The notes under the pieces: model-generated
What the model saw: the letters and a program-made list of their open reading frames with translations, nothing else
What the model was told of the DNA's origin: nothing
Database searches by the model: none
Source of the DNA: Gloeocapsa sp. DLM2.Bin57
GTDB lineage: Bacteria; Cyanobacteriota; Cyanobacteriia; Cyanobacteriales; Gloeocapsaceae
DNA length: 64,000 nucleotides
NCBI GenBank assembly: GCA_007693955.1
Contig: RECR01000050.1
Coordinates: 1-64,000 of the forward strand
Direction: 5' to 3'
Program-made: the position numbers and the translations under genes
In this document: positions 1-64,000 of the stretch, in pieces
How the letters are laid out: every line of letters begins with the position of its first letter
How positions within the stretch are numbered: the stretch's first letter is position 1

Positions 1-2
1 AT

Positions 3-116
3 ACCGAAAAATTAGCTAAAATCGCCCTGAATGGTCAAGTAAGAATGGGTAAACCAGGAGCATCTGCGGCTATAGCTAAAAGTCTATTGGCAAAAAGTGT
101 TTATGAAAAAACATAA
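3..116 (+). CDS. C-terminal end of a truncated gene, possibly a glycosyltransferase-like protein
   Basis: An open frame enters from the left edge of the window and ends at TAA 114-116, giving the last 37 residues. The tail contains R-M-G-K-P-G-A-S-A-A-I-A close to the terminus. That pattern resembles the end of cyanobacterial proteins related to lipid-A-disaccharide synthase or MurG-type glycosyltransferases. This is a weak resemblance from memory, and most of the protein lies outside the window. The methyltransferase gene follows 50 bases downstream on the same strand. Confidence 0.45.
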   Translation, partial: TEKLAKIALNGQVRMGKPGASAAIAKSLLAKSVYEKT

Positions 117-166
117 TCTGATATAATAGCAAACTAGATATTGTAACTTAAAATAAATTAAAAATA

Positions 167-862
167 ATGTATCGTTCAATTATTGTCAAAATCGCCAGCA
201 AATTAAAAACCCAAAAATGTGGATTAGAGGATGAATTAAAAGCTTTGGGAAAAACAAGGTGGCTCGATTTAGGAAGTAAAGGGTTCAACAAAGGTTTTTG
301 TTGTATGAATATTGGCGAACTTGAAGATGATAAAAAACAGTTTTCGGATCGTTATTATGAGATGAATGCGTTGGAATTAACAGAATTAGATTATGAAAAA
401 TTAGGAAAGTTTGACTTAATTAGAATGCAGCACGTCTTTGAACATTTTAGCTTTGAAGAAGGAATTGTACTGTTAAAAAATTGTGCAAAATTATTAGATA
501 TAGATGGTTATTTATTAATAACAGTACCTGATTTAAAAATAATGGCTCAAGAATATTTAAGCAATTATAAAAACTTCACAAGATATAGGGATTTTGCGAT
601 TAGATATCGAGAATTACCCGAAGATGTACCAGCAAGTTGTGTATTTTCAGTTTTTGCTCATCAAAGTGGCTATAGAATACCACTAATACCAGGAGATGCC
701 CATAAATGGTGTTACGATTATGAAGGATTAGAATATCAAGTACAAAGGGTAAATGAATTTAAGAACATCAGAAAACTAGGATTATTTGATTCTCTGGCTG
801 GAATACCATTTACCCATAATCGCCCTTATCAAGACGTTTGTTTAATAGCTCAAAAAAAATAA
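167..862 (+). CDS. class I SAM-dependent methyltransferase
   Basis: The 231-residue protein has a short Rossmann methyltransferase core. A glycine-containing motif I (W-L-D-L-G-S) lies near residues 52-57, and an acidic/hydrophobic stretch with F-D-L-I-R-M-Q-H-V-F-E-H-F near residues 84-96 is typical of methyltransferases acting on small molecules or sugars. A P-D-L-K motif follows the post-motif-III strand. Motif I lacks the full GxGxG, which is common in this loosely defined group. The substrate is unknown. A Wzm/Wzt exporter and another methyltransferase lie about 4-6 kb downstream, so a role in glycan modification is possible but only inferred. Confidence 0.75.
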   Translation: MYRSIIVKIASKLKTQKCGLEDELKALGKTRWLDLGSKGFNKGFCCMNIGELEDDKKQFSDRYYEMNALELTELDYEKLGKFDLIRMQHVFEHFSFEEGIVLLKNCAKLLDIDGYLLITVPDLKIMAQEYLSNYKNFTRYRDFAIRYRELPEDVPASCVFSVFAHQSGYRIPLIPGDAHKWCYDYEGLEYQVQRVNEFKNIRKLGLFDSLAGIPFTHNRPYQDVCLIAQKK

Positions 863-944
863 GGCATTCTCAATTTTATCTTAGGGAATATTCTTTCAGC
901 AATATGGCAAAATGAAGAATGAACCCTTAAAAAAATAATCACCA

Positions 945-2018
945 ATGACAGTTACTCTAGCAGCACCTAAGCAAACCCGTCGCCTCGTTTTTCCCTTCAC
1001 CGCTATAGTGGGACAAGAAGAAATGAAACTAGCACTGCTGCTAAACGTCATCGACCCCAAAATAGGTGGAGTGATGATCATGGGCGATCGCGGTACAGGT
1101 AAATCTACCACAATACGCGCCCTAGCTGACCTACTCCCAGAGATAGAAGTAGTCGCGGGAGACCCCTTTAACTCCCATCCCGTTGACCCAGAATTGATGA
1201 GTGATGAAGTTAGAGACAAGGTAACCCAAAGCATCCCCCTAGATATCGCCCAGAAAAAAGTCTCGATGATTGACTTACCCCTAGGCGCTACCGAAGATAG
1301 AGTCTGTGGTACAATAGATATTGAAAAAGCACTTTCAGAAGGTGTCAAAGCCTTTGAGCCAGGATTACTAGCTAAAGCTAATCGAGGCATACTCTACGTA
1401 GATGAAGTTAACCTTCTTGATGACCACCTCGTAGATGTTTTACTAGACTCAGCAGCTAGCGGGTGGAATACCGTAGAAAGAGAGGGAATCTCCATCCGTC
1501 ACCCCGCGCGTTTTGTTTTAGTTGGATCAGGTAACCCCGAAGAAGGAGAATTAAGACCCCAATTATTAGATCGCTTCGGAATGCACGCCGAAATACGTAC
1601 AGTAAAAGAACCAAATCTACGGGTACAAATAGTCGAACAAAGAGCAGCTTTTGACCAACAACCCCAAGAATTTAGCGAAAAATATCAACAAGAACAAAAT
1701 AATCTCCAAGAAAAAATAGTTCAAGCCCAACAACTTTTACCTAAAGTTGATCTAGACTATGAATTAAAAGTGAAAATCTCCGAGGTTTGCGCTGAATTAG
1801 ACGTAGATGGACTCAGGGGTGATATCGTTACCAATCGCGCAGCTAAAGCTTTAGCTGCCTTTGAAGGACGTACCGAAGTCACCGTAGATGATATTCGTCG
1901 CGTCATTACCCTGTGTTTACGTCACAGACTGCGTAAAGATCCTCTAGAATCTATTGATTCTGGTTATAAAGTGCAAAAGATTTTTGCTCAAGTTTTTGGT
2001 CTAGAAATAGAGAACTAA
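945..2018 (+). CDS. chlI: magnesium chelatase ATPase subunit I
   Basis: This is the AAA+ motor subunit of Mg-chelatase, which with ChlD and ChlH inserts Mg2+ into protoporphyrin IX at the first committed step of chlorophyll synthesis. The 357-residue length is normal for ChlI. Walker A (GDRGTGKST) is at residues 47-55, Walker B (GILYVDEV) at 148-155 and the arginine-finger region RPQLLDRFG at 204-212. A C-terminal helical lid follows. The ATG start fits the usual N-terminus, with [10 protein letters not shown] before the first strand. An ABC ATPase gene follows after 6 bases, so co-transcription is possible although the functions differ. Confidence 0.98.
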
Positions 2019-2024
2019 CCGTTA

Positions 2025-2825
2025 ATGAGTACACCCAACCTGAGTAAATCAGAACCTCTGATAGAATTAAAGGGAGCTTCTAAATCCTTTGGTGATAACT
2101 TGATTCTCGATGAAGTAGATTTAACTATTTACCCTAGAGACGCTTTAGTGCTTCTTGGACCTTCTGGTACAGGTAAATCAACGATTCTACGACTCATCGC
2201 GGGATTAATACCCTTAGATAAAGGTACAATTTATTTCAAAGGTCGAGAAAGACAAGGATTGATTGAAGATCACATCGAAAAATCTACCGCTATTAGTTTA
2301 GTTTTTCAACAATCAGCTCTCTTTGATTCCTTAACAGTAGGACAAAATGTAGGTTTTGTACTCTATGAACATTCCCAATTATCTCACAGCCAAATTGAGG
2401 AATTAGTAGAGGAAAAATTACAAATGGTTGGGTTACCAAAAACTAGTCATCTTTACCCGTCAGAATTATCTGGGGGAATGCGTAAACGAGTCAGTTTCGC
2501 GCGTGCGATTATGAATAATCCCGAAAATCCCCGAGATAACCCCGAAATTATCCTCTATGATGAACCTACAGCAGGTTTAGATCCTATTGCTTCTACGGTT
2601 ATCGAAGATTTAGTAGTGGATTTATATAAACAAGAAATCTGCAGTAGTTATGTTATGGTAACTCATCAAAGTAGTACTATTCGCCGTACATCGGGAACGA
2701 TTATTTTTTTATATCAAGGTAAAATTCAATGGCAAGGTACTTACGCAGAATATGAAAGCACGAATAATGAATTAGTGCGCCAATTTTTTGACGCCAGTAT
2801 CACCGGACCTATTAAAGTAAATTAG
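2025..2825 (+). CDS. ABC transporter ATP-binding protein, MlaF/TGD3-like
   Basis: This is a 266-residue ABC ATPase. Walker A (GPSGTGKST) is at residues 45-53, the signature LSGGM at 148-152 and Walker B (IILYDEP) at 175-181. The sequence around the signature (LSGGMRKRVSFARA) is characteristic of the MlaF/Ttg2A branch that drives MCE-type lipid transport. The next gene, 14 bases downstream, encodes an MCE-domain protein, which supports the assignment. The partner permease (MlaE-like) is not in this window. Likely substrate: envelope or thylakoid lipids, by analogy with bacterial Mla and plant TGD systems. Confidence 0.9.
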   Translation: MSTPNLSKSEPLIELKGASKSFGDNLILDEVDLTIYPRDALVLLGPSGTGKSTILRLIAGLIPLDKGTIYFKGRERQGLIEDHIEKSTAISLVFQQSALFDSLTVGQNVGFVLYEHSQLSHSQIEELVEEKLQMVGLPKTSHLYPSELSGGMRKRVSFARAIMNNPENPRDNPEIILYDEPTAGLDPIASTVIEDLVVDLYKQEICSSYVMVTHQSSTIRRTSGTIIFLYQGKIQWQGTYAEYESTNNELVRQFFDASITGPIKVN

Positions 2826-2839
2826 AGGTAAGATTTAAA

Positions 2840-4033
2840 ATGCGATCGCGCTTAACCAGAGAAGGCTCTGTTGGCTTATTAATTTTATGCGGATTCTTGA
2901 CTATAGGGGGTATTATCTTTTGGTTAAAAGGCGCTCAATTTGGACGTACTAGCTATCAAATTAAGGTAGATTTCCCCCAAGCGTCAGGATTAATGGTCGG
3001 TAGTGCAGTATTATTTAGAGGAGTACAAGTAGGTAGGGTTGTCGCTATTACTCCTCAAACCAATGGTATCGAAGCTGTATTAGAAATATCCCCAGTTGAT
3101 TTACGTATGCCACCTGATTTGATGATTGAACCTGGACGTTTTGGCTTAATCGGAGAAGCTTTAGTAGAAATTAACCCTACTACTCTCTTAACTCAAGATG
3201 TTGGTACTATGACCGCTATTAGTCCTGATTGTGACTCTAGTGTTATAGTTTGTGACCAAGATAGTTTTCAAGGTATAGCTGTACCACAATTACTAACTAC
3301 TCTAGGAAGAGTCGCTGAACTCTATGCTGATCCTGAATTTTACGAAAGTCTTATAGCCGCTACTAATGGAATTGAAAGAGCTACGAATGAAATCAGCTCT
3401 CTCAGTCAAGATGTCTCACGCTTAGTAGCTCAAATTGAAGGAGAATTAGACCAATTTAGTGCTGATAGTACAAAACTTATCAATAGTCTAGCTACAACTT
3501 CTGATGATATCAGTAACTTAAGTAGAGAAATAACTACCGTAGGACAAAATGTTAATGATTTAATTGCGACTAATAGCGATACCATCGCTAGTACAATCGC
3601 GAGTATTAATCAAAGTAGCGATGAATTGACCCTATTATTACAAGAAATCCGCCCCACTATTGCTAGAATAGATACAGCGATCGCTGATACTGATTTAACT
3701 CAACTAATCAATAATGTTGAAGTACTCAGCGCTAATTTAAAAGAATTTTCTACACAACTTAACAGCGAAAGTAACTTATTAGTCATTCAACAAACCCTAG
3801 ATTCAGCCAGAGCAACTTTTGCTAACGCTGAGAAAATTACCGCAGATTTAGATCAGTTAACAGGAGATCCTCAATTTCGTAATAACGTGAGAAGACTAGT
3901 TGATGGTTTGAGTCAGTTAGTTTCTTCTACCCAACAGTTAGAAAGAAGAGTACAAACAGCCCAAGTTTTAAACGCGGTAAGTCAATCAACAGAATCCCTC
4001 CCTCAACCAGTTTTGCTCAAACCTGCTAAATAA
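2840..4033 (+). CDS. MCE-domain lipid transport protein, MlaD/TGD2-like
   Basis: The 397-residue protein has one N-terminal membrane anchor (about residues 10-30) followed by an MCE domain (about residues 38-115, containing V-D-F-P-Q-A-S-G-L and G-V-Q-V-G-R-V). The long C-terminal region is predicted helical, rich in Ser, Thr, Asn and Ile, and looks like a coiled coil or tunnel-forming needle. In the family, such proteins form hexameric rings or tubes that carry lipids across the periplasm. It sits 14 bases after the cognate ATPase gene, so the two are almost certainly one operon. Confidence 0.9.
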   Translation: MRSRLTREGSVGLLILCGFLTIGGIIFWLKGAQFGRTSYQIKVDFPQASGLMVGSAVLFRGVQVGRVVAITPQTNGIEAVLEISPVDLRMPPDLMIEPGRFGLIGEALVEINPTTLLTQDVGTMTAISPDCDSSVIVCDQDSFQGIAVPQLLTTLGRVAELYADPEFYESLIAATNGIERATNEISSLSQDVSRLVAQIEGELDQFSADSTKLINSLATTSDDISNLSREITTVGQNVNDLIATNSDTIASTIASINQSSDELTLLLQEIRPTIARIDTAIADTDLTQLINNVEVLSANLKEFSTQLNSESNLLVIQQTLDSARATFANAEKITADLDQLTGDPQFRNNVRRLVDGLSQLVSSTQQLERRVQTAQVLNAVSQSTESLPQPVLLKPAK

Positions 4034-4113
4034 AGCGACGTATCGCCCTGAGCAAGATTGTCCAGATCGTGGCATAATGACTTAGAATAATATCTTTTCC
4101 TAGGGGTATAGTC

Positions 4114-4977
4114 TTGGATTTTTTGCCTAATCATTCTCAAAACATCAACAGTTTTCAGGAACAGGTAACCGTTATTAAACCCCCTTCTAACTCCTTACGG
4201 TTCAATTTTGCAGAGGTTTATCAGTATCGTCATTTAATCTGGAATTTAGTACGCCGAGATATCAAGGTACAGTTTAATCAGATGTATCTAGGGATTTTTT
4301 GGGCTACAGTTAGACCATTACTGATGATGTCCATTTTTGCTCTGTTTAAAACCTTTTCTGGTGCTAATTTACACGTTCCTATTCCCTATTCTGTCTATGT
4401 CTATAGTGGGTTAATCCTCTGGTTTTATTTCGTCGAAGCGACTACCCTGACAGCGAGAAGTTTAGAAAAAAACGCTAGTTTAATCACTAAGGTTTATTTT
4501 CCTCGCATTATCACTATGATTGTTCCAGGTATAGCTAGTTTATACGGTTTTTCGGTAGCCATACTTCCTCTGGTAGTCATGATGTTTTGGCAAGGGGTTT
4601 ACCCTAATTGGCGCTTAATCCTACTACCTATGATTGTATTTCAGTGTATGGCTTTAGTTTTAGCTGTTGGGTTAATTTTTGGTTCGCTTTCTTTAGATAG
4701 TAAAGATTTCGATCGCCTTTTAAATCAAATTTTATATCTAGGTTTATACGTTTCTCCTGTTATTTTTGCTCCTGGTTTGATTCCTGAAGCGGGAAGACCT
4801 GTTTATTTTCTTAATCCTATGGCGGGAATTTTACTCGCTTTTCGTTCTACACTATTCGCTGATTTTCCTTTTCCTGTTTGGCAATGGTTATATTCAGTAT
4901 TAGCAACAATTTTGTTTTTAATTAGTGGTTTGCTAATTTATCATAAAGTACAAGCTTTTATAGCAGATAAGCTATGA
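4114..4977 (+). CDS. polysaccharide export ABC permease, Wzm-like
   Basis: This is a 287-residue ABC-2 type permease with about six membrane segments. It starts at a TTG codon: the next in-frame Met is beyond residue 55, inside the conserved domain, so TTG is the only sensible start. The family exports O-antigen or other undecaprenyl-linked glycans with a Wzt ATPase. The stop codon overlaps the Wzt-like start in an ATGA arrangement (4974-4977), indicating translational coupling. The motif N-L-V-R-R-D-I-K-V-Q-F before the first helix is typical of the RfbA/TagG permease group. Confidence 0.92.
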   Translation: MDFLPNHSQNINSFQEQVTVIKPPSNSLRFNFAEVYQYRHLIWNLVRRDIKVQFNQMYLGIFWATVRPLLMMSIFALFKTFSGANLHVPIPYSVYVYSGLILWFYFVEATTLTARSLEKNASLITKVYFPRIITMIVPGIASLYGFSVAILPLVVMMFWQGVYPNWRLILLPMIVFQCMALVLAVGLIFGSLSLDSKDFDRLLNQILYLGLYVSPVIFAPGLIPEAGRPVYFLNPMAGILLAFRSTLFADFPFPVWQWLYSVLATILFLISGLLIYHKVQAFIADKL

Positions 4978-6287
4978 CCTTATTCAATCAACCAGTTATT
5001 TCAGTTATTGAACTATCGAAAAAATACTATTTAGGTTCAGAAAATTATCAAGTTACTGAGCGAATAATTCGTAAATTCAAACAAAAACTCAAAGGAATAA
5101 AAAGAGATGAATCTCAAATTATTTGGGCACTAAAAAACGTTAATTTTGATATCTATCAAGGGGAAAAAGTAGGCATAATTGGCAAAAATGGCGCAGGTAA
5201 ATCCACTTTATTAAAAATACTATCTAGATTAGTTTACCCCACAGAAGGAAGAGCCGTTATTAGGGGTAGAATCGCTTCTTTACTCGAAGTAGGAACGGGA
5301 TTTAATGATAATCTCTCGGGAAGAGATAATATCTATCTCAATGCTTCTCTACATGGATTACAACGTCAAGAAATCGATGCTATCTTTGATGATGTGGTTG
5401 AGTTTTCCGAAATAGGTAAGTTTTTAGATACTCCCGTTAAACATTATTCTAGTGGGATGCGTATGCGTCTAGCTTTCGCAGTAGCTGCTCATCTTGACCC
5501 TGATATCTTATTATTAGATGAAGTACTCGCAGTAGGTGACGTCTCCTTTCAACAAAAGTGTCTCCAACGCGTAGAAGGGTTAACCTCAGCAGGAAGAACA
5601 GTTATATTTGTATCCCATAGTATGGATTCAGTAGCGCGTTTCTGCGATCGCTGTATCTGGTTAGATCAAGGTCAAATCGTCGCTGATGACTCCACCGAAA
5701 CGGTTATCTCTCAATACATAGAAAAAGTTATGAGTGTAACCTCTCAATGGTCTTCTCATCCCGGACATTCTCCACAGCTACCCGATTTTCGCTTAATCTC
5801 AGTTAGGGTAGTTAATCGTAACCGAGAAACCGTGACTACAGTACCAGTTTATGAGGAAACAGGAATAGAATTAGTATATGAGATATATAAGACTAATAAA
5901 AATATTCAACCTACCCTACACTTTAAAACAGCAACCAATCAATTTGCTTTCGCGATCGCTTATACAGATCCTGAGTATATGTACCAACCACCCCAACCAG
6001 GAAGATACCAGGTGATCGCCTGGATTCCTGCGAATCTACTTAATATCGGGTTGATGCACGTAACTATCGTTATGGTTACACCTGATCCCTTTGAAGAATA
6101 TCTTACCCTAGAAAGGGCGATATCTTTTAACGTTCACGAAACCGAAGGAATTCCCAACACCGCTAGAGGATTATTTGCGCGAGATTTTCCTGGTACAATA
6201 AGACCTCTATTAACTTGGGAAACAACCTATAGCAGGAGTCAGGAGTCAGGAAACAGGAGTCAGGAGGGAAATCGAGGCTACGTTTAG
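4974..6287 (+). CDS. polysaccharide export ABC ATPase, Wzt-like, with C-terminal glycan-binding domain
   Basis: The N-terminal 250 residues form an ABC ATPase. Walker A (GKNGAGKST) is at 70-78, the signature YSSGM at 158-162 and Walker B (ILLLDEV) at 178-184. Residues about 265-415 match the extra C-terminal beta-sandwich of Wzt proteins, which reads the terminal modification of the glycan. The gene overlaps the permease by 4 bases. The last 20 or so residues are encoded by a tandem AGGAGTC-type repeat (about 6233-6267) and are low-complexity Ser, Gln, Glu and Asn. This tail looks like an intergenic repeat that moved the stop codon, rather than part of the domain. The ATG start is well supported by the overlap. 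Confidence 0.93.
   Translation: MTLFNQPVISVIELSKKYYLGSENYQVTERIIRKFKQKLKGIKRDESQIIWALKNVNFDIYQGEKVGIIGKNGAGKSTLLKILSRLVYPTEGRAVIRGRIASLLEVGTGFNDNLSGRDNIYLNASLHGLQRQEIDAIFDDVVEFSEIGKFLDTPVKHYSSGMRMRLAFAVAAHLDPDILLLDEVLAVGDVSFQQKCLQRVEGLTSAGRTVIFVSHSMDSVARFCDRCIWLDQGQIVADDSTETVISQYIEKVMSVTSQWSSHPGHSPQLPDFRLISVRVVNRNRETVTTVPVYEETGIELVYEIYKTNKNIQPTLHFKTATNQFAFAIAYTDPEYMYQPPQPGRYQVIAWIPANLLNIGLMHVTIVMVTPDPFEEYLTLERAISFNVHETEGIPNTARGLFARDFPGTIRPLLTWETTYSRSQESGNRSQEGNRGYV
6233..6267. repeat. tandem AGGAGTC repeat at the 3' end of the Wzt-like gene
   Basis: Four near-identical units of CAGGAGT/CAGGAA, about 7 bases each, cover the end of the coding sequence. They give the protein its Ser-Arg-Ser-Gln-Glu-Ser-type tail. 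Similar purine-rich heptamer repeats are usually intergenic in cyanobacteria. Confidence 0.75.
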
Positions 6288-6328
6288 CTTTCACTCCTTA
6301 AGAATGTCAAACTACTTACCAAAATAAA

Positions 6329-7018
6329 ATGTTATTTGATCAAGACTATTATCTCTCTATTAATCACGCGCGTTGGGAAACAGCTAAACCCATTATCCAA
6401 ACTATCCAAACAATTACCCCTCTCCATACTTGTTTAGATGTAGGTTGTGGTCCTGGTTGGTTTGCTGATAAACTAGTTAATCTAGGACTCAAAGTACAAG
6501 GTATCGATGGTCGTCAAGACTTGTTAGATATCGCTAGTCAAAGAGTCCCTGATGGTAATTTTAGCCTAGTTGACGTTGAATCCAAAACAGCTATGTCAAA
6601 CCTACAAACCGCTGATTTAGTCTTTTGTTTTGGTTTAATCTATCATACCGAAAACCCCTTTAGAGTAATTCGTAACCTCGCTTCTCTAACCCAAAAAATC
6701 TTATTTATCGAAAGTATGGTTATTCCTGTTGATCAACCCGTGAGTTGGTTAGTAGAAGAGGGAAAAAATGAGACCCAAGGGTTAACTTATCACGCGATGA
6801 TTCCTAGTAGCAGTTGTTTAGTTAAAATGCTTCAAGTCTCGGGAATACCCCATATCTATCGCTATACAGCTAAGATTGAGCATATCGATTTTCTAGATAC
6901 CCCTGAAAAACATCGACGTCGTCAAGTATTTCTCGCTAGTCAGATACCCCTGAATTTAACTGATTTTATTAAAGTTGCTCAGATAGAAACCCCTAAATAT
7001 GATTTTAGTAAAACCTAA
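6329..7018 (+). CDS. class I SAM-dependent methyltransferase
   Basis: This 229-residue methyltransferase has a clear motif I, C-L-D-V-G-C-G-P-G-W-F, at residues 36-46. An acidic strand end (G-I-D-G) binds the SAM ribose, and motif IV-like A-D-L-V-F-C-F-G-L-I-Y-H lies near residues 93-104. That arrangement is common in sugar and lipid methyltransferases of the Methyltransf_11/23 type. It lies 41 bases after the Wzt-like gene on the same strand. In ABC-exported O-antigens, terminal methylation often stops chain growth and is recognised by the Wzt C-terminal domain, so a glycan chain-capping role is a reasonable inference. Confidence 0.85.
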   Translation: MLFDQDYYLSINHARWETAKPIIQTIQTITPLHTCLDVGCGPGWFADKLVNLGLKVQGIDGRQDLLDIASQRVPDGNFSLVDVESKTAMSNLQTADLVFCFGLIYHTENPFRVIRNLASLTQKILFIESMVIPVDQPVSWLVEEGKNETQGLTYHAMIPSSSCLVKMLQVSGIPHIYRYTAKIEHIDFLDTPEKHRRRQVFLASQIPLNLTDFIKVAQIETPKYDFSKT

Positions 7019-7027
7019 TATATAAGA

Positions 7028-7033
7028 TATAAT
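7028..7033 (+). promoter_or_regulatory. candidate -10 element upstream of bciB
   Basis: A perfect TATAAT lies 27 bases upstream of the bciB start codon. No convincing TTGACA-like -35 sits 16-18 bases upstream, so this is a tentative promoter call. Confidence 0.3.
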
Positions 7034-7059
7034 AATTCTGATTTAAAAACTAATTTAAC

Positions 7060-8253
7060 ATGACTTCAGTAGCACCTCATCACAAAGCCAAAGCGTTAAA
7101 ATCAGGTAGTCGTCGTCCTGCTAAAGAATTATGTAGTGAATGTGGATTGTGTGATACTTATTATATCCACTACGTTAAGGAAGCTTGTGCTTTTCTCAAT
7201 CAGCAGATAGCGGAATTAGAAGCAGAGTTTCACGGGAGAAGTCGTAAGCTAGAAGATGAAAACGAGTTATATTTTGGTGTACATCAACAGATGTTCGCCG
7301 CGCGCAAAAAAGAACCTATAGAAGGTGCACAATGGACGGGAATTGTTAGCGCGATCGCCTGTACCATGCTTACTGAGGGTAAGGTAGAAGGGGTAGTCTG
7401 TGTACAAAATACACCTGAAGATCGTTTTCAACCTATGCCTATTTTAGCCACTACTCCTGCAGAAATTCTCGCAGCTAGAGTTAATAAACCCACTCTCTCT
7501 CCTAATCTTTCTATTCTTGAACAAATCGAACAATCGGGAATGAAACGAATTCTCGCTATTGGGGTTGGTTGTCAAATTCAAGCTTTACGTGCAGTAGAAA
7601 AACAATTAGGATTAGAAAAACTCTATGTTTTGGGGACTCCCTGTGTAGATAACGTTACCCGAGAAGGGTTACAGAAGTTTTTAGACACTACGAGTAAATC
7701 TCCTGATACGGTAGTTCATTACGAGTTTATGCAGGATTTTCAGGTACACTTTAAACACATAGATGGATCTATCGAAAAAGTACCCTTTTTTGGACTGAAA
7801 ACTAACCAATTAAAAGACGTTTTTGCGCCATCCTGTATGACTTGTTTTGACTACGTCAATTCTTTGGCTGATTTAGTGGTAGGCTATATGGGTGCTCCTT
7901 TTGGGTGGCAATGGTTGGTAGTGCGTAATGATCTAGGTCAAGAAATGCTAGATGTAGTCTGGTCACAATTAGATACTCAACCTGTTTCTTCTCAAGGTAA
8001 TAGACATCAAGCTGTACAACAGAGTATCCCCGCTTATGATCAGGGTGTAACTCTGCCGATGTGGGCGGCTAAATTAATGGGGGTAGTTATCGAGAAAATA
8101 GGACCTAAAGGTTTAGAATACGCTCGTTTCTCCATTGATTCTCATTTTACCCGTAATTATCTCTATGTTAAGCGCAATTACCCCGAAAAATTAGCCCAAC
8201 ACGTCCCGGAATACGCCCAAAAAATCGTTAACCAGTATAAGTTACCCGAATAA
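7060..8253 (+). CDS. bciB: ferredoxin-dependent 3,8-divinyl (proto)chlorophyllide 8-vinyl reductase
   Basis: This 397-residue protein belongs to the FrhB/F420 hydrogenase beta family. It matches the cyanobacterial BciB enzyme (Slr1923 type), which reduces the 8-vinyl group of divinyl chlorophyllide to make monovinyl chlorophyll. An N-terminal CxxCxxC cluster (Cys25, Cys28, Cys31) and a later C-M-T-C-F-D-Y motif fit the Fe-S ligands of the family, and the flavin-binding region is G-A-P-F-G-W-Q-W. It is a different enzyme type from the NADPH-dependent BciA. Presence in the same window as chlI fits chlorophyll synthesis, but the two genes are 5 kb apart. Confidence 0.93.
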   Translation: MTSVAPHHKAKALKSGSRRPAKELCSECGLCDTYYIHYVKEACAFLNQQIAELEAEFHGRSRKLEDENELYFGVHQQMFAARKKEPIEGAQWTGIVSAIACTMLTEGKVEGVVCVQNTPEDRFQPMPILATTPAEILAARVNKPTLSPNLSILEQIEQSGMKRILAIGVGCQIQALRAVEKQLGLEKLYVLGTPCVDNVTREGLQKFLDTTSKSPDTVVHYEFMQDFQVHFKHIDGSIEKVPFFGLKTNQLKDVFAPSCMTCFDYVNSLADLVVGYMGAPFGWQWLVVRNDLGQEMLDVVWSQLDTQPVSSQGNRHQAVQQSIPAYDQGVTLPMWAAKLMGVVIEKIGPKGLEYARFSIDSHFTRNYLYVKRNYPEKLAQHVPEYAQKIVNQYKLPE

Positions 8254-8267
8254 GTAAGGTAGAGTTA

Positions 8268-8312
8268 GGTGGAACGGTGGAACGGTGGAACGGTATTCCG
8301 AATTCCGAATTC
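8268..8312. repeat. dispersed repeat: three GGTGGAAC units then TTCCGAA units
   Basis: The short gap between bciB and purB carries three tandem GGTGGAAC octamers (8268-8291), followed by GGTATTCCGAATTCCGAATTC. The same combination, with one octamer, occurs inverted at 21547-21570. A TTCCGAA-only version occurs at 59135-59157. These are probably members of a mobile or amplified intergenic repeat family. Confidence 0.8.
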
Positions 8313-8350
8313 TCCCACACTTCCCACACTCTCCATACTCTTCCCTCTTA

Positions 8351-9646
8351 CTATATACACAACCTTTGATAGATTTCGTCGAGGTTGCGTAGATGCTGTT
8401 GGGGGTTAAAACATTCTGCTATTTCTTCAACTGTGAGTAAGTCCTTTACTTGGGGTGTTTGACTGATTAAACTACGAAAATCACCCCCAGTTTGATTCCA
8501 GGCTAGATGTGCAGCACTTTGCACGATTCGATAAGCTTCTTCTCTCTGTAACCCTTTTTTGACTAAAGCTAGTAAAACACTCTGACTAAAGATAACGCCA
8601 CCATAAACGTTCATATTGCGTTTCATGTTGTCAGGATATACTTGCAGATGTTTGATTAAATCGGTGATTTCTTTAACCATAAAATGACTAAGAATGCAGC
8701 TATCGGGGAAAACGACCCTTTCTACTGAACTATGAGATATATCTCTCTCGTGCCACAGGGCGATGTTTTCTACCGCTGCTACCGCGTGACCTCTGATAAT
8801 TCTCGCTATACCTGTAAGACGTTCAGAACGAATAGGGTTACGCTTATGGGGCATCGCTGACGATCCTTTTTGTTTGGGTGAGAAGTATTCTTCTACTTCT
8901 AATACGTCTGTACGCTGTAGGTTACGTATCTCTACCGCGAATCTCTCAATCGAAGCGGTAAGTAGGGCTAATTCCTGGATATATTCAGCGTGGCGATCGC
9001 GGGAAATTACCTGAGTGGAAGCGGTATCGGCTACTAAACCGAGTTTCTGACAGGCGATCGCTTCTACTTGAGGATCTATATTAGCGTATGTTCCTACTGC
9101 TCCTGAAATTTTACCTACGGCTATTTCTTGACGAATCCTGACTAGGCGATCGCGATGACGCAATACTTCTGCTAACCATCCCGCTAATTTAAACCCAAAG
9201 GTAATGGGTTCGGCGTGAATTCCGTGTGAACGCCCTACCATAACCGTATAGCGATGTTGTTGGGCTTGATAACGAATAGCTTGACTTAATTCTTCTACCG
9301 CTTCTAGGATTAAACTTATACTGGCTACCAATTGTAAGGCTAATGCAGTATCTAGCACATCGGAACTAGTTAATCCTAAGTGAATATATCTTCCCGCGTC
9401 ACCGACATACTCATTGACGTTAGTTAAAAAAGCGATCACGTCGTGGCGTACTTCCGTTTCTATTTCTAGTACACGTAGTGGGTCAAACTTAGCTTTGGCT
9501 TTGATTTCTACCACCGCATCAGAAGGAATATAGCCTAATTCTGCTTGGGCTTCACATACAGCTATTTCTACATCTAGCCAAGTTTGTAGTTTATATTTAT
9601 CACTCCAAATTTCGCCCATTTCGGGCAAGGTATAGCGTTCAATCAC
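8351..9646 (-). CDS. purB: adenylosuccinate lyase
   Basis: The enzyme cleaves SAICAR and adenylosuccinate, releasing fumarate, in purine synthesis. It is 431 residues, the usual size for the bacterial short form. The fumarase/aspartase superfamily signature S-S-A-M-P-H-K-R-N-P is present, as are the catalytic-region motifs L-G-L-T-S-S-D-V-L-D-T and R-S-H-G-I-H-A-E-P. The start is GTG (9644-9646), which gives the standard N-terminus M-I-E-R-Y-T-L-P-E-M. It stands alone between genes of unrelated function, convergent with bciB. Confidence 0.97.
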   Translation of the reverse strand: MIERYTLPEMGEIWSDKYKLQTWLDVEIAVCEAQAELGYIPSDAVVEIKAKAKFDPLRVLEIETEVRHDVIAFLTNVNEYVGDAGRYIHLGLTSSDVLDTALALQLVASISLILEAVEELSQAIRYQAQQHRYTVMVGRSHGIHAEPITFGFKLAGWLAEVLRHRDRLVRIRQEIAVGKISGAVGTYANIDPQVEAIACQKLGLVADTASTQVISRDRHAEYIQELALLTASIERFAVEIRNLQRTDVLEVEEYFSPKQKGSSAMPHKRNPIRSERLTGIARIIRGHAVAAVENIALWHERDISHSSVERVVFPDSCILSHFMVKEITDLIKHLQVYPDNMKRNMNVYGGVIFSQSVLLALVKKGLQREEAYRIVQSAAHLAWNQTGGDFRSLISQTPQVKDLLTVEEIAECFNPQQHLRNLDEIYQRLCI

Positions 9647-9696
9647 GGACTGTCTTCTTATTTACTGCTATATGATTTTAGCAGAACAGACACAAT

Positions 9697-10437
9697 TTAG
9701 CGGGAGCAAGCTATAAGTCGTTTAGAAATTCCTTCAAAACTATAACCAAATAAATCGATGTCTGTTTTGTATAATTCACCAACTATTTTTTTAGTTCTAT
9801 CTGTGTAATAATCTTTATAATCTTTACCTTTTTTGCTGGGGTTTAAATAGGGTAATTCTAATTCTGGTCTATTTAGTTTTATGACTATTTTGTCAAAATC
9901 CTCTTGTAGAGTTTCAAAGTATCCTAGATAATCTACAAGTAGATTTAATTTATAATCACAAATAAATTCATATTGCGGTCTGAAATGACCTAGAGTAAAC
10001 AAATATTCTCTCATCTGAGGATTTTCTAAATCTATCACAAAACTCTCAAAATCCTGATAATTAGTTAAAAACTTTGTTGCTTTAGAAGGTTGACTAGCAT
10101 TTACATGATCGCTTCTGAGGAAGTAAGTATAATTAGAGACTAATCTATCCCAAGGATTCCTCACAAAAGTGAACTTAAAATATTGTTTAAATAATTCTGG
10201 TTCAAAAACTCGATAATAAAAACAATCGGTATGAGAAACAGAAGGATCTCTATTTTCAAATATAGTTCTCCCAAAGCTTGTTCCGGCTGTTTTAGGGATA
10301 TGGACAAATATACATTGATACTTGTGATTATATTCTCTATAGGGATTACCTACTTTTTTGATCTTTTCTAAATAAAACTTAGCTAAAGGTGGGGGGAGAA
10401 TTTGCTTAAAACTCGCTAACCAATGTTGATCACTCAT
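9697..10437 (-). CDS. sulfotransferase family 2 protein
   Basis: This is a 246-residue protein of the carbohydrate (HNK-1/chondroitin-like) sulfotransferase family, which moves sulfate from PAPS to a sugar. The 5'-phosphosulfate-binding motif H-I-P-K-T-A-G-T-S is near residues 46-54, and the 3'-phosphate motif F-V-R-N-P-W-D-R-L near residues 106-114. The ATG at 10435-10437 was chosen over an upstream in-frame TTG (10461). There is no signal peptide or membrane anchor, so it is probably cytoplasmic. Base composition is a little more AT-rich than the neighbouring purB. A role in sulfated exopolysaccharide is inferred from the family only. Confidence 0.85.
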   Translation of the reverse strand: MSDQHWLASFKQILPPPLAKFYLEKIKKVGNPYREYNHKYQCIFVHIPKTAGTSFGRTIFENRDPSVSHTDCFYYRVFEPELFKQYFKFTFVRNPWDRLVSNYTYFLRSDHVNASQPSKATKFLTNYQDFESFVIDLENPQMREYLFTLGHFRPQYEFICDYKLNLLVDYLGYFETLQEDFDKIVIKLNRPELELPYLNPSKKGKDYKDYYTDRTKKIVGELYKTDIDLFGYSFEGISKRLIACSR

Positions 10438-10487
10438 ATTCTGACTAATTGACAGTAACAATTTTTAACATTTTAAGATAACATGAT

Positions 10488-11408
10488 TTAGCCGAGATTG
10501 GTAATAATTTCTTGTAAAGCTTGTTTTAACCGAGGATACTGATACTCAAAAGCGATCGCTATAGTTTGTTTAGGTAAAACTTCTTGACCTTCTAAGACTA
10601 CTTTAGCACCTTCTCCGAGCAGTAATTCCAGAGCAATTCCAGGAACTGGTAACCAAGAAGGACGTCCGAGGGTTTCTCCTAGGGTTTGACAAAATTCGCT
10701 CATTCTGACAGGATTGGGACTAGTTGCGTTATATACTCCCCGATATTGCTCATTATTTAGCGCAGTAATAATCAAATTAACCAAATCATCTATATGTATC
10801 CAGGAGAACCACTGACGACCTGTTCCAATTGGACCACCTGCAAATAATTTAAAGGGGTTAATCATCTTAGCTAACGCACCACCATTACCTAAGACTATCC
10901 CAATTCTAAGAATAACTAAACGTACTCCGAAATCTTCTACTTTTTTAGCTTCCCTTTCCCAAGTTTGACAAACCTCAGCGAGAAAATCTCCACCAGGGGG
11001 ACTTGTTTCCTCATAGGTTGCGGTTTCACTCGTTCCATAATAACCGATCGCTGAAGCGTTAATCAAGACTTGGGGTTTAGGGTTAGCTTCTCCTATCAGT
11101 TTAACTAAATTACTAGTGACTAGTTTACGAGAGTTGAGAATTTCCTGTTTATATTCTGGTGTCCAACGTTCCGCTATAGGTTGTCCTGCTAAATTAACCA
11201 CAGCTTGACATTGGGATAATTCTGTACCTGTGTAGCTTTGGGGTGAATAAGAGACTATGGTTACTCGGGGAAAAGTACTGTTAGGGAATATCTCCCTACC
11301 GCGTTGGGGATTGCGAGTTAAAACAATTATCTCGTTGCCTTGATTTTGTAGTTTTTCGACTAAACGAGTACCTACAAATCCTGTTGCTCCAGTTATTGCT
11401 ACTTTCAT
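10488..11408 (-). CDS. TIGR01777-family NAD(P)-binding epimerase-like protein (YfcH-like)
   Basis: This 306-residue extended short-chain dehydrogenase has N-terminal G-A-T-G-F-V-G at residues 7-13 for dinucleotide binding, and the family hallmark V-N-L-A-G followed by R-W-T-P-E-Y-K. Another family landmark, F-S-W-I-H-I-D-D-L, lies in the C-terminal half, as does the DUF1731-like end. Relatives include E. coli YfcH and the plant giant-chloroplast protein GC1/SulA, an inner-envelope factor affecting chloroplast division. The enzymatic substrate is unknown. Confidence 0.9.
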   Translation of the reverse strand: MKVAITGATGFVGTRLVEKLQNQGNEIIVLTRNPQRGREIFPNSTFPRVTIVSYSPQSYTGTELSQCQAVVNLAGQPIAERWTPEYKQEILNSRKLVTSNLVKLIGEANPKPQVLINASAIGYYGTSETATYEETSPPGGDFLAEVCQTWEREAKKVEDFGVRLVILRIGIVLGNGGALAKMINPFKLFAGGPIGTGRQWFSWIHIDDLVNLIITALNNEQYRGVYNATSPNPVRMSEFCQTLGETLGRPSWLPVPGIALELLLGEGAKVVLEGQEVLPKQTIAIAFEYQYPRLKQALQEIITNLG

Positions 11409-11429
11409 AGTACAGATTGACTAGTTTAG

Positions 11430-11795
11430 TTATTCTTTACTACTATAGCCCATTCCGTTAGCTTGAGCGTAGCGTTCCATAAACCTCATAAATCTATCCC
11501 AATGTTCATCATCAAGAATCTCAAAACCACACTCAACCTTTTTTAAATCTTCTCCTTCATCTCCACCATAGATAAATTTTAAAGAGGAGGGAGTAACGCT
11601 GATTTCTCCTTCTGAGTCGATTAAGCGTAAATTTCCTTGATATTGTTGAGTAAAACTATTGAATCTTTCTAATGCTTTCAGAGAAGTAAAGGTCATTAAA
11701 ACGTTGCGGTTACCATTAGATTTATTGCGTCTGAGACTGACATTACTTAATTCTTCGGAAAGTCCAACAAAAAACTCGATTGAAGGGGCAGTCAT
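11430..11795 (-). CDS. psb28: Psb28-family photosystem II assembly protein, probably the Psb28-2 paralogue
   Basis: This is a 121-residue soluble protein. Psb28 binds PSII assembly intermediates on the cytoplasmic face near CP47 during biogenesis and repair. The diagnostic C-terminus W-D-R-F-M-R-F-M-E-R-Y-A is present near residues 99-110, with L-I-D-S-E-G-E-I in the middle. The N-terminus (M-T-A-P-S-I-E-F-F) differs from the usual Psb28-1 start (M-A-x-I-Q-F), so the second paralogue is more likely. It is divergent from clpS. Confidence 0.82.
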   Translation of the reverse strand: MTAPSIEFFVGLSEELSNVSLRRNKSNGNRNVLMTFTSLKALERFNSFTQQYQGNLRLIDSEGEISVTPSSLKFIYGGDEGEDLKKVECGFEILDDEHWDRFMRFMERYAQANGMGYSSKE

Positions 11796-11819
11796 GATAA
11801 TTATTTCCTAATTTTCGGG

Positions 11820-11825
11820 TATAAT
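11820..11825 (+). promoter_or_regulatory. candidate -10 element for clpS
   Basis: A TATAAT hexamer lies 32 bases upstream of the clpS start, in the short region between the divergent psb28-like and clpS genes. No good -35 match is visible at standard spacing. Confidence 0.3.
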
Positions 11826-11857
11826 AACTATTTAAGCAGAGTTTCTAGCTATTATTC

Positions 11858-12151
11858 ATGACGACTACTCCGACAATCACGCGCGAAAAAGCTCAAGAAG
11901 TTATTCGTCAAACCTATCCCAATTATAAAGTTATCGTCCTCAACGATGATTTCAATACTTTTGAGCACGTGGCAGAATGTTTACTAAAGTACATACCTGG
12001 TATGACTAGCGATCGCGCTTGGACATTAACAGAACAAGTACATTATGAAGGACAGGCGATCGTCTGGGTAGGACCTCTAGAACAAGCAGAACTATATCAC
12101 CAACAATTAAGTAGAGAGAATCTAACTATGGCGCCTTTGGAGAGAGCATAA
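11858..12151 (+). CDS. clpS: ATP-dependent Clp protease adaptor ClpS
   Basis: This 97-residue adaptor delivers N-degron substrates to ClpC/ClpP. The substrate-pocket motif Y-K-V-I-V-L-N-D-D-F-N-T-F-E-H-V begins near residue 23, with the N-D-D acidic gate typical of ClpS. Cyanobacteria often have two ClpS paralogues; this short form fits ClpS1-like proteins, but I cannot assign the subtype firmly. The stop overlaps the next start by one base (TAATG at 12149-12153), indicating coupling to the DUF2103 gene. Confidence 0.95.
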   Translation: MTTTPTITREKAQEVIRQTYPNYKVIVLNDDFNTFEHVAECLLKYIPGMTSDRAWTLTEQVHYEGQAIVWVGPLEQAELYHQQLSRENLTMAPLERA

Positions 12152-12447
12152 TGAGTAAACCCCCTAAATCAGGTCGTCTAGTCTGGAATCACTCTACCCA
12201 TATTCCTGGTTTGATTCCTATCTTAACATCCCTCACTACTTATGCAGGTATCGAAACCATTACACCAGGAGTGATTAGTCGCGCTAAAGGACAATCACCC
12301 CATTTACAATTGAGAGTGTCTGTACCTATTCGTGGTGGTTATAAAATTATCGCCCGACAAGGTAAAACCGTCCAAGAAGTCTTTATAATTACTACTTTAA
12401 GTCGTGAAGAAATAGAAGGGGCGATCGCCACTACTCTGAATAAATAA
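12151..12447 (+). CDS. DUF2103 conserved protein
   Basis: This is a 98-residue protein with the N-terminal pattern G-R-L-V-W-N-H-S-T-H-I-P-G-L and later R-G-G-Y-K-I-I-A-R-Q-G. It matches a small, conserved cyanobacterial family annotated as a predicted metal-binding protein (DUF2103). The two His residues in W-N-H-S-T-H could bind metal, but no function is established to my knowledge. It is translationally coupled to clpS and followed after 3 bases by the prenyltransferase gene. Confidence 0.8.
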   Translation: MSKPPKSGRLVWNHSTHIPGLIPILTSLTTYAGIETITPGVISRAKGQSPHLQLRVSVPIRGGYKIIARQGKTVQEVFIITTLSREEIEGAIATTLNK

Positions 12448-12450
12448 CTT

Positions 12451-13326
12451 ATGGTTAGTACAACTCCCACTACCCCAACTTGGTTAATTATCGTTAAATT
12501 ACTGCGCTGGGATAAACCCGCAGGTCGTCTGATTCTCATGATTCCCGCTTTGTGGGCGCTTTTTCTCGCCGCTAGGGGAATACCTCCTCTTCCCCTTTTG
12601 GGTGTGATTATCCTGGGAACTTTGGCTACTAGCGCTGCAGGTTGTGTTATTAATGATCTCTGGGATCGTAATATCGATACAGAAGTAGAAAGAACTAAAA
12701 CTCGTCCTCTAGCTTCTAGAAGTCTTTCTGTAACTACAGGTCTAATAATTTTTCTCGTTTCTCTAGGTTGCGCTGCGGTATTAGCTTTTTATCTCAATAC
12801 CTTGACTCTATTTTTGGCGATCGCCGCTGTACCCGTAATTGTACTTTATCCTTTAGCGAAAAGATTCTTTCCTATTCCCCAATTAGTCTTATCTCTAGCT
12901 TGGGGTTTTGCTGTTTTAATTAGTTGGACTGCGGTTACTCCTCATCTCTGTACCTCTACTTGGTTACTTTGGGGTGCAACTGTAGCTTGGACTTTAGGAT
13001 TTGATACAGTTTACGCACTTGCAGATCGTGAAGATGATCAACGTATTGGGATTAATTCTAGCGCACGTTTTTTTGGTAAATACACACCTGAAGCGATAGG
13101 GATATTTTTCCTAATCACTACAGGGTTATTAACTACTCTAGGTCTAGAAATGAGTTTAGGTTGGAGTTACTGGTTAACCTTAGTCATTGGGGCGATCGCC
13201 TGGTTTTGGCAATATTGGCGTTTACGTCAAGCAGATATCCCTAAACCTACTTATGGCGCTATTTTTGGGGAGAATGTCTGGATTGGCTTTATCTTATTAG
13301 CAGGTATGATCATTGCTTTAGTCTAA
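12451..13326 (+). CDS. ubiA: 4-hydroxybenzoate polyprenyltransferase (plastoquinone biosynthesis)
   Basis: This 291-residue UbiA-family membrane prenyltransferase has about eight or nine transmembrane helices. The first Asp-rich motif N-D-L-W-D-R-N-I-D is near residues 68-76. The second, D-R-E-D-D-Q-R-I-G-I, is near residues 191-201. It should attach a solanesyl chain to 4-hydroxybenzoate, the entry to cyanobacterial plastoquinone. The N-terminal R-W-D-K-P-A-G pattern is typical of 4-hydroxybenzoate rather than homogentisate or chlorophyll substrates. Its end overlaps the convergent gene at 13318 by 9 bases. Confidence 0.93.
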   Translation: MVSTTPTTPTWLIIVKLLRWDKPAGRLILMIPALWALFLAARGIPPLPLLGVIILGTLATSAAGCVINDLWDRNIDTEVERTKTRPLASRSLSVTTGLIIFLVSLGCAAVLAFYLNTLTLFLAIAAVPVIVLYPLAKRFFPIPQLVLSLAWGFAVLISWTAVTPHLCTSTWLLWGATVAWTLGFDTVYALADREDDQRIGINSSARFFGKYTPEAIGIFFLITTGLLTTLGLEMSLGWSYWLTLVIGAIAWFWQYWRLRQADIPKPTYGAIFGENVWIGFILLAGMIIALV

Positions 13327-13809
13327 TTCTGTGGCAAAATTAAACAAGATATTACGATTATCTGCGACAACTTTAACTCTAAGATCTAAATATCTATTAT
13401 CCACAAACTTAGTCGTAAAAACCCCAAAATTATAGCGAAAAGCGACTAAACCATAAGTAGCCAATTTCTCTAATCTTTCTCTGGGTAAAGTTTTAAACCA
13501 ACGAGAATCTAGATCTAGATTATGAGCTATTTTGAGACAATATTCTGTATCGGGTAATAAACCAGAAAATATCAATCTAACTAATCGCCATTGTTGATCT
13601 TCTGATTCTAATAATAATCTAATAGTTGTCGGGAGAATCTTAGAGGTATTAGTTGAGATATTGGGACATTCTAGCCAAAATTGAGGAGAATAATTATCTA
13701 AATTAAAGCAAGGTAAAAGTAGATTAAATTGAGTAACTTCAACAGAGGTAGCTACTTGTAATAAAAGAAAAGGAGGATGAGTAGAAACCTCCGACCATTG
13801 TTTAGACAT
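13318..13809 (-). CDS. conserved hypothetical protein next to a B12 radical SAM gene
   Basis: This is a 163-residue soluble protein of unknown function. The ATG at 13807-13809 was chosen because it comes directly after the upstream gene's stop (13811-13813). The longer frame back to 13884 would overlap that gene by over 70 bases. It has no signal peptide or recognisable catalytic motif and is Leu-rich with mixed alpha/beta character. The tight spacing (one base) implies co-transcription with the radical SAM enzyme, so it may be a partner or accessory protein. Confidence 0.65.
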   Translation of the reverse strand: MSKQWSEVSTHPPFLLLQVATSVEVTQFNLLLPCFNLDNYSPQFWLECPNISTNTSKILPTTIRLLLESEDQQWRLVRLIFSGLLPDTEYCLKIAHNLDLDSRWFKTLPRERLEKLATYGLVAFRYNFGVFTTKFVDNRYLDLRVKVVADNRNILFNFATELD

Positions 13810-13810
13810 T

Positions 13811-15442
13811 TTACTTTGCTTTAACCGATTGACTATGAGAATAGAAAGAAGCGGATTGTTCACCAATAGCACATTCTTGGGCAAAAGTGATCAAATGATG
13901 TCCTACTAAAGCTACCTGAATTAAATTTTCTATTTGATTTAACTGGAGATGAGAACGTACCATTTTCCAGAAGGTTTGACGATAGTTACTGAAAATGCCA
14001 ATACGGATAATGAGGTTACTAATCAGCCATAGTCCTTTGATAACATCTTTTTGAGATATTTTACGAGTATCTGCAGGAATTTTAATTCTATTACTATAGG
14101 TATGCTCAATATTATAAGCATATCGTTCATAGAGAAAATCGGGCTGGTAAGCAGTAGTAATAACTTTACGCCACATTTGCAATACTTGTTCATAGGGCAG
14201 CAAAAATTCTACATTTGACTCTCGATTGGGGTCAAAATTAAGTCTTCCTTCAGCTTCTAATCTACGCCAAAGAGGAGTATTAGGTAAAGCATGGATGAGA
14301 TTAATAGTCAACATCGGTATTTGCGAAAGACGAATAAATTCCAGAAGGCGATCGGGAGTATCGAGGGTATCGGTATCTAAACCCATAATAATCCCCGATA
14401 CCACCTGCAATCCATAGCTATTGAGAGTTTTAATCGCCTCTAAGATAGACATACCCCCCATGAGATTCTGTTGTTTAGCAATAGATTTGAGGGCGTCTTG
14501 TTCTGGAGTTTCAATACCACAGAAAACAGTATGAAAGTAAGCCTCTCGCATCATTTCTAATAGTTCTTGATGCTGTGCTAAGTTAAGAGTAGCTTCACAA
14601 GCGAATCTCACAGGATAACCATTACGCTTTTGCCAATCGATTAAATAAGGTAGTAGTTTTAGCGCAGCGCGGCGATCGCCAACAAAATTATCATCGACAA
14701 AATATACCGCTTTGACATTACCTGAAGCCAAGATAGTATCTAATTCAGCGATAATTTGTTCTGGCTTTTTCAGACGGGGATTACGTCCATACAATTCAGG
14801 AATATCGCAAAATTCACAGCGATAAGGACAACCACTAGAATATTGTATATTAGCGATAAAATAATGATCTAGATTAAGCAAATGATAAGCAGGAATAGGA
14901 AACTCCTCTAGGGGAAGTCTTTCTTGAGTTTCAAAGCGAATTTGTTGAGCAGGGCGTTCCGGATAGAGATCGATATGTGCGATCATCGAATCCATAGCAT
15001 CCCCTAACTCGCCAATCTGAAGTAAATCAAAATCAGGGTAATATTCAGGACAACTAGAAACCGAAGGTCCTCCTAAAACAGTAAGTTTATCGTAGCGATG
15101 AGCGATCGCGTTAATCTGATTAATTTGAGGGCGTTGGATGTGCATTCCGCTGACAATTACTACATCAGCCCACTTATATTCAGATGATTTGACTGGTCGA
15201 ATATTCTCATCCACAAAGCGTATCCCCCACTCTTGGGGTAAATAACTAGCAGCAACTAAAATGCCTTGAGGGGGCATAAATGCTTTAACTTGCCACATCA
15301 AGGGATAGGTGTTGCTAAAAGTACCAAATGAAGGGCTATACTTAGGAAAAACACAAAGAATTTTTCGGTAGTTAATCGGCTGATAACGTGGTTTTTCAGA
15401 AGTTTGCTTAGGTTTCTTTAGATCATTCAAGTTTGCCGTCAT
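13811..15442 (-). CDS. B12-binding domain radical SAM protein with DUF4070 C-terminus
   Basis: The protein has 543 residues. The N-terminal part (about 25-160) looks like a cobalamin-binding Rossmann domain, with V-V-I-S-G-M-H and L-G-G-P-S-V-S-S. The radical SAM cluster motif C-P-Y-R-C-E-F-C (CxxxCxxC) is near residues 205-212. It is followed by a TIM-barrel core with V-Y-F-V-D-D-N-F and G-I-E-T-P. The C-terminal 130 residues resemble DUF4070. Members include hopanoid C-2 methylase HpnP and unassigned methylases, but the motifs visible here do not decide the substrate. It is divergent from the histidine kinase gene, with about 105 bases between starts. Confidence 0.88.
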   Translation of the reverse strand: MTANLNDLKKPKQTSEKPRYQPINYRKILCVFPKYSPSFGTFSNTYPLMWQVKAFMPPQGILVAASYLPQEWGIRFVDENIRPVKSSEYKWADVVIVSGMHIQRPQINQINAIAHRYDKLTVLGGPSVSSCPEYYPDFDLLQIGELGDAMDSMIAHIDLYPERPAQQIRFETQERLPLEEFPIPAYHLLNLDHYFIANIQYSSGCPYRCEFCDIPELYGRNPRLKKPEQIIAELDTILASGNVKAVYFVDDNFVGDRRAALKLLPYLIDWQKRNGYPVRFACEATLNLAQHQELLEMMREAYFHTVFCGIETPEQDALKSIAKQQNLMGGMSILEAIKTLNSYGLQVVSGIIMGLDTDTLDTPDRLLEFIRLSQIPMLTINLIHALPNTPLWRRLEAEGRLNFDPNRESNVEFLLPYEQVLQMWRKVITTAYQPDFLYERYAYNIEHTYSNRIKIPADTRKISQKDVIKGLWLISNLIIRIGIFSNYRQTFWKMVRSHLQLNQIENLIQVALVGHHLITFAQECAIGEQSASFYSHSQSVKAK

Positions 15443-15548
15443 TAAAACACCTTGTCACCTAGGATTGAAAGCTTTAAATATTTTAAACCAAATTTCCAGC
15501 TAGGCTAGTTCATAATATAGATAGCGTAGATATCATGAGGATGGTTTG

Positions 15549-16673
15549 ATGTTGTCTCCTCCAGAGATGAGTTCAGAATTTTTAGCTTTATGTGATTTCC
15601 AGTTAGCTTTGCTGAGTCAAAGTTTTAACGCTAGTCAAACGGTTATTTATTTAACTACTAATTCAACTCAACTTGTCCCTGTGGTTGTTTATCCTAATAG
15701 TGATAATCTGTTGTTAGAAAGTTCTCCTCCCTTACTTAATGGCATAGATATTCAAGATTCCCAAACCGATATTGTGCGCTTAGTTTTACCCTTGATTTAT
15801 GACGAAATGGTTATGGGTTTATTGGTGACCGGTAGAGAGAAGAAAGAATGGTCAGAAACAGAATTAACACAAATTGAGAAAATTACCCAAACCATAGCGA
15901 TCGCCTGTTTATTAGAGAAACGTCAAGCTTGGTATCAACAGAATATAATCGATATACAACAGATGCGCTTAGTAGAACAAGAAAAACTAAGTAATCTGTT
16001 GCATCAGTTACGCAATCCTTTGACTGCTTTACGGACTTTTAGTAAATTACTGTTTAAACGTTTATTTGGTCAAGAAGATAACCAAAAAATTGTCACGGGA
16101 TTATTGCGAGAAACCGAACATCTCCAAGATTTACTACAACAGTTTGAAACAAAAACCCTCGAACCTCAAAATAGCACTTTGTTATTACCAGCTGCTCTAG
16201 AGATTAAAGATATTTTAGCAACAGTAGTTAACTCAGTTCAAGCGGTAGCAGAAAACAACAATATTGAACTAATTACAGAGTTAGAGGAAACCTTTCCCAG
16301 AGTTCAAGGAAACCCGCAAGCATTACGAGAAGTGATCCAGAATATCCTCGATAACGCCATTAAATATACTCCCCCTGGTGGTAAGGTAAAAATCAATACC
16401 CTCACTAAACCAGGGTGGGGAGGAATAGCTATTCACGATACTGGTTATGGAATTCCTCCCGAAGTACAAGAGAGGATTTTTGAGCGACATTATCGGGGTA
16501 TTCAAGCTGAAGGTGATATACCAGGTACAGGATTAGGATTGGCGATCGCCAAAAATTTAATCACTGAAATGGGAGGAAACATCGAGTTAATTAGTCCCAA
16601 TCAGGATTATTTTGACGTCAAACCTAGAGGAGAGGGAACAACCTTTATTATTTGGCTTCCTTTAAAACCATAA
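15549..16673 (+). CDS. GAF-domain sensor histidine kinase
   Basis: The 374-residue protein has an N-terminal GAF-like sensory region (about 15-125), a dimerisation/phosphoacceptor helix with H-Q-L-R-N-P-L-T-A-L (His near 151), and a HATPase domain. The HATPase domain contains the N box (N-I-L-D-N-A-I-K-Y), D-T-G-Y-G-I-P and G-T-G-L-G-L-A-I-A-K. There is no membrane segment, so it is cytoplasmic. No response regulator gene is adjacent. The ATG at 15549 is preferred over TTG at 15546. Confidence 0.92.
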   Translation: MLSPPEMSSEFLALCDFQLALLSQSFNASQTVIYLTTNSTQLVPVVVYPNSDNLLLESSPPLLNGIDIQDSQTDIVRLVLPLIYDEMVMGLLVTGREKKEWSETELTQIEKITQTIAIACLLEKRQAWYQQNIIDIQQMRLVEQEKLSNLLHQLRNPLTALRTFSKLLFKRLFGQEDNQKIVTGLLRETEHLQDLLQQFETKTLEPQNSTLLLPAALEIKDILATVVNSVQAVAENNNIELITELEETFPRVQGNPQALREVIQNILDNAIKYTPPGGKVKINTLTKPGWGGIAIHDTGYGIPPEVQERIFERHYRGIQAEGDIPGTGLGLAIAKNLITEMGGNIELISPNQDYFDVKPRGEGTTFIIWLPLKP

Positions 16674-16708
16674 GGTGGGGTTCCGGGTGAGGAGTTAAGA
16701 TATGGGAT

Positions 16709-16735
16709 GAGTTAATTAACTCTTGCATGCAAGAG
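16709..16735. repeat. two overlapping perfect palindromes
   Basis: Positions 16709-16722 read GAGTTAATTAACTC, a perfect 14-base palindrome. Positions 16720-16735 read CTCTTGCATGCAAGAG, a perfect 16-base palindrome sharing three bases with the first. They lie 36 bases after the kinase stop, in the gap before the tRNA. They may be a terminator-like or dispersed palindromic element. There is no T-run immediately after. Confidence 0.7.
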
Positions 16736-16873
16736 TGCCTATTGCCCTTTCCCTAAAATGTCTTGATTTATACATGGACGGGGTATAGTAACTATTTTAG
16801 CTGAGAAATTAATCTGTCTTCATTATCAAAGGCCTTGTTTAAGTCTAGTCAGTTAAACCTAAATATTCAGGTA

Positions 16874-16960
16874 CGGAGAGAGAGGGATTCGAACCCTCGT
16901 TAACGTTACCGCTAAACAGCATTTCCAGTGCTGCGCCTTCAACCGCTCGGCCATCTCTCC
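16874..16960 (-). tRNA. trnS-GGA: tRNA-Ser (anticodon GGA)
   Basis: On the minus strand the acceptor arm GGAGAGA pairs with TCTCTCC. The anticodon stem-loop reads C-A-C-T-G-G-A-A-A-T-G, giving anticodon GGA. A long variable arm (G-C-G-G-T-A-A-C-G-T-T-A-A-C) marks a class II serine tRNA, and the T-loop G-G-T-T-C-G-A-A-T-C-C is intact. The discriminator is G, as usual for tRNA-Ser. The 3' CCA is not encoded. It reads UCC and UCU codons. Confidence 0.97.
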
Positions 16961-17012
16961 TGATGGGTCACGAATCATCATTATAGCAGAGATAATTAGT
17001 TTTTGGCAATAA

Positions 17013-17954
17013 CTAAAGCAAATTAATTTTGTCGATGATTAAGCCAAGACTCAATAGCAACCCACTAATAAAATGAAAGTTAACCGCTAGGAATTTACAG
17101 TTACTGACTAAATCTGGTTGAGAGTGGTATTGTCTGACGTGATTTACTAGTTGATAAGCAAAGGGTAAACTAGCCAATGTCAACAATGTCCAAGGTGAAA
17201 AGAGTTTGAAGATAACTAGAAGGGTGATTAACACAAACACCGTGATTACTGATAAGGTTAAAATTTGGGCACTTTTGGCTGTACCTAGTCTGACTACTGG
17301 CGATCGCTTTCCTGCTGCTATATCGTCTTCTACTTGGTGAAAATGGGAACAAAACAGAATAATTGAGGTGGTTATACCAATAATTATCCCCGTTGCTAAC
17401 CCTAGATAAGAAAAGCTTTGATTCTGGGCATATTCGGCCGCGGCGATCGCTAATGGTCCAAAACAAATAAAACAGATAATTTCTCCTAAGCCTTGATAAC
17501 CGAGACGAAAGGGTGGACCTTGATAGGTATAGCCCAATAGACAACATAAGATGACTATTGCCAACACTACCCAATCTCTTAACCAGTAGCTAATCAGGAT
17601 AATTCCACAGACACCTAAACCTAAAAAAAGATTACTGAGCCAAAACACCAAGGTTTGATTACCCGTCAGATTAACTACTGAGTGGGCTTTACGCTTATCA
17701 ATCCCTGTATCTGCATCAAAAACATCGTTACTGAGATTTAACCAAGCAATAATGGCGATCGCTGCTCCCATAAATGTTCCATAAATTCCCCAATGGAGTT
17801 GTTGACTATGAGCATAACCTACCGCTGTACCAGCGCTGATAGGTATTACTGCTACTGTGTACATGGGTATTTTTATGGCTGCATACCAAAGTTTTTGCTG
17901 ATGCTCTTTTAGTATTTCTATTGTCATATATTGCTCATTAAATTTTAAGCTCAC
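17013..17954 (-). CDS. menA: 1,4-dihydroxy-2-naphthoate phytyltransferase (phylloquinone biosynthesis)
   Basis: This UbiA-family enzyme has up to 313 residues and about eight or nine membrane helices. It prenylates 1,4-dihydroxy-2-naphthoate on the way to phylloquinone, the A1 electron carrier of photosystem I. The sequence I-K-I-P-M-Y-T-V-A-V-I-P-I-S-A-G-T-A-V-G-Y near residues 28-48 and the motif N-D-V-F-D-A-D-T-G-I-D are typical of cyanobacterial/plant MenA. The second Asp motif lies near H-F-H-Q-V-E-D-D. The start is uncertain: GTG at 17954 overlaps the upstream gene by 17 bases, and ATG at 17927 (ten residues shorter) is equally plausible. Confidence 0.93.
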   Translation of the reverse strand: MSLKFNEQYMTIEILKEHQQKLWYAAIKIPMYTVAVIPISAGTAVGYAHSQQLHWGIYGTFMGAAIAIIAWLNLSNDVFDADTGIDKRKAHSVVNLTGNQTLVFWLSNLFLGLGVCGIILISYWLRDWVVLAIVILCCLLGYTYQGPPFRLGYQGLGEIICFICFGPLAIAAAEYAQNQSFSYLGLATGIIIGITTSIILFCSHFHQVEDDIAAGKRSPVVRLGTAKSAQILTLSVITVFVLITLLVIFKLFSPWTLLTLASLPFAYQLVNHVRQYHSQPDLVSNCKFLAVNFHFISGLLLSLGLIIDKINLL

Positions 17955-18531
17955 ATTCGAGAAGACGGGTTAAAAAATTGGTGGCCATTTTTAAGCCATA
18001 AGCTGACTTCCAAGAAACCGCAGGAAAACAACCTCTTGGGGCTTCTAAACTGAAATCCCAACTATCATAGTTATTAACTTGCCATTGATTGTTAACTCGC
18101 CAACCTACAGCCTCTCCATATTTTTGAAAGATTTCTACGTCTTGGGTTTGCAGAGTTGCTGCATTTCCTCCCACCCTTAAGTATATCCCTAGTTGGACAC
18201 TGTAACCAAAGCGTTGCTCGCTATTATCTAACCAGAGGCGATCGATTACACGCAAAGAATCACAAGAAATTTGTTTAAGATCATTTGGAGTTACATCATC
18301 CATGTCTCTTTCTCCTGTGATCGCTAAAATGAGGTTTTTTGTCTCTAAATCTGCAGCTTTAAACTCTTTTGCTATTAATAATTCTTGTAACTTTTTATAT
18401 CTGTCTATATCTGTGACTAAGGTTAATTTTTCTTCTAATCTCTTGATTCTTTGTTCGAGTTGTGCTAGTTTCTCGATCTTTTCCTCTAACTGTGTGAGGC
18501 GATCGCTGTAATCAATTTCTGGTTCTGACAT
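17938..18531 (-). CDS. GUN4-domain protein with N-terminal coiled coil
   Basis: This is a 197-residue protein. Residues 8-45 form a charged heptad-rich coiled coil (L-E-E-K-I-E-K-L-A). The rest is a GUN4 fold, with Y-K-K-L-Q-E-L-L-I-A-K-E-F-K-A-A-D-L-E-T at about residues 45-65 and S-L-R-V-I-D-R-L-W. GUN4 proteins bind Mg-protoporphyrin and stimulate Mg-chelatase, but cyanobacteria also have several other GUN4-domain proteins of unknown role. The N-terminal coiled coil suggests a paralogue rather than canonical Gun4. The end overlaps the possible GTG start of menA, suggesting co-transcription. Confidence 0.85.
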   Translation of the reverse strand: MSEPEIDYSDRLTQLEEKIEKLAQLEQRIKRLEEKLTLVTDIDRYKKLQELLIAKEFKAADLETKNLILAITGERDMDDVTPNDLKQISCDSLRVIDRLWLDNSEQRFGYSVQLGIYLRVGGNAATLQTQDVEIFQKYGEAVGWRVNNQWQVNNYDSWDFSLEAPRGCFPAVSWKSAYGLKMATNFLTRLLECELKI

Positions 18532-18685
18532 GAGTCTAGGAGTAAAGTTTTTTTAGTTTATATCATAAATTTAAAGAATTGTAAATTATAAGGAATATGA
18601 GTAGTTTTGCTCTCGTAAAACCTCAAGTAACTATGATAAATTGAGTTATCTAATCAAGTTATTTGTTTAAATTTCTTAATAAAAA

Positions 18686-19003
18686 ATGAAACATTATCAC
18701 GATGAATGGATACAAGAATGGTGTCAAGACAATGGTTGGACTGATTTATTTATAGAAAGAAGTTTATATTGGGCTTTTCCTCCTGGTGCGGTAATGCCAG
18801 AACCAATACCAGTAAAGGTTTTAAAATTAATTAAGGAACAAAAAGGTCTTTGTCAACAAGAGAGACTTTGGTTGATTTTCGCAGCAGCAATCACCATCAT
18901 TACTGTGTTAAGTAGTTTATTAGCTGGTTGTCCTGTACCTTTAGTATTAGCTTTTGCTTTTAATGCCATTACAGTAGCACAACTTGAGCCAGAGTTTGCT
19001 TAA
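18686..19003 (+). CDS. small conserved membrane-associated hypothetical protein
   Basis: This is a 105-residue protein of unknown function. The N-terminal 65 residues are soluble and Trp-rich (several W in the first 30 residues, then A-F-P-P-G-A-V-M-P). Residues about 72-100 form a hydrophobic hairpin or one long membrane segment (L-I-F-A-A-A-I-T-I-I-T-V-L and C-P-V-P-L-V-L-A-F-A-F). The composition and clean ATG start support a real gene. I do not recognise a named family. Confidence 0.65.
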   Translation: MKHYHDEWIQEWCQDNGWTDLFIERSLYWAFPPGAVMPEPIPVKVLKLIKEQKGLCQQERLWLIFAAAITIITVLSSLLAGCPVPLVLAFAFNAITVAQLEPEFA

Positions 19004-19036
19004 GGGTAATTAGGACTATCGCTGCTGTGATATTAG

Positions 19037-19849
19037 TTACTTATTGTAGTTTTTCTTCAAAACAGGTAACACACCTAGAGTAAATAAAGTACCCAGAATC
19101 GTCAAGGGTTCAGGGATTGGCTCTGGTTGGGGTACAATTGTACCGTAGCCAAGAGTACTAAAGGTAGCTGCATAGGAAAGGGTGGGATTGTTAGCGTTAG
19201 GATCACTATAACTAGCTTCGATTACTTCTAATCCTTCTAAACCAATGGGAATCAAAGCAACTCCATTATTTACAGGGATTTCGTTACCTTGATATTCAAC
19301 TAAAGGATTAGTAAGTAAGGAGTTGTTGAAAAAAACCCTAACGGGTAAAGTGTCTCCTGCTGTTAAATCAAAAGGACTAGATTGAGGTCTAATTTCCAGA
19401 GGTTGACCAAAAGATCGACTAATGGGAAAATCTTCATTAAATATACCTGTAGCGTATTTAAGATATTGACCAGTATTCTCAAAACCTATCTCTGCTGCTT
19501 CTTCTGCTGTGATGTTATCGTAGCTACCATCGGGATTCTCTCTCCAAAACCCGTTATCATAACTACCACTATAAGCTGCAGCAGGAACAACTGTATTTAT
19601 AAACAAACGACCGTTAGTAAAGGTAGTTGTACTCGGGATAACGTTACCCGAAATGTCGTAAGCGTTAGCACCAGTAAACTTGTTAAGATCAAAAGGCTCG
19701 GGTGTACCTTCTTCAGGGTGTCCAAAAAATATCTCCCCTCTAGTAGGATTGATTTGTTCAAACCAGATTACATGAGCTGAAACCGATTGACTCAGCAAAA
19801 CTGGTGCAATTGCGGTTGTCCACAAGAGATGTTTAACTAGTTGATTCAT
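19037..19849 (-). CDS. secreted DUF4198-like protein with PEP-CTERM anchor
   Basis: This 270-residue protein has a signal peptide (about residues 1-25, ending S-V-S-A-H). A beta-rich DUF4198-like domain follows. It closes with a PEP-CTERM sorting signal: P-E-P-L-T-I-L-G-T at about 250-258, then a hydrophobic stretch and a basic end (K-K-N-Y-N-K). DUF4198/NikM-like proteins are periplasmic and are often linked with metal uptake; here the mature N-terminus H-V-I-W-F begins with His, as expected for such a metal-site domain. Metal binding is an inference. The PEP-CTERM motif suggests exosortase-mediated surface display. Confidence 0.72.
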   Translation of the reverse strand: MNQLVKHLLWTTAIAPVLLSQSVSAHVIWFEQINPTRGEIFFGHPEEGTPEPFDLNKFTGANAYDISGNVIPSTTTFTNGRLFINTVVPAAAYSGSYDNGFWRENPDGSYDNITAEEAAEIGFENTGQYLKYATGIFNEDFPISRSFGQPLEIRPQSSPFDLTAGDTLPVRVFFNNSLLTNPLVEYQGNEIPVNNGVALIPIGLEGLEVIEASYSDPNANNPTLSYAATFSTLGYGTIVPQPEPIPEPLTILGTLFTLGVLPVLKKNYNK

Positions 19850-19995
19850 TGCTTTTAGATTAATTTGGTGATAATGCTTTGAATCCTAGCAGTACCTTTT
19901 GTGGCTAAACAATCCTATCTAGGGGGATTTTGGGAATAATTTAAGGTTCTCTTCACATTTTTAGAGGGCACAGAGGTTGCGCCCTAGCTAAGATA

Positions 19996-20208
19996 TTAGA
20001 GACTGCTTAACCAAGTAATTAAACCTTCGTGGGTGATTAATTCAAAACCAATTAAGGAAATAAAGCCAATCATCGCTAGACGTCCGTTCATTTTTTCAGC
20101 GTACTTGTTGAAACCGAATTGTTGGTTAGCATCTACATACATTTTAGGCTCGAGCGCATAGTTATTTAAGCGTCCTTGTTCTTCGGTTACATAGCTACGT
20201 TGAGTCAT
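19996..20208 (-). CDS. hli: high-light-inducible protein (one-helix chlorophyll a/b-binding family)
   Basis: This is a 70-residue protein with a single membrane helix. The chlorophyll-binding motif E-K-M-N-G-R-L-A-M (ExxNxRxAM) is near residues 38-46. The N-terminus has Y-A-L-E-P-K-M-Y-V-D-A-N-Q-Q-F-G-F-N-K-Y-like sequence, also seen in other HLIPs. HLIPs bind chlorophyll and carotenoid, protect pigment-binding intermediates and accumulate under high light. The single gene is divergent from the cobW transcript. Confidence 0.95.
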   Translation of the reverse strand: MTQRSYVTEEQGRLNNYALEPKMYVDANQQFGFNKYAEKMNGRLAMIGFISLIGFELITHEGLITWLSSL

Positions 20209-20273
20209 AATAAAATTCCTGTTTAAGTTTATGTAAATAATTATAACAATATGTTAACTTTTTTTGCAACCCC

Positions 20274-20302
20274 TTGACAAAATTTTTTTGATTTGCTAAG
20301 TC
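20274..20302 (+). promoter_or_regulatory. candidate promoter of the cobW transcript
   Basis: A perfect TTGACA at 20274-20279 is followed, after 17 bases, by TAAGTC at 20297-20302, a weak -10. It lies just before the cobalamin riboswitch, so transcription would begin at about the first base of the aptamer. Confidence 0.45.
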
Positions 20303-20310
20303 TAGAGATA

Positions 20311-20433
20311 TTGGTTCTAGTGGGGAGCAGCTACTAGAAGTAAGGGGGAAAGTACGTGTGTAAATCCGTCGCTGTCCCGCAACTGTGATGAAATAAAGAA
20401 TTTCTAAGTCAGGATACCCGCCAATATAACCAA
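20311..20433 (+). promoter_or_regulatory. cobalamin (B12) riboswitch upstream of cobW
   Basis: The sequence carries the conserved cobalamin aptamer elements in order: G-G-G-G-G-A-A-A near 20344, then T-A-A-A-T-C-C-G-T-C, T-C-C-C-G-C-A-A-C-T-G-T near 20375-20390, and the B12 box A-G-T-C-A-G-G-A-T-A-C-C-C-G-C-C at 20407-20422. The closing P1 helix is visible: TTGGTT at 20311-20316 pairs with AACCAA at 20428-20433. The coding start of CobW is 38 bases downstream. Control could be at transcription or translation. No strong intrinsic terminator is seen between the aptamer and the ATG. Confidence 0.93.
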
Positions 20434-20470
20434 CACAACAAATCTGCGAGGCACAGGTTTAAGATAAATC

Positions 20471-21511
20471 ATGCACAAAATCCCTGTTACAGTGATCACA
20501 GGTTTTCTCGGGGCTGGGAAAACCACCTTGATACGTCATTTATTACAAAACAATCAAGGACGCAAAATCGCGGTTTTAGTCAATGAATTTGGCGAAGTCG
20601 GTATAGATGGAGAGTTATTGCGTTCTTGTCAAATTTGCGATACAGATAATAATATTGTGGAGTTAACTAACGGTTGTCTCTGTTGTACAGTCCAAGAAGA
20701 ATTCTATCCGACGATGCAAGAATTACTCAAAAGACGAGAGGAGATAGACTGTATCTTAATCGAGACATCTGGGTTAGCTCTACCAAAACCCTTGATACAA
20801 GCTTTTCGTTGGCAAGAAATTCGTAATGGTGCTACCGTAGATGGGGTGGTCACGGTTGTAGATGCCAAAGCGATCGCCGATGGTGATCTAGTCAGTGATT
20901 TAGAAGGTATCCAAAAAATGAGAGAAGCTGATGAGAGTCTCGAACACGAAACCCCTTTAGAGGAGTTATTTGAGGATCAGTTAGCTTGCGCGGATTTAGT
21001 CTTATTAACTAAAACAGATTTACTCGATGAATCGAGTTTAACCAAAGTAAAAGACGCTTTAGCAGAACAATTACCTAGGGGAGTAAAAGTTCTTCCCGTT
21101 GAACAAGGTATGATCTCAGCGAATCTGTTATTAGGATTTAACGCAGCGGTAGAGGATAATCTTGATAGTCGTCCTTCTCATCACGATCACGAAGATGAAC
21201 ACGAACACGATGAGGAGATTAACTCAGTACATTTAGTATTTAATCAAGAATTTGAGCCACAAATTTTGATAGCTAAATTGCAAGAGCTAGTTAAACAACA
21301 AGAAATTTATCGTATCAAGGGTTTTGTCAGTGTTCCTCATAAACCGATGCGTCTAGTTTTACAAGGGGTAGGGAATCGCTTTGATTCTTTTTACGATCGC
21401 CTATGGTTAGAGACAGAATCTCGTCTCACCCGTTTAGTTTTGATTGGGAGAAATTTAGACTCTGATTCTTTACAACAAGTTATAGCGCTACGCGCAGGTA
21501 ATAGGGAATAG
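20471..21511 (+). CDS. cobW: CobW-type GTPase / metal chaperone (COG0523)
   Basis: This 346-residue P-loop GTPase has Walker A GFLGAGKTT at residues 11-19, the family motif C-L-C-C (residues 69-72) and a His/Asp/Glu-rich metal-binding loop near residues 236-249. A C-terminal CobW_C domain follows. COG0523 proteins deliver Zn, Co or other metals to target enzymes; CobW is tied to cobalt insertion in cobalamin synthesis. The cobalamin riboswitch directly upstream favours the cobalt/B12 function over Zn-type relatives. Confidence 0.95.
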   Translation: MHKIPVTVITGFLGAGKTTLIRHLLQNNQGRKIAVLVNEFGEVGIDGELLRSCQICDTDNNIVELTNGCLCCTVQEEFYPTMQELLKRREEIDCILIETSGLALPKPLIQAFRWQEIRNGATVDGVVTVVDAKAIADGDLVSDLEGIQKMREADESLEHETPLEELFEDQLACADLVLLTKTDLLDESSLTKVKDALAEQLPRGVKVLPVEQGMISANLLLGFNAAVEDNLDSRPSHHDHEDEHEHDEEINSVHLVFNQEFEPQILIAKLQELVKQQEIYRIKGFVSVPHKPMRLVLQGVGNRFDSFYDRLWLETESRLTRLVLIGRNLDSDSLQQVIALRAGNRE

Positions 21512-21546
21512 AGGGGAGCTTCTGAGATGGGAGAAGGGAGAGGGGA

Positions 21547-21570
21547 GAATTCGGAATACCGTTCCACCTA
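21547..21570. repeat. inverted copy of the GGTGGAAC/TTCCGAATTC dispersed repeat
   Basis: The reverse complement of these 24 bases matches the repeat at 8268-8312 with one octamer instead of three. It lies between the convergent cobW and smc genes, as the 8.3 kb copy lies between convergent bciB and purB. Confidence 0.75.
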
Positions 21571-21603
21571 ACCCCTTTCCTCGGAACTCTTTATATGATT
21601 TCA

Positions 21604-24600
21604 CTACCATTTCACTCCTAAAACTTGAGTTGAAGCGCCACGAGCTTGAGTAACACCTATGGTACGCTCTGACGCTTCAATCATGGGGCGACGTAAACTA
21701 ACCACGATAAATTGAGCTTGTTGAGCTTGATGTTTAATCATTTTAGCCAACTTTTCGACGTTAGCTCCATCCAAAAACATATCTACTTCATCAAACACAT
21801 AAAAAGGTGAAGGACGATATAGTTGAAGTGCAAAAATAAAACTAAGAGCGGTCAAAGATTTTTCACCACCAGACATAGAGCTTAAACGTTGTACAGGTTT
21901 TCCTTTCGGGTGAGCAACAAGATTTAACCCTCCACTAAAGGGATTTTCGGGGTTTTCTAATTGTAAGTAACCATCTCCCTCAGAAAGGGTAGCAAAGATA
22001 CTCTCAAAGTTTTGGTTAACTACTGTAAATGCTTCCTGAAATGCTTGTAAACGAGCGGTAGTAAAGGTTTCTATTCTTAATAATAACTCGGTGCGTTCAG
22101 CTTCTAGAGTGCTTAATTTAGTTTTAAGTGTTTCGAGTCGCTCTTGGTTTTCTTGATATTCTGCTAGTGCTAACATGTTGACTGGACCTATTCCCTCTAA
22201 TCGTTTTTGCAGTTGACTAACTTCTTTTTGAATGAGGTTTGATTGTTCACTAAGACTAGCGGTGAATGTGGGTATCTCGGGTAAAGGGTTAGGAAGTTCC
22301 TGACTTTGATTAGTAATAGTCTCTTGTAGTTGGTTTTGTCTTTGTTGTCTCTGGGTTTGTGTTTCTTTGAGTTTTTCTAGTTCCCAAGTTTGTTGTTGTT
22401 GTTGCTGTTGTAAGTCTCTAAGGTTATTTTCAGCTAGATCCCTTTCTTGTTTGATAGCTAATAATTCTGTAGAAAGTTGGGCGATCGCCTCTTCACTTGC
22501 GGCTATTTCTGCTAGAGTTTGAGCGATTTCTTGATTAATTTCTACATTTTCTGCTGCTGTTTCGAGACTTTCTCTTTCTGTTGCTGAGATATTCTCTTCT
22601 GTTTCCCTAATTTTCTCTCTGACGCGCTCTAATTCTGAGGTTATTTCTTTACTAAGACTCTGTATTTTTTGGATTTCTTGTTCAATATTTTTTAACTCTC
22701 CTAATTGATTTTGTAAGATTATTTGCTGATTTTGCCATTCTTGATGTATTCCTGCTCCTTCTAATTCTTGTAATGATTGTTGTTTAATACTCAATTCTTG
22801 ACTTAATCTGGCTATTTCTGGATTTAATTGGTTGATTTGTTGATTTTTTGCCTCTAATTCTTGGCTAAATTCGGTTAATTCACGATTTAAACGTTCTTGT
22901 TGGATATTTAATCCCTGAATTTCTTCTCTCAATCTTTCTTGTCGCAATTGTTGTTTTAATTGTTGTTGACGTAAATCGGTAAAATCCTGTTTTAATTGAG
23001 CTAATTTATGAGATTTTTCCACAATTAAAGCTTCATTTCTTGTTAAAATCTGTGTTATTTCTTCTAGACGCATTTTTTGACTAGATTCTTGGTTATCTAC
23101 CACTCCAAAATGTAGAGTATTTCGCTGTGGTGTACTCCCTCCTGTCATTGCTCCAGTTGTTTCTAGTATATCTCCATCTAGAGTAACGATCCGATATTTT
23201 CCTAAATAAGCGCGAGCTGATTCTAGACTATCAAAGACTATAGTATTGCCAAAAACATAAGCAAAAATAGTGCGATATTGACTTGCACAGGTAATTAAAT
23301 TAACCGCTAAATCTAGATAACCTGGAGCATATCTTAAGGCTACTGTATCAATTATTTGGGGAGCTTTGATTTTATTTAAAGGTAAAAAAGTTGCTCTTCC
23401 TGCGTTTCTAGTTTTTAAAAATTTAATAGCTTCTGCTGCTACTTGGTCATCACTAACTACTAGATAACCTAAACGTCCTCCTCCTGCTATTTCTAGTGCT
23501 AATTGATAACGTGGTTCAACTTGTCCTAATTGAGCTACTAATCCATGTATTCCTGGTATTTGTGCTTGTAAAATAATATTGCTAGTATATGTACCTTGAG
23601 CTTGTTTATTTGCTTCTATTTTGTCTAATTGTCGTTGTATTTCTCTTTCTTCTTGATTTAGTCTTTTAGTGGTTACTTGGGCTAAGTTAATTTCTTGTTC
23701 TGTTTGACTAATTTCTGCAGCTAAAGATTGTAACTCAGTTTCACTGAAAGCTAATTGACTATTTAAATAATCTGTTTCTGTCTGTTTGCTGATTAGTTGT
23801 TCTTCTTGTTGGTTTAATAATTCTCTATTTTGCTTAAGTTTTTCTTCTAAATTATTACATTTTTCTGTATTCTTAATCACAATCTTTTGATAATTACTTA
23901 AGTCATTTTGTATCTGGTTAATCTCCTGATTAATTTGACTCTGTTGCTGAATAATTTCTGCAGAGTTTTGAGCTATTTTCTTGATATTATCTTCAGTTTG
24001 TTGAACAGTTTGTTGTAATTGTTCTTGTTGTTGAGTTAGTGATGGTATTTGGTTAAGGATTTGTTCTTGTTGTTGGCTTAACTCTGTTAAATTTTCTTGA
24101 TATTGAACTACTTGTTCTCTATTTTCATTGATACTTTGTTGCAGTTTAATAATTTTATTTTCTAGGTTATGTTTAAGTTTAACTTGTTGTTGATGTTTAG
24201 CTTGAGCTGTAGCCAAATTAGCAGCAATAGTTAATTGTTGTTCCTCTCCCATTGCTTTAACTTGTTGATTGAGATGATTAACATGATCATTAGCCTGTTG
24301 GAGGGATATAGTTAAAGAAGCTAACCCTGTTTCTAGTTGAGTAATGGTGAGATTATCCTGATTAATTTCAGTGATTAACTGTTGTTGTTGTTCCTGTAAT
24401 AAGCGCCAATTGATGACGATTAACCAATTTTGTTTTTCTTGAATAGTTAATTTAAGCTGTTGATATTTTTCTGCTTTAAGACAATCTGTAGAAAGGCGAT
24501 CGCTGATTTTAGTTAATTCCTCGACAATGATTTGATAACGCTCTTCAGTGGTCCTAACTTCAGCTAAAGTTTGTTTAGTTTGCTCAATTTTGCGGTCAAA

Positions 24601-25104
24601 TTCGGCGACTCCTGCTAATTCATCGATAATTTCTCGTCTTTCGCGGTTATTCATGGTAATAATGCGAGTAACGTCACCTTGAAGGACGACATTATAACCT
24701 TCGGGATAGATGCGGAGACGATTGAGTTCTTGATGCAGTTCGGTTAGAGTACAGGATTGCTCATTGATATAATAAGTAGATGTATAGTTACCACCTTGAG
24801 TTGCTCGTAAACGTCTAGTAACCTTGTGTGTTTTTTCCTCTCCTAAATCAAAGGTAACAGAGACATAAGCTTCAGCGGTTTTACGTTGTTGGGTGTGGTG
24901 ATGACTAATCAAATCCGGGAGACGTTCAGCGCGCATACCACGAGAGCTAGCTAACCCGAGACAAAACAAGATAGCATCGAGAATATTGGACTTTCCCGAG
25001 CCATTTGGACCAGAAATAACCGTAAATCCAGGAAAAAAGGGAACTTTGGTAATACCGCTAAAAGATTTAAAATGAGCTAGCTCGATATTTTGAATATGAA
25101 CCAT
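21604..25104 (-). CDS. smc: chromosome segregation ATPase SMC
   Basis: This 1166-residue protein is a full-length SMC. Walker A (GPNGSGKSN) is at residues 32-40. Two long Gln/Glu/Leu-rich coiled coils (about 165-500 and 680-1010) flank a hinge (about 515-670, with G-I-H-G-L-V-A-Q-L-G and E-I-A-G-G-G). The C-terminal head has signature S-M-S-G-G-E-K-S-L-T at 1076-1085 and Walker B F-Y-V-F-D-E-V-D at 1101-1108. It forms condensin with ScpA/ScpB and organises the nucleoid. The coiled-coil region is rich in CAA/TTG-type Gln codons, giving apparent local repeats. Confidence 0.98.
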   Translation of the reverse strand: MVHIQNIELAHFKSFSGITKVPFFPGFTVISGPNGSGKSNILDAILFCLGLASSRGMRAERLPDLISHHHTQQRKTAEAYVSVTFDLGEEKTHKVTRRLRATQGGNYTSTYYINEQSCTLTELHQELNRLRIYPEGYNVVLQGDVTRIITMNNRERREIIDELAGVAEFDRKIEQTKQTLAEVRTTEERYQIIVEELTKISDRLSTDCLKAEKYQQLKLTIQEKQNWLIVINWRLLQEQQQQLITEINQDNLTITQLETGLASLTISLQQANDHVNHLNQQVKAMGEEQQLTIAANLATAQAKHQQQVKLKHNLENKIIKLQQSINENREQVVQYQENLTELSQQQEQILNQIPSLTQQQEQLQQTVQQTEDNIKKIAQNSAEIIQQQSQINQEINQIQNDLSNYQKIVIKNTEKCNNLEEKLKQNRELLNQQEEQLISKQTETDYLNSQLAFSETELQSLAAEISQTEQEINLAQVTTKRLNQEEREIQRQLDKIEANKQAQGTYTSNIILQAQIPGIHGLVAQLGQVEPRYQLALEIAGGGRLGYLVVSDDQVAAEAIKFLKTRNAGRATFLPLNKIKAPQIIDTVALRYAPGYLDLAVNLITCASQYRTIFAYVFGNTIVFDSLESARAYLGKYRIVTLDGDILETTGAMTGGSTPQRNTLHFGVVDNQESSQKMRLEEITQILTRNEALIVEKSHKLAQLKQDFTDLRQQQLKQQLRQERLREEIQGLNIQQERLNRELTEFSQELEAKNQQINQLNPEIARLSQELSIKQQSLQELEGAGIHQEWQNQQIILQNQLGELKNIEQEIQKIQSLSKEITSELERVREKIRETEENISATERESLETAAENVEINQEIAQTLAEIAASEEAIAQLSTELLAIKQERDLAENNLRDLQQQQQQQTWELEKLKETQTQRQQRQNQLQETITNQSQELPNPLPEIPTFTASLSEQSNLIQKEVSQLQKRLEGIGPVNMLALAEYQENQERLETLKTKLSTLEAERTELLLRIETFTTARLQAFQEAFTVVNQNFESIFATLSEGDGYLQLENPENPFSGGLNLVAHPKGKPVQRLSSMSGGEKSLTALSFIFALQLYRPSPFYVFDEVDMFLDGANVEKLAKMIKHQAQQAQFIVVSLRRPMIEASERTIGVTQARGASTQVLGVKW

Positions 25105-25147
25105 AGTAGAATAGCTGAGAAAATTGTCTTGATTAGGATAATAACTT

Positions 25148-26275
25148 ATGAGAATTGCTATTGTAGGCTGTGGTTTTGTAGCAGACTATTATTTAAGCAC
25201 CTTACCTCAACATAAAGAATTGGAATTAATCGGGGTAATGGATAAAAATCCCGAACGTGTTGCCCAATTTTCCCAATTTCACGGAATTCCTGCTTATCAG
25301 TCACTAGAAGAGTTATTAGAAGATAATAAAGTAGATATAGTCTTAAATTTAACTAATCCTAGAAGTCATTATAATGTTTCCAAAGCTTGTTTAGAAGCAG
25401 GTAAACACGTTTATTCAGAAAAACCTTTAGGAGTAACTAACGAAGAAGCCAAAGAATTAGTAGCAATTGCACAGGAAAAAGAATTAGAAATATCTTCAGC
25501 CCCCTGTAGTGTTTTAAGTGAAACAGCGCAAACACTCTGGAAAGGGTTAAGAGAGAATGTAGTTGGCAAAGTTCGTTTAGTCTATGCTGAGATGGATGAA
25601 GGAATGGTACACCAGATGCCTTATGAACAATGGTTAAGTGTATCAGGAATTCCTTGGCCCTATCAAGATGAGTTTGAGGTAGGCTGTACTTTTGAACACG
25701 CGGGTTATTATACAACTTGGTTGACGACTTTTTTTGGTCCTGCGGTAAGTGTTACAGCTTTTTCGAGTTGTTTAATTCCTGATAAGGTAGAGGGTGTAGA
25801 ATTAAATCCCCCGGATACTCCTGATTTTTCTGTAGCTTGCATTAAATTTGCTTCGGGTGTGGTAGCTAGATTAACTTGTGGTATTGTTGCTCCCCATGAT
25901 CATGAACTAAAGATTATTGGGGATACCGGAGTGATGAGTATCAAGGATTGTTGGTTTTATGATGATCCAATTTATATTCAGAGAATGGTCAGGATTCGAC
26001 GTAAGGTCTTTTTTAATCCGATTAAGCAGAAATATCCTTTAGTGAGAAAAACACCGAAATTTGCTTATCGTGGTGCACAAAAAATGGATTTTTGTCGTGG
26101 AGTAGCGGAAATGGCAGCAGCGATCGCCCAAAAACGACCCAATCGTTTATCTAAAGAGTTTTGTTTACACAATAATGAGTTAGTTAATGCGATTACTTAT
26201 GCGTTAGAGAATTCTAGTACTTATCAACTGACAACGACTTTTGAACCGATGCAACCAATGGAGTGGGCGTGTTAA
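25148..26275 (+). CDS. Gfo/Idh/MocA-family oxidoreductase
   Basis: This is a 375-residue protein with N-terminal NAD(P)-binding G-C-G-F-V-A (7-12) and the family sequence E-K-P-L-G-V-T near residues 95-101, where the Lys is the conserved catalytic-site residue. The C-terminal half is the substrate alpha/beta domain. Members oxidise or epimerise sugars or act on sugar-like compounds. No pathway partner is beside it, so the substrate remains unknown. It is divergent from smc, with 43 bases between starts. Confidence 0.9.
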   Translation: MRIAIVGCGFVADYYLSTLPQHKELELIGVMDKNPERVAQFSQFHGIPAYQSLEELLEDNKVDIVLNLTNPRSHYNVSKACLEAGKHVYSEKPLGVTNEEAKELVAIAQEKELEISSAPCSVLSETAQTLWKGLRENVVGKVRLVYAEMDEGMVHQMPYEQWLSVSGIPWPYQDEFEVGCTFEHAGYYTTWLTTFFGPAVSVTAFSSCLIPDKVEGVELNPPDTPDFSVACIKFASGVVARLTCGIVAPHDHELKIIGDTGVMSIKDCWFYDDPIYIQRMVRIRRKVFFNPIKQKYPLVRKTPKFAYRGAQKMDFCRGVAEMAAAIAQKRPNRLSKEFCLHNNELVNAITYALENSSTYQLTTTFEPMQPMEWAC

Positions 26276-26311
26276 AACTAAATTAAGAATCATCAGCAAC
26301 TAGTAGTCTCA

Positions 26312-27487
26312 ATGCTCACGAAAATCAAAGAAATTGCCGAAAATGTCAGTTCACGTTTAATTGAAATTCGTCGTCATCTCCACGCTCATCCAGAATTGAG
26401 TGGACAGGAGTATCAAACCGCAGCTTATGTAGCGGGGGTTTTGTCTTCCTGTGGTTTACACGTGCAAGAAGCGGTGGGCAAAACAGGGGTAGTAGGAGAA
26501 TTGATGGGTAAGGGTGCAGATGAGCGAATTTTAGCGATTCGTACCGATATGGATGCTTTACCGATTCAAGAACATACTGCTTTAGATTTTGCCTCTCGGC
26601 GACCTGGGATCATGCACGCCTGTGGTCACGACGTACATACTACCGTAGGCTTGGGTACAGCAATGGTACTCTCTCAGTTACCCGAGCCACTTCCAGGAAG
26701 GGTACGTTTTTTGTTTCAACCCGCAGAGGAAATAGCCCAAGGTGCTAGTTGGATGGTACAAGATGGGGCGATGCGAGATGTAACTAATATTTTGGGTGTA
26801 CACGTTTTCCCCTCGATTCCTGCGCGCTCGATTGGGGTAAGATATGGGGCTTTGACGGCAGCTGCTGATGATTTAGAGATTTTTATTCAGGGAGAATCAG
26901 GACATGGTGCGCGTCCTCATGAAGCTACCGACGCTATTTGGATCGCCGCTCAAGTGATCACTAGTTTACAACAGGCGATTAGTCGTACTCAAAATCCCTT
27001 GCGTCCGATTGTATTAACTATAGGGCAAATTAGTGGGGGTAGAGCGCCTAATGTGATCGCTGATCAAGTGCGTTTAGCTGGTACTGTGCGTTCTCTCCAC
27101 CCTGAAACTCACGCTAATCTACCAGAATGGATTGAAAAAATTGTCGCGAGTGTCTGTCAAACCTATGGTGCTAGCTATGAGGTTAATTATCGTCGGGGTG
27201 TTCCTTCGGTACAGAATGATTTGCACTTAACTAAGTTAATCGAGTCAGCAGCTAGGGAAGCTTGGGGAAGCGATCGCCTTGAAAATTTAAGTGAGCCTTC
27301 TTTGGGTGCTGAAGATTTTTCTCTGTATCTAGAGCACGCTCCTGGTTCAATGTTTCGTTTGGGTGTAGGACATCTTGAGGGTCGTAATTACCCTTTACAC
27401 CATCCTCAATTTGAGGTGGATGAGGCTTCTATTATTACAGGAGTGGTGACGATGGCTTATGCTAGTTATAAATACTGGTTTAACTAA
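26312..27487 (+). CDS. M20-family amidohydrolase (N-acyl-amino acid hydrolase / hippurate hydrolase type)
   Basis: The 391-residue metal-dependent hydrolase shows the M20D ligands: H-A-C-G-H-D-V-H-T near residues 100-108, P-A-E-E near 136-139, G-A-R-P-H-E in the lid/dimerisation domain, G-A-E-D-F near 335, and L-H-H-P-Q-F near the C-terminus. The family removes acyl groups from amino acids or indole-acetyl conjugates. The start is ATG 36 bases after the oxidoreductase stop, so an operon is likely. The end overlaps the convergent FHA gene by 8 bases. Confidence 0.93.
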   Translation: MLTKIKEIAENVSSRLIEIRRHLHAHPELSGQEYQTAAYVAGVLSSCGLHVQEAVGKTGVVGELMGKGADERILAIRTDMDALPIQEHTALDFASRRPGIMHACGHDVHTTVGLGTAMVLSQLPEPLPGRVRFLFQPAEEIAQGASWMVQDGAMRDVTNILGVHVFPSIPARSIGVRYGALTAAADDLEIFIQGESGHGARPHEATDAIWIAAQVITSLQQAISRTQNPLRPIVLTIGQISGGRAPNVIADQVRLAGTVRSLHPETHANLPEWIEKIVASVCQTYGASYEVNYRRGVPSVQNDLHLTKLIESAAREAWGSDRLENLSEPSLGAEDFSLYLEHAPGSMFRLGVGHLEGRNYPLHHPQFEVDEASIITGVVTMAYASYKYWFN

Positions 27488-27878
27488 CAATAGTATCTTT
27501 AGCGGGATCTTTGCCTTTTACGGGTGATGAATGCTTCCGTCGCGTCAGATTAGCGTTCATTTGGGGATCTTCGCTGTCGATTTGAATCTTAATCTGAGGT
27601 CCGGAACTAGCTAAACGAACGATCATCCCATCAACTACGGGTGTTTTATCGATACGTTTACCATTGATATAAGTTCCATTAGCACCGATATTCACTAACT
27701 CCCATTGATTCCCTACTGGTCTAATTTCTAAATGACGACGAGAAACAACAGCACTATATAATACTACATCGTTATCCATGGAGCGACCAACCCGAATAGT
27801 TATCTCGGGTTCAAAAGTCCAGTTTTGGACTGGAACTGCTTTTAGGGGGTGTAAGAGGACCAAAGTAATTACTGACAT
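27480..27878 (-). CDS. FHA-domain protein
   Basis: This 132-residue protein is nearly all FHA domain, which binds phosphothreonine peptides. The conserved residues are I-R-V-G-R-S (about 28-33), V-V-S-R-R-H-L (about 44-50) and N-G-T-Y-I-N-G (about 64-70). A short basic C-terminal tail follows. FHA proteins connect to Ser/Thr kinase signalling; no kinase gene is nearby. Confidence 0.9.
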   Translation of the reverse strand: MSVITLVLLHPLKAVPVQNWTFEPEITIRVGRSMDNDVVLYSAVVSRRHLEIRPVGNQWELVNIGANGTYINGKRIDKTPVVDGMIVRLASSGPQIKIQIDSEDPQMNANLTRRKHSSPVKGKDPAKDTIVS

Positions 27879-27996
27879 TCTAATTCAACAACCAATGATA
27901 AGATTGGGTATCACCGCAAGACAGTAGGTTAATGTACAGAGTTATATTTCCATAATAGCTAATAGTTGACTATTTGATGAGATTTTTTGTAGATGA

Positions 27997-28016
27997 GGGG
28001 GGAGTTTTTGCCCCCC
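27997..28016 (-). terminator. G6/C6 hairpin after clpB
   Basis: GGGGGG at 27997-28002 can pair with CCCCCC at 28011-28016 across an 8-base loop, 12 bases past the clpB stop. No U-run follows on the minus strand, so termination may be imperfect. The hairpin could also stabilise the 3' end. Confidence 0.5.
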
Positions 28017-28027
28017 ATGAGAAAATG

Positions 28028-30625
28028 TTAAGCAGTTTTAAAGCTCAAGCGCTCATCTTCTACTTCTACAAGGATAACATCATCTGGTTTAAATTCACCT
28101 CGCAGAATTGCTTTGGCGATGGGTGTTTCGAGATAACGTTGGATCGCTCTTTTCAGAGGACGAGCTCCATATACTGCATCATACCCAACCACACTTAAAA
28201 AGTTAACAGCACTTTGAGATAATTTTAGACCGAGTTTTTGCTCATGTAAACGCTCTTGGAGTCTTCTGACTTGAATTTCGACAATTTCGTTTAACTGAGA
28301 TGCTTGTAAGGAGTGGAAAATAATCATTTCGTCGATACGGTTGAGAAATTCGGGACGGAAATTTTGGCGCATAGCTTCAATTACTCGCTCTTTCATTTGT
28401 TCGTATCGAGAGTCATCACCAGCTACATCAAGGATATATTGAGAACCAATATTACTAGTCATGATGATAATGGTGTTTTTAAAGTCCACTAGATGACCTT
28501 GAGAGTCGGTGAGACGTCCATCGTCTAGAATCTGCAGCATGATGTTAAAAACGTCGGGGTGTGCTTTTTCGATTTCGTCAAATAAAATCACCGCGTAAGG
28601 GCGACGTCGAATCGTTTCGGTGAGTTGTCCACCTTCTTCGTAACCGACGTATCCTGGAGGAGCACCAATCAAGCGAGCTACTGTATGTTTTTCCATGTAC
28701 TCAGACATATCAATTCTGACCATGGCGTTTTCTGTATCAAACAGAGATACTGCTAAAGCTTTAGCTAATTCGGTTTTACCTACACCAGTAGGACCTAAGA
28801 AAATAAAGCTAGCAATGGGACGGTTGGGATCGGCTAAACCCGCGCGAGAGCGTTGAATGGCGTCGGCTACCGCTTCTACTGCTTCTGATTGTCCTACTAC
28901 TCGTTGATGCAACTCTTTGTCTAAATATAAGAGTTTTTCTTTTTCTGAAGCTATTAGTTTACTGACGGGTATTCCTGTCCATTTGGCGATGGTTTCGGCG
29001 ATATCAGCTTCTAATACTTCTTCTCTGAGCAGGGTTTTACCGCTGGTTTGTTGCTCACTGAGTTGGGCTTCGATTTCTTTGATTTGACGTTGTAGTTCGG
29101 TTAATTTGCCATAACGTAATTCTGCTGCTCTGTTGAGATCGTAATCTCGCTCGGCTTGTTGAATTTCTAGGTTAATTTGGTCAATTTTCTCTTTAACGGT
29201 GCGAATTTGAGCGATAATCTCTTTTTCTGATTGCCATTGGGCGTTTAACGCTCTTTGTTCTTCTTTGAGGTTGGCTAGTTCGAGTTCTAGTTTACTCAGT
29301 CTGTCTTGAGAAATAGGGTCTGATTCTTTTTGTAAGGAGAGACGCTCCATTTCTAGTTGCAGAATTTTGCGATCGATTTCGTCTAATTCTTCGGGTTTGG
29401 AGGTAATCTCCATTTTTAATTTAGCCGCTGCTTCGTCAACTAGGTCGATCGCCTTGTCTGGTAAAAAGCGATCGCTGATATAACGATTAGACAATGTCGC
29501 TGCTGCTACTAAGGCGTTATCAGCTATTTTAACCCCGTGATGGACTTCGTAACGTTCTTTTAAACCCCGTAGAATGGAGATAGTATCAATAACTGTTGGC
29601 TCTCCGACGAACACTTCTTGAAAACGTCTTTCTAAAGCTGCGTCTTTTTCGATATATTTACGATACTCATCTAGAGTAGTCGCACCTATACAGCGCAATT
29701 CTCCTCTGGCTAACATGGGTTTGAGTAGGTTACCCGCGTCCATCGCTCCTTGTGTAGCTCCAGCTCCTACGACTGTGTGTATTTCGTCGATAAAGAGAAT
29801 GATATTACCCTGTGACTCGGTGACTTCTTTAAGTACTGCTTTGAGTCTTTCTTCAAATTCACCGCGGTATTTTGCTCCTGCAATTAAAGCACCCATATCT
29901 AAAGCGACTAATTGGCGATCGCTCAATGATTCGGGAACATCGCGGTTAACGATTCGTTGGGCTAATCCTTCGACAATAGCAGTTTTACCTACTCCTGGTT
30001 CACCAATTAAGACGGGATTATTTTTAGTACGACGAGAGAGAATCTGAATGGTACGTCGAATTTCTTCGTCTCTACCAATCACGGGATCTAATTTTCCTGC
30101 TCTAGCTAATTGGGTTAATTCCCTGCCGTATTTTTCTAGAGCTTCGTATTTACCTTCTGGATTTTGGTCAGTCACCTTTTGTCTTCCTCTGATTTGTGTA
30201 ATAATTTCTTTGAGTCGTTTTTCTGTGAGGTTAAATTCTTGATAAAGTGCTTTACCGAAGCGATCGTCCTTGCAGTATCCTAAAAGTATATGCTCTATAG
30301 AGATATAATCATCTTTAAACTCCTGACGATAATTTTCGGCTCTATCTAACAGTGTATCAAGACTATTTCCTAAATAAATAGACTCACTGACGTTAGCTAA
30401 TTTAGGTTGACGTTGGCTAAATTGCTCAGTTTTATCTCTTAGTTTAGGAACACTTGCATTAGCTTTATTAAAAATACTAATAGCTAAGCCTTCCTCTTCT
30501 AAGAGAGACTTCATTAGATGTTCACTTTCTATTTGTTGTTGTTTAGATTGTTTAACAAGTTCGGGAGTTCTAGCAATAGCTTCCCAGGCTTTTTCTGTAA
30601 ATTTTTGTGGGTTATTTGGTTGCAT
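28028..30625 (-). CDS. clpB: ATP-dependent disaggregase ClpB
   Basis: This 865-residue Hsp100 chaperone works with DnaK to dissolve aggregates. It has the N-terminal Clp_N repeats (1-150) and the first AAA+ domain with Walker A G-E-P-G-V-G-K-T near 205. The middle coiled-coil domain (about 400-525, Leu/Glu/Lys-rich) separates ClpB from ClpA/ClpC. The second AAA+ domain has G-P-T-G-V-G-K-T near 606. The C-terminal D2 small domain is complete. The M-domain makes the ClpB assignment secure. Cyanobacteria often have two ClpB paralogues, which I cannot separate here. Confidence 0.97.
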
Positions 30626-30716
30626 AGATTTATATTTAACTATTTTCTTATATTGTAAATCTTGCTTAAAGAAAATCTAAGTCGAGAAAACACTACTTTA
30701 GTTAGCTAAAAACCGT

Positions 30717-31841
30717 ATGAATCAATATTTTGCTACCGTCGCTAGAGGTTTAGAGGAAGTCGCCGCTCAAGAATTAAAGAATCTAGGAGCAAAAGACGTA
30801 GAGATAACCTTTACTGGTGTCTCTTTTACTGGAGATAAATCTTTGCTCTATCGGGTTAACCTCTGGTCAAGAATTATCTATCGACTCTTAATGCCAATTC
30901 AAACAATTAAATGTTCTAATCGAGAAGAATTATATCAACAAGTTAAACAAATTAATTGGTCAAAATACCTCACGACAGAGCAAACTTTTGCGGTTAATTC
31001 TACGGGAGGTAACAGCAATCTTAACCATACTCATTTTAACGCTCTACAAATAAAAAACGCCATTATAGACCAACAAAGAGAAAAAACTAATCAACGCTCT
31101 AGCATTGACACCCGTAACCCTGATTTATTACTTAACGCTCATATCTATCAAGATCAATGTATTCTCAGTTTAGATAGCTCAGGAGATAGTTTACACCGTC
31201 GAGGTTATCGCCCTGCGATGGGTTTAGCACCCCTGAAGGAGACTTTAGCCGCGAGTTTACTAGATTTAGCCCAATGGAATAGTAATATACCCTTTTTTGA
31301 CCCTCTTTGTGGCTCGGGCACTTTACCTCTAGAAGCTGCTTTAAAAGCTTTAAACATTGCTCCTGGTTTATTTCGTGATAGTTTTGCTTTTGAAAATTGG
31401 TCAGATTTTGATGCTAGTCTTTGGCAAAAATTACGCACAGAAGCCCTAGAGAGTCAAGTATCTGAGTCTTTAACCCCTATTGTGGGTAGTGAAGCTGATA
31501 GTCAAATCTTACAACAAGCTCGTTATAATGCTCGTCTCTGTGGTGTAGAAAAGCAAATTAAGTTACTTAACCAAGATTTAGCTGAGGTTTATCCTCCAAG
31601 TGCAGAAGGAATTATTATTACTAACCCTCCTTATGGGAAACGTATTGGTGATGTCTCAGCATTAACTAGTCTCTATCAATTATTAGGAGATGTGTTAAAA
31701 CAACGTTTTCGAGGTTGGCGAGCTTATATACTGACTGGTAATTCCCAATTAGCTAAAAAAATTCGTCTTAAACCTTCTCGTCGTTTTGCAGTTTATAATG
31801 GCGCTATTCCCTGTAGTCTGCTAGAGTTGGAAATTTTCTAG
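30717..31841 (+). CDS. THUMP-domain 23S rRNA methyltransferase (RlmL/RlmKL N-terminal type)
   Basis: This 374-residue RNA methyltransferase has an N-terminal THUMP domain (about 1-160, beginning Y-F-A-T-V-A-R-G-L-E-E-V-A). The SAM-dependent catalytic domain has D-P-L-C-G-S-G-T-L-P motif I near residues 197-206 and N-P-P-Y-G-K-R near 303-309, the NPPY motif of N-methylating enzymes. It resembles the RlmL half of E. coli RlmKL (m2G2445 of 23S rRNA), without the RlmK half. The end overlaps the convergent GGDEF-EAL gene by 38 bases. Confidence 0.92.
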   Translation: MNQYFATVARGLEEVAAQELKNLGAKDVEITFTGVSFTGDKSLLYRVNLWSRIIYRLLMPIQTIKCSNREELYQQVKQINWSKYLTTEQTFAVNSTGGNSNLNHTHFNALQIKNAIIDQQREKTNQRSSIDTRNPDLLLNAHIYQDQCILSLDSSGDSLHRRGYRPAMGLAPLKETLAASLLDLAQWNSNIPFFDPLCGSGTLPLEAALKALNIAPGLFRDSFAFENWSDFDASLWQKLRTEALESQVSESLTPIVGSEADSQILQQARYNARLCGVEKQIKLLNQDLAEVYPPSAEGIIITNPPYGKRIGDVSALTSLYQLLGDVLKQRFRGWRAYILTGNSQLAKKIRLKPSRRFAVYNGAIPCSLLELEIF

Positions 31842-34299
31842 TAGAATTTTCTAGGGGATAACTTTTGAGAAAGTCGTGGGCTTCGTGAGCACCTAAAGGT
31901 ACACTGAAATAATAACCTTGGATACCTTCACAGTTTAAATCCCCGAGTATTTCTAGTTGCTCTTCTGTTTCTATACCTTCGGCGATGACTTTTAAGTCTA
32001 ATGCTTGTGCTAATGTAATAATCGCTGAGACTAAAGCCACGTTTTGACGACTTTCAGTGATATCTTTAACGAAAGATCGGTCTATTTTTAAGGTGTGGAA
32101 AGGGAATTTTTTTAAATAAGCTAAAGAAGCGTAACCTGTACCAAAATCATCGAGAGTAATATTAACTCCAATATCTACTAAGGTTAATAAGACATCGCTT
32201 ACTGTTTCTGTATCTTCAATTAGACAACTTTCGGTAATTTCTAGGGCTAAACATTGGGGATTTAAGTTAGTTTTGTTGAGAATTTCTTCTATATTGCTTA
32301 AAAGATTTTCTTGTTGTAATTGTCTGGGGGAAAGATTGACAGCTATATATTCTGGAGCTATCCCCATTTGTTCCCATTCTAAATATTGGTAGCAGGCTTT
32401 TTCTAATACCCATTTGCCAATAGAAGTAATTAAACCAGTTTCTTCAGCTATTTTGATAAATTTGGGAGTAGAAATTAAGCCTAATTCAGGGTTATGCCAA
32501 CGTAATAAACTTTCTATACCCATAATTTTTTCGGTTTTTAAGTTAACTTGGGGTTGATAATTCAGAAACAATTCTTCTTTTTCAATAGCTCGATATAAAA
32601 GGTTTTCTAAGGTTAATAATTCTGATGATTGAGCGTTTATTTTGGGGTTATAAAATTGATAACAGTTGCGCCCTTGTTCTTTAATACGGTATAAAACCGC
32701 GTCAACGTTTCTGAGTAATGTATCTCTATCTTTGCCATCTTGAGGATAACAAGCAATTCCAATACTCATTCTAATATGAAGTAATTGTCCTTCTATTTTA
32801 AATGGTCTTTCTAACAGTTCAAAAATTTTGTTTGCTAGATCACTAACTTCTTTGATATCACTAACATTGGGAAGTAATAAAATAAATTCATCTCCTCCCC
32901 AACGAGCAAAGGTTTGATAAGATGTTAGGAGACTAGATACTTTTTTGGCAAAAGTTTTGAGGAGTTTATCTCCTAGATTATGACCTAAAGAGTCGTTAAT
33001 TTTTTTAAAGTGGTCTAAATCAAAAAATAATACCGCTACTTGATGATTAAATTTATGCGCATTTTCGATCGCTTGTTCTAATCTCTGGTTAAAGAAGACA
33101 CGATTAGGTAGCCCTGTTAATGCGTCATAATAAGCTTGTTTAATTAATAGTTTTTCGGTTTTCTTTCTTTGTCTAATATCTCGAACAGCAAAACAGAGTA
33201 TTTGTTTATTAGCGTATTGAATTAAACTAATACTAACTTCTACGTCGATGAGTTGATTATTCTTACTACAGTGACAACCTTCGATCATTAGTTCTTGTTT
33301 TTTAGCTGTTATTGTCTCTATATAACTATCTATTACTTCATCATCTATCGGTAAAATATCATAAATAGTTAGGGTTAATAATTCTTCTTGACTGTAGTTT
33401 AATAATTGACAATAGGCTTGATTGCAGTCAATAATCTTCCGAGTATTTAAATCCATCAAAAAGATTCCCTCGGATATTTGTCTAACAATTGCTTGATATT
33501 TTGCTTCTGTTTCTTCTAGGGCTGATTCTGTTTCTTTTTGCTTGGTTAAGTCGAATAGATAAATCCTGATGATTTTTTCTTCAGGTAGATATTGAATATA
33601 TTCTTGATAAGTATCTAAGTCAAGAGTAATCTCTCTAGTTATAAATTGTTCTTCTGGGTTAGTTAAGTTATTAAATAAATCTGAAAAAATAGGATGATTC
33701 AGGTCTAATTTTTCTAGATTGGGAAGTTTTAGCTTAGCTATGGAATTGGTGTAAATAATTTTACCTTCATAATCTACCTCAATAATTGGATGAGGAACAC
33801 TCGTAACATTATAGTTTAAATTGGGTAACAGATTGGTCTTATTTTTCTGAGCATCATGTGTACCAACGATTGTTGTACTAGATTCTTGCAGATTGAGAAA
33901 ATCAACATTTTGTATTTTTATCGTAGGATATTTCCTGTTAGGATGATTGTGATTAATTTGATAATATTTAAGACTTACATGATTAGCGAGAGTAATAATA
34001 TCTTCATTTTTTAACTCATGAGATAAACATCTTTTGTTATTAACAATTAAACCATTAGTACTGCGATTTCCTTTTAAATCCCCGTCGATAATCCAGAAAA
34101 CGTCCTGTTCTTCTACTTGGTTATATTTAACTTTTAAGAGGGTACAATGGTGACGAGATACTGTTTGAGAGTATAAAACTATGTCATTTTGAGAGTGCCG
34201 ACCTACGGTATAAACTTTATTTTCTAGATAAATTTCTGTATTTTGTTCTGGTTCTTCAATTATGAGTAGGTGTCGAGGTTTTGAGGTTGGGCTGTTCAT
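31804..34299 (-). CDS. FHA-PAS-GGDEF-EAL bifunctional c-di-GMP signalling protein
   Basis: The protein has 831 residues. Domains in order are an FHA domain (about 25-115, with Y-T-V-G-R-H-S and V-S-R-H-H-C), PAS-like regions (about 150-245 and 262-385), a GGDEF domain (about 390-550) and an EAL domain (about 570-815). The GGDEF motif R-W-G-G-D-E-F is intact near residues 463-469. The EAL part has E-S-L-L-R-W, D-D-F-G-T-G-Y and K-I-D-R-S-F-V, consistent with active phosphodiesterase residues. It lacks membrane segments. An FHA domain at the N-terminus would let phosphothreonine signals control c-di-GMP turnover; that role is inferred. Confidence 0.93.
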   Translation of the reverse strand: MNSPTSKPRHLLIIEEPEQNTEIYLENKVYTVGRHSQNDIVLYSQTVSRHHCTLLKVKYNQVEEQDVFWIIDGDLKGNRSTNGLIVNNKRCLSHELKNEDIITLANHVSLKYYQINHNHPNRKYPTIKIQNVDFLNLQESSTTIVGTHDAQKNKTNLLPNLNYNVTSVPHPIIEVDYEGKIIYTNSIAKLKLPNLEKLDLNHPIFSDLFNNLTNPEEQFITREITLDLDTYQEYIQYLPEEKIIRIYLFDLTKQKETESALEETEAKYQAIVRQISEGIFLMDLNTRKIIDCNQAYCQLLNYSQEELLTLTIYDILPIDDEVIDSYIETITAKKQELMIEGCHCSKNNQLIDVEVSISLIQYANKQILCFAVRDIRQRKKTEKLLIKQAYYDALTGLPNRVFFNQRLEQAIENAHKFNHQVAVLFFDLDHFKKINDSLGHNLGDKLLKTFAKKVSSLLTSYQTFARWGGDEFILLLPNVSDIKEVSDLANKIFELLERPFKIEGQLLHIRMSIGIACYPQDGKDRDTLLRNVDAVLYRIKEQGRNCYQFYNPKINAQSSELLTLENLLYRAIEKEELFLNYQPQVNLKTEKIMGIESLLRWHNPELGLISTPKFIKIAEETGLITSIGKWVLEKACYQYLEWEQMGIAPEYIAVNLSPRQLQQENLLSNIEEILNKTNLNPQCLALEITESCLIEDTETVSDVLLTLVDIGVNITLDDFGTGYASLAYLKKFPFHTLKIDRSFVKDITESRQNVALVSAIITLAQALDLKVIAEGIETEEQLEILGDLNCEGIQGYYFSVPLGAHEAHDFLKSYPLENSTRKFPTLADYRE

Positions 34300-34369
34300 G
34301 ATGAACCTTTCTTACTATTTATATAAAGAAAACATTAAATTTTTATTGACTTTTTCCCCAAAATATATT

Positions 34370-35530
34370 TTAACATTGCCAACCTTTTAAAGTAAATTGT
34401 TGTTGTTGCGGTGTTAAATTTTTCCCCTGCAGTAAAACCGTGAAATTACCTAAACCAGCGGGATTGATTAGTTGATGTAAAGCGTCTCGACGTTGGAGAA
34501 TTTGTGAGAGTTTATCAGTGGAATTACTTAAAGCTTGGAGTCTTTCCCCCAATCCTAATGCCATCAGAAACATACCTTGTTTAGTCAAGCCGAGGTTGTT
34601 TAAACCGATTAATTCTCCTTGGCGTTCTAGTGCGGTAAAATTAACCTGAGTAGTAATATCTTGTTCTCCTAAATAAATATAGGGATTATTGTGGCGATGA
34701 TGTTGATAATAACATTGTATTGTACCTTGGCAACGTTGGGGATGATAATAACGAGGTGCATCATAACCATAATCAATAGTAAGAATATAGCCAGTATTTA
34801 ATTTACTAGCGAGGGTTTTTAACCATGATAAAGCTTCTAGGTTTACTTCAGTACGATAACCATCGGGATAAAGATTAGAAGGAAAATCTAGGTTACATAA
34901 TTGGAAATAATTTAATAATTCTGGAGTGGATATTTCTTGATAGATTTCTTGTACTTGATTGTCAGAATAAGTGACATAAACTTCTTTTAATTCTCCTTGA
35001 GTAAGAATTAGTTGATGTACAGAAAAAGCGTCTATTAATTCATTACTAAAGCAACAACCAATCAGAGAATTAGTGGCTATTTTTTGCCAATTTGTCCAGG
35101 TAACTTGAGGGAATCGAGATGTTAAGAGTTTTTGCTGTTCCTTGCGCAATTGAGGAGAAGTTTCGATAATTAGATATTGGATAGCTTGAAAACAATCGGG
35201 GTTGTTTGTGGCTAGATAGTTTAAAATATCTTGGGCTAAATGTCCTCTACCTGCCCCCATTTCTAGTAAAGTAAAGGGATGGGGGTATTCTAATACTTCC
35301 CACATTTGTTGTAGTTGTAAAGCGAGTAATTCGCCAAAATCTGGACCTAGGGATGAGGAGGTAAAAAAGTCTCCACCTGCGCCGATTTGGTTGGTTCTAG
35401 AGCTATAATAGCCGTATTGAGGATGATAAAGGACTAGGTTAAGATAGTCAGCGAAGGTGATATATCCTTGGTCAGATTTGGCGATCGCTTCTAGAATAAC
35501 TGATTCTAATGGTAAGTTTGTTGACGACAT
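34370..35530 (-). CDS. MidA/NDUFAF7-family SAM-dependent methyltransferase
   Basis: This 386-residue protein belongs to the family formerly called DUF185. NDUFAF7 in mitochondria dimethylates an Arg of complex I subunit NDUFS2. Features include the start region F-A-D-Y-L-N-L-V-L-Y-H-P-Q-Y-G-Y-Y and L-L-E-M-G-A-G-R-G-H-L-A-Q-D motif I near residues 94-107. A second acidic core with T-I-D-Y-G-Y-D is also visible. ATG 35530 was chosen over an upstream TTG at 35539. A link to NDH-1 assembly is plausible from homology. Its 5' end overlaps the divergent DUF4129 gene by 22 bases. Confidence 0.9.
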   Translation of the reverse strand: MSSTNLPLESVILEAIAKSDQGYITFADYLNLVLYHPQYGYYSSRTNQIGAGGDFFTSSSLGPDFGELLALQLQQMWEVLEYPHPFTLLEMGAGRGHLAQDILNYLATNNPDCFQAIQYLIIETSPQLRKEQQKLLTSRFPQVTWTNWQKIATNSLIGCCFSNELIDAFSVHQLILTQGELKEVYVTYSDNQVQEIYQEISTPELLNYFQLCNLDFPSNLYPDGYRTEVNLEALSWLKTLASKLNTGYILTIDYGYDAPRYYHPQRCQGTIQCYYQHHRHNNPYIYLGEQDITTQVNFTALERQGELIGLNNLGLTKQGMFLMALGLGERLQALSNSTDKLSQILQRRDALHQLINPAGLGNFTVLLQGKNLTPQQQQFTLKGWQC

Positions 35531-36132
35531 TGATAGCAACTAAAGGAGAAGCCCAAAGTAGTAGTATAGCTTGGGAGATTTCCCAACTATACCGAAGGGT
35601 TAGTGAATGGTTAGAATGGCAAGTATCACGATTGCGTCTTGATTTTCCAGACCTACCAGAGTTTTCTTGGTTTAATCAAGAGTTATTAGAGTGGATGGGT
35701 GCTGTCTTCTTTTGGACGCTGTTAGGGCTACTAATTGTTCTTATTCTTACCATGATTATAGCCTATGCTAATAACCTCAAAAAATCAAGACCTAAGTCAA
35801 CTGTAATTAATAGTAAGAATGAGTTGATAACCGTAGATCAGTGGTTAAAGCGATCGCTTAAATACGCTGAGGAAAAAAATTATCATACTGCTTGTGTATG
35901 TCTTTATCAGGGAATGTTACAATTATTAGACGATCGCCGATTAATTCCTCAACAAATGAGTCGTACTGATGGTGAATATTGGCGCTTAATAGAGGGGTTT
36001 TCTCAACCCCTCCCCTACCAAACCTTGTTATTAACTCATCAGTCACTCTGTTTTGGCAATGTGAAAGCTTCTGTTAAGACTTGGGAAAATTGTTATCAAG
36101 CTTATCAACAAATTAGCCAATTTTTGCCTTAA
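35509..36132 (+). CDS. DUF4129-domain membrane protein
   Basis: This 207-residue protein has one clear transmembrane helix (about residues 63-88) flanked by an N-terminal helical region (E-W-L-E-W-Q-V-S-R-L). A cytoplasmic DUF4129 domain follows (about 110-205, with the family pattern C-L-Y-Q-G-M-L-Q-L-L-D-D-R). DUF4129 is usually found in operons or fusions with DUF3488/transglutaminase-core proteins; none is visible here. Its start overlaps the divergent methyltransferase gene by 22 bases. A TTG at 35518 is another possible start. Confidence 0.75.
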   Translation: MVSLLTTLIATKGEAQSSSIAWEISQLYRRVSEWLEWQVSRLRLDFPDLPEFSWFNQELLEWMGAVFFWTLLGLLIVLILTMIIAYANNLKKSRPKSTVINSKNELITVDQWLKRSLKYAEEKNYHTACVCLYQGMLQLLDDRRLIPQQMSRTDGEYWRLIEGFSQPLPYQTLLLTHQSLCFGNVKASVKTWENCYQAYQQISQFLP

Positions 36133-37066
36133 TCATCATTTTAACAATATCGGGCATTTTATACCCTGCTGACCAGGCTAATTTTTGCCTAGCTTTACTG
36201 GGATTAGCCCGACTAATCATTAATTCTGTGGGACGTAATAAACTCGCATCACTTAAAACATGCTCTTGCCAATCTAAACCTACTGTAGCAAAAGCTGTGG
36301 CGATAAACTCTTTAAGGGAGTAACTTACACCTGTAGCGATAACATAATCATCTGCTTGATCTTGTTGTAGCATTAAATACATGGCTTTAACGTATTCTTC
36401 AGCCCAACCCCAATCTCTAATAATATCAATATTGCCTAAGTGTAACTTTTCTGAACTTCCCTGTACAATCCGACAGAGGGTACTAATAATTTTTTGGGTA
36501 ACAAATCTTTCTGGTCTTAAAGGAGATTCATGATTAAATAAAATACCAGAACAAGCGAATAAACCGTAAGCTTCTCGATAGTTAGCAACTTGCCAAAAAG
36601 CGGCGGCTTTAGCCACTGCGTAAGGACTTCTGGGACGAAAAGGGGTATATTCAGTAGCTAAGTTATCCCCAATATCACCAAAACATTCACTAGATCCGGC
36701 ATTATAGAGTTTAATAGGACTATCGGTAAAGCGAATCGCTTCTAATAAATTGAGTGTCCCCACAGAGATACTTTCTAGGGTTTCTACTGGTTGATCAAAA
36801 GAAAGACTAACGGAACTTTGACCAGCTAAATTATAAATCTCGTCGGGTTGGACTTTTTTTAAGACTTGTAAAACACTGCGAAAATCATTGAGGGACATAG
36901 AATATAATTCTACCTCGGCAAGAATCCCTAAACGCGCGAGATTGCTAAAGGTAGAGATTTGAGCATCTCGGGATGTACCATAGACTTGGTAGGTTTTTTG
37001 GAGGAGTAATTGGGCTAAATATGCTCCATCTTGACCAGATACGCCACAAATTAAGGCTTTTTTCAT
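36113..37066 (-). CDS. GDP-mannose 4,6-dehydratase-type sugar nucleotide dehydratase
   Basis: This 317-residue extended SDR has G-V-S-G-Q-D-G-A-Y-L-A at residues 8-18 for NADP binding. Y-A-V-A-K gives the YxxxK catalytic pair near residues 149-153. N-H-E-S-P-L-R-P-E-R-F-V-T, near 178-190, is diagnostic of the GMD family. The product, GDP-4-keto-6-deoxymannose, leads to GDP-rhamnose, GDP-fucose or related sugars. Together with the two adjacent glycosyltransferases it points to surface glycan synthesis. The 3' end overlaps the convergent DUF4129 gene by 20 bases. Confidence 0.9.
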   Translation of the reverse strand: MKKALICGVSGQDGAYLAQLLLQKTYQVYGTSRDAQISTFSNLARLGILAEVELYSMSLNDFRSVLQVLKKVQPDEIYNLAGQSSVSLSFDQPVETLESISVGTLNLLEAIRFTDSPIKLYNAGSSECFGDIGDNLATEYTPFRPRSPYAVAKAAAFWQVANYREAYGLFACSGILFNHESPLRPERFVTQKIISTLCRIVQGSSEKLHLGNIDIIRDWGWAEEYVKAMYLMLQQDQADDYVIATGVSYSLKEFIATAFATVGLDWQEHVLSDASLLRPTELMISRANPSKARQKLAWSAGYKMPDIVKMMIKAKIG

Positions 37067-37980
37067 CTTTGACGCGGTTTGACTAGGTTTTGCATAACTA
37101 GACTGAGATAACCAATTTGACCATAAGCATAAACCAGATGAGCAAAACTTTCTTGGGGATCGAGAATGGATTTAGATAAACCTCTAACTAATCTTTCTCC
37201 TCCTCTAGTTAGTTGAGACATACCTTGTTGCAGGTTAGCTTCTTCTCGATAATACTCGCTTACTCCTTGCCACCAACTACGACGTAAAAACCAATCAGGT
37301 TTAAGACGTTCTGGAGCAACGTTATGGGCTACAATGGCTTGGGGTAAGTACATCACTGACCAACCCTTTTTGATGGCTTTCTCGGTCATGTATAATTCTT
37401 CGTTAGAAAGAAGTTTTTTACCAATTCTACCTAGATTAATGTCAAAACCTCCGAGTTGTTCTAAACAACTGCGTCTAATAGAGTAGTTGACTCCTCTTGG
37501 GGTTAAGTTGGGATTGTTAATCTCTATTGGCTTATCTCCCAAATTATAAGCGCCTAACCCACCTGCTAAATTATCTGATAACCAGTTAGGTTTGTTTATA
37601 CCTTCGGGAAAGATGAGGGTGACTTTTCCACCTGCGATCGCTAATTGGGGATTGTCTCGATAAGCTGTGACAATTTCTCTTAACCATTGTGGACTAGCTA
37701 TAGCGTCATCATCGAGATATGCTATAATTTCGGCGTCGGTTTCTTTTGCACCACGATTACGAGCTATGGATAGTCCTAGTTCTGGTTCATAAATATATTT
37801 TAGCTTAGGATTATCTAGTCTGGATCTAACTACTTCCGGGGTGCGATCGCTTGAGGCGTTATCTATAACTATTATTTCATAATTACTATAATCTTGTTCT
37901 AGTAAACTATCGATCGCCCCACCTAAATAATTATCTCGATTGTGTGTACAGATAATAGCTGCTATTTCAGGTTGACTCAT
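37063..37980 (-). CDS. glycosyltransferase family 2 protein
   Basis: This 305-residue GT-A fold protein has the N-terminal pattern I-C-T-H-N-R-D-N-Y-L, the motif V-I-D-N-A-S-S-D-R-T and a D-D-D metal-binding motif (A-Y-L-D-D-D-A) near residues 89-95. The stop overlaps the dehydratase start by 4 bases, so they are translationally coupled. There is no membrane segment. Donor and acceptor cannot be read from sequence. Confidence 0.92.
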   Translation of the reverse strand: MSQPEIAAIICTHNRDNYLGGAIDSLLEQDYSNYEIIVIDNASSDRTPEVVRSRLDNPKLKYIYEPELGLSIARNRGAKETDAEIIAYLDDDAIASPQWLREIVTAYRDNPQLAIAGGKVTLIFPEGINKPNWLSDNLAGGLGAYNLGDKPIEINNPNLTPRGVNYSIRRSCLEQLGGFDINLGRIGKKLLSNEELYMTEKAIKKGWSVMYLPQAIVAHNVAPERLKPDWFLRRSWWQGVSEYYREEANLQQGMSQLTRGGERLVRGLSKSILDPQESFAHLVYAYGQIGYLSLVMQNLVKPRQR

Positions 37981-37985
37981 TGCAA

Positions 37986-38978
37986 ATGCCTAAAGTTACA
38001 ATTTGTATTCCTACTTATAATCGTTCCCAATATCTAGCATACGCGGTTAATAGTGTCTGGCAACAAACCTATAGTGATTTTGAACTAATTATCTGTGATG
38101 ATGCTTCTGTTGATGATACTCCAGAGCTGGTTAAACAATGGAGAGACGATCGCCTTAAATATATCAGACAACCTCTGAATATCGGTAGAAGTCGTAATAT
38201 GCGCACAGGATTTACCGCAGCTAAGGGAGAATATTTTCTGAAATTTGACGATGATGACGGGATTACTCCTGATTTTTTGGCGAAAACTGTAGCTAGACTT
38301 GATAATCACCCCGAGGTTGATTTTGTCTGTACTAATCATTGGATTATTGCTAGTGATAGTCAGAGAATGAAAGATGCAACTCAATTGAATATAGCTAAAT
38401 GGGGAAAGGATAAACTCAGTGAGGGAATTATTCCTGATTTAATCGAGCAAACCTTTGATTATCAAAGTTTACAAATGGGTTCTACCCTTTTTCGTTTAAC
38501 TTCTCTACAAGAGGTGGATTATTTACGCTCTCAAGCTGATGGTTGTGAGGATTTTGATTTGTTGGTAAGATTGGCGATCGCTGGTAAAACTGGTTATTTC
38601 TTACCTGAGTTATTGATGGAGTATCGTTTTCATCAACAACAAACTAGTCTTAAACAAGATATTCATTTTCTGTCTGCAAAAGCTTTTTGTCTCAATGATT
38701 ATCGTTTCTCTACTCCTGAGTTAGAAAAGCGACGTCTAGTTAAATTAGCACAAACTCAACAAGCTTTGGGGTTAAGATTAATTGAACAAGGAGAAGTCAA
38801 ACAAGGTCGTCAATTATTAAACTTCTCTAGAGATATTCTGGGTAATTCTGCTAAACTCTATGGGGGCTGGTTGTTATCCTATCTTCCTAATGAGATCACT
38901 AAATTTACTCTCAGTTTTTTGCGTCAATTGCGCCCTCAAAATTATACTGAACAAGTCCGAACCGCATCAATGTCATAA
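37986..38978 (+). CDS. glycosyltransferase family 2 protein
   Basis: This 330-residue GT2 enzyme has I-C-I-P-T-Y-N-R-S-Q near residues 6-15 and the metal-binding stretch K-F-D-D-D-D-G near residues 83-89. ATG 37986 is preferred to TTG 37980. The start is only five bases from the start codon of the divergent GT2 gene, so each promoter must lie inside the other gene's coding region. It probably acts on the same glycan as the neighbours. Confidence 0.92.
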   Translation: MPKVTICIPTYNRSQYLAYAVNSVWQQTYSDFELIICDDASVDDTPELVKQWRDDRLKYIRQPLNIGRSRNMRTGFTAAKGEYFLKFDDDDGITPDFLAKTVARLDNHPEVDFVCTNHWIIASDSQRMKDATQLNIAKWGKDKLSEGIIPDLIEQTFDYQSLQMGSTLFRLTSLQEVDYLRSQADGCEDFDLLVRLAIAGKTGYFLPELLMEYRFHQQQTSLKQDIHFLSAKAFCLNDYRFSTPELEKRRLVKLAQTQQALGLRLIEQGEVKQGRQLLNFSRDILGNSAKLYGGWLLSYLPNEITKFTLSFLRQLRPQNYTEQVRTASMS

Positions 38979-39043
38979 TAGTTAGAGAGAAAATGTTAGG
39001 ATTGCTTAAGAGCAGGATAAAAGAAAGAAGGAAAATACTTTAG

Positions 39044-41200
39044 ATGACAGAAATCGATAGATCTATATCCTTTGATGGTAGGGATATCAGGATCAGAACA
39101 GGTGTGCTAGCTCCTCAAGCGGGAGGATCTGTATTAATACAGTCAGGTGATACCTCGGTTTTAGTGACAGCGACTCGTACTCCAGGGAGGGAGGGAGTTG
39201 ATTTTTTACCCCTGATCGTAGATTATGAAGAGAGACTCTACGCAGTAGGCAGAATTCCAGGGGGGTTTTTAAGAAGAGAAGGAAGACCACCAGAAAAAGC
39301 TACTTTAATTAGTCGATTAATCGATCGCCCTCTACGTCCTTTATTTCCAAGTTGGTTAAAAGATGATATTCAGATAGTCGCTACTACTCTATCTTTAGAC
39401 GAAGAAGTACCACCAGATGTTTTAGCGGTTACAGGAGCTTCTTTAGCGGTTTTACTAGCTAAAATACCTTTTGCAGGTCCAATGGCTGCGGTAAGAGTGG
39501 GGTTAATCGGAGATGAGTTTATCATTAACCCTAATTATCAAGAGGTAGAACAAGGTGAGTTAGATCTAGTCGTAGCAGGGACTCCAGATGGAGTAGTGAT
39601 GGTAGAAGCAGGAGCAAATCAACTACCAGAACAAGATATCATCGAAGCGATCGACTTTGGTTATGAAGCGGTACAGGAATTAATTAAAAAACAACTAGAA
39701 TTAGTCCAAGAGTTGGGCAGAGAAGCCGAGGTAAGTGAACCTGTCGCCACAAATCAAGAACTCAAGGATTATCTAGAAGCTAAAGCAGCTGAAGGAATTA
39801 AAGAGATTTTGACTCAGTATCATCTGAGTAAACAAGAACGAGATGAGAAGTTAGACGCGATTAAAGAAAAAGTCCTCAACGAGGATATCGCCGCTTTACC
39901 AGAAGAAGATAGCCTTAAATTGGTGGTTAAGGAAGATGCTAAGCTTTTCTCTAATCTGTTCAAGGATTTAACCAAAAAATTGATGCGTCGTCAAATCATC
40001 GAAGACAGAATCAGGGTGGATGGTCGTAAATTAGACGAAGTGCGTCCTATTTCTTGTCAAGTGGGTATCTTACCGAGAAGGGTTCATGGTAGTGCTTTGT
40101 TTAACAGAGGTTTAACCCAAGTACTCTCTCTAGCTACCCTAGGAACTCCAGGAGATGCTCAAGAGTTAGTAGATGATTTACACCCTGATGACGAAAAACG
40201 TTATCTACATCATTACAACTTCCCTCCTTTTTCTGTGGGCGAAACTAAACCGATGCGATCGCCAGGACGTCGAGAAATAGGACATGGTGCCTTAGCGGAA
40301 AGAGCTTTAGTTCCCGTCTTACCACCCCAAGATCAGTTCCCTTATGTTCTCAGAGTTGTATCAGAAGTATTATCTTCTAACGGTTCAACCTCCATGGGCT
40401 CTGTCTGTGGTTCAACTTTAGCCTTGATGGATGCAGGTGTTCCCATTATTAAACCCGTTAGTGGTGCAGCGATGGGGTTAATTAAAGAGGGAGACGAAGT
40501 GAGAATTCTCACAGATATTCAAGGTATCGAAGATTTTCTCGGGGATATGGACTTTAAGGTAGCGGGTACAGATACTGGTATTACTGCTTTACAAATGGAT
40601 ATGAAAATCACCGGATTACCCATGAAAGTAGTAGCTGAAGCTATTCAACAAGCTAAACCTGCGCGTCTGCATATTTTGGAGAAGATGCTCAGCGTCATTA
40701 GTACTCCTGCAACAACATTATCTCCCTATGCCCCCCGTTTATTAACCATCAAAATTGATCCTGAATTAATTGGTTTAGTGATCGGACCTGGTGGTAAAAC
40801 GATTAAAGGTATCACCGAACAAACAGGAGCTAAAATCGATATTAGCGATGATGGTACAGTGACTATCTCTGCTTTAGAAGGAGAAAAAGGAGAACAAGCT
40901 AAAAAGCTAATCTATAACATGACTCGTAAACTTAACGAAGGAGATGTTTACGTAGGTCAAGTCACACGCATCATTCAGATTGGGGCTTTTGTAGAGGTTA
41001 TCCCTGGTAAAGAAGGAATGATTCATATCTCTCAATTAGCCGAAGGAAGAGTCGCTAGGGTAGAAGATGAACTAGCAGTTGGAGATGAGGTAGTAGTTAA
41101 AGTACGAGAAATCGACTCTAAAGGTCGTCTCAACTTAACTCGTCTGGGTATTCACCCCGATGAAGCAGCTGCAGCACGCGCCGCGGCACAATCTCTGTAA
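39044..41200 (+). CDS. pnp: polyribonucleotide nucleotidyltransferase
   Basis: This 718-residue PNPase degrades RNA 3' to 5' using phosphate and, in cyanobacteria, also adds heteropolymeric tails. It has two RNase PH domains (about 1-215 and 325-550), an intervening alpha domain, a KH domain ([12 protein letters not shown] near residues 581-592) and a C-terminal S1 domain (about 622-695, with [12 protein letters not shown]). Length and order are standard. It is preceded by GAAGGA, a usable ribosome-binding site. Confidence 0.98.
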
Positions 41201-41239
41201 AAAATTGTGATGGGTAGCCACTAAAAGTAGTTAAAACTA

Positions 41240-41623
41240 TTATTTAGAAGAGCAAACCCATTGCCACAAGGGGTGTTTAGGACCTGTTGCTAAAATTTTC
41301 TTGACTTGTTTTTCAAGACGTTTTTTTTCAGCTGGTGCGATTCCTCCCCTGAGGATATTATTACTTTGCCAAACCAAGACTGCACCAGTTATCCCTACAC
41401 AAAAAGAGAGTAAGAGAGTAGAAAGGGGATTAAAATGAAAAGCGTAACGCACCGCGGTCCAAGTAAAATAATCTTGCCACAGAGAGATATCATCCCGTAA
41501 TCCCCAAATCCCCCAAGAACCCAAAATTAACCAGCTTAAAATCACAAATACCCATCTACCATAGAGGTGTAGGAGAAATAGTCTTTCTATAGAGTTTTTT
41601 AAGCGGGGATCTAGATAGTTCAT
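41240..41623 (-). CDS. conserved cyanobacterial membrane protein of unknown function
   Basis: This is a 127-residue protein with two predicted membrane helices (about 24-43 and 66-88) and a basic C-terminal region (E-K-K-R-L-E-K-Q-V-K-K-I-L). It ends P-L-W-Q-W-V-C-S-S-K. I do not recall a functional family. It sits 17 bases downstream of the ctp protease gene on the same strand and may be co-transcribed. Confidence 0.7.
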   Translation of the reverse strand: MNYLDPRLKNSIERLFLLHLYGRWVFVILSWLILGSWGIWGLRDDISLWQDYFTWTAVRYAFHFNPLSTLLLSFCVGITGAVLVWQSNNILRGGIAPAEKKRLEKQVKKILATGPKHPLWQWVCSSK

Positions 41624-41640
41624 GGGGGAAAAAATATTGT

Positions 41641-42921
41641 TTAGTTTTTCGCTTCCATATTAGCTCTAGCTACTTCTTGAAAGAGTACATCTAAAGCTTT
41701 ACTAAATTGGGGGTCTTCTACTGTGCCGATTTTATCACGTTCTAGCTGTAGGGCTTTTCGCTCTTCTTCCGTCATCTCATAAATTATATCAGGAGCTATC
41801 CCTTCTTTATTGATATCTCGACCATCAGGAGTTAAGTATTTAGCGATAGTTACCGATAAACCAGAGCCATCCCCTAAACCTCTTACTGATTGTACTAATC
41901 CTTTGCCAAAGGTTTGAGTACCTACTATGACCGCGCGGTCGTGATCCTGTAATGCTCCTGCGAGTATTTCACTAGCACTAGCTGAGCCACCATCTACTAA
42001 AATTACCAAAGGTTTATCGGTTAAAGCAGTGTTATTAGCACTATAACGCTCTGATTCCCCCAAGCGATCGACGGTAGAGACTATACGTCCTTCGTTGAAC
42101 CACATTCTGGCTATTTCTACACTAGAAATAAGTAACCCACCAGGATTAGAACGCAAGTCTAAGACAAAACCAACCACATTTTCTTCATTAAGAGATTGGA
42201 TCGCTTCTTTCATTTCTTTAGAAGCTTGAGCGCTAAATTGGGTTAAGCGAATATAACCGATTCTACCTTGATCTGTTTCTTCTATACGTGCTTTAACGGG
42301 GTGAATTTGAATACTAGCTCTGGTTAGGGGGTAATCTATTTGGCGATCGCCTCTTTTGATGGTCAGGGTTACTTCTGTACCTGGTTTACCACGAATCAAG
42401 GTAACCGCTTCATTGACGTCCATTCCTTCGGTACTGACACCGTCAATTTTAGTAATAATATCTTTAGCCAGTATTCCTGCGTCAAAAGCGGGGGTATCTT
42501 CTATAGGAGAAACTACTATCAGGTGATTTGTTTCTTCATCTTGAGCGATTTGTATCCCTACTCCTGTTAATTCTCCCGAGGTGTCAACCTTCATGTTGTT
42601 GAATTCTTCAGGATTCATGAAGCGTGTATAGGGATCTTCGAGAGTTTCCAGCATTTCCTTGATTGCTTCGTATGCTTCTTCTTTAGTAGCATAATCCCGC
42701 TCTAGATATTCTTGGCGTATTTCTCGCCAATCTACTTGATTAAAGGTTGCATCTACGTATTGACGATTGACTATTTGCCAGACTTCGTCAACCAATTCTT
42801 TGGGACTTTCACGAAAGAAGGCTTGAGTCTGTGATAATCTGATGCCTGTACCCGCTACTGCTACACTAGTTAGAAAGAAGGCTGTAGCCCCTAGCACTAG
42901 TCCTCTTTTTTTGATAACCAT
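41641..42921 (-). CDS. ctp: carboxyl-terminal processing protease (S41, CtpA/CtpB type)
   Basis: This 426-residue serine protease is targeted by an N-terminal signal/anchor (about 8-30). A PDZ domain (about 95-185, with G-V-G-I-Q-I and V-S-P-I-E-D-T-P) is followed by the S41 core. The catalytic Ser lies in G-G-S-A-S-A-S-E-I (near residue 315) and the catalytic Lys in T-F-G-K-G-L-V-Q (near 338). CtpA cleaves the D1 precursor of photosystem II, but cyanobacteria have two or three Ctp paralogues and this sequence alone does not decide which one this is. Confidence 0.93.
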   Translation of the reverse strand: MVIKKRGLVLGATAFFLTSVAVAGTGIRLSQTQAFFRESPKELVDEVWQIVNRQYVDATFNQVDWREIRQEYLERDYATKEEAYEAIKEMLETLEDPYTRFMNPEEFNNMKVDTSGELTGVGIQIAQDEETNHLIVVSPIEDTPAFDAGILAKDIITKIDGVSTEGMDVNEAVTLIRGKPGTEVTLTIKRGDRQIDYPLTRASIQIHPVKARIEETDQGRIGYIRLTQFSAQASKEMKEAIQSLNEENVVGFVLDLRSNPGGLLISSVEIARMWFNEGRIVSTVDRLGESERYSANNTALTDKPLVILVDGGSASASEILAGALQDHDRAVIVGTQTFGKGLVQSVRGLGDGSGLSVTIAKYLTPDGRDINKEGIAPDIIYEMTEEERKALQLERDKIGTVEDPQFSKALDVLFQEVARANMEAKN

Positions 42922-42965
42922 AACTTACTCTGATGCTAGTAAATATATATTAATCTTAACTGTTC

Positions 42966-44243
42966 TTAAGAATTCTGAAATAGTCGATAACCGATATCGC
43001 GACGGTAATATTTCCCCTCAAAATCGATTTGCTCGACTCCTTGATATACTTTGGCTTGTGCTTGTTTGAAGTTTTCCCCTGTTGCTACTACATTGAGTAC
43101 TCTTCCTCCTGCGGTTACTAATTCTCCTGTTTGCTCAATTTTTGTCCCTGCGTGAAAGACGATCACCCCTTGTTCTGCTGCTGTAGCAATTCCTGTAATT
43201 CTTTTTCCTGGTTCATAGTTACTCGGATAGCCTCCTGATGCTATCACTACACATATTGCTGAGCCTTGATCCCAGCTCAAAGCTGGGAGTTGCTCTAGTG
43301 TTTGGTTAGCACAAGCTAGAAGTACTTGCTCTAGAGGTGTTGCTAACAAAGGTAGAATTGCTTGGGTTTCTGGATCTCCGAAGCGACTATTAAATTCTAA
43401 CACTTTGATTTGTTTTTGAGGAGTAATCATTAATCCTGCATAAATAACCCCTCTATAGTCTATGTCTCTTGCTTGTAGTTCTTTAAGTACTGGCTCTAAT
43501 ACTTGTTGGTGAATTTGCTGACTTAACTGCTCATCTACCAGGGGTGCTGGTGTATAAGCTCCCATTCCTCCTGTATTGTTCCCCGTGTCTCCTTCTCCTA
43601 TACGTTTATGATCCTGAGCGGGTAAGAGGGTACGAATGGTTTTACCGTCGGTTAAAGCTAAGATAGAGACTTCTTCTCCTTCGAGATATTCTTCGATAAC
43701 TACTAAGCTTTTGGGGTTAGCTTGAAAGAGATTTTCTACCGCTTCTGTTGCTTCGGCGATCGTCATAGCTACGGTTACTCCTTTTCCTGCTGCTAATCCG
43801 TCTGCTTTGACGACAATAGGTGCTCCCTGTGCTTGTATATATGATTTAGCGTCTCTAGGGTTGGTAAATGTTGCTCCCTGTGCTGTGGGTATTCCTGCAC
43901 TTTGCATCAGTGCTTTTGACCAGGATTTACTCCCTTCTAGTTGTGATCCGAGTTTGCTAGGTCCAAATATTTTCACCTTTGTCTGCTTTTGCAAGTAGTC
44001 AGTAATACCTAATGAGAGAGGCAATTCGGGTCCTACTACTACTAAATCAATCCCATAGGTTGTTACTGCTTGAGCTATACCTGCAAAGTCTTCTACTGTT
44101 AGGGGGAGATTTTGACATTTTGCTAGGTTTGCTGTTCCACCGTTACCTGGTGCTACAAATACTTGTTCTACTTGCTCTGATTTGAGTAATTTCCAACTGA
44201 GGGCGTGTTCTCGCCCACCATTACCAATGACTAAAATCTTCAC
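42966..44243 (-). CDS. purD: phosphoribosylamine-glycine ligase
   Basis: This 425-residue ATP-grasp enzyme makes glycinamide ribonucleotide in purine synthesis. The N-terminus M-K-I-L-V-I-G-N-G-G-R-E-H-A-L-S-W-K-L is the PurD signature. The ATP-grasp core has P-I-V-V-K-A-D-G-L-A-A-G-K-G-V, and the C-terminal motif E-F-N-S-R-F-G-D-P-E-T-Q is present. The start is GTG (44241-44243). Length is standard. It is convergent with nothing nearby and lies 44 bases upstream of the ctp gene on the same strand. Confidence 0.98.
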   Translation of the reverse strand: MKILVIGNGGREHALSWKLLKSEQVEQVFVAPGNGGTANLAKCQNLPLTVEDFAGIAQAVTTYGIDLVVVGPELPLSLGITDYLQKQTKVKIFGPSKLGSQLEGSKSWSKALMQSAGIPTAQGATFTNPRDAKSYIQAQGAPIVVKADGLAAGKGVTVAMTIAEATEAVENLFQANPKSLVVIEEYLEGEEVSILALTDGKTIRTLLPAQDHKRIGEGDTGNNTGGMGAYTPAPLVDEQLSQQIHQQVLEPVLKELQARDIDYRGVIYAGLMITPQKQIKVLEFNSRFGDPETQAILPLLATPLEQVLLACANQTLEQLPALSWDQGSAICVVIASGGYPSNYEPGKRITGIATAAEQGVIVFHAGTKIEQTGELVTAGGRVLNVVATGENFKQAQAKVYQGVEQIDFEGKYYRRDIGYRLFQNS

Positions 44244-44272
44244 GCTGTTAATTGCTGTTTTTGTTTGTTCTT

Positions 44273-44292
44273 CCCCACTGTGAACAGTAGGG
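44273..44292 (-). terminator. hairpin between csbD-like gene and purD
   Basis: CCCCACTGT at 44273-44281 and ACAGTAGGG at 44284-44292 form a near-perfect stem with one mismatch and a short loop. On the minus strand it follows the CsbD stop by about 10 bases and lies about 30 bases before the purD start. It may be a terminator or an mRNA 3'-end stabiliser. There is no long T-run. Confidence 0.45.
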
Positions 44293-44302
44293 AATTACTC
44301 AA

Positions 44303-44650
44303 TTATTGCATATTTTCGGTGAATTCTTTTAAGTTTTTAACCGCTTCATCTTTGGCTTTTTCTACTGATTGCTTAACCTCTTCTATTTTTTCCATGGCTT
44401 CTCCTTGAACTTGTTTTGCTTTACCTTCGATTTGATCTGCTGGATTATCGGTTAATTTTCCTGTTTCTTCTTGTATTTTCCCTTCTACTTTTTTGCTGGT
44501 TGCTTCAGCTCTATTGAAGAGATTATCAAATAATCCCATTACATGATAGTTTTGAGTATTGGCAGTACTAGCTGAACTTGGTAAAACTAAACTGCTCCAA
44601 GCCAAAGTAATGATACAAACTAGGGTAATTATTGATTTGACTATTTTCAT
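44303..44650 (-). CDS. CsbD-family protein with N-terminal signal sequence
   Basis: This is a 115-residue protein. Residues 1-30 are a hydrophobic signal/lipoprotein-like segment (I-I-T-L-V-C-I-I-T-L-A-W-S-S-L). The rest is a charged helical CsbD-like domain (E-G-K-I-Q-E-E-T-G-K-L-T-D-N-P-A-D-Q-I-E). CsbD proteins in other bacteria are stress-induced and lack an export signal, so a secreted or membrane-bound version is notable. It may be expressed under stress; this is an inference. Confidence 0.82.
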   Translation of the reverse strand: MKIVKSIITLVCIITLAWSSLVLPSSASTANTQNYHVMGLFDNLFNRAEATSKKVEGKIQEETGKLTDNPADQIEGKAKQVQGEAMEKIEEVKQSVEKAKDEAVKNLKEFTENMQ

Positions 44651-44706
44651 GGTTAATCTTAGTTAAGTTACAGTTCACATATTAACATATTGAGGTTAAG
44701 TAATCG

Positions 44707-45345
44707 TTAAGCTTGTTTTTTTATTAAGATACGATAGACTGGTTGATTTTGAGCGAGGGTAAGTTTTTCTCTTTCTGTAGCTACGGGAAAGGGATTATTA
44801 TCTAACCATGAGTGACTAAATTTTTCGGTAAAATCAGGATAGTTTAAAAATTGTTGACTCATGTATTCAGCTACTTTGTGAACGTCTGATTGGAGAAAGA
44901 TAATCCCTTCTGGTTGTAAGTATTCTAGTAAGACTTTGACTAAATCTGGTTGCACTATTTGACGTTTACTGTGACGTGTTTTAAACCAGGGGTCGGGAAA
45001 TTGTATAGTAATAACTTGCAATTTTAATTCTGGTATGGATGCTAAAATTTTGCCTATATAGTTATTAGCATTAGCAAAAAGAAAATAAACATTATTTAAG
45101 CCTAATTCTTCTGTTTCTAGGTTGGCAGCTTTGACTAAGGGTTCACGAATTTCTAGACCTAAATAATTATAATTACTGTGAATTTGAGCTAAAGATTGTA
45201 AAAATTTACCGCGAGCTGCTCCTAAATCTAGATGTAAAGGTTGATTAAGTTCAGCATAAATATTAGACCAATCAGGGATATCTAGGGGTTGTTGATATTT
45301 AAAACTTAAGGGGTTGACGTGTTGACGAACTCTAACTCTAACCAT
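44707..45345 (-). CDS. trmB: tRNA (guanine-N7)-methyltransferase
   Basis: This 212-residue TrmB methylates G46 of the tRNA variable loop. The motifs L-D-L-G-A-A-R-G-K-F-L near residues 38-48, the acidic E-I-R-E near 64, and F-P-D-P-W-F-K-T-R-H-S-K-R near residues 119-131 identify the family. The C-terminal Y-K/E-like region is present. The upstream gene is divergent, with 73 bases between starts. Confidence 0.95.
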   Translation of the reverse strand: MVRVRVRQHVNPLSFKYQQPLDIPDWSNIYAELNQPLHLDLGAARGKFLQSLAQIHSNYNYLGLEIREPLVKAANLETEELGLNNVYFLFANANNYIGKILASIPELKLQVITIQFPDPWFKTRHSKRQIVQPDLVKVLLEYLQPEGIIFLQSDVHKVAEYMSQQFLNYPDFTEKFSHSWLDNNPFPVATEREKLTLAQNQPVYRILIKKQA

Positions 45346-45418
45346 TTATTTTACTTTACAGTTGTGCAAAAAATATTTTAAGATATCTTCAGGAGAAACT
45401 AGAATAAGTATTTTAAAT

Positions 45419-46525
45419 ATGAGTTGTAATTATCGTTTTGCTATTATTAGCGATCCCCATGTAGGAATTCCCGAAACAATTGATAAAAATGCTAATCGGT
45501 TTCATTTAATTGAAGTGAGTATCCCTGCATTGGAGAAAGTCTTAGAACATTTAGAACAGCTTAACATAGATTTTCTGTTATTACCTGGAGATTTAACCCA
45601 AGATGGTGAAAAGGAGAATCACCAATGGTTAAAACAACGTTTAGAAAGGTTACCTTTTCCTGCTTATGTTATCCCTGGTAATCATGATGTGCGTTATTTA
45701 GAACAATACGAAAATTATATAGGGTTAAGGGATTTTCCCTCTTATTATCAAAAGTTCGGTTACTCTAATCCTGAACAACTCTATTATAGTCAGGAAATTG
45801 CTCCTGGTTTACAGCTAATTGGACTCAATTCCACTCAGTTTAGTGAAGATGGCAGACAATTAGGATGTTTGGATCAAGAGCAATTAACCTGGTTAGAGAC
45901 AACTTTAGCAGAATTAACCGATAAATTAGTCTTGGTAATGATCCATCATAACGTAATTGAACATCTACCCGGACAATCTATCCACCAATTAGGACAACGG
46001 TATATGTTGGCTAATGCGTCAGAGTTGAAGCAAATTTTAAGGAAATATGGGGTTAAATTAATTTTCACAGGACATTTACACGTCCAAGATGTAGCTTCTG
46101 AAGATGGCTTAACGGAGATTACCACGGGTTCAACCGTTAGTTATCCTCATCCTTATCGTATCCTAGATTTACAATACGACCATAGGGAGATAATTAAATT
46201 AACTATCTCTTCTCATCGAGTTAAATCTGTTCCAGGTTGGGATAACCTAGAGTTAAATTCTAGGGAGTCTATGGCGCAAAAATCTGACTCTTTTATGCTG
46301 AAATTGTTAATGGGTTATCCTCTGTATTTATCTGCAGCTGAAGCTACTCCTCTGACTCCCTATTTACGTTATTTTTGGTCTGATATCGCAGCTGGAGATA
46401 GTTTATTTGATTTTGCTCATTTACCACCGAGAGTAGGTGAATATTTGGAACAATTTGGCGCTATAAGTCCAGAAGGATACCCTAATTTGGTGGATAATCA
46501 TGCTAGCTTTTTGCTTCCTCGTTAG
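45419..46525 (+). CDS. calcineurin-like metallophosphoesterase
   Basis: The 368-residue protein carries the metal-binding motifs of the superfamily: S-D-P-H-V-G near residue 11, G-D-L-T-Q-D-G near residue 57, G-N-H-D near residue 87, M-I-H-H-N near residue 174, and G-H-L-H-V near residue 218. The pattern resembles the cAMP phosphodiesterase (CpdA)/Icc group. ATG 45419 was chosen; a TTG at 45362 would add 19 residues without domain content. The 3' end overlaps the convergent FIST gene by 23 bases. Confidence 0.9.
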   Translation: MSCNYRFAIISDPHVGIPETIDKNANRFHLIEVSIPALEKVLEHLEQLNIDFLLLPGDLTQDGEKENHQWLKQRLERLPFPAYVIPGNHDVRYLEQYENYIGLRDFPSYYQKFGYSNPEQLYYSQEIAPGLQLIGLNSTQFSEDGRQLGCLDQEQLTWLETTLAELTDKLVLVMIHHNVIEHLPGQSIHQLGQRYMLANASELKQILRKYGVKLIFTGHLHVQDVASEDGLTEITTGSTVSYPHPYRILDLQYDHREIIKLTISSHRVKSVPGWDNLELNSRESMAQKSDSFMLKLLMGYPLYLSAAEATPLTPYLRYFWSDIAAGDSLFDFAHLPPRVGEYLEQFGAISPEGYPNLVDNHASFLLPR

Positions 46526-47759
46526 GTTGACTGAAAATACCGAAAGCGGAAGTATAACCATGTAAAAAAGTGCTACCAGCCACAGGACCAATTTCACCGT
46601 TACAGAAAAAACCACCTAGGGGGATATTGGGGAAGTAACGACGAAATAATTCTGAGTCAAAATTAGGTTGGTTATAGAGTCTTTCTCCTCTACCGAGACA
46701 AGAAAAAAGTAAAGCACCAACAACAGAAGCGGGGGAGTTTTGTTGTCTTTGGTAATGAGATAATAATAGTTCTAAATCCTCCGCAGAAGTATTAGCGTCG
46801 CGTAAGTGAAACTGTACTCTTTGACCGGGACGAATGCGATCGCCTACTGCAATAGCTCCCATACGTGGATCAACCCCTAGAAGGTTACGAATGAGGAAAT
46901 CTCCTTGAGATAATTCTGACTTAAATTCATCTCTAGCGATACCCAAAAACAGGGAATGTTGGGCTAATTCCCGATCTTGTTCATCGAGACTATTAACTAA
47001 TTCTTGTAAGATAACTAGGGGTGGTTTTAAGGCTTCTTCTGTAGCTAACTCTAGGATAATATTGCGTTCCCCTTTGGTAATTTGATAGGGTTTTCCGATG
47101 GGTTTACAACCTTGAGCAACTATAGTCTCAACTACTATATTACCATTTAGAGCTATTCCTATAGTACCTTCGTTGAGAACGTGAGGGGCTTGATGTTCAG
47201 GAGTATAATAAAAGAGACTATTAACTCCTCCCATCGCTCCAGAACTAGCTAAACCACCAATTTTGATTGAACCTGGATAAGCAAAGTCTAAACCTTCTAA
47301 TAAATCGTTGATTTTGGCGGAAAATGGGTCAGCTAAGAGAATAAAGTTAGGTTGTTTGACTGGAGAAATACCAATTAAATCACTCCAACCCTGGGGGGAA
47401 CTATCTAAATCCGGTAATTGTTCAGCTTTAAGATAAAAAGGGGTGATTTCTACTTCTGGTAAATTTAAGACTGTTAAACTAATCGCGGTATTTCCTTCTA
47501 TTTCTAATACTTGTTGCTCGGTTTTCATACCCACGATTCCTCCACCACCACAACCGATGATGATGGGAATGGGTAATTTTTCTCGTAATAAGGGAATAAC
47601 GCGGGGATATTCACTCACGTAAGCTGAAGCAACAAAGAGAATACCTAAATCTGGTGTTTGTGTTAAAGTTGTTGTTAATCTTTGGGTAATTTCATCTAAA
47701 GCCCCTTCTAAGGAAGGACGAGTAGATAAAACATTGTGCCATTGAACTTGATTAATCAT
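46503..47759 (-). CDS. FIST domain (FIST N plus FIST C) sensory protein
   Basis: This 418-residue protein consists of a FIST N domain (about 30-225) and a FIST C domain (about 230-385), which together are predicted to bind small ligands such as amino acids. Motifs include I-G-C-G-G-G-G-I near residues 68-75 and C-N-G-E-I-G-P-V in the C-terminus, both recurrent in the family. No kinase or cyclase domain is fused, and no signalling gene is adjacent on the same strand. Confidence 0.88.
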   Translation of the reverse strand: MINQVQWHNVLSTRPSLEGALDEITQRLTTTLTQTPDLGILFVASAYVSEYPRVIPLLREKLPIPIIIGCGGGGIVGMKTEQQVLEIEGNTAISLTVLNLPEVEITPFYLKAEQLPDLDSSPQGWSDLIGISPVKQPNFILLADPFSAKINDLLEGLDFAYPGSIKIGGLASSGAMGGVNSLFYYTPEHQAPHVLNEGTIGIALNGNIVVETIVAQGCKPIGKPYQITKGERNIILELATEEALKPPLVILQELVNSLDEQDRELAQHSLFLGIARDEFKSELSQGDFLIRNLLGVDPRMGAIAVGDRIRPGQRVQFHLRDANTSAEDLELLLSHYQRQQNSPASVVGALLFSCLGRGERLYNQPNFDSELFRRYFPNIPLGGFFCNGEIGPVAGSTFLHGYTSAFGIFSQPNEEAKS

Positions 47760-47889
47760 AGTTTTTCTTGAATGTGACTCTAGATTATTTTAGGGTGATT
47801 TTCAGGGAATATACGCTAACCTAGATAAAATCAGTTAGTATGGAAATGAAATTCTCTAACATTTAAGACATAAATAAAAAAGAGGTATT

Positions 47890-48114
47890 ATGAGCAATAT
47901 CGAAGAAAAAATCGCCGAAGAGTTAAAACAAGCTAGGGAAGTATGCAGCGTCGAGGGTGGTTCTTCAGCTGATTGTGCTGCAGCGTGGGACGCTGTAGAG
48001 GAATTACAAGCAGAAGCAGCTCATCAACGTCAGTCTCAACCCACTAAAACTAATTTTGAAAAGTATTGTGATGATAACCCCGATGCTGATGAATGCCGCC
48101 TTTACGATGATTAA
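47890..48114 (+). CDS. cp12: Calvin cycle regulatory protein CP12
   Basis: This 74-residue, intrinsically disordered protein binds GAPDH and phosphoribulokinase in the dark and inhibits both. The N-terminal Cys pair lies in R-E-V-C-S-V-E-G-G-S-S-A-D-C near residues 17-30. The C-terminal pair is in Y-C-D-D-N-P-D-A-D-E-C near 58-68, and the middle A-A-A-W-D-A-V-E-E-L motif is conserved. Both disulfide pairs are present, so thioredoxin-type redox control should work. A hairpin terminator follows. Confidence 0.97.
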   Translation: MSNIEEKIAEELKQAREVCSVEGGSSADCAAAWDAVEELQAEAAHQRQSQPTKTNFEKYCDDNPDADECRLYDD

Positions 48115-48142
48115 GAAAAGTGGCTAAATTGAGTTAAAATAG

Positions 48143-48179
48143 AGCAGTAGAAATTTTCTTCAAGATGGTTTCTGCTGCT
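48143..48179 (+). terminator. intrinsic-like terminator after cp12
   Basis: AGCAGTAGAAA (48143-48153) pairs with TTTCTGCTGCT (48169-48179) with one G-U pair and a 15-base loop. It begins 28 bases after the cp12 stop and is followed by an AT-rich, T-rich stretch (TATTATTTATTTT). Confidence 0.65.
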
Positions 48180-48201
48180 TATTATTTATTTTAATATCTC
48201 T

Positions 48202-48813
48202 ATGCCTAACCTTGAGCAAATAGATTCAGTTTTTTTAGAGAAGTTAGTCTGGACTGATTATCGTCTAGCGGTTATTTTTATGGTTATCTTACCGCTATTG
48301 CTTTTGCTTGCTGCTTTTCTGAGTAAGACTGAATGTGTCAAATGGTCATTAATTATTTATTGGCGCGTTGCTAGTTTGTTGATGATCACGGTTTATCTGA
48401 TGATCGCTTCTTTTCCCTTCAGCTTTCTTACTGGTTTAGCTGCGCGGGTATTGATTCCTATTTCTCTGTGGTTTTGGCAAGATTTAAACGAGGAAATCAG
48501 GGATTTACCGAAAAGTGTGTTCAAGCTGGTATTTAACTCTTGGCGTTGGGCGGTTACTATCTATTGTATCGCGGGAGTCTTGTTGACTATTCCTTTCTGG
48601 AATTGTGCTTTTAGTACGGGAATTAAGGATATCCCCTCCTGTAGAGTTTGGTTGCAACCACCTTGGGGTTATAAGGAGTTGATGCACCCCAATGGCGATC
48701 CCGGGGTTTTGGGATTTTTCGGGATCATGGGGCTAGTGGTTTATGTACTTTATTTACTCTATTTTATCTTTGTACGCTTAGGAAAACAAGGAAGAACGGC
48801 TTTAGAACCTTGA
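48202..48813 (+). CDS. DUF3177 family membrane protein
   Basis: This 203-residue protein of a conserved cyanobacterial family has about five membrane segments (residues about 20-41, 50-73, 80-95, 112-130 and 170-192). A soluble loop contains W-N-C-A-F and S-C-R-V-W-L-Q-P-P-W-G. The function is unknown. The start ATG at 48202 follows the cp12 terminator. Confidence 0.8.
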   Translation: MPNLEQIDSVFLEKLVWTDYRLAVIFMVILPLLLLLAAFLSKTECVKWSLIIYWRVASLLMITVYLMIASFPFSFLTGLAARVLIPISLWFWQDLNEEIRDLPKSVFKLVFNSWRWAVTIYCIAGVLLTIPFWNCAFSTGIKDIPSCRVWLQPPWGYKELMHPNGDPGVLGFFGIMGLVVYVLYLLYFIFVRLGKQGRTALEP

Positions 48814-48855
48814 AACTGACATTCTGCACGTCAAAAATGTGATAGGGGGAAGTTC

Positions 48856-48913
48856 TGTTTTAGGGCTTTACCTAGAACACTTCCTGGAGATATATTTAAA
48901 TCCGTAGCATTAA
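48856..48913 (-). pseudogene. 58-bp duplicated fragment of the upstream antitoxin gene
   Basis: These 58 bases match 49681-49738 (inside the antitoxin coding region) with only two mismatches (56/58). Read on the minus strand, the fragment encodes N-A-T-D-L-N-I-S-P-G-S-V-L-G-K-A-L-K, the antitoxin's N-terminal domain. The damaged toxin's stop codon (TAA at 48910-48912) lies inside the duplicated piece. It looks like a truncated second antitoxin left by tandem duplication or slippage. Confidence 0.85.
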
Positions 48914-49321
48914 GGAATAGGATATTTATTATTTTTAGGATGTTCGCCAGCATAATAAACTACTACCTTTTTTTCTTCAGGAATAGGGAAATAATAAAAG
49001 ACTCGTTCACCTTGTGTTATTTCATATTCCCAGCACCCTTTATATTTTTTGCCTTTTAAAGGAAATATCCTACCTGGATAGCGCTTATTTGGATGCTTGA
49101 TTAAATAAGCATAACATCTTACTATATTTTCTGGACATTGTTTGTTTTTTAAGATTATTCCAGTCTTGTTTTACACGCTTATTTTTGGCTTCGACTAACC
49201 ACTCTGGATTTTTAATAGCCTCAATAATCCAAGTTTCAAGTTGAAGAGCGTCTTCAAAAATATCATTAACATCTAACCTTAATTCAGCAGGTAAGTTGAT
49301 CTTATCTTTATTATCTGACAT
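48910..49321 (-). pseudogene. type II toxin (RelE/ParE superfamily-like) with disrupted frame
   Basis: The frame starting at ATG 49321 runs 78 residues and ends at 49085. A second frame continues to TAA at 48910 and encodes Q-C-P-E-N-I-V-R-C-Y-A-Y-L..., then F-P-L-K-G-K-K-Y-K-G-C-W-E-Y-E-I-T and V-V-V-Y-Y-A-G-E-H-P-K. That C-terminal half looks like a small mRNA-cleaving toxin of the RelE/ParE fold. Joining the frames near 49145-49150 (six T on the plus strand, six A in the message) gives a protein of about 140 residues. The break could be one extra base in the A6 run, or a 4-base tandem duplication just after it. A second in-frame start for the toxin half is not seen. Decay, a sequencing error, or transcriptional slippage at the A run are all possible. 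Confidence 0.75.
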
Positions 49322-49778
49322 CGCAGATTTGCTCTTTCTCTAAATAAAAAGCTTCTTCTAATTCAGGACTAGCAATCGCTATAGCACTTTCTTTCCATTC
49401 ATGTATTTTGGCTGTAAATTCATCCCAATTTTCACTTTCCTTCCCATAACGATAAGCTACTGAAATCTCTTCACTTAATTCTTGTAATTCATCATGATCA
49501 AATACAGAAAGCCAAACATAGGGATTATCACCTTGGATTTTTTGTCCAGTAAGAAGCATAACTACTGACAGTAAAATGTCAGCAAAATTTTGACTATATT
49601 GATTAAATTCCACATATTTGGCAATAACATCTCTCCGTAGAAGAGCAAATTGTTCGTCACGACGAGTAATTGTTACTGGATGTTTTAGGGCTTTATCTAG
49701 AACACTTCCTGGAGATCTATTTAAATCCGTAGCATTAATAATGGTGTCTTCAAAGATATGAGTACTACTGCTATTCAT
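49311..49778 (-). CDS. type II antitoxin, Phd/YefM-like N-terminus
   Basis: This is a 155-residue protein. Residues 15-50 (I-N-A-T-D-L-N-R-S-P-G-S-V-L-D-K-A and R-R-D-V-I-A-K-Y) resemble the DNA-binding Phd/YefM N-terminal domain. The C-terminal half is acidic and helical, as expected for the toxin-neutralising part. It is longer than typical Phd proteins (80-95 residues). It overlaps the toxin start by 11 bases, the usual antitoxin-toxin gene order. It probably autoregulates the operon. Confidence 0.75.
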   Translation of the reverse strand: MNSSSTHIFEDTIINATDLNRSPGSVLDKALKHPVTITRRDEQFALLRRDVIAKYVEFNQYSQNFADILLSVVMLLTGQKIQGDNPYVWLSVFDHDELQELSEEISVAYRYGKESENWDEFTAKIHEWKESAIAIASPELEEAFYLEKEQICDVR

Positions 49779-49948
49779 TTATATAGTTATTATTGATCTA
49801 CGTATATTTTTACGTACTTTTATTATAATGTCAAGCCGCTTCTCACTATGTCAGAGAGGGCGCTTTTCATGAGCGCCTTTTAACTTCGCAAAACCCAGAA
49901 TAAGATTTTAGGTTTTTATTGGCAAATGTAACTATTTATATGTAAAAG

Positions 49949-50827
49949 TTAAATTCCTGCTAAATCAAGGATTTGAGGTATTAACTCTTCTTTTTTAACC
50001 GCCATTAAATGTACTCCCTGACAAATGTCTTTAGCCATTTTTACTTGTTCTGCTGCGATTTTAATTCCTTCCCAGAGAGGGTCAGAAGCTTTTTCTAAGC
50101 GTTCAATGGTACTATCAGGAATATCTACACCAGGGACATAGCGGTTGATAAAGCGGGCGTTTTTAGCTGATTTCAGTAAAAAAATACCCGCTAAGACGGG
50201 TTTACCATAACTAGAAGCGATTTGAGTCATAAATTTGTCTAAACGATCAAAATCCGTGATTAACTGACTTTGGAAAAATTCCACTCCTGCTTCTATTTTT
50301 TGCTCAAAACGTTTTTGCAGACTTGACCAGCTTTTGAGTTGTGGATCGATCGCCCCTCCAGGGAATAAGTCGGGGATTCCGTCGGTTAAGGGGTTTTGAT
50401 TAATATCTAAACCTTGATTAAGATTGTTAATTAGTCGTAGCAGTCTCACGGATTCTAACTCAAAAACTGCTTTAGCTTCTTTGTGGTCTCCTGCTTTGAC
50501 TGGATCGCCAGTTAGGGCGAGAATGTTATTAACCCCCAATGCTGATGCTCCGAGTAAGTCAGATTCTAGGGCGATGGAGTTGCGATCGCGACAAGTCATC
50601 TGACAGATAGGTTCAATTCCCGCTTGTTTTAAGAAAACGCAAGCTACCAGGGAAGACATTCGCATTACAGCACGACTACCGTCGGTTACATTGATGCCAT
50701 GGACTCGGGACTCTAAGAGTTTAGCCACAGTGAGCATATGAGTTGGATCAGCGCCTTTAGGGGGAGCAATTTCGGCGGTGATGAGAAATTCTTTTTGAGC
50801 GATCGCCTGACGAAATTTATTAGACAT
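49949..50827 (-). CDS. metF: methylenetetrahydrofolate reductase family protein
   Basis: This 292-residue TIM-barrel protein has A-E-I-A-P-P-K-G-A-D-P near residues 18-28 and V-T-D-G-S-R-A near residues 44-50. Q-M-T-C-R-D-R-N, with the conserved CRDxN, lies near residues 75-82, and L-A-L-T-G-D-P near 105-111. Canonical MetF makes 5-methyl-THF for methionine synthesis using FAD. ATG 50827 is preferred: the longer frame (50857) would overlap trpS by 29 bases, while 50827 lies one base past the trpS stop. Confidence 0.88.
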   Translation of the reverse strand: MSNKFRQAIAQKEFLITAEIAPPKGADPTHMLTVAKLLESRVHGINVTDGSRAVMRMSSLVACVFLKQAGIEPICQMTCRDRNSIALESDLLGASALGVNNILALTGDPVKAGDHKEAKAVFELESVRLLRLINNLNQGLDINQNPLTDGIPDLFPGGAIDPQLKSWSSLQKRFEQKIEAGVEFFQSQLITDFDRLDKFMTQIASSYGKPVLAGIFLLKSAKNARFINRYVPGVDIPDSTIERLEKASDPLWEGIKIAAEQVKMAKDICQGVHLMAVKKEELIPQILDLAGI

Positions 50828-50828
50828 C

Positions 50829-51839
50829 TTATAAACTGGGTAAATAACCCAGGGCATTTTTAACTTTGATAAGGGTTTGATTGGCTACTGCACTAGCTTT
50901 GATTGCGCCTTCTTTTAAGACATTGTCTAGATAAGTTTTATCTTCTTTGATACTTTGATATTTACTTTGAATTGGTCGCAACGCTTCGATAACCGTCTCG
51001 ATGAGGAGGGGTTTAAATTGTCCCCACCCGAGATCTTGACATTGGTTAATTACCTCTGTTTTAGATTTTTGCGAAAGTATTCTATATAGTGTCAATAGGT
51101 TATCACATTCGGGACGTTCTGGATCATCAAACCAAAGTCCTTTAATAGGATCTGTTTTGGCTTTTTTAATTTTCTTCTCGATTAATTCGGGAGGATCTAA
51201 TAGGTTAATCCGACTCAAGTCAGAGGGGTCAGATTTTGACATTTTTCTTGTTCCATCGCTAATGCTCATAATTCTTGCTCCCTCTTCACGAATAAGAGGA
51301 TTAGGCATTTTCAACACTGGTGTATCAGGTGCAGCAAATTTATCGTTAAATCTGACGACGATATCCCGGGTTAATTCTAGGTGTTGTTTTTGATCTTCTC
51401 CTACGGGTACTAAATCCGCGTCATAGAGAAGAATATCCGCTGCCATTAATACGGGATAATCTAGTAAACCAACGCTGACGTTTTCTCCCTGTTTAACTGC
51501 TTTTTCTTTAAACTGAATCATTCTCTCTAACCAATTCAAAGGAGTAATACAGTTTAACAACCAGGCTAATTCACTATGAGCACTGATATGAGATTGTACA
51601 AAAATAGTTGAATATTCTAAAGAAATACCACAAGCTAGATAGAGAGCAGCGATGGTATAGGTATCTTCTGCTAGGGTAGTTGGATCATGGGGTACTGTGA
51701 TAGCGTGTAAGTCAACTACACAGAAAAAGTTATCATACTGGTCTTGTATTTGTGACCAGTTGCGAATAGCTCCTAAATAGTTACCTAGATGTAAATTTCC
51801 TGTTGGTTGTACTCCTGAGAGGACTCTTTTTTTACTCAT
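50829..51839 (-). CDS. trpS: tryptophanyl-tRNA synthetase
   Basis: This 336-residue class I aminoacyl-tRNA synthetase has the HIGH-equivalent P-T-G-N-L-H-L-G-N-Y near residues 12-21 and the KMSKS motif R-K-M-S-K-S near residues 199-204. D-L-H-A-I-T-V and G-E-D-Q-K-Q-H-L-E-L-T-R complete the TrpRS pattern. It lies one base upstream of the metF-like gene, so the two are coupled. Confidence 0.98.
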   Translation of the reverse strand: MSKKRVLSGVQPTGNLHLGNYLGAIRNWSQIQDQYDNFFCVVDLHAITVPHDPTTLAEDTYTIAALYLACGISLEYSTIFVQSHISAHSELAWLLNCITPLNWLERMIQFKEKAVKQGENVSVGLLDYPVLMAADILLYDADLVPVGEDQKQHLELTRDIVVRFNDKFAAPDTPVLKMPNPLIREEGARIMSISDGTRKMSKSDPSDLSRINLLDPPELIEKKIKKAKTDPIKGLWFDDPERPECDNLLTLYRILSQKSKTEVINQCQDLGWGQFKPLLIETVIEALRPIQSKYQSIKEDKTYLDNVLKEGAIKASAVANQTLIKVKNALGYLPSL

Positions 51840-51880
51840 ACTTGTTTGTTTAGTTATTTAGTGCAGAATCAATTTTAGGT

Positions 51881-52222
51881 TCAACCCGGGGGCCAAGTCA
51901 TTTGACGTCCACCTAAAATATGTATATGTAGGTGATAAACCGTTTGACCTCCTAAGTCGCCGTTATTAATAACTACGCGATAACCATCACTTAATCCTTG
52001 TTCTTGGGCTATTTTGGGGATACACAGTAGTAAGTGACCTAAGAGTGCTTGATCTGTGGGAGTAGCTTCGTCTAGTTTGGTTATAACTTTTTTAGGGATA
52101 ACGAGAATATGAGTTGGTGCTTGAGGGTTGATGTCTTTAAATGCGATCGCCAACTCGTCTTCATAGACGATGGTAGCGGGTATTTCTCGATTGATAATTT
52201 TGGTAAATATTGTCTCTGTCAT
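51881..52222 (-). CDS. HIT-family nucleotide-binding protein
   Basis: This 113-residue HINT-type hydrolase has the histidine triad H-L-H-I-H-I-L-G-G-R at residues 97-106, with the final active-site region at the very C-terminus. The N-terminus F-T-K-I-I-N-R-E-I-P-A is typical. HINT proteins hydrolyse adenosine phosphoramidates, with roles that are poorly defined in bacteria. It follows fni after 10 bases on the same strand. Confidence 0.93.
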   Translation of the reverse strand: MTETIFTKIINREIPATIVYEDELAIAFKDINPQAPTHILVIPKKVITKLDEATPTDQALLGHLLLCIPKIAQEQGLSDGYRVVINNGDLGGQTVYHLHIHILGGRQMTWPPG

Positions 52223-52232
52223 ATAATTACGA

Positions 52233-53264
52233 TTAAGCTACTATCTCCTGTAGTGCTTCGGATTGTTTTAGTTCATCTATGGTACTATTTCCTGTACAAA
52301 ATAGCACTGTGGTTATTTCAGCGATGAGCAATTGTACTAGTTCTTCGATGGTTTCGCTAGATTCTGCAGCAGCTTTGAGGAAGGGTTGAGCCATTCCTGC
52401 TAAATCTGCTCCTAGGGCGATCGCTTTGGCTATTTCTAAACCATTGCGTAAACCTCCCGAAGCGATTAAAGGTATTTCGCTATTAATCTGACGAATTGCC
52501 AATAGACAATTAGCCGTTGGTAAACCCCATTCTGCGAAAGTTTCCCCTAAGCGTTGTCTCAGACTATCGGTAGCCCTTTGACTTTCTACTTTTGCCCAAG
52601 ATGTTCCCCCGGTTCCGGCTACGTCTATAGCGTTAACTCCTGCGTTAATCAGTTTAGTTGCCATTTCTCCTGAAATACCGTTACCTACTTCTTTAACGAT
52701 TATCGGTACTGAGGTACTCCAGCATAAGTTACTGATTTTGTCAAGTAATCCTTTAAAATTGGTATCACCTTGAGCTTGAATCGATTCTTGTAAAGGGTTT
52801 AAATGGAGAATCAGCCCATCAGCTTGCAAGATGTTGACTATTTTGACGCATTCTTCAACGCCATAGTCATAATTAAGCTGTACCGCGCCAATATTAGCGT
52901 AAAGAGGGATATCAGGGGCAACTTCCCGCACTGAGAAGGTATTGGCTACCTCTGGTTTTTCAATCAGAATCCTTTGAGAGCCAACCCCCATAGCTAGTTT
53001 ATATTTTTGCGCAATTTGAGCCAGACGAAAATTAATAGTTTTGGCTTGTTCGGTTCCACCTGTCATAGAAGAAATGAGCAAGGGTGCGCCTAATTCTTTG
53101 TTTAAAAATTTAGTTGTTAAGTCGATTTCAGAGCGATTTATTTCTGGTAAACAACAGTGAACAAAGTGATAACGCTCTAGCCCATTGGTTAGATGTCGAA
53201 ATTGTACATCTTCTTCCAGACAGATGCGCAAGTGATCGGCTTTGCGCGTCTGGGTGTTACTCAT
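52233..53264 (-). CDS. fni: isopentenyl-diphosphate delta-isomerase, type 2 (FMN-dependent)
   Basis: This 343-residue FMN TIM-barrel interconverts IPP and DMAPP for isoprenoid synthesis. The family motifs R-K-A-D-H-L-R-I-C near residues 6-14, S-S-M-T-G-G-T near residues 65-71, and V-A-G-T-G-G-T-S-W near 214-222 are present. Cyanobacteria use this type 2 form, unrelated to type 1 Idi. The ATG start gives the usual N-terminus. Confidence 0.95.
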
Positions 53265-53323
53265 AACTTTCGATTTATCTTAAAGATATTCATTTTGTTA
53301 GCAATCTTAACATATTTTTGAGC

Positions 53324-53352
53324 TTGCCTCAAATTGTTTTTTTTGCTACCAT
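53324..53352 (+). promoter_or_regulatory. candidate promoter of rpsF
   Basis: TTGCCT at 53324-53329 (-35), then exactly 17 bases, then TACCAT at 53347-53352 (-10). The rpsF ATG is 57 bases further, and a CAAGGAGAG ribosome-binding site lies just before it. Confidence 0.5.
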
Positions 53353-53409
53353 AGAAGATCCTTGCTTACTCGATGAGAAAGCCATTCTGTCCACAAGGAG
53401 AGTTAATCA

Positions 53410-53886
53410 ATGACCCAAGCTTACGAAATGATGTATATTTTGCGCCCTAATTTATTAGAGGAGCAAATCAATGAAGCTGTGACTAAGTATCGTAATTTGC
53501 TCACTGAACATGGTGCAACAGATATTAAAGTCAAGTTTTGGGGAAGACGTCGTCTAGCATATCCCATCGCTAAACATCAAGAAGGTGTTTATATTTTGAT
53601 GTATTATCAAGCCGATGGACAACAAGTAGCTGTATTAGAGCGTGCGATGCGTTTAAGTGAAGAGGTGATTCGCTATCTCACTATTAAACTCAAAGAAGTG
53701 CCAGAATTGTCAGAAGATTCTTTCCAAGAACTACCTAAAGCTAGTATTCAACCTAGAGAAGTTCCAGTGGAAGTTCCAGTCGAAGATGAACAACCCCCTC
53801 AACCTGAAGTAATAGCCGATGAAGTACCAACCTTAGTAGAGGATGAAGATGAACAACCTTCTCAACCTGAAGTAATCGAAGCTTAA
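53410..53886 (+). CDS. rpsF: ribosomal protein S6 with long acidic C-terminal extension
   Basis: The first 110 residues are standard S6 ([10 protein letters not shown] near residues 5-14, and [10 protein letters not shown] near residues 43-52). Residues about 111-158 form an extra acidic, proline-rich tail with two related blocks: [11 protein letters not shown] and [11 protein letters not shown]. Typical S6 proteins end near residue 95-120. The tail could affect RNA contacts or interactions. This gene appears to be monocistronic here, with its own terminator. Confidence 0.95.
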
Positions 53887-53894
53887 ATTACCAT

Positions 53895-53922
53895 CCCCCT
53901 TTAATTAAGGGGGAATTTTTTA
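53895..53922 (+). terminator. intrinsic terminator after rpsF
   Basis: CCCCCTT (53895-53901) pairs with AAGGGGG (53907-53913) around a TAATT loop, followed by AATTTTTT. It starts 9 bases after the rpsF stop. The psb27 gene ends on the other strand at 53927, so the element could also serve that direction. Confidence 0.85.
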
Positions 53923-53926
53923 AATA

Positions 53927-54349
53927 TTAAGCTCCACGTTTTAGAGATAGTTCTACTTGTTGAAACTCTTGTTCTAAACGATTTTTCAGTTTTTCCGGGA
54001 GAGGACGACTACCATAGGAAGTATAATAACCAGCTATAGCGTTCATGGCTGTTTGCATAGTGGTAAAAGAGCGCAAACCAGAAGATTTAGGTTCACGACG
54101 ATAGAGAGATATATAGTCGTTGATTTGTTGACGCGCGAGGGATTGAATCTCAACCTTGTCTGGTGCGTTTTCATCTAGAGCGATCGCTTTTCTAAGATTA
54201 GCTACCACAGTTAGTGTATCTTGACTATAATTTCCCGTTAAGCCAGTGGGACTAGAACAAGCGGTCAACCCAGTTATACCGATAACTATGACCAAAACCC
54301 AAGCTAAACAACGAGACAAGTAGGATGAAATAGACATATTAAAGCTCAT
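53927..54349 (-). CDS. psb27: photosystem II lipoprotein Psb27
   Basis: This 140-residue lumenal lipoprotein has an N-terminal hydrophobic segment and a lipobox L-T-A-C with Cys near residue 31. A four-helix bundle follows (Y-S-Q-D-T-L-T-V-V and D-Y-I-S-L-Y-R-R). Psb27 binds CP43 and holds the PSII lumenal side ready for Mn cluster assembly. Length and end match the family. Confidence 0.93.
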   Translation of the reverse strand: MSFNMSISSYLSRCLAWVLVIVIGITGLTACSSPTGLTGNYSQDTLTVVANLRKAIALDENAPDKVEIQSLARQQINDYISLYRREPKSSGLRSFTTMQTAMNAIAGYYTSYGSRPLPEKLKNRLEQEFQQVELSLKRGA

Positions 54350-54411
54350 TTTAACAATTTCTGATCATCCTACCAAGAAATGTAACAATTTCAGCACTTA
54401 ATTTCTTTGCT

Positions 54412-55428
54412 TCATGTTAAAATCGGGTCAGAGAAATGTTTAGTATTGCTAGGTTTAACATAAACAATCATCCCTGGTTGTAAATCCAACGCCTCATATC
54501 TTTCTTTAGATACATGAGCTGTTACTTCCAGGGTGTCTGGTAATAATAGTTCCACCTGTACTTCTCGACCGAGATGTATTATGCGTTGAATTTTAGCTTC
54601 AGTACTTTCACCATCATTAAAAAGTAAAATCATTAATTCATGGGGGCGGACAAATACTTCACTATTAGGTAGTTGTAAAGATTTACCATTAAATAGATGA
54701 GCATGAGAAGGTAAGACGTTAACCTCACCAATAAATTGCATAACAAAGGGAGTTGCAGGATTATCATAAATTTCTGCGCTGCTACCCACTTGTTCAATAC
54801 TTCCCTGGTTCATAATCACTATTTGGTCAGCTACTTCCATCGCTTCTTCTTGATCATGAGTTACAAAAACACTGGTTATATGCACTTCATCATGTAACTT
54901 TCTTAACCAAGAACGTAGCTCTTTACGTACTTTAGCATCTAAAGCACCGAAAGGCTCATCTAGTAATAGTACTTGAGGTTGAACAATTAAAGCGCGAGCT
55001 AAAGCTACTCTTTGACGTTGACCTCCTGAAAGTTGTGCTGGGTATCGATTGCCATAGCCTTCAAGTTGAATTAATTCTAACAACTCATCCACTTTTCGTT
55101 TGATTTGTGCTGCTGGTTTTTTACGAATTTCTAAACCAAAAGCAATATTTTGTCTGACAGTTAAATGCTTAAACAAAGCATAATGTTGAAAAACAAAGCC
55201 AATATTACGCTGTCTAATATCTAAATGGGTAGCATTACGATGATTAATAAGAATTTGTCCTTGGTCTGGTCTTTCTAACCCAGAAATCATGCGCAAAAGA
55301 GTTGATTTACCTGAACCAGAAGGACCTAAAAGAGCCACTAATTGTCTTTCACCAACAGTCAAATTGATATTTTTCAATGCTTGAAAATTACCAAATTTTT
55401 TAGATACATTTTTAAGAACTATAGTCAT
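54412..55428 (-). CDS. cysA: sulfate/thiosulfate ABC transporter ATP-binding protein CysA
   Basis: The 338-residue importer ATPase has Walker [10 protein letters not shown] near residues 35-43, signature L-S-G-G-Q-R-Q-R-V near residues 133-141, Walker B V-L-L-L-D-E-P, and a C-terminal TOBE-like regulatory region. Sequence and gene order sbp-cysT-cysW-cysA identify CysA. The gene follows cysW after 14 bases. It provides sulfate for cysteine synthesis. Confidence 0.96.
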
Positions 55429-55442
55429 GATTTCCTCCTAAA

Positions 55443-56249
55443 TTAAAGGTTTGCTTTGTGTCCTGTTTTGCGTTCGAGAATTTCTTTGAAAATCAAAGTT
55501 AGTCCTGCTAAAAAAGCTAAGATCATAGCAGCACTAAAAGCTGTAGTTGTTTGATAATTTTTGTAAGTTTGTTCTACGAAAATTGGTAGAGTCGTAGTTC
55601 TTCCCATAATACTTCCAGAGACTACCGCAACTGCACCAAATTCCCCCATAGCTCTGGCATTAGTTAACAAAAGACCATACAATAATCCCCACCGTATATT
55701 GGGTAAAGTAACACGACAAAAAATCTGCCAATCATTTGCTCCAAGAGTTCTCGCTGCTTCTTCTTGATCTGTCCCAATTTCTTCTAAAACTGGGATAACT
55801 TCTCTAGCGACAAAAGGAAGCGTAACAAACATAGTTGCTATGACCATTCCTGGAAGTGCAAAAATAATTTTTATTTGCATCTCTTTTAACCAATCGCCAA
55901 ACCATCCTTGTGCACCAAAGAGTAAAACGATCATTAATCCAGCTACTACAGGAGAAACAGAAAAAGGTAAATCAATGATACTCATTAGTAGAGCTTTTCC
56001 TGGAAATTTATTTCTAGCAATTACCCAAGCAGCACAGAGACCGAAAATGGTATTAAGAGGTAAAGTTATTGCTGTAATAATCAAACTCAACTTAATTGCT
56101 TCTTGAAAATTTCTCTGATTGAAATTATCGAAAAAGACATCTACCCCTTTGTGTAAAGCTTCGTAAAAGATAGTGAAGGTAGGTAAAAGAATGAGGATGA
56201 ACATATACAACACAGCGATCGCTATCAACAGATTTTTATTTAGCTGCAT
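55443..56249 (-). CDS. cysW: sulfate/thiosulfate ABC transporter permease CysW
   Basis: This 268-residue permease has about six helices and a binding-protein-dependent EAA-type loop (E-E-A-A-R-T-L-G-A-N-D-W-Q near residues 163-175). It overlaps cysT by 14 bases. The cytoplasmic loop pattern L-G-A and the ending R-K-T-G-H fit CysW rather than CysT, and it follows the expected order. Confidence 0.95.
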   Translation of the reverse strand: MQLNKNLLIAIAVLYMFILILLPTFTIFYEALHKGVDVFFDNFNQRNFQEAIKLSLIITAITLPLNTIFGLCAAWVIARNKFPGKALLMSIIDLPFSVSPVVAGLMIVLLFGAQGWFGDWLKEMQIKIIFALPGMVIATMFVTLPFVAREVIPVLEEIGTDQEEAARTLGANDWQIFCRVTLPNIRWGLLYGLLLTNARAMGEFGAVAVVSGSIMGRTTTLPIFVEQTYKNYQTTTAFSAAMILAFLAGLTLIFKEILERKTGHKANL

Positions 56250-57084
56250 AACGACTACCCCATTGTTGTAAAAGATTAATTATGAGCAATAACAATAAAG
56301 AAACCAACATCAACACCGTTCCGATTACCGTTGCTCCCTCGTAGTCATATTGCTCTAAGCGTTGAAAAATTAACACAGGTGCAATTAAATCTTGAAAAGG
56401 AATTCCCGAAGAAATAATCAGTACTGAACCATATTCACCCACTGCTCGGGAGAATCCTAAAGCTATACCTGTTAAAATTGCAGGCATTAAAGGTGGTAGA
56501 ATAACTCTCCAAAAGGTTTGACTTGCTGATGCACCTAAAGACCAAGCTGCTTCCTCTATTTCCTCTTCTAATTCTTGTAAGACTGGTTGCAGGGTTCTGA
56601 CAATAAAAGGTAGAGAAATAAACAGCATTGCCACAAATACACCTAAACGAGTAAAGGCAATTTTAATGCCAAAAGGAACAAATAATCTGCCTATAACTCC
56701 TGATTCACTATAAATAGTTGCCAAAACTAAACCCGCTACAGCTGTTGGTAAAGCAAAGGGTAAATCAACCGCAGTATCAATTAATTTTTTACCAGGAAAT
56801 TCGTACCTTACCAAAACCCAGGTTAATAGAGTTCCCATGACTCCATTAATACCTGCAGCTATCAAAGCAGTAACAAAGCTAACCTCATAAGCTGATAAAG
56901 CTTCTTTAGCAGTAGCGATGCGCCAAAATTCCTCAGGTCCAATAGTTAAAGATTTACTAATTAGTGCTGCTGTCGGTAACAACAGAAAGATGATTAAATA
57001 ACCTATGGTAACTATCCAAGGAATGGAAAAATACCGTAAACTAGTTCTTAAAGTGTTTGATTTTAAGTAATTGCTAGCGATCAT
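56236..57084 (-). CDS. cysT: sulfate/thiosulfate ABC transporter permease CysT
   Basis: This 282-residue membrane permease has about six helices. The EAA-like loop is E-E-A-A-W-S-L-G-A-S near residues 179-188, and D-L-P-F-A-L-P-T-A-V-A-G is the sulfate/molybdate permease signature. It pairs with CysW to form the channel. It begins 14 bases after sbp. Confidence 0.95.
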   Translation of the reverse strand: MIASNYLKSNTLRTSLRYFSIPWIVTIGYLIIFLLLPTAALISKSLTIGPEEFWRIATAKEALSAYEVSFVTALIAAGINGVMGTLLTWVLVRYEFPGKKLIDTAVDLPFALPTAVAGLVLATIYSESGVIGRLFVPFGIKIAFTRLGVFVAMLFISLPFIVRTLQPVLQELEEEIEEAAWSLGASASQTFWRVILPPLMPAILTGIALGFSRAVGEYGSVLIISSGIPFQDLIAPVLIFQRLEQYDYEGATVIGTVLMLVSLLLLLIINLLQQWGSRYAAK

Positions 57085-57098
57085 TGCTAATTTCTCCT

Positions 57099-58133
57099 TT
57101 ATCTTGCGCTCATAATTTGGTCAAATATTGCACCATCATCAAAAAAATTCGTTTGTACTGCATCCCAACCACCTAAATCTTCCACTGTAAATAAGTTGTC
57201 AATTGTCGGGTATTGGGAGCTAAATTCAGTAAATACTTGTTCATCTGAGGGACGAAAACCAACTTTAGCAAATTCTCTTTGAGCTTCTGGTGTAAAGAGG
57301 AATTCAACAAAAGCTTCTGCTACTTCTCTTGTTCCCCGTCTATCAACAACTGCATCTACTACCGTTACAGGATTATCAATAGAAATGTTGTAATCAGTAG
57401 GGATAAAATAGGTAGATTTATACCCTTGTTGTTCAGCTAAAATCACTTCGTTTTCATAGTTCATCAAGACATTTCCTTGTCCCTGTTTGATAAACACGTC
57501 ACTAGCTTCTCTAGCATCTTTAGGTAAGACGGGAGCATTTTTAAATACTGCTTTGGTAAATTCTAAAGCTTGCTCATCAGTTCCCCCAGATTGAGTGACC
57601 ACACCCCATAGAGCTAGGAAATTCCATCTTGCACCTCCTGAAGTTTTAGGATTAGCTGTAATTATTTGGATGTTATCGTCTGTTAAGTCAGACCAGCTAT
57701 CTATTGTGGCTGCTTGATCACGAGTTACCAAAGCTACTACAGAACTATGGACAGTAGAGTTATTGGGTAACTCTTGTTCCCAACCAGGGTTAATTAAACC
57801 TGCTTGCTCAATTCTTTTCGTATCTAAAGCTAAAGCTAAAGCGACAATATCTGCTTCTAAACCGTCAATAATCGCCCGAGTCTGTGTACCAGATCCTGCA
57901 TAACTTTGGTCAAAAGTCACTCGTTGACCTGTTTGTTGTTCCCAAAGAGCGGTGAATTTCGGAATGATTTGCTCATAAGCTTTCTGCGTAACTGCATAAG
58001 ATACTAGTGTCAAGTTAACTGGTCTTGATTGGGATTGAACTTGTAAAGGATGAAAGCAAACTGAGATTACCCCACTGATTATTAGTCCAAGGGCAATTCC
58101 TCTAATAAATTTCCACTTCAACTTGATTTGCAT
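57099..58133 (-). CDS. sbp: sulfate-binding protein
   Basis: This 344-residue periplasmic binding protein has a signal sequence (about residues 1-35, with I-R-G-I-A-L-G-L-I-I-S-G) and the sulfate-binding family sequence N-L-T-L-V-S-Y-A-V-T-Q-K-A-Y. It heads the sbp-cysT-cysW-cysA operon, which is normally induced by sulfur starvation. No clear CysR/CbpA-type operator is seen upstream, and the spacer to the next gene cluster is 234 bases. Confidence 0.95.
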   Translation of the reverse strand: MQIKLKWKFIRGIALGLIISGVISVCFHPLQVQSQSRPVNLTLVSYAVTQKAYEQIIPKFTALWEQQTGQRVTFDQSYAGSGTQTRAIIDGLEADIVALALALDTKRIEQAGLINPGWEQELPNNSTVHSSVVALVTRDQAATIDSWSDLTDDNIQIITANPKTSGGARWNFLALWGVVTQSGGTDEQALEFTKAVFKNAPVLPKDAREASDVFIKQGQGNVLMNYENEVILAEQQGYKSTYFIPTDYNISIDNPVTVVDAVVDRRGTREVAEAFVEFLFTPEAQREFAKVGFRPSDEQVFTEFSSQYPTIDNLFTVEDLGGWDAVQTNFFDDGAIFDQIMSAR

Positions 58134-58254
58134 TTAATTTGACTCCGAAACACTATTAAATTTAATTGAGATTGAATTTGAATTCATTTTAAGCGCAAAA
58201 AGCAAAAAAAGTCAAGAAATAAATTAAATAAGTAGCTCGGCTTAATTAAACGGT

Positions 58255-58351
58255 CTCCCAAAGGGAGCGCTACGCGATGCCGAAGGCACAGCCCTAAGTG
58301 CTGCCCGCCTTTCAGGTAAGGGCATACCGCGAAGCGGATCTCTTCGAGATC
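58255..58351. repeat. hairpin-rich dispersed repeat (several mini-palindromes)
   Basis: Within about 100 bases there are three short perfect hairpins: CTCCC-AAA-GGGAG (58255-58267), CCGC-GAA-GCGG (58327-58337) and GATCTC-TTC-GAGATC (58337-58351). The whole piece is GC-rich compared with the flanks. This is typical of cyanobacterial REP-like intergenic repeats. A weaker relative is at 63944-63971. Confidence 0.7.
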
Positions 58352-58367
58352 GCCGTCACTGTACCTT

Positions 58368-58675
58368 ATGAGTCAGAGAAACCCTATAAATGGTCAAGAG
58401 AATACGTTACTTATGGAGGAATTAAACAAAGAAGGTAAAATTGAACAAGAATTTGATAAAGTTAAGAAACTTATCTTGCAATTAGACAAGGAAAAATTTG
58501 CAGACGCCTCTCAAATCAGCTATCAATTAAAGGCGACGATTACATTTTTACCAAGGATAATGTGGAAGAAATCGTTAATATTCAGCCCAAAGGTAGCAAA
58601 GCCAAAGGGTATCAGGTCAGGCAAGTTAGAAATCTCATTGTGAAGTACGGTTTAGGAGATAGCGATGTCAGTTAA
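58368..58675 (+). pseudogene. HicA-like toxin remnant in a broken frame
   Basis: A frame open from 58466 to the TAA at 58673-58675 encodes S-I-K-G-D-D-Y-I-F-T-K-D and then N-I-Q-P-K-G-S-K-A-K-G-Y-Q-V-R-Q-V-R, closely resembling the C-terminal half of HicA toxins (the GDHYIF region). It has no ATG start. The 91-residue frame from ATG 58368 (to 58643) runs through the same DNA in another frame and may contain the lost N-terminal half (L-I-L-Q-L-D-K-E-K-F-A-D). An indel probably separated the two. The end overlaps the HicB start by 11 bases, as in real hicAB operons. Confidence 0.65.
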
Positions 58676-58877
58676 GTACGAATTGATTATTTATTGGAGT
58701 GAATCAGACCAAGCTTTTATCGTAGAAGTGCCAGAATTACCTGGATGTATGGCAGATGGTCAAACCTATGTCGAAGCGGTAACGAATGCTGAAGTAGTAA
58801 TACAAGAATGGATTGAAACAGCTCAAGAATTAGGGCGCGATATTCCTACTCCTAAAGGAAGGTTGCTTTATGCTTAG
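58665..58877 (+). CDS. hicB: HicB-family antitoxin
   Basis: This 70-residue protein has the HicB partial-RNase H fold pattern: Y-W-S-E-S-D-Q-A-F-I-V-E-V-P-E-L-P-G-C-M-A-D-G at residues 10-32, with V-T-N-A-E later. It ends D-I-P-T-P-K-G-R-L. It is short for HicB because there is no C-terminal DNA-binding ribbon-helix-helix. Its toxin partner is broken, so it may persist as an orphan antitoxin. Confidence 0.85.
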   Translation: MSVKYELIIYWSESDQAFIVEVPELPGCMADGQTYVEAVTNAEVVIQEWIETAQELGRDIPTPKGRLLYA

Positions 58878-58900
58878 ATCTCTTGTTGGAAAGCAAAAAT

Positions 58901-58938
58901 CCTAGGTACTTATCTTGTTCATAGATAAGTTGCCTAGG
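58901..58938 (+). terminator. long hairpin after hicB
   Basis: CCTAGG-T-ACTTATCT (58901-58915) pairs with AGATAAGT-TG-CCTAGG (58923-58938) with one bulge. There is no T-run behind it. It may act as a transcription end or RNA-stabilising element for the hicB transcript. Confidence 0.5.
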
Positions 58939-59134
58939 ACTGTAGGGAATATAAAGTATTTAAATTACTTATAGATGAGTTACTTAGGGCTTGCTTAATA
59001 AGTCTGAAACTTAGATTCAATAAAGGTTTTAGAAAAAGTGCAAGGGTTTTAGCCAAATAAATGTTAAAACTGTAGATTTGACTTTTTAGTCACCTTTTAG
59101 TAATATGTAAAACATATAAGCTGATCCCCTATTT

Positions 59135-59157
59135 TTCCGAATTCCGAATTCCGAATT
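59135..59157. repeat. TTCCGAA tandem repeat
   Basis: Three overlapping TTCCGAA units. They match the right half of the repeat at 8268-8312 and 21547-21570. It lacks the GGTGGAAC octamers. Confidence 0.7.
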
Positions 59158-59249
59158 GATCCCCACTGGGATTTAGTTTTTCAGCAGACCATACTTAATA
59201 GTCAAGGTGAGATTGCATATTACTCCTGTAATTTAAATATTCCAGAAAA

Positions 59250-59792
59250 TTAAATACTGATTAAACTCAGTTCTATATAATCCTCTTCGGGTTGTTTAAT
59301 CTCTGCTTTGATATTAGGACCAAAAAAGCTCTCAATCTTACTTTGTTTTTTTTCCCAAGTCTCTAAACTAATCAAAGAAGAATCAAACTCTAACACTAGA
59401 GTATAACGTCCCTGAGTTTCTACTTCTCTTAATCCTATCAATACTGGTCTTTCTTCGTCAGTAGGACTTAAACCTAACTTTTCTAAAGATAAATCTAGAT
59501 GGGCCTGTTGTCCATAACGATAACGAGTCACATCTTTACGTATTTGATTTTGAGTTTCTGTAGCTTGTGATTCGCGTAACTCGATAATCTTTGGTGAAGT
59601 TGGTTGACTATAGACAACTGGTTTTAATTCTGAAGCTTTGAGAGCTAATCCTCCTAAGACTAGAGGTACTCCATAGAATAAACCCGCTAAATTAAGGGTA
59701 GCGTTACCCGTAGCGTAAGCGATAAAACCAACAATAGTAAGTGTTCCACCTACTACTAAACCCAGTGAACCTAGAGAAATCTTGCCAAACAT
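59250..59792 (-). CDS. DUF2854 domain protein
   Basis: This 180-residue protein has two adjacent hydrophobic membrane helices at the N-terminus (about residues 5-27 and 32-52, L-G-S-L-G-L-V-V-G-G and L-A-G-L-F-Y-G-V-P-L-V-L). A soluble C-terminal domain follows (D-L-S-L-E-K-L-G-L-S-P-T near residue 100). This two-helix-plus-domain pattern is DUF2854, a conserved cyanobacterial/plastid family with unclear function. ATG 59792 is used in place of the TTG at 59807. Confidence 0.82.
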   Translation of the reverse strand: MFGKISLGSLGLVVGGTLTIVGFIAYATGNATLNLAGLFYGVPLVLGGLALKASELKPVVYSQPTSPKIIELRESQATETQNQIRKDVTRYRYGQQAHLDLSLEKLGLSPTDEERPVLIGLREVETQGRYTLVLEFDSSLISLETWEKKQSKIESFFGPNIKAEIKQPEEDYIELSLISI

Positions 59793-59866
59793 TGATAATC
59801 TTGTCAAAAAATTGCGATATTATTTATTTTAGAGCTTAGAGCTTATTTTAACTGAAGAAAAATAAC

Positions 59867-60049
59867 ATGGATAAAACCGAACTAGTAGCCAGATTTAAAA
59901 CCATCGAAAGCCAACGGGAATATTTAGTTAAATTACTAGAAAAACCCAGCTTAGGTACTTTACGCTTAGATGTCAATCAAGCTCTTGAGGAATTAGATGA
60001 GTTAATCGAGGAGTTTGACCAAGTTTTTCCAGGAGAAAAAAGCTTATAA
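59867..60049 (+). CDS. small conserved acidic helical protein
   Basis: This 60-residue protein is almost wholly helical (A-L-E-E-L-D-E-L-I-E-E-F-D-Q-V-F), with no cysteines or membrane segments. It looks conserved in cyanobacteria by composition and clean start, but I know no function. Confidence 0.55.
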   Translation: MDKTELVARFKTIESQREYLVKLLEKPSLGTLRLDVNQALEELDELIEEFDQVFPGEKSL

Positions 60050-60078
60050 ACATATTACCCGAGAGTATTTGAAATCAC

Positions 60079-60276
60079 GGGTGACAAGAGATTAAGCGAC
60101 GTGGACAGGGTATGGGGTGCGGGGTGTGGGGTGTGGTAAAATTTATATTTAGTTACTAAATATTTACTTAGATAGACTCTCATAAATAGCAATTTTAGCT
60201 CAAGAATCAGTTGCCAAAAAAAACCTACACCCTACACCCTACCTCCTACACCCTCTTTTTAAGTTTATTGTCACCC
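60079..60276. repeat. inverted-repeat element, MITE-like
   Basis: GGGTGACAA (60079-60087) and TTGTCACCC (60268-60276) are perfect inverted repeats bounding a 198-bp segment. Inside are a G/T-rich block (GGGGTGTGG units at 60114-60136) and a C/A-rich block (CCTACAC units at 60223-60255) that are roughly complementary to each other. There is no ORF inside. It could be a non-autonomous mobile element or a large hairpin. Confidence 0.6.
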
Positions 60277-60295
60277 ACTGAAGTCTCTGAGTTAT

Positions 60296-60910
60296 TTAGA
60301 CAAAATTGACCAAAGCTAAATCAATACGAGATTTAATCGTTATTTCTGGTTCTTGTTGTTTTATTTCGGTTAGTTTAGTAGTAATTGACTCAATCAAAGT
60401 AGGATTAGATTTCCCTAAAGATTCTAACCCTACTACTCCTGCATAACGAACTATCCATTCTCCATCGTTAAGAGTAAGAAATAAGGAATCTAAGACCTTT
60501 TGTTGCGCTTTAGCTATGTCTTGGGGAGGAAGTTGAGACCAAAGAATGTTTCCTAAACCTTTAGCTGCTGCTCTACGCACACTAGGGGAAAAATCCTCTA
60601 AAGCGGAGGTAATCAATAAATCAAGAGCGCGAGGATCGCCGATTCCGGCAAAAACCCTTACAGCCCAAGCTCTAGCACCATAATTATAACCGTCAACCTG
60701 TTCTAATAATTGTGGTACAACTACTTGTCCTAGGGATATTAGTCCATCAACAGCAGCGACAGCAGCACCTGGATTATTGTAACCGAGTACAGCGATTAAA
60801 GTGGAAATTGCCGCGGGATCTTGTTGCTCTGCTAAAGCTTGTACTGATTTTAAGAGAGTAAGAGCTGAAGTAGCGTTGTTGACGGCGTCAATTAAACTTT
60901 GGGTGTTCAT
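60296..60910 (-). CDS. cpcF: phycocyanobilin lyase subunit CpcF (HEAT-repeat)
   Basis: This 204-residue HEAT/armadillo-repeat protein (repeated A-V-D-G-L and R-R-A-A-A-K-G-L-G motifs) is the beta partner of the CpcE/CpcF lyase, which attaches phycocyanobilin to Cys84 of the phycocyanin alpha subunit. The start is ATG, 5 bases after the cpcE stop. It closes the cpc operon. PecF, NblB or a related lyase would look similar; the neighbouring cpcBA favours CpcF. Confidence 0.9.
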   Translation of the reverse strand: MNTQSLIDAVNNATSALTLLKSVQALAEQQDPAAISTLIAVLGYNNPGAAVAAVDGLISLGQVVVPQLLEQVDGYNYGARAWAVRVFAGIGDPRALDLLITSALEDFSPSVRRAAAKGLGNILWSQLPPQDIAKAQQKVLDSLFLTLNDGEWIVRYAGVVGLESLGKSNPTLIESITTKLTEIKQQEPEITIKSRIDLALVNFV

Positions 60911-60915
60911 TTTAC

Positions 60916-61707
60916 TTATAATAATCCATCCATCAACTGCATGATCTCGATACTGCGAGGGGATAAGTTAGGCTCATGACTGAGTTGATATTCTAATAAT
61001 CCTTTGAGTGAAAGTAGTTTAAGACTGTTTTCGGCAAAAGTTGTGGCGATCGCTTCTGCTGAGGGGAGATAACCACTAGCACCGAGATCAATCAAAGCGG
61101 AGCGACGCAGTTGCAGTTCATTGGTAGTTAAAGCTTTAACGAGCATTTCCCCATAAACTGGATTTTCTGTTAATTGATAGAGAGCGCGAGCTGCTGCGTA
61201 TTGTACTTTGGGTATAAAGTGTTCTAAAAACGGTTCAATAGTGCTAATAGCGTTAGTAGCTTTAAGAGTTCCTAAAGCCTCGATAATCGCTTCATAGGGT
61301 TGAGTCAGATGAGGTTTTCCTGGTACGATTTGAGCTGCTGCTACACCTCCTGTTAGCAATTCTTGTAAAGGGGGAATCGCGCGAGGATCTTGTAACATTT
61401 CTAGAGCTTGAGCCGCTGCCTCTCTTAGGTAATAGTCGGGGTTGCTTAAACAGCCAATCAATGGCTCTACTGCTTGGGTATTTCCGAGCTTTCCTAATGC
61501 TCTAGCTGCGTTGCGTCTAAGGGGATATCCTCCATCGGGTGCGCGATCTTCGCAATCTTCTAACGCCTCAAGCAAAGCTGTAATCGCGGCTAGATCTTTA
61601 ACGCGAAAACGCCCTAACCACCAGGCTGCGTAATAGCGTTGACCTAAATCTTCTGTTTGTTGGAGATTGGCGATCGCTTTTTCTACTGTTAGAGAGTTTT
61701 CTTCCAT
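60916..61707 (-). CDS. cpcE: phycocyanobilin lyase subunit CpcE (HEAT-repeat)
   Basis: This 263-residue HEAT-repeat protein (motifs such as A-R-A-L-G-K-L-G and A-A-Q-A-L-E-M-L near residues 80-120) is the alpha partner of the CpcE/CpcF bilin lyase. ATG 61707 is preferred to GTG 61761, which lies inside the intergenic hairpin loop. Located 120 bases after cpcA; no linker genes lie between. Confidence 0.92.
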   Translation of the reverse strand: MEENSLTVEKAIANLQQTEDLGQRYYAAWWLGRFRVKDLAAITALLEALEDCEDRAPDGGYPLRRNAARALGKLGNTQAVEPLIGCLSNPDYYLREAAAQALEMLQDPRAIPPLQELLTGGVAAAQIVPGKPHLTQPYEAIIEALGTLKATNAISTIEPFLEHFIPKVQYAAARALYQLTENPVYGEMLVKALTTNELQLRRSALIDLGASGYLPSAEAIATTFAENSLKLLSLKGLLEYQLSHEPNLSPRSIEIMQLMDGLL

Positions 61708-61723
61708 ATTTTTACAATAACAA

Positions 61724-61783
61724 CGCCTGGAACGAAGGACAAATACTAGTTTACTCACCAATATCTGACTGTCTTTCCAGGCG
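61724..61783 (-). promoter_or_regulatory. cpcA-cpcE intergenic inverted repeat
   Basis: CGCCTGGAA (61724-61732) and TTCCAGGCG (61775-61783) are perfect 9-base inverted repeats with a 42-base loop. In cyanobacteria, a hairpin between the abundant cpcBA mRNA and downstream genes commonly acts as partial terminator or 3' stabiliser, letting cpcBA be expressed far above cpcEF. That role is inferred. Confidence 0.6.
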
Positions 61784-61827
61784 ATAAGTTTAGGTTACTT
61801 CAAACTATGATCACAAGATCTTGTCTC

Positions 61828-62316
61828 TTAGCTTAGAGCGTTGATAGCATAATCTAGGTAAGAGTTAGCTTCAACAGCTGCATCTCCGCTTAGACCGTGG
61901 CTAGCTTTGATGTTTTTGAGAGCTTCGATGTACCAGCTAGGAGATAGTTCAAAGCTACGGTTGATTTCATCGATACCAGCTAAGAGGTACTCATCCATAG
62001 GACCTGTGCCACCTGCTACTAAACAGTAAGTAACCATACGTAGGTAGTAACCGATGTCACGAGCACATTTAGCTTTTCCTTCGGGAGTAGAAGCGTAGTT
62101 AGGACCAGTGGTGCTGGTGGTATAAGGGAATTTGCTATATACTGCTTGAGCTGCACCGTCGATTAGACGTTGAGAGTTTTCGGTTAAGCTTTTTGCTGCT
62201 TGTAAGCTAGCTGCTGCTTGACGGAAACGTCCAAAAGCTACTTGGATTTCGGTGCTGCTGATAAAGCGTCCTTGAGAATCAGCTGCTGCTACTGCTTCGG
62301 TTAGAGGGGTTTTCAT
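61828..62316 (-). CDS. cpcA: C-phycocyanin alpha subunit
   Basis: This 162-residue biliprotein carries phycocyanobilin at Cys84, in [11 protein letters not shown]. The N-terminus [13 protein letters not shown] matches CpcA. It pairs with CpcB in phycobilisome rods. It is preceded by a strong CAGGAGA ribosome-binding site. Length is exactly standard. Confidence 0.98.
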
Positions 62317-62378
62317 TGTTTTATTTTCTCCTGAATTTTTATGTTTAGACTTTGGTTACTGTTATTGACGTTTCGTTA

Positions 62379-62897
62379 CTAAGCTACTGCTGCTGCTGCG
62401 CGATCAAAGTAGCTAGAGATTTCAGACATTAAAGCGCTGCAATCACCAGGGGTGATGTTGTTACGATCTCCAGCGATCGCTAGTGCTGCGTCTTTCATTT
62501 TTTGAACGCCTACAGCAACTGAAGCTCCAGGAGTACCTAGTGCTACGTAGGTTTCACGTAAACCATTTAGACAACGATCTTCGAGTACACTTGCATCACC
62601 AGCAAAGATAGCATAGGTTACATAGCGTAGGATGATTTCCATGTCTCTTAAGCAAGCAGCCATACGACGGCTGGTGTAAGCATTTCCACCGGGAGCAATT
62701 AATTGAGGTTGCTCAGCAAAAAGAGCACGTGCTGCGTTGGTAACGATTGCAGATCCATTGCTGGTAATACGATTAACTGCATCCATACGTTTGTTGCTTT
62801 CGCTAACCATGGCGCTTAAAGCATCGATTTGAGAGCTGGATAAGAATTCGCCTCTGGCATCGGCTTGAGAAACAACTCTGGTAAATGCGTCGAACAT
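62379..62897 (-). CDS. cpcB: C-phycocyanin beta subunit
   Basis: This 172-residue biliprotein carries bilins at Cys82 (A-A-C-L-R-D-M-E) and at a second Cys near residue 153 (P-G-D-C-S-A-L). N-I-T-S-N near residue 45 and the methylated-Asn region are typical. The N-terminus [13 protein letters not shown] favours CpcB over PecB (which begins M-L-D-A-F). A CAGGAG ribosome-binding site lies before the ATG. Confidence 0.97.
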
Positions 62898-63553
62898 TCG
62901 TTTTAATCTCCTGTTTGTTGTCTTTTTTTACTTTTATGAGAAACCAGTTTAATCTGGCTTGTCGTTGTCTGGGTTTTGATGTTTATTTATCTCATCTACC
63001 CCTCAGCTTCTTTTTATACAATGTCTTTTGGTCTTTTGCTATTACATATTGTTAAGTTGTTAAACTTGTTTGTTTACTTTTCTTAATATTTTCGAGACAT
63101 CTTTAATCTAGCTTAGTCTTACCTACTCAAGCTTTCCTATCTTTTGCCTCTTTTCCCCTTAATTGTTAACAAACCCTCAACAATCTCAGATTCTTAGCAA
63201 ATTTTGTTACACAACTTTACGTTTCTTAACTTTGTCGTGATAATTTTCTCAAGATTATGTGTATTTACTGAATTATTGAGTTTTTAAACAGGAAACAGGT
63301 TGTGATCGGTTGTAAACCTAATAAATAACTGTTTGCTTCAAAACCTCTAATTTGTTCAATCGCTACTGGAACTATGTAAGATCGAATGGAAAATAAAACG
63401 AGATCTTTAGGTTTTTGGTTTTAGGTTTTAGGGGTTAGGTATTAGGTTTTGTTATTTCTATATATTATATTTCACAAATGCCTTTTGCTTTTTGCCTTTT
63501 GACTTCTATTATATTTTTAGCTTTCTCTCAATCCATTTCATATAAGAATATTT
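62898..63553. other. upstream region of the cpc operon
   Basis: This 656-base gene-free stretch should hold the cpc promoter and a long 5' untranslated region, but no promoter can be named with confidence. It contains TTAGGTTTT-type tandem repeats at 63405-63455 and a T-C-rich run of CTTTTTGCCTTTT-like units near 63481-63500. A 21-codon ORF (63021-63086) looks like chance. The rest is AT-rich. Confidence 0.6.
63405..63455. repeat. TTAGG-type low-complexity tandem repeat
   Basis: Repeated units of GGTTTT and TTAGG (about seven in 50 bases) give a G/T-rich strand upstream of cpcB. It could form unusual single-stranded structure. It is not telomeric; such G/T runs are common intergenic repeats in this group. 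Confidence 0.65.
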
Positions 63554-63877
63554 TCAATAAATAACTCCTGCTACGTTTCCCGCTATGATAGGAATAATCA
63601 AAGGATCGTCATCAGATCTTGGACATTCGTTTGCTGTAATCACTTTTTCTTTCTCAAAGTTGGCTGAATTAATAATGATCGTAGCCCTTTCTTTATTGCA
63701 TATTCCCGCTAATAAACTCTTGTTGAGATTAAGATTGTCAATAGTCATCTCTCCAGAATTAACAATTCCATATTGATTATTTTCAATTGTCAAGTTTCTC
63801 ACGGTTAGATTACCGTCATTACTAATACCTATCCCAAGAGGATGATTAACTATCTCTATATAGCAATCAGAAATGAT
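63554..63877 (-). pseudogene. C-terminal fragment of a right-handed beta-helix protein
   Basis: The open frame extends from after a TAA at 63878-63880 to the stop at 63554. It contains repeating units of about 18-20 residues: G-I-S-N-D-G-N-L-T-V-R-N-L, G-I-V-N-S-G-E-M-T-I-D-N-L and G-I-C-N-K-E-R-A-T-I-I-I. This fits rungs of a parallel beta-helix such as in pectate-lyase-like surface proteins. No ATG precedes the repeats. A GTG at 63802 could start a short 82-residue product, but the repeat continues upstream of it, so a truncated or broken gene is more likely. Confidence 0.6.
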
Positions 63878-63943
63878 TTATGAGAACAAAGTAGGAATTT
63901 TTCATGGAGCAAGTGCGACTGCAATACTAATTTTTTAAGCGTT

Positions 63944-63971
63944 CTCCAAGAGCTCCGCGCCATCGGTGCGC
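63944..63971. repeat. short GC-rich palindromic repeat
   Basis: GCGCC-ATC-GGTGCGC and CTCCAAGAG-type pairing form a weak hairpin, similar in flavour to the repeat at 58255-58351. It lies at the right edge of the window and may be part of a larger repeat. Confidence 0.4.
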
Positions 63972-64000
63972 TAATCTTACAAGTTTTTCCTAAGAATAGT

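Follow-up and report, generated by a model that had tools for sequence, protein, structure and literature searches.

The stretch of DNA analyzed here, hereafter called the window, comprises 64,000 nucleotides of contig RECR01000050.1 from the cyanobacterium Gloeocapsa sp. DLM2.Bin57, whose genome assembly (3.45 Mb in 138 contigs) is estimated to be 99.95% complete. On its plus strand, a cobalamin riboswitch aptamer is directly followed by a cobW gene, and the unit is composed of the following features:

20295 to 20439, plus strand: cobalamin riboswitch aptamer, family RF00174 (cmscan, 61.4 bits; model positions 1 to 189 of 189)
20375 to 20379, plus strand: L5 pentamer UCCCG, which would be the aptamer partner in a kissing loop (read from the sequence)
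20440 to 20460, plus strand: P13-like hairpin with stem arms AAAUCUG and CAGGUUU around the loop CGAGGCA, proposed expression platform (minimum-energy fold; recurs after most cyanobacterial aptamers)
20448 to 20451, plus strand: GAGG, core resembling a Shine-Dalgarno sequence, within the loop L13 (sequence; 19 nt before the ATG)
20471 to 21511, plus strand: cobW, encoding a cobalt-branch COG0523 GTPase of 346 amino acids (open reading frame; TIGR02475; PF02492 and PF07683)

A preliminary description made from the letters alone had proposed a well-conserved cobalamin aptamer with a P1 stem that starts at 20311 and is followed by CobW after 38 bases. The covariance model bears out the aptamer over its full length (E-value of 9e-13 in a cmscan of the whole 64-kb window, with a gathering score of 31.5 bits), a whole-genome RF00174 search recovered it at the same site, and P1 is indeed paired in the predicted fold of 20300 to 20475. 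The proposed start falls inside the match, which truly begins at 20295, and the distance was a close estimate of the 31 nt that we measured between the end of the model and the ATG of cobW. Because the fold of the leader (20300 to 20475) was no better than that of shuffled sequences (z of -0.40), the evidence for the aptamer is its covariance score and not its folding energy. By these criteria of sequence, 20295 to 20439 is a full-length cobalamin riboswitch that is predicted to bind a corrinoid. The AdoCbl-II family (RF01689) was rejected as an assignment with 22.2 bits at 20331 to 20427 against a cut-off of 36.5. At a distance of 15 nt upstream of the aptamer match, the plus strand carries a perfect TTGACA hexamer (20274 to 20279), and a promoter scan of this strand found no sigma-70-type promoter pair around it. 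The 86-nt stretch from 20209 to 20294 is common to the riboswitch-cobW transcript and a divergent gene (19996 to 20208, minus strand) for a 70-amino-acid protein resembling chlorophyll a/b-binding proteins of the high-light-inducible type (PF00504, 23.2 bits; cut-off 22.3).

The protein encoded at 20471 to 21511 matched TIGR02475 (CobW) as its best family with 496.3 bits, well above the equivalog cut-off of 332.1, and carries the Pfam domains cobW (PF02492) and CobW_C (PF07683). Its translation contains the P-loop GFLGAGKTT, the CxCC motif in the form CLCC, and the His-rich stretch SHHDHEDEHEHDEE, a trait described for CobW proteins (Haas et al. 2009, PMC2770081). No earlier in-frame start of cobW exists, since a TAA closes the reading frame two codons ahead of the ATG. 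The zinc branch of COG0523 (ZigA type) was rejected for this protein with 170.2 bits against a cut-off of 600, and the other COG0523-type genes of the genome reached at most 136 bits with TIGR02475. Both the CobW-type identity and the assignment to the cobalt rather than the zinc branch that had been proposed beforehand are thus upheld, and by its sequence the product is a true CobW with a predicted role in Co(II) delivery.

Across the whole genome, RF00174 was matched only twice, by the cobW leader (61.4 bits) and by a second copy (57.1 bits) on contig C21, where it lies upstream of cbiM (TIGR00123, 279.9 bits; cut-off 184) and then a cbiN-like gene (NF002780, 114.3 bits with a cut-off of 84; TIGR01165, 103.2 bits, slightly below 104.85). 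The next frame, cut by the end of the locus, appears CbiQ-like by eye, which we take as a presumptive assignment. Since the two detected riboswitches precede cobW and cbiM-cbiN, the detected B12 regulon consists of cobalt delivery and cobalt uptake. The genome further encodes two proteins of the CobN/Mg-chelatase family (1243 and 1330 amino acids), which we take to be CobN and ChlH, respectively, as well as a MetH B12 domain and, judged in this way, a B12-using enzyme. The natural inference is one of feedback, with the cobW riboswitch probably letting B12 switch off the supply of its own cobalt. The preliminary description had also pointed to a B12-dependent radical SAM enzyme at 13811 in need of the cofactor; the Radical_SAM assignment stood, together with a DUF4070 domain, while the B12-binding domain scored 26.0 bits and thus below its gathering score of 32.1. 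B12 dependence of this enzyme is therefore no more than plausible, and its link to the cobW riboswitch is circumstantial.

We surveyed how far the pairing of riboswitch and cobW extends among cyanobacteria. In a sample of the same order, RF00174 scored above the cut-off in 38 of 40 genomes and CobW in 37 of 40, and a riboswitch was found on the same strand up to approximately 2.1 kb upstream of cobW in 18 of these 37 (coordinates matched by hand), immediately before the gene in three (the window, G035, and G029). A second sample of 77 genomes, drawn evenly across the class and sharing a few genomes with the first (including that of the window), contained 73 above-cut-off cobW genes in 72 genomes. 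At least 25 of these 73 were preceded within 3 kb by a riboswitch on their own strand, a lower bound that was counted among the matches listed under stricter filters and with the below-cut-off cobW genes of G102 and G040 excluded; from a density of about 2 riboswitches per 4.5 Mb, we estimated a chance expectation of approximately 0.05 of 73. Immediate adjacency is rare, with no more than 40 nt between riboswitch and CobW match in 3 of the 73 (the window, G104, and G042, among the matches listed). Rfam scans of the best 80 named GTDB loci, covering up to 2.5 kb upstream (less for some shorter loci), revealed an upstream riboswitch in at least 26 and one riboswitch downstream of cobW (L107), with none within 100 nt of cobW in this set.

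These counts bear on the statement of Haas et al. 2009 (PMC2770081, in its account of cobW regulation) that cyanobacterial cobW is not riboswitch-regulated. This statement does not hold generally because at least 25 of the 73 cobW genes of the class sample have a riboswitch upstream, so that it is contradicted for about a third of the sampled genes. Among the 80 GTDB loci scanned over up to 2.5 kb, none of the 20 titled Nostoc had an upstream riboswitch, which may be where the older view came from.

We inspected what comes after the riboswitch in 17 relatives from the order: cobW directly in two of them, and a single short gene or several in the others, so that upstream of cyanobacterial cobW the riboswitch mostly heads a longer operon. 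Among those intervening genes that were compared with Pfam, the products comprise DUF1636 (140 and 157 bits), HupE_UreJ (128 and 142 bits), a DUF2808 protein (154 bits), and one that is CbtB-like and slightly below the cut-off (25.7 bits; cut-off 27), with two longer genes giving no Pfam match. In G001, a genome of the same genus as the window (locus L072, contig C220), the order is riboswitch, DUF1636, cobW, and hupE lies on the other strand behind a riboswitch of its own so that the two riboswitches are divergent. Neither HupE nor a DUF1636 protein of the G001 type was found in the window genome; for the latter, the result comes from a protein query that recovered its source genome G001, as PF07845 alone was uninformative with a silent positive control. 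The simplest reading is that the window transcript would be a shortened form of a riboswitch-DUF1636/HupE-type operon. Given that DUF1636 recurs next to riboswitches, we view it as a candidate cobalt-handling protein.

The hairpin between aptamer and cobW (20440 to 20460) has a stem of 7 pairs and a minimum-energy fold of -4.3 kcal/mol that is no better than that of shuffled sequences, so that the case for it is one of conservation. We therefore compared 120 distinct cyanobacterial aptamers, left from 133 after removal of identical ones; loci L016 and L030 were dropped for their cut flanks. In this set, which is not a random one but combines cobW-linked aptamers, the top-scoring aptamers of each genome, and 60 picked by hand from 150 listed, 101 of the 120 have a GCGAGG in the next 160 nt (2 with reversed and 1 with reverse-complemented control sequences). 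An open-frame start codon follows within 45 nt in 61 of the 101 GCGAGG leaders, and GAGG ends 5 to 12 nt before most of them, a spacing as expected of a putative Shine-Dalgarno sequence. An automated hairpin rule found no hairpin in 12 of the 120 leaders and, in the window, chose a stronger hairpin within the coding region, so that 20440 to 20460 was assigned from sequence and fold. The window loop CGAGGCA is one base off the commonest form, CGAGGUA. Directly upstream of cobW, the distance from GAGG to the ATG is 9 nt in G035, 12 nt in G104, 15 nt in G029, and 19 nt in the window, and this unusually long spacing makes the use of GAGG as a Shine-Dalgarno sequence doubtful in the window itself.

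L13 could also pair with L5. The L5 pentamer is UCCCG in 109 of the 120 distinct aptamers, and together with the loop sequence CGAGG it could form four G-C pairs with the A bulged out, though the covariation among relatives is modest. Eight aptamers have variant L5 centres, and L13 differs as well in all of them: four with UGCCG have CGUCGCA (three) or CGUCCCA (one), two with UACCG both have CGAGUUA, and two with UCGCG have CGCGGAA or CGCGUAA. The third base of the L13 loop varies freely between A, C, and U alongside the standard L5. When the pairings were shuffled, 127 of 20000 shuffles reached the observed pairing score, in a test that allowed 0 to 2 bulges and ignored relatedness; under the same scoring, the UACCG loops pair with the standard L13 as well as or better than with their own. 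We regard the covariation in relatives as suggestive of an L5-L13 contact. Such kissing loops are known in corrinoid riboswitches and act on a hairpin with the ribosome-binding site in btuB and env8HyCbl (PMC10653944, as far as it treats these two). The arrangement proposed here would resemble env8HyCbl and E. coli btuB in that L5-L13 kissing governs access to the ribosome-binding site, and it differs from them in that the window has its Shine-Dalgarno-like GAGG within the L13 loop and in that the pairing proposed for it works only with one base bulged out.

Starting from the aptamer, the identity of CobW, the conserved GAGG hairpin, and the co-occurring cbiM riboswitch, we consider it likely that this is an ordinary corrinoid riboswitch which lowers cobW translation when the corrinoid cofactor suffices. 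For this RNA, we infer that ligand binding would stabilize a kissing loop between L5 (UCCCG) and L13 (CGAGGCA), and since the Shine-Dalgarno-like GAGG is part of L13, the ribosome would then have no access to this motif. When the cofactor is scarce, the L13 loop would be free and CobW would be made, which in turn would carry Co(II) to the CobN-type chelatase.

The 19-nt spacing in the window, compared with 8 nt from GAGG to the start before DUF1636 in G001, would also suit a genuine riboswitch that acts by another route, either through premature transcription end (e.g., Rho-dependent) or through decay of the mRNA; the hairpin around GAGG would then be a relic of an earlier first gene. The precedent for such a readout comes from Anabaena, where the alr4027 transcript shifts approximately 100-fold with cobalt (PMC10878165), so that a cyanobacterial response can show itself chiefly at the mRNA level. 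We nevertheless judge this route unlikely, since the hairpin has kept its 7-pair stem intact despite the presumed loss of the intervening gene and no intrinsic terminator-like site was found on the plus strand between 20200 and 20700. That the riboswitch is a decayed remnant of operon shrinkage, leaving cobW constitutive, is very improbable. In its favour, HupE and DUF1636, riboswitch-linked beside cobW in G001, were not found in the window genome, the L13 loop is off by one base, and the Shine-Dalgarno spacing is off as well, but the full-length match outscores the genome's other copy, L5 is conserved, the hairpin is intact, and a riboswitch stands directly upstream of cobW in four other genomes (G035, G029, G104, and G042).

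The translational reading of an ordinary corrinoid riboswitch has relatives among described systems. As in the riboswitch-controlled cobW of Proteobacteria (Haas et al. 2009, PMC2770081, as described there), a true CobW gene stands under a B12 riboswitch; the window differs in being from a cyanobacterium, with cobW alone after the aptamer and outside a B12 synthesis cluster. The cobalamin riboswitch of alr4027-btuB2 in Anabaena PCC 7120 is likewise cyanobacterial, responds to cobalt starvation, and precedes a first gene for a putative metal-binding protein, but it controls B12 uptake (Btu) genes and not cobW, which is absent from the main text of that report (PMC10878165). B12 elements from three metagenomes have the same targets cobW and hupE, with cobW not tied to cyanobacteria in the account of these elements (PMC2211319). 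Riboswitch-linked cobalt transporters have been described in cyanobacteria (PMC4284471 and PMC7689651, in the parts on cobalt transport), and a study of cyanobacterial regulons is without cobW in its main text (PMC3766115). Our literature search, which covered main texts and few subscription papers, found no published cyanobacterial riboswitch-cobW unit. Each part is already known, and the pairing of riboswitch and cobW had been reported absent from cyanobacteria; the present analysis adds that the 2009 statement needs correcting and that a platform with a Shine-Dalgarno-like sequence in L13 recurs. Though its mechanism is a familiar one, such control would place both the delivery and the uptake of cobalt under feedback by the cofactor in oxygenic phototrophs, which synthesize cobamides themselves, and the survey points to DUF1636 as a candidate for handling cobalt. 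At a little under an even chance, we tentatively propose a cyanobacterial cobalt-supply regulon in which cobW and the genes for HupE, CbtB-like, and DUF1636 proteins would all be under corrinoid riboswitches with a phylum-wide platform, L13 would both kiss L5 and supply the Shine-Dalgarno core, and DUF1636 would handle cobalt.

Some individual loci of the survey stood out. Tandem cobalamin riboswitches only 3 nt apart lie upstream of cobW in Prochloraceae MO_167.B51 (L104, 886 to 1072 and 1076 to 1220) and likewise in G026. In the one-contig genome G034, the cobW match (C1, 3112696 to 3113716) is split over two overlapping frames of 281 and 155 amino acids, which suggests a frameshift. A locus titled Chloroflexaceae bacterium (L160, JAAUTE010000026.1) contains a riboswitch-cobW arrangement of the cyanobacterial type at 70% identity and may be mislabelled or come from a mixed bin.

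Follow-up and report, generated by a model that had tools for sequence, protein, structure and literature searches.

A toxin-antitoxin-like pair with a frame-broken toxin gene and a partial antitoxin copy in Gloeocapsa sp. DLM2.Bin57

Organization and genomic setting of the locus

A toxin-antitoxin-type gene pair was located in the window (the whole 64,000-nucleotide stretch of DNA analyzed here, taken from a draft genome of 3.45 Mb in 138 contigs). The module lies in the gap between two convergent genes, which encode a membrane protein and a methylenetetrahydrofolate-reductase-like protein. Both genes of the pair lie on the minus strand, antitoxin first; small, adjacent, co-directional genes in this order are found in the window, in homologues, and in plasmid copies. 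The features of the locus are as follows:

48202-48813 (+): one neighbor, 203-aa membrane protein
48856-48913 (-): 58-bp copy of antitoxin codons ~14-32
48910-49138 (-): 3′ toxin part in a shifted frame, TAA at 48912-48910; match to the toxin profile at E=3.6e-26
49085-49321 (-): 5′ toxin part, ORF with ATG at 49321; homologous to ~49140, then an out-of-frame tail to 49085
49135-49150 (-): frame lesion, 16 nt versus 12 nt (4 codons) in 16/16 intact homologues
49311-49778 (-): antitoxin coding sequence, 155 aa, intact open ORF
49681-49738 (-): source of the 58-bp copy, within the antitoxin gene
49799-49816 (-): putative antitoxin operator TACGTA-AAAATA-TACGTA, over the -10 region
49806-49834 (-): promoter-like site, TTGACA (49834-49829), 17 nt, AAAAAT; 10/12 matches
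49949-50857 (-): other neighbor, methylenetetrahydrofolate-reductase-like gene, named from sequence by eye

In one genome of the same genus (G002), the same two neighbors (88% and 90% amino acid identity) are 58 bp apart, versus 1135 bp in the window. The module is absent from both same-genus genomes searched (G001 and G002), which favors a gain in the window's genome over a loss in G002; no close relative carrying it was found. Since the 58-bp intergenic sequence of G002 does not align with the window, no target-site duplication was recognizable when the window was compared with that gap. The gap is not empty in G001, where it holds a different ORF of 253 aa; extra genes may therefore land in this gap repeatedly. 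The G001 ORF (L015:2110-2871) contains a lipase-like GHSLGAHVSG motif.

A hairpin (GGGCGCTTTTCATGAGCGCC) is present at 49857-49880, between the metF-like gene and the antitoxin gene. The genome contains nine copies of it when two mismatches are allowed (none in a reversed control), and it appears to be a small dispersed palindromic repeat or a shared terminator.

The toxin gene and the antitoxin fragment behind it

The toxin frame that opens at the ATG at 49321 stops at 49085 after 78 codons. Homologous toxin sequence resumes at ~49140 in another frame, which is open to the TAA at 48912-48910 and contains no ATG, GTG, or TTG start. The initial annotation had described overlapping toxin and antitoxin genes and a toxin broken in frame, and both points are borne out: the genes share 11 bp, and homology puts the two pieces in one toxin gene, so the break is real in this assembly. 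Homologues encoding the pieces as two separate proteins would have spoken against a break. The intact homologues have the toxin in one frame, directly after the antitoxin; together with the startless 3′ frame, this rules out two separate proteins.

The region ..WLVEAKNKRVKQDWNNL.. of the 5′ part aligns with WLVVAKNKRVNRDWEAL of the intact homologues. The linker from the conserved WEAL motif to the conserved PEN motif is exactly four codons long in all 16 intact toxins and 16 nt long in the window, and the four additional nucleotides coincide with an AAACAAAC tandem at 49147-49140. Based on this comparison, the best reading of the lesion, which shifts the frame after ~60 toxin codons, is a tandem duplication of 4 nt and not a one-base slip on the A6 run present at the break. 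Transcriptional slippage on this run had been suggested as a way to make some full-length toxin; neither as the source nor as the rescue of the frame is A6 slippage supported, since a one-base change would leave a linker of five codons, which is found in 0 of the 16 homologues. Downstream of the lesion, the 3′ frame keeps conserved residues.

The toxin could not be credibly assigned to any family of Pfam, NCBIfam, or PADLOC, and no member of its family scored above the cut-offs of Pfam and NCBIfam. The best match to PF05016 (E=0.039, in 1 of 18 toxin members) is below the cut-off, as is the TIGR02385 score (13.3 versus 27.9 bits). Compared by hhalign, a profile of the 18 toxins and one of cyanobacterial ParE/RelE toxins aligned over the C-terminal beta core with P = 2e-4; a control with the antitoxin profile gave 0.08. 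The C-terminal core had been called convincingly RelE/ParE-like; from the profile similarity, this likeness has modest support. AlphaFold models of the window's 3′ toxin part and of a Richelia homologue, both of low confidence (pLDDT 49 and 42), suggest a helix followed by strands, and nothing credible was found by sequence searches of the PDB. Like RelE/ParE toxins (PF05016, TIGR02385), the toxins of this family are small products of a second gene that overlaps or abuts the antitoxin gene; unlike them, they have a variable N-terminal extension.

The toxin gene is followed by a copy of antitoxin sequence, just as the initial annotation had noted; copy and source form a direct repeat (48856-48913 and 49681-49738; 58 bp, 56 identical, 825 bp apart). 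A 28-bp pattern from the repeat, allowing up to three mismatches, had no further occurrence in the genome, and no match in the reversed control or in the two same-genus genomes. The copy opens with the final base of the last sense codon of the toxin and the stop (TTAATGC..), and the toxin stop is inside the first bases of the copy, as proposed; a few bases at this point may be common to the native toxin end and the source. It had further been suggested that the copy may have ended the toxin early. This is not the case, since the window toxin ends in ..PIP-stop at the position where its closest intact homologues end (..PVP/PIP-stop).

The two substitutions in the copy are R21->I and D28->G, each in a column that is invariant in eight antitoxins. 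For this reason the antitoxin gene carries the ancestral letters, and it is the copy, with the derived bases, that has drifted. The copy comprises 19 codons and lacks its own start and ribosome site; both the C-terminal domain and the remainder of the DNA-binding region are missing from it. A partial second antitoxin of any use, one of the possibilities raised earlier, is not supported by such a fragment. A 40-aa ORF that reads through the copy from 48953 is most likely due to chance, and the best reading of the copy is filler DNA without a function, located at the toxin stop. Insertion by template switching, or tandem duplication via a shared TTAA followed by deletion, would explain its origin equally well. 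An antitoxin-derived copy behind the toxin was found in none of 44 homologous loci; the sole 16-mer match among them was in the downstream sequence of a locus (L083) at which no toxin was detected.

Antitoxin, control region, and relatives

The antitoxin consists of an N-terminal Phd/YefM-like region (aa 12-42) and a C-terminal domain of ~100 aa common to the family, and it is 39-49% identical to seven homologues over the full length. Its match to PF02604 (E=9e-4, 19.4 bits) is below the curated cut-off of 29.8 bits, and its relatives also score below the cut-off of TIGR01552 (11.4-19.8 versus 20.8). As in Phd/YefM-type antitoxins, ~30 N-terminal amino acids resemble the DNA-binding region, a putative palindromic operator lies over the promoter, and the antitoxin is the first gene of the pair. 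The C-terminal domain, in contrast, is outside those models, and the operator of this family is TACGTA-N6-TACGTA.

The window contains one exact TACGTA-N6-TACGTA site, which is the sole exact one in the 3.45-Mb genome. Of 44 homologous upstream regions, 30 contain the motif within one mismatch, compared with 2 of 4400 shuffles; many of these loci are related, and the 30 are not independent events. In many homologues, the spacing between TTGAC and the operator is unchanged, and a TATAAT-like -10 lies inside the operator. The operator is also retained at antitoxins for which no toxin was detectable (e.g., L059, L067-L069, L072, and L075). The conservation of this site suggests that it is bound by the antitoxin and serves as a putative autoregulatory operator.

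The distribution of the family is patchy. The module was present in 6 of 60 relatives in a first search, and among 391 genomes from the order, 41 have toxin matches and 65 have antitoxin matches. Among 51 open, near-full-length antitoxins, 21 have an adjacent one-frame toxin, 12 (the window included) a broken or partial one, a class somewhat inflated by drafts and contig ends, and 18 have none within 700 nt. For some of these 18, the partner may have diverged or been replaced, and one of the toxin-less class (G004) keeps a weak remnant of the toxin start. Broken or missing toxins are common in the family. At two loci (L073 and L075) the orphan antitoxin adjoins an ordinary-looking ParD/ParE pair downstream, as judged by eye, which suggests stacking or partner replacement.

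Proposed history of the locus and its significance

We consider it probable that a toxin-antitoxin-like module was acquired, that its toxin was lost to the gain of 4 nt, that the antitoxin and the operator were kept, and that the copy is without function. A two-gene module of type II would have been acquired horizontally and inserted between the convergent genes. Its Phd/YefM-like antitoxin would repress its own promoter via TACGTA-N6-TACGTA, as the conservation of the motif implies, and would bind the small RelE/ParE-like toxin. With the 4-nt tandem duplication (AAACAAAC), translation would leave the toxin frame and no complete toxin would be made. A separate repair or template-switch event, or tandem duplication and then deletion, would have left the 58-bp antitoxin piece at the toxin stop. 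Antitoxin and operator would remain as an antitoxin-only locus, a state that many relatives share. From sequence comparison we infer that the antitoxin represses its own promoter, that intact relatives are active as toxins, and in which order and by which mechanism these events took place. The best reading is that the toxin was recently inactivated and the antitoxin retained, probably still under its own control.

A sequencing or assembly error that conceals an intact toxin is unlikely: the genome is a draft of 138 contigs and the remainder of both toxin frames is open, but the 4-nt excess is in a non-homopolymer tandem, unlike the usual base-calling or homopolymer error, and other relatives carry broken toxins too. 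It is quite improbable that the break is a regulatory device, with toxin still made at a low level through RNA polymerase slippage on A6 or ribosomal frameshifting. The A6 run at the break would suit such a device, as would a 3′ frame that remains open to the native stop and keeps conserved residues. Rescue, however, requires +1 (or -2), not the -1 shift that a usual slippery heptamer gives; an A6 run is short for slippage of the polymerase, and the product would contain the five-codon linker that is absent from the 16 homologues. Moreover, the intact homologues are single-frame and have no conserved break there. The usual -1 programmed frameshift was rejected, being in the wrong direction.

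The two direct repeats, at a distance of 825 bp, enclose the toxin and the greater part of the antitoxin, and the gap that holds the module is empty in G002. Both facts would fit if the repeats worked as the ends of a mobile or recombining unit by which the toxin is carried or removed, and a cyanobacterial precedent exists in the RelE/ParE-like pair 1065/1067 of Microcystis aeruginosa, classed as ParE/ParD-like, which lies between 152-bp direct repeats and has an 11-bp deletion in the toxin gene of one strain (PMC7935541). Flanking direct repeats and damage to the toxin gene are thus shared with this pair; however, its repeats are borders outside the genes, whereas one repeat in the window is plain antitoxin coding sequence. 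Given also that further copies are absent from the genome and that none of the 44 homologous loci has an antitoxin-derived copy behind the toxin, we regard functional ends as very improbable. Literature searches on solitary antitoxins and on partial antitoxin duplications found nothing that corresponds to this locus.

Taken singly, the locus is an ordinary decayed toxin-antitoxin module. It is of wider interest as an entry point to a widespread pair that has no named family in the libraries searched and has a recognizable operator, and many antitoxins of this family have outlived their toxins. It is for these reasons that the family lets solitary antitoxins be tested, as being kept for anti-addiction or regulation or as simply decaying. 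Tentatively, and as a possibility that we hold with considerable doubt, the family may be an undescribed one, with a Phd-like antitoxin that has its own C-terminal domain, an unclassified RelE-like toxin, a TACGTA-N6-TACGTA operator in cyanobacteria, and remote relatives on actinobacterial plasmids. The toxin would be repeatedly inactivated and the autoregulated antitoxin kept for a function of its own, for example protection against related toxins on incoming plasmids.

The intact pair is also plasmid-borne in Nostoc sp. HK-01 and Pseudanabaena sp. ABRG5-3. On the Pseudanabaena plasmid ABRG53a (L089:935-2890), it adjoins a divergently transcribed caspase-family gene. This recalls the Microcystis pair, the antitoxin of which is cleaved by a neighboring caspase homologue (PMC7935541). 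No relative of the module was found in viral contigs. Rhodococcus plasmids carry remote relatives of both proteins, encoded by an overlapping gene pair annotated as hypothetical; in two such pairs (L090:2025-2836 and L091:1989-2806) the overlap is 4 bp.
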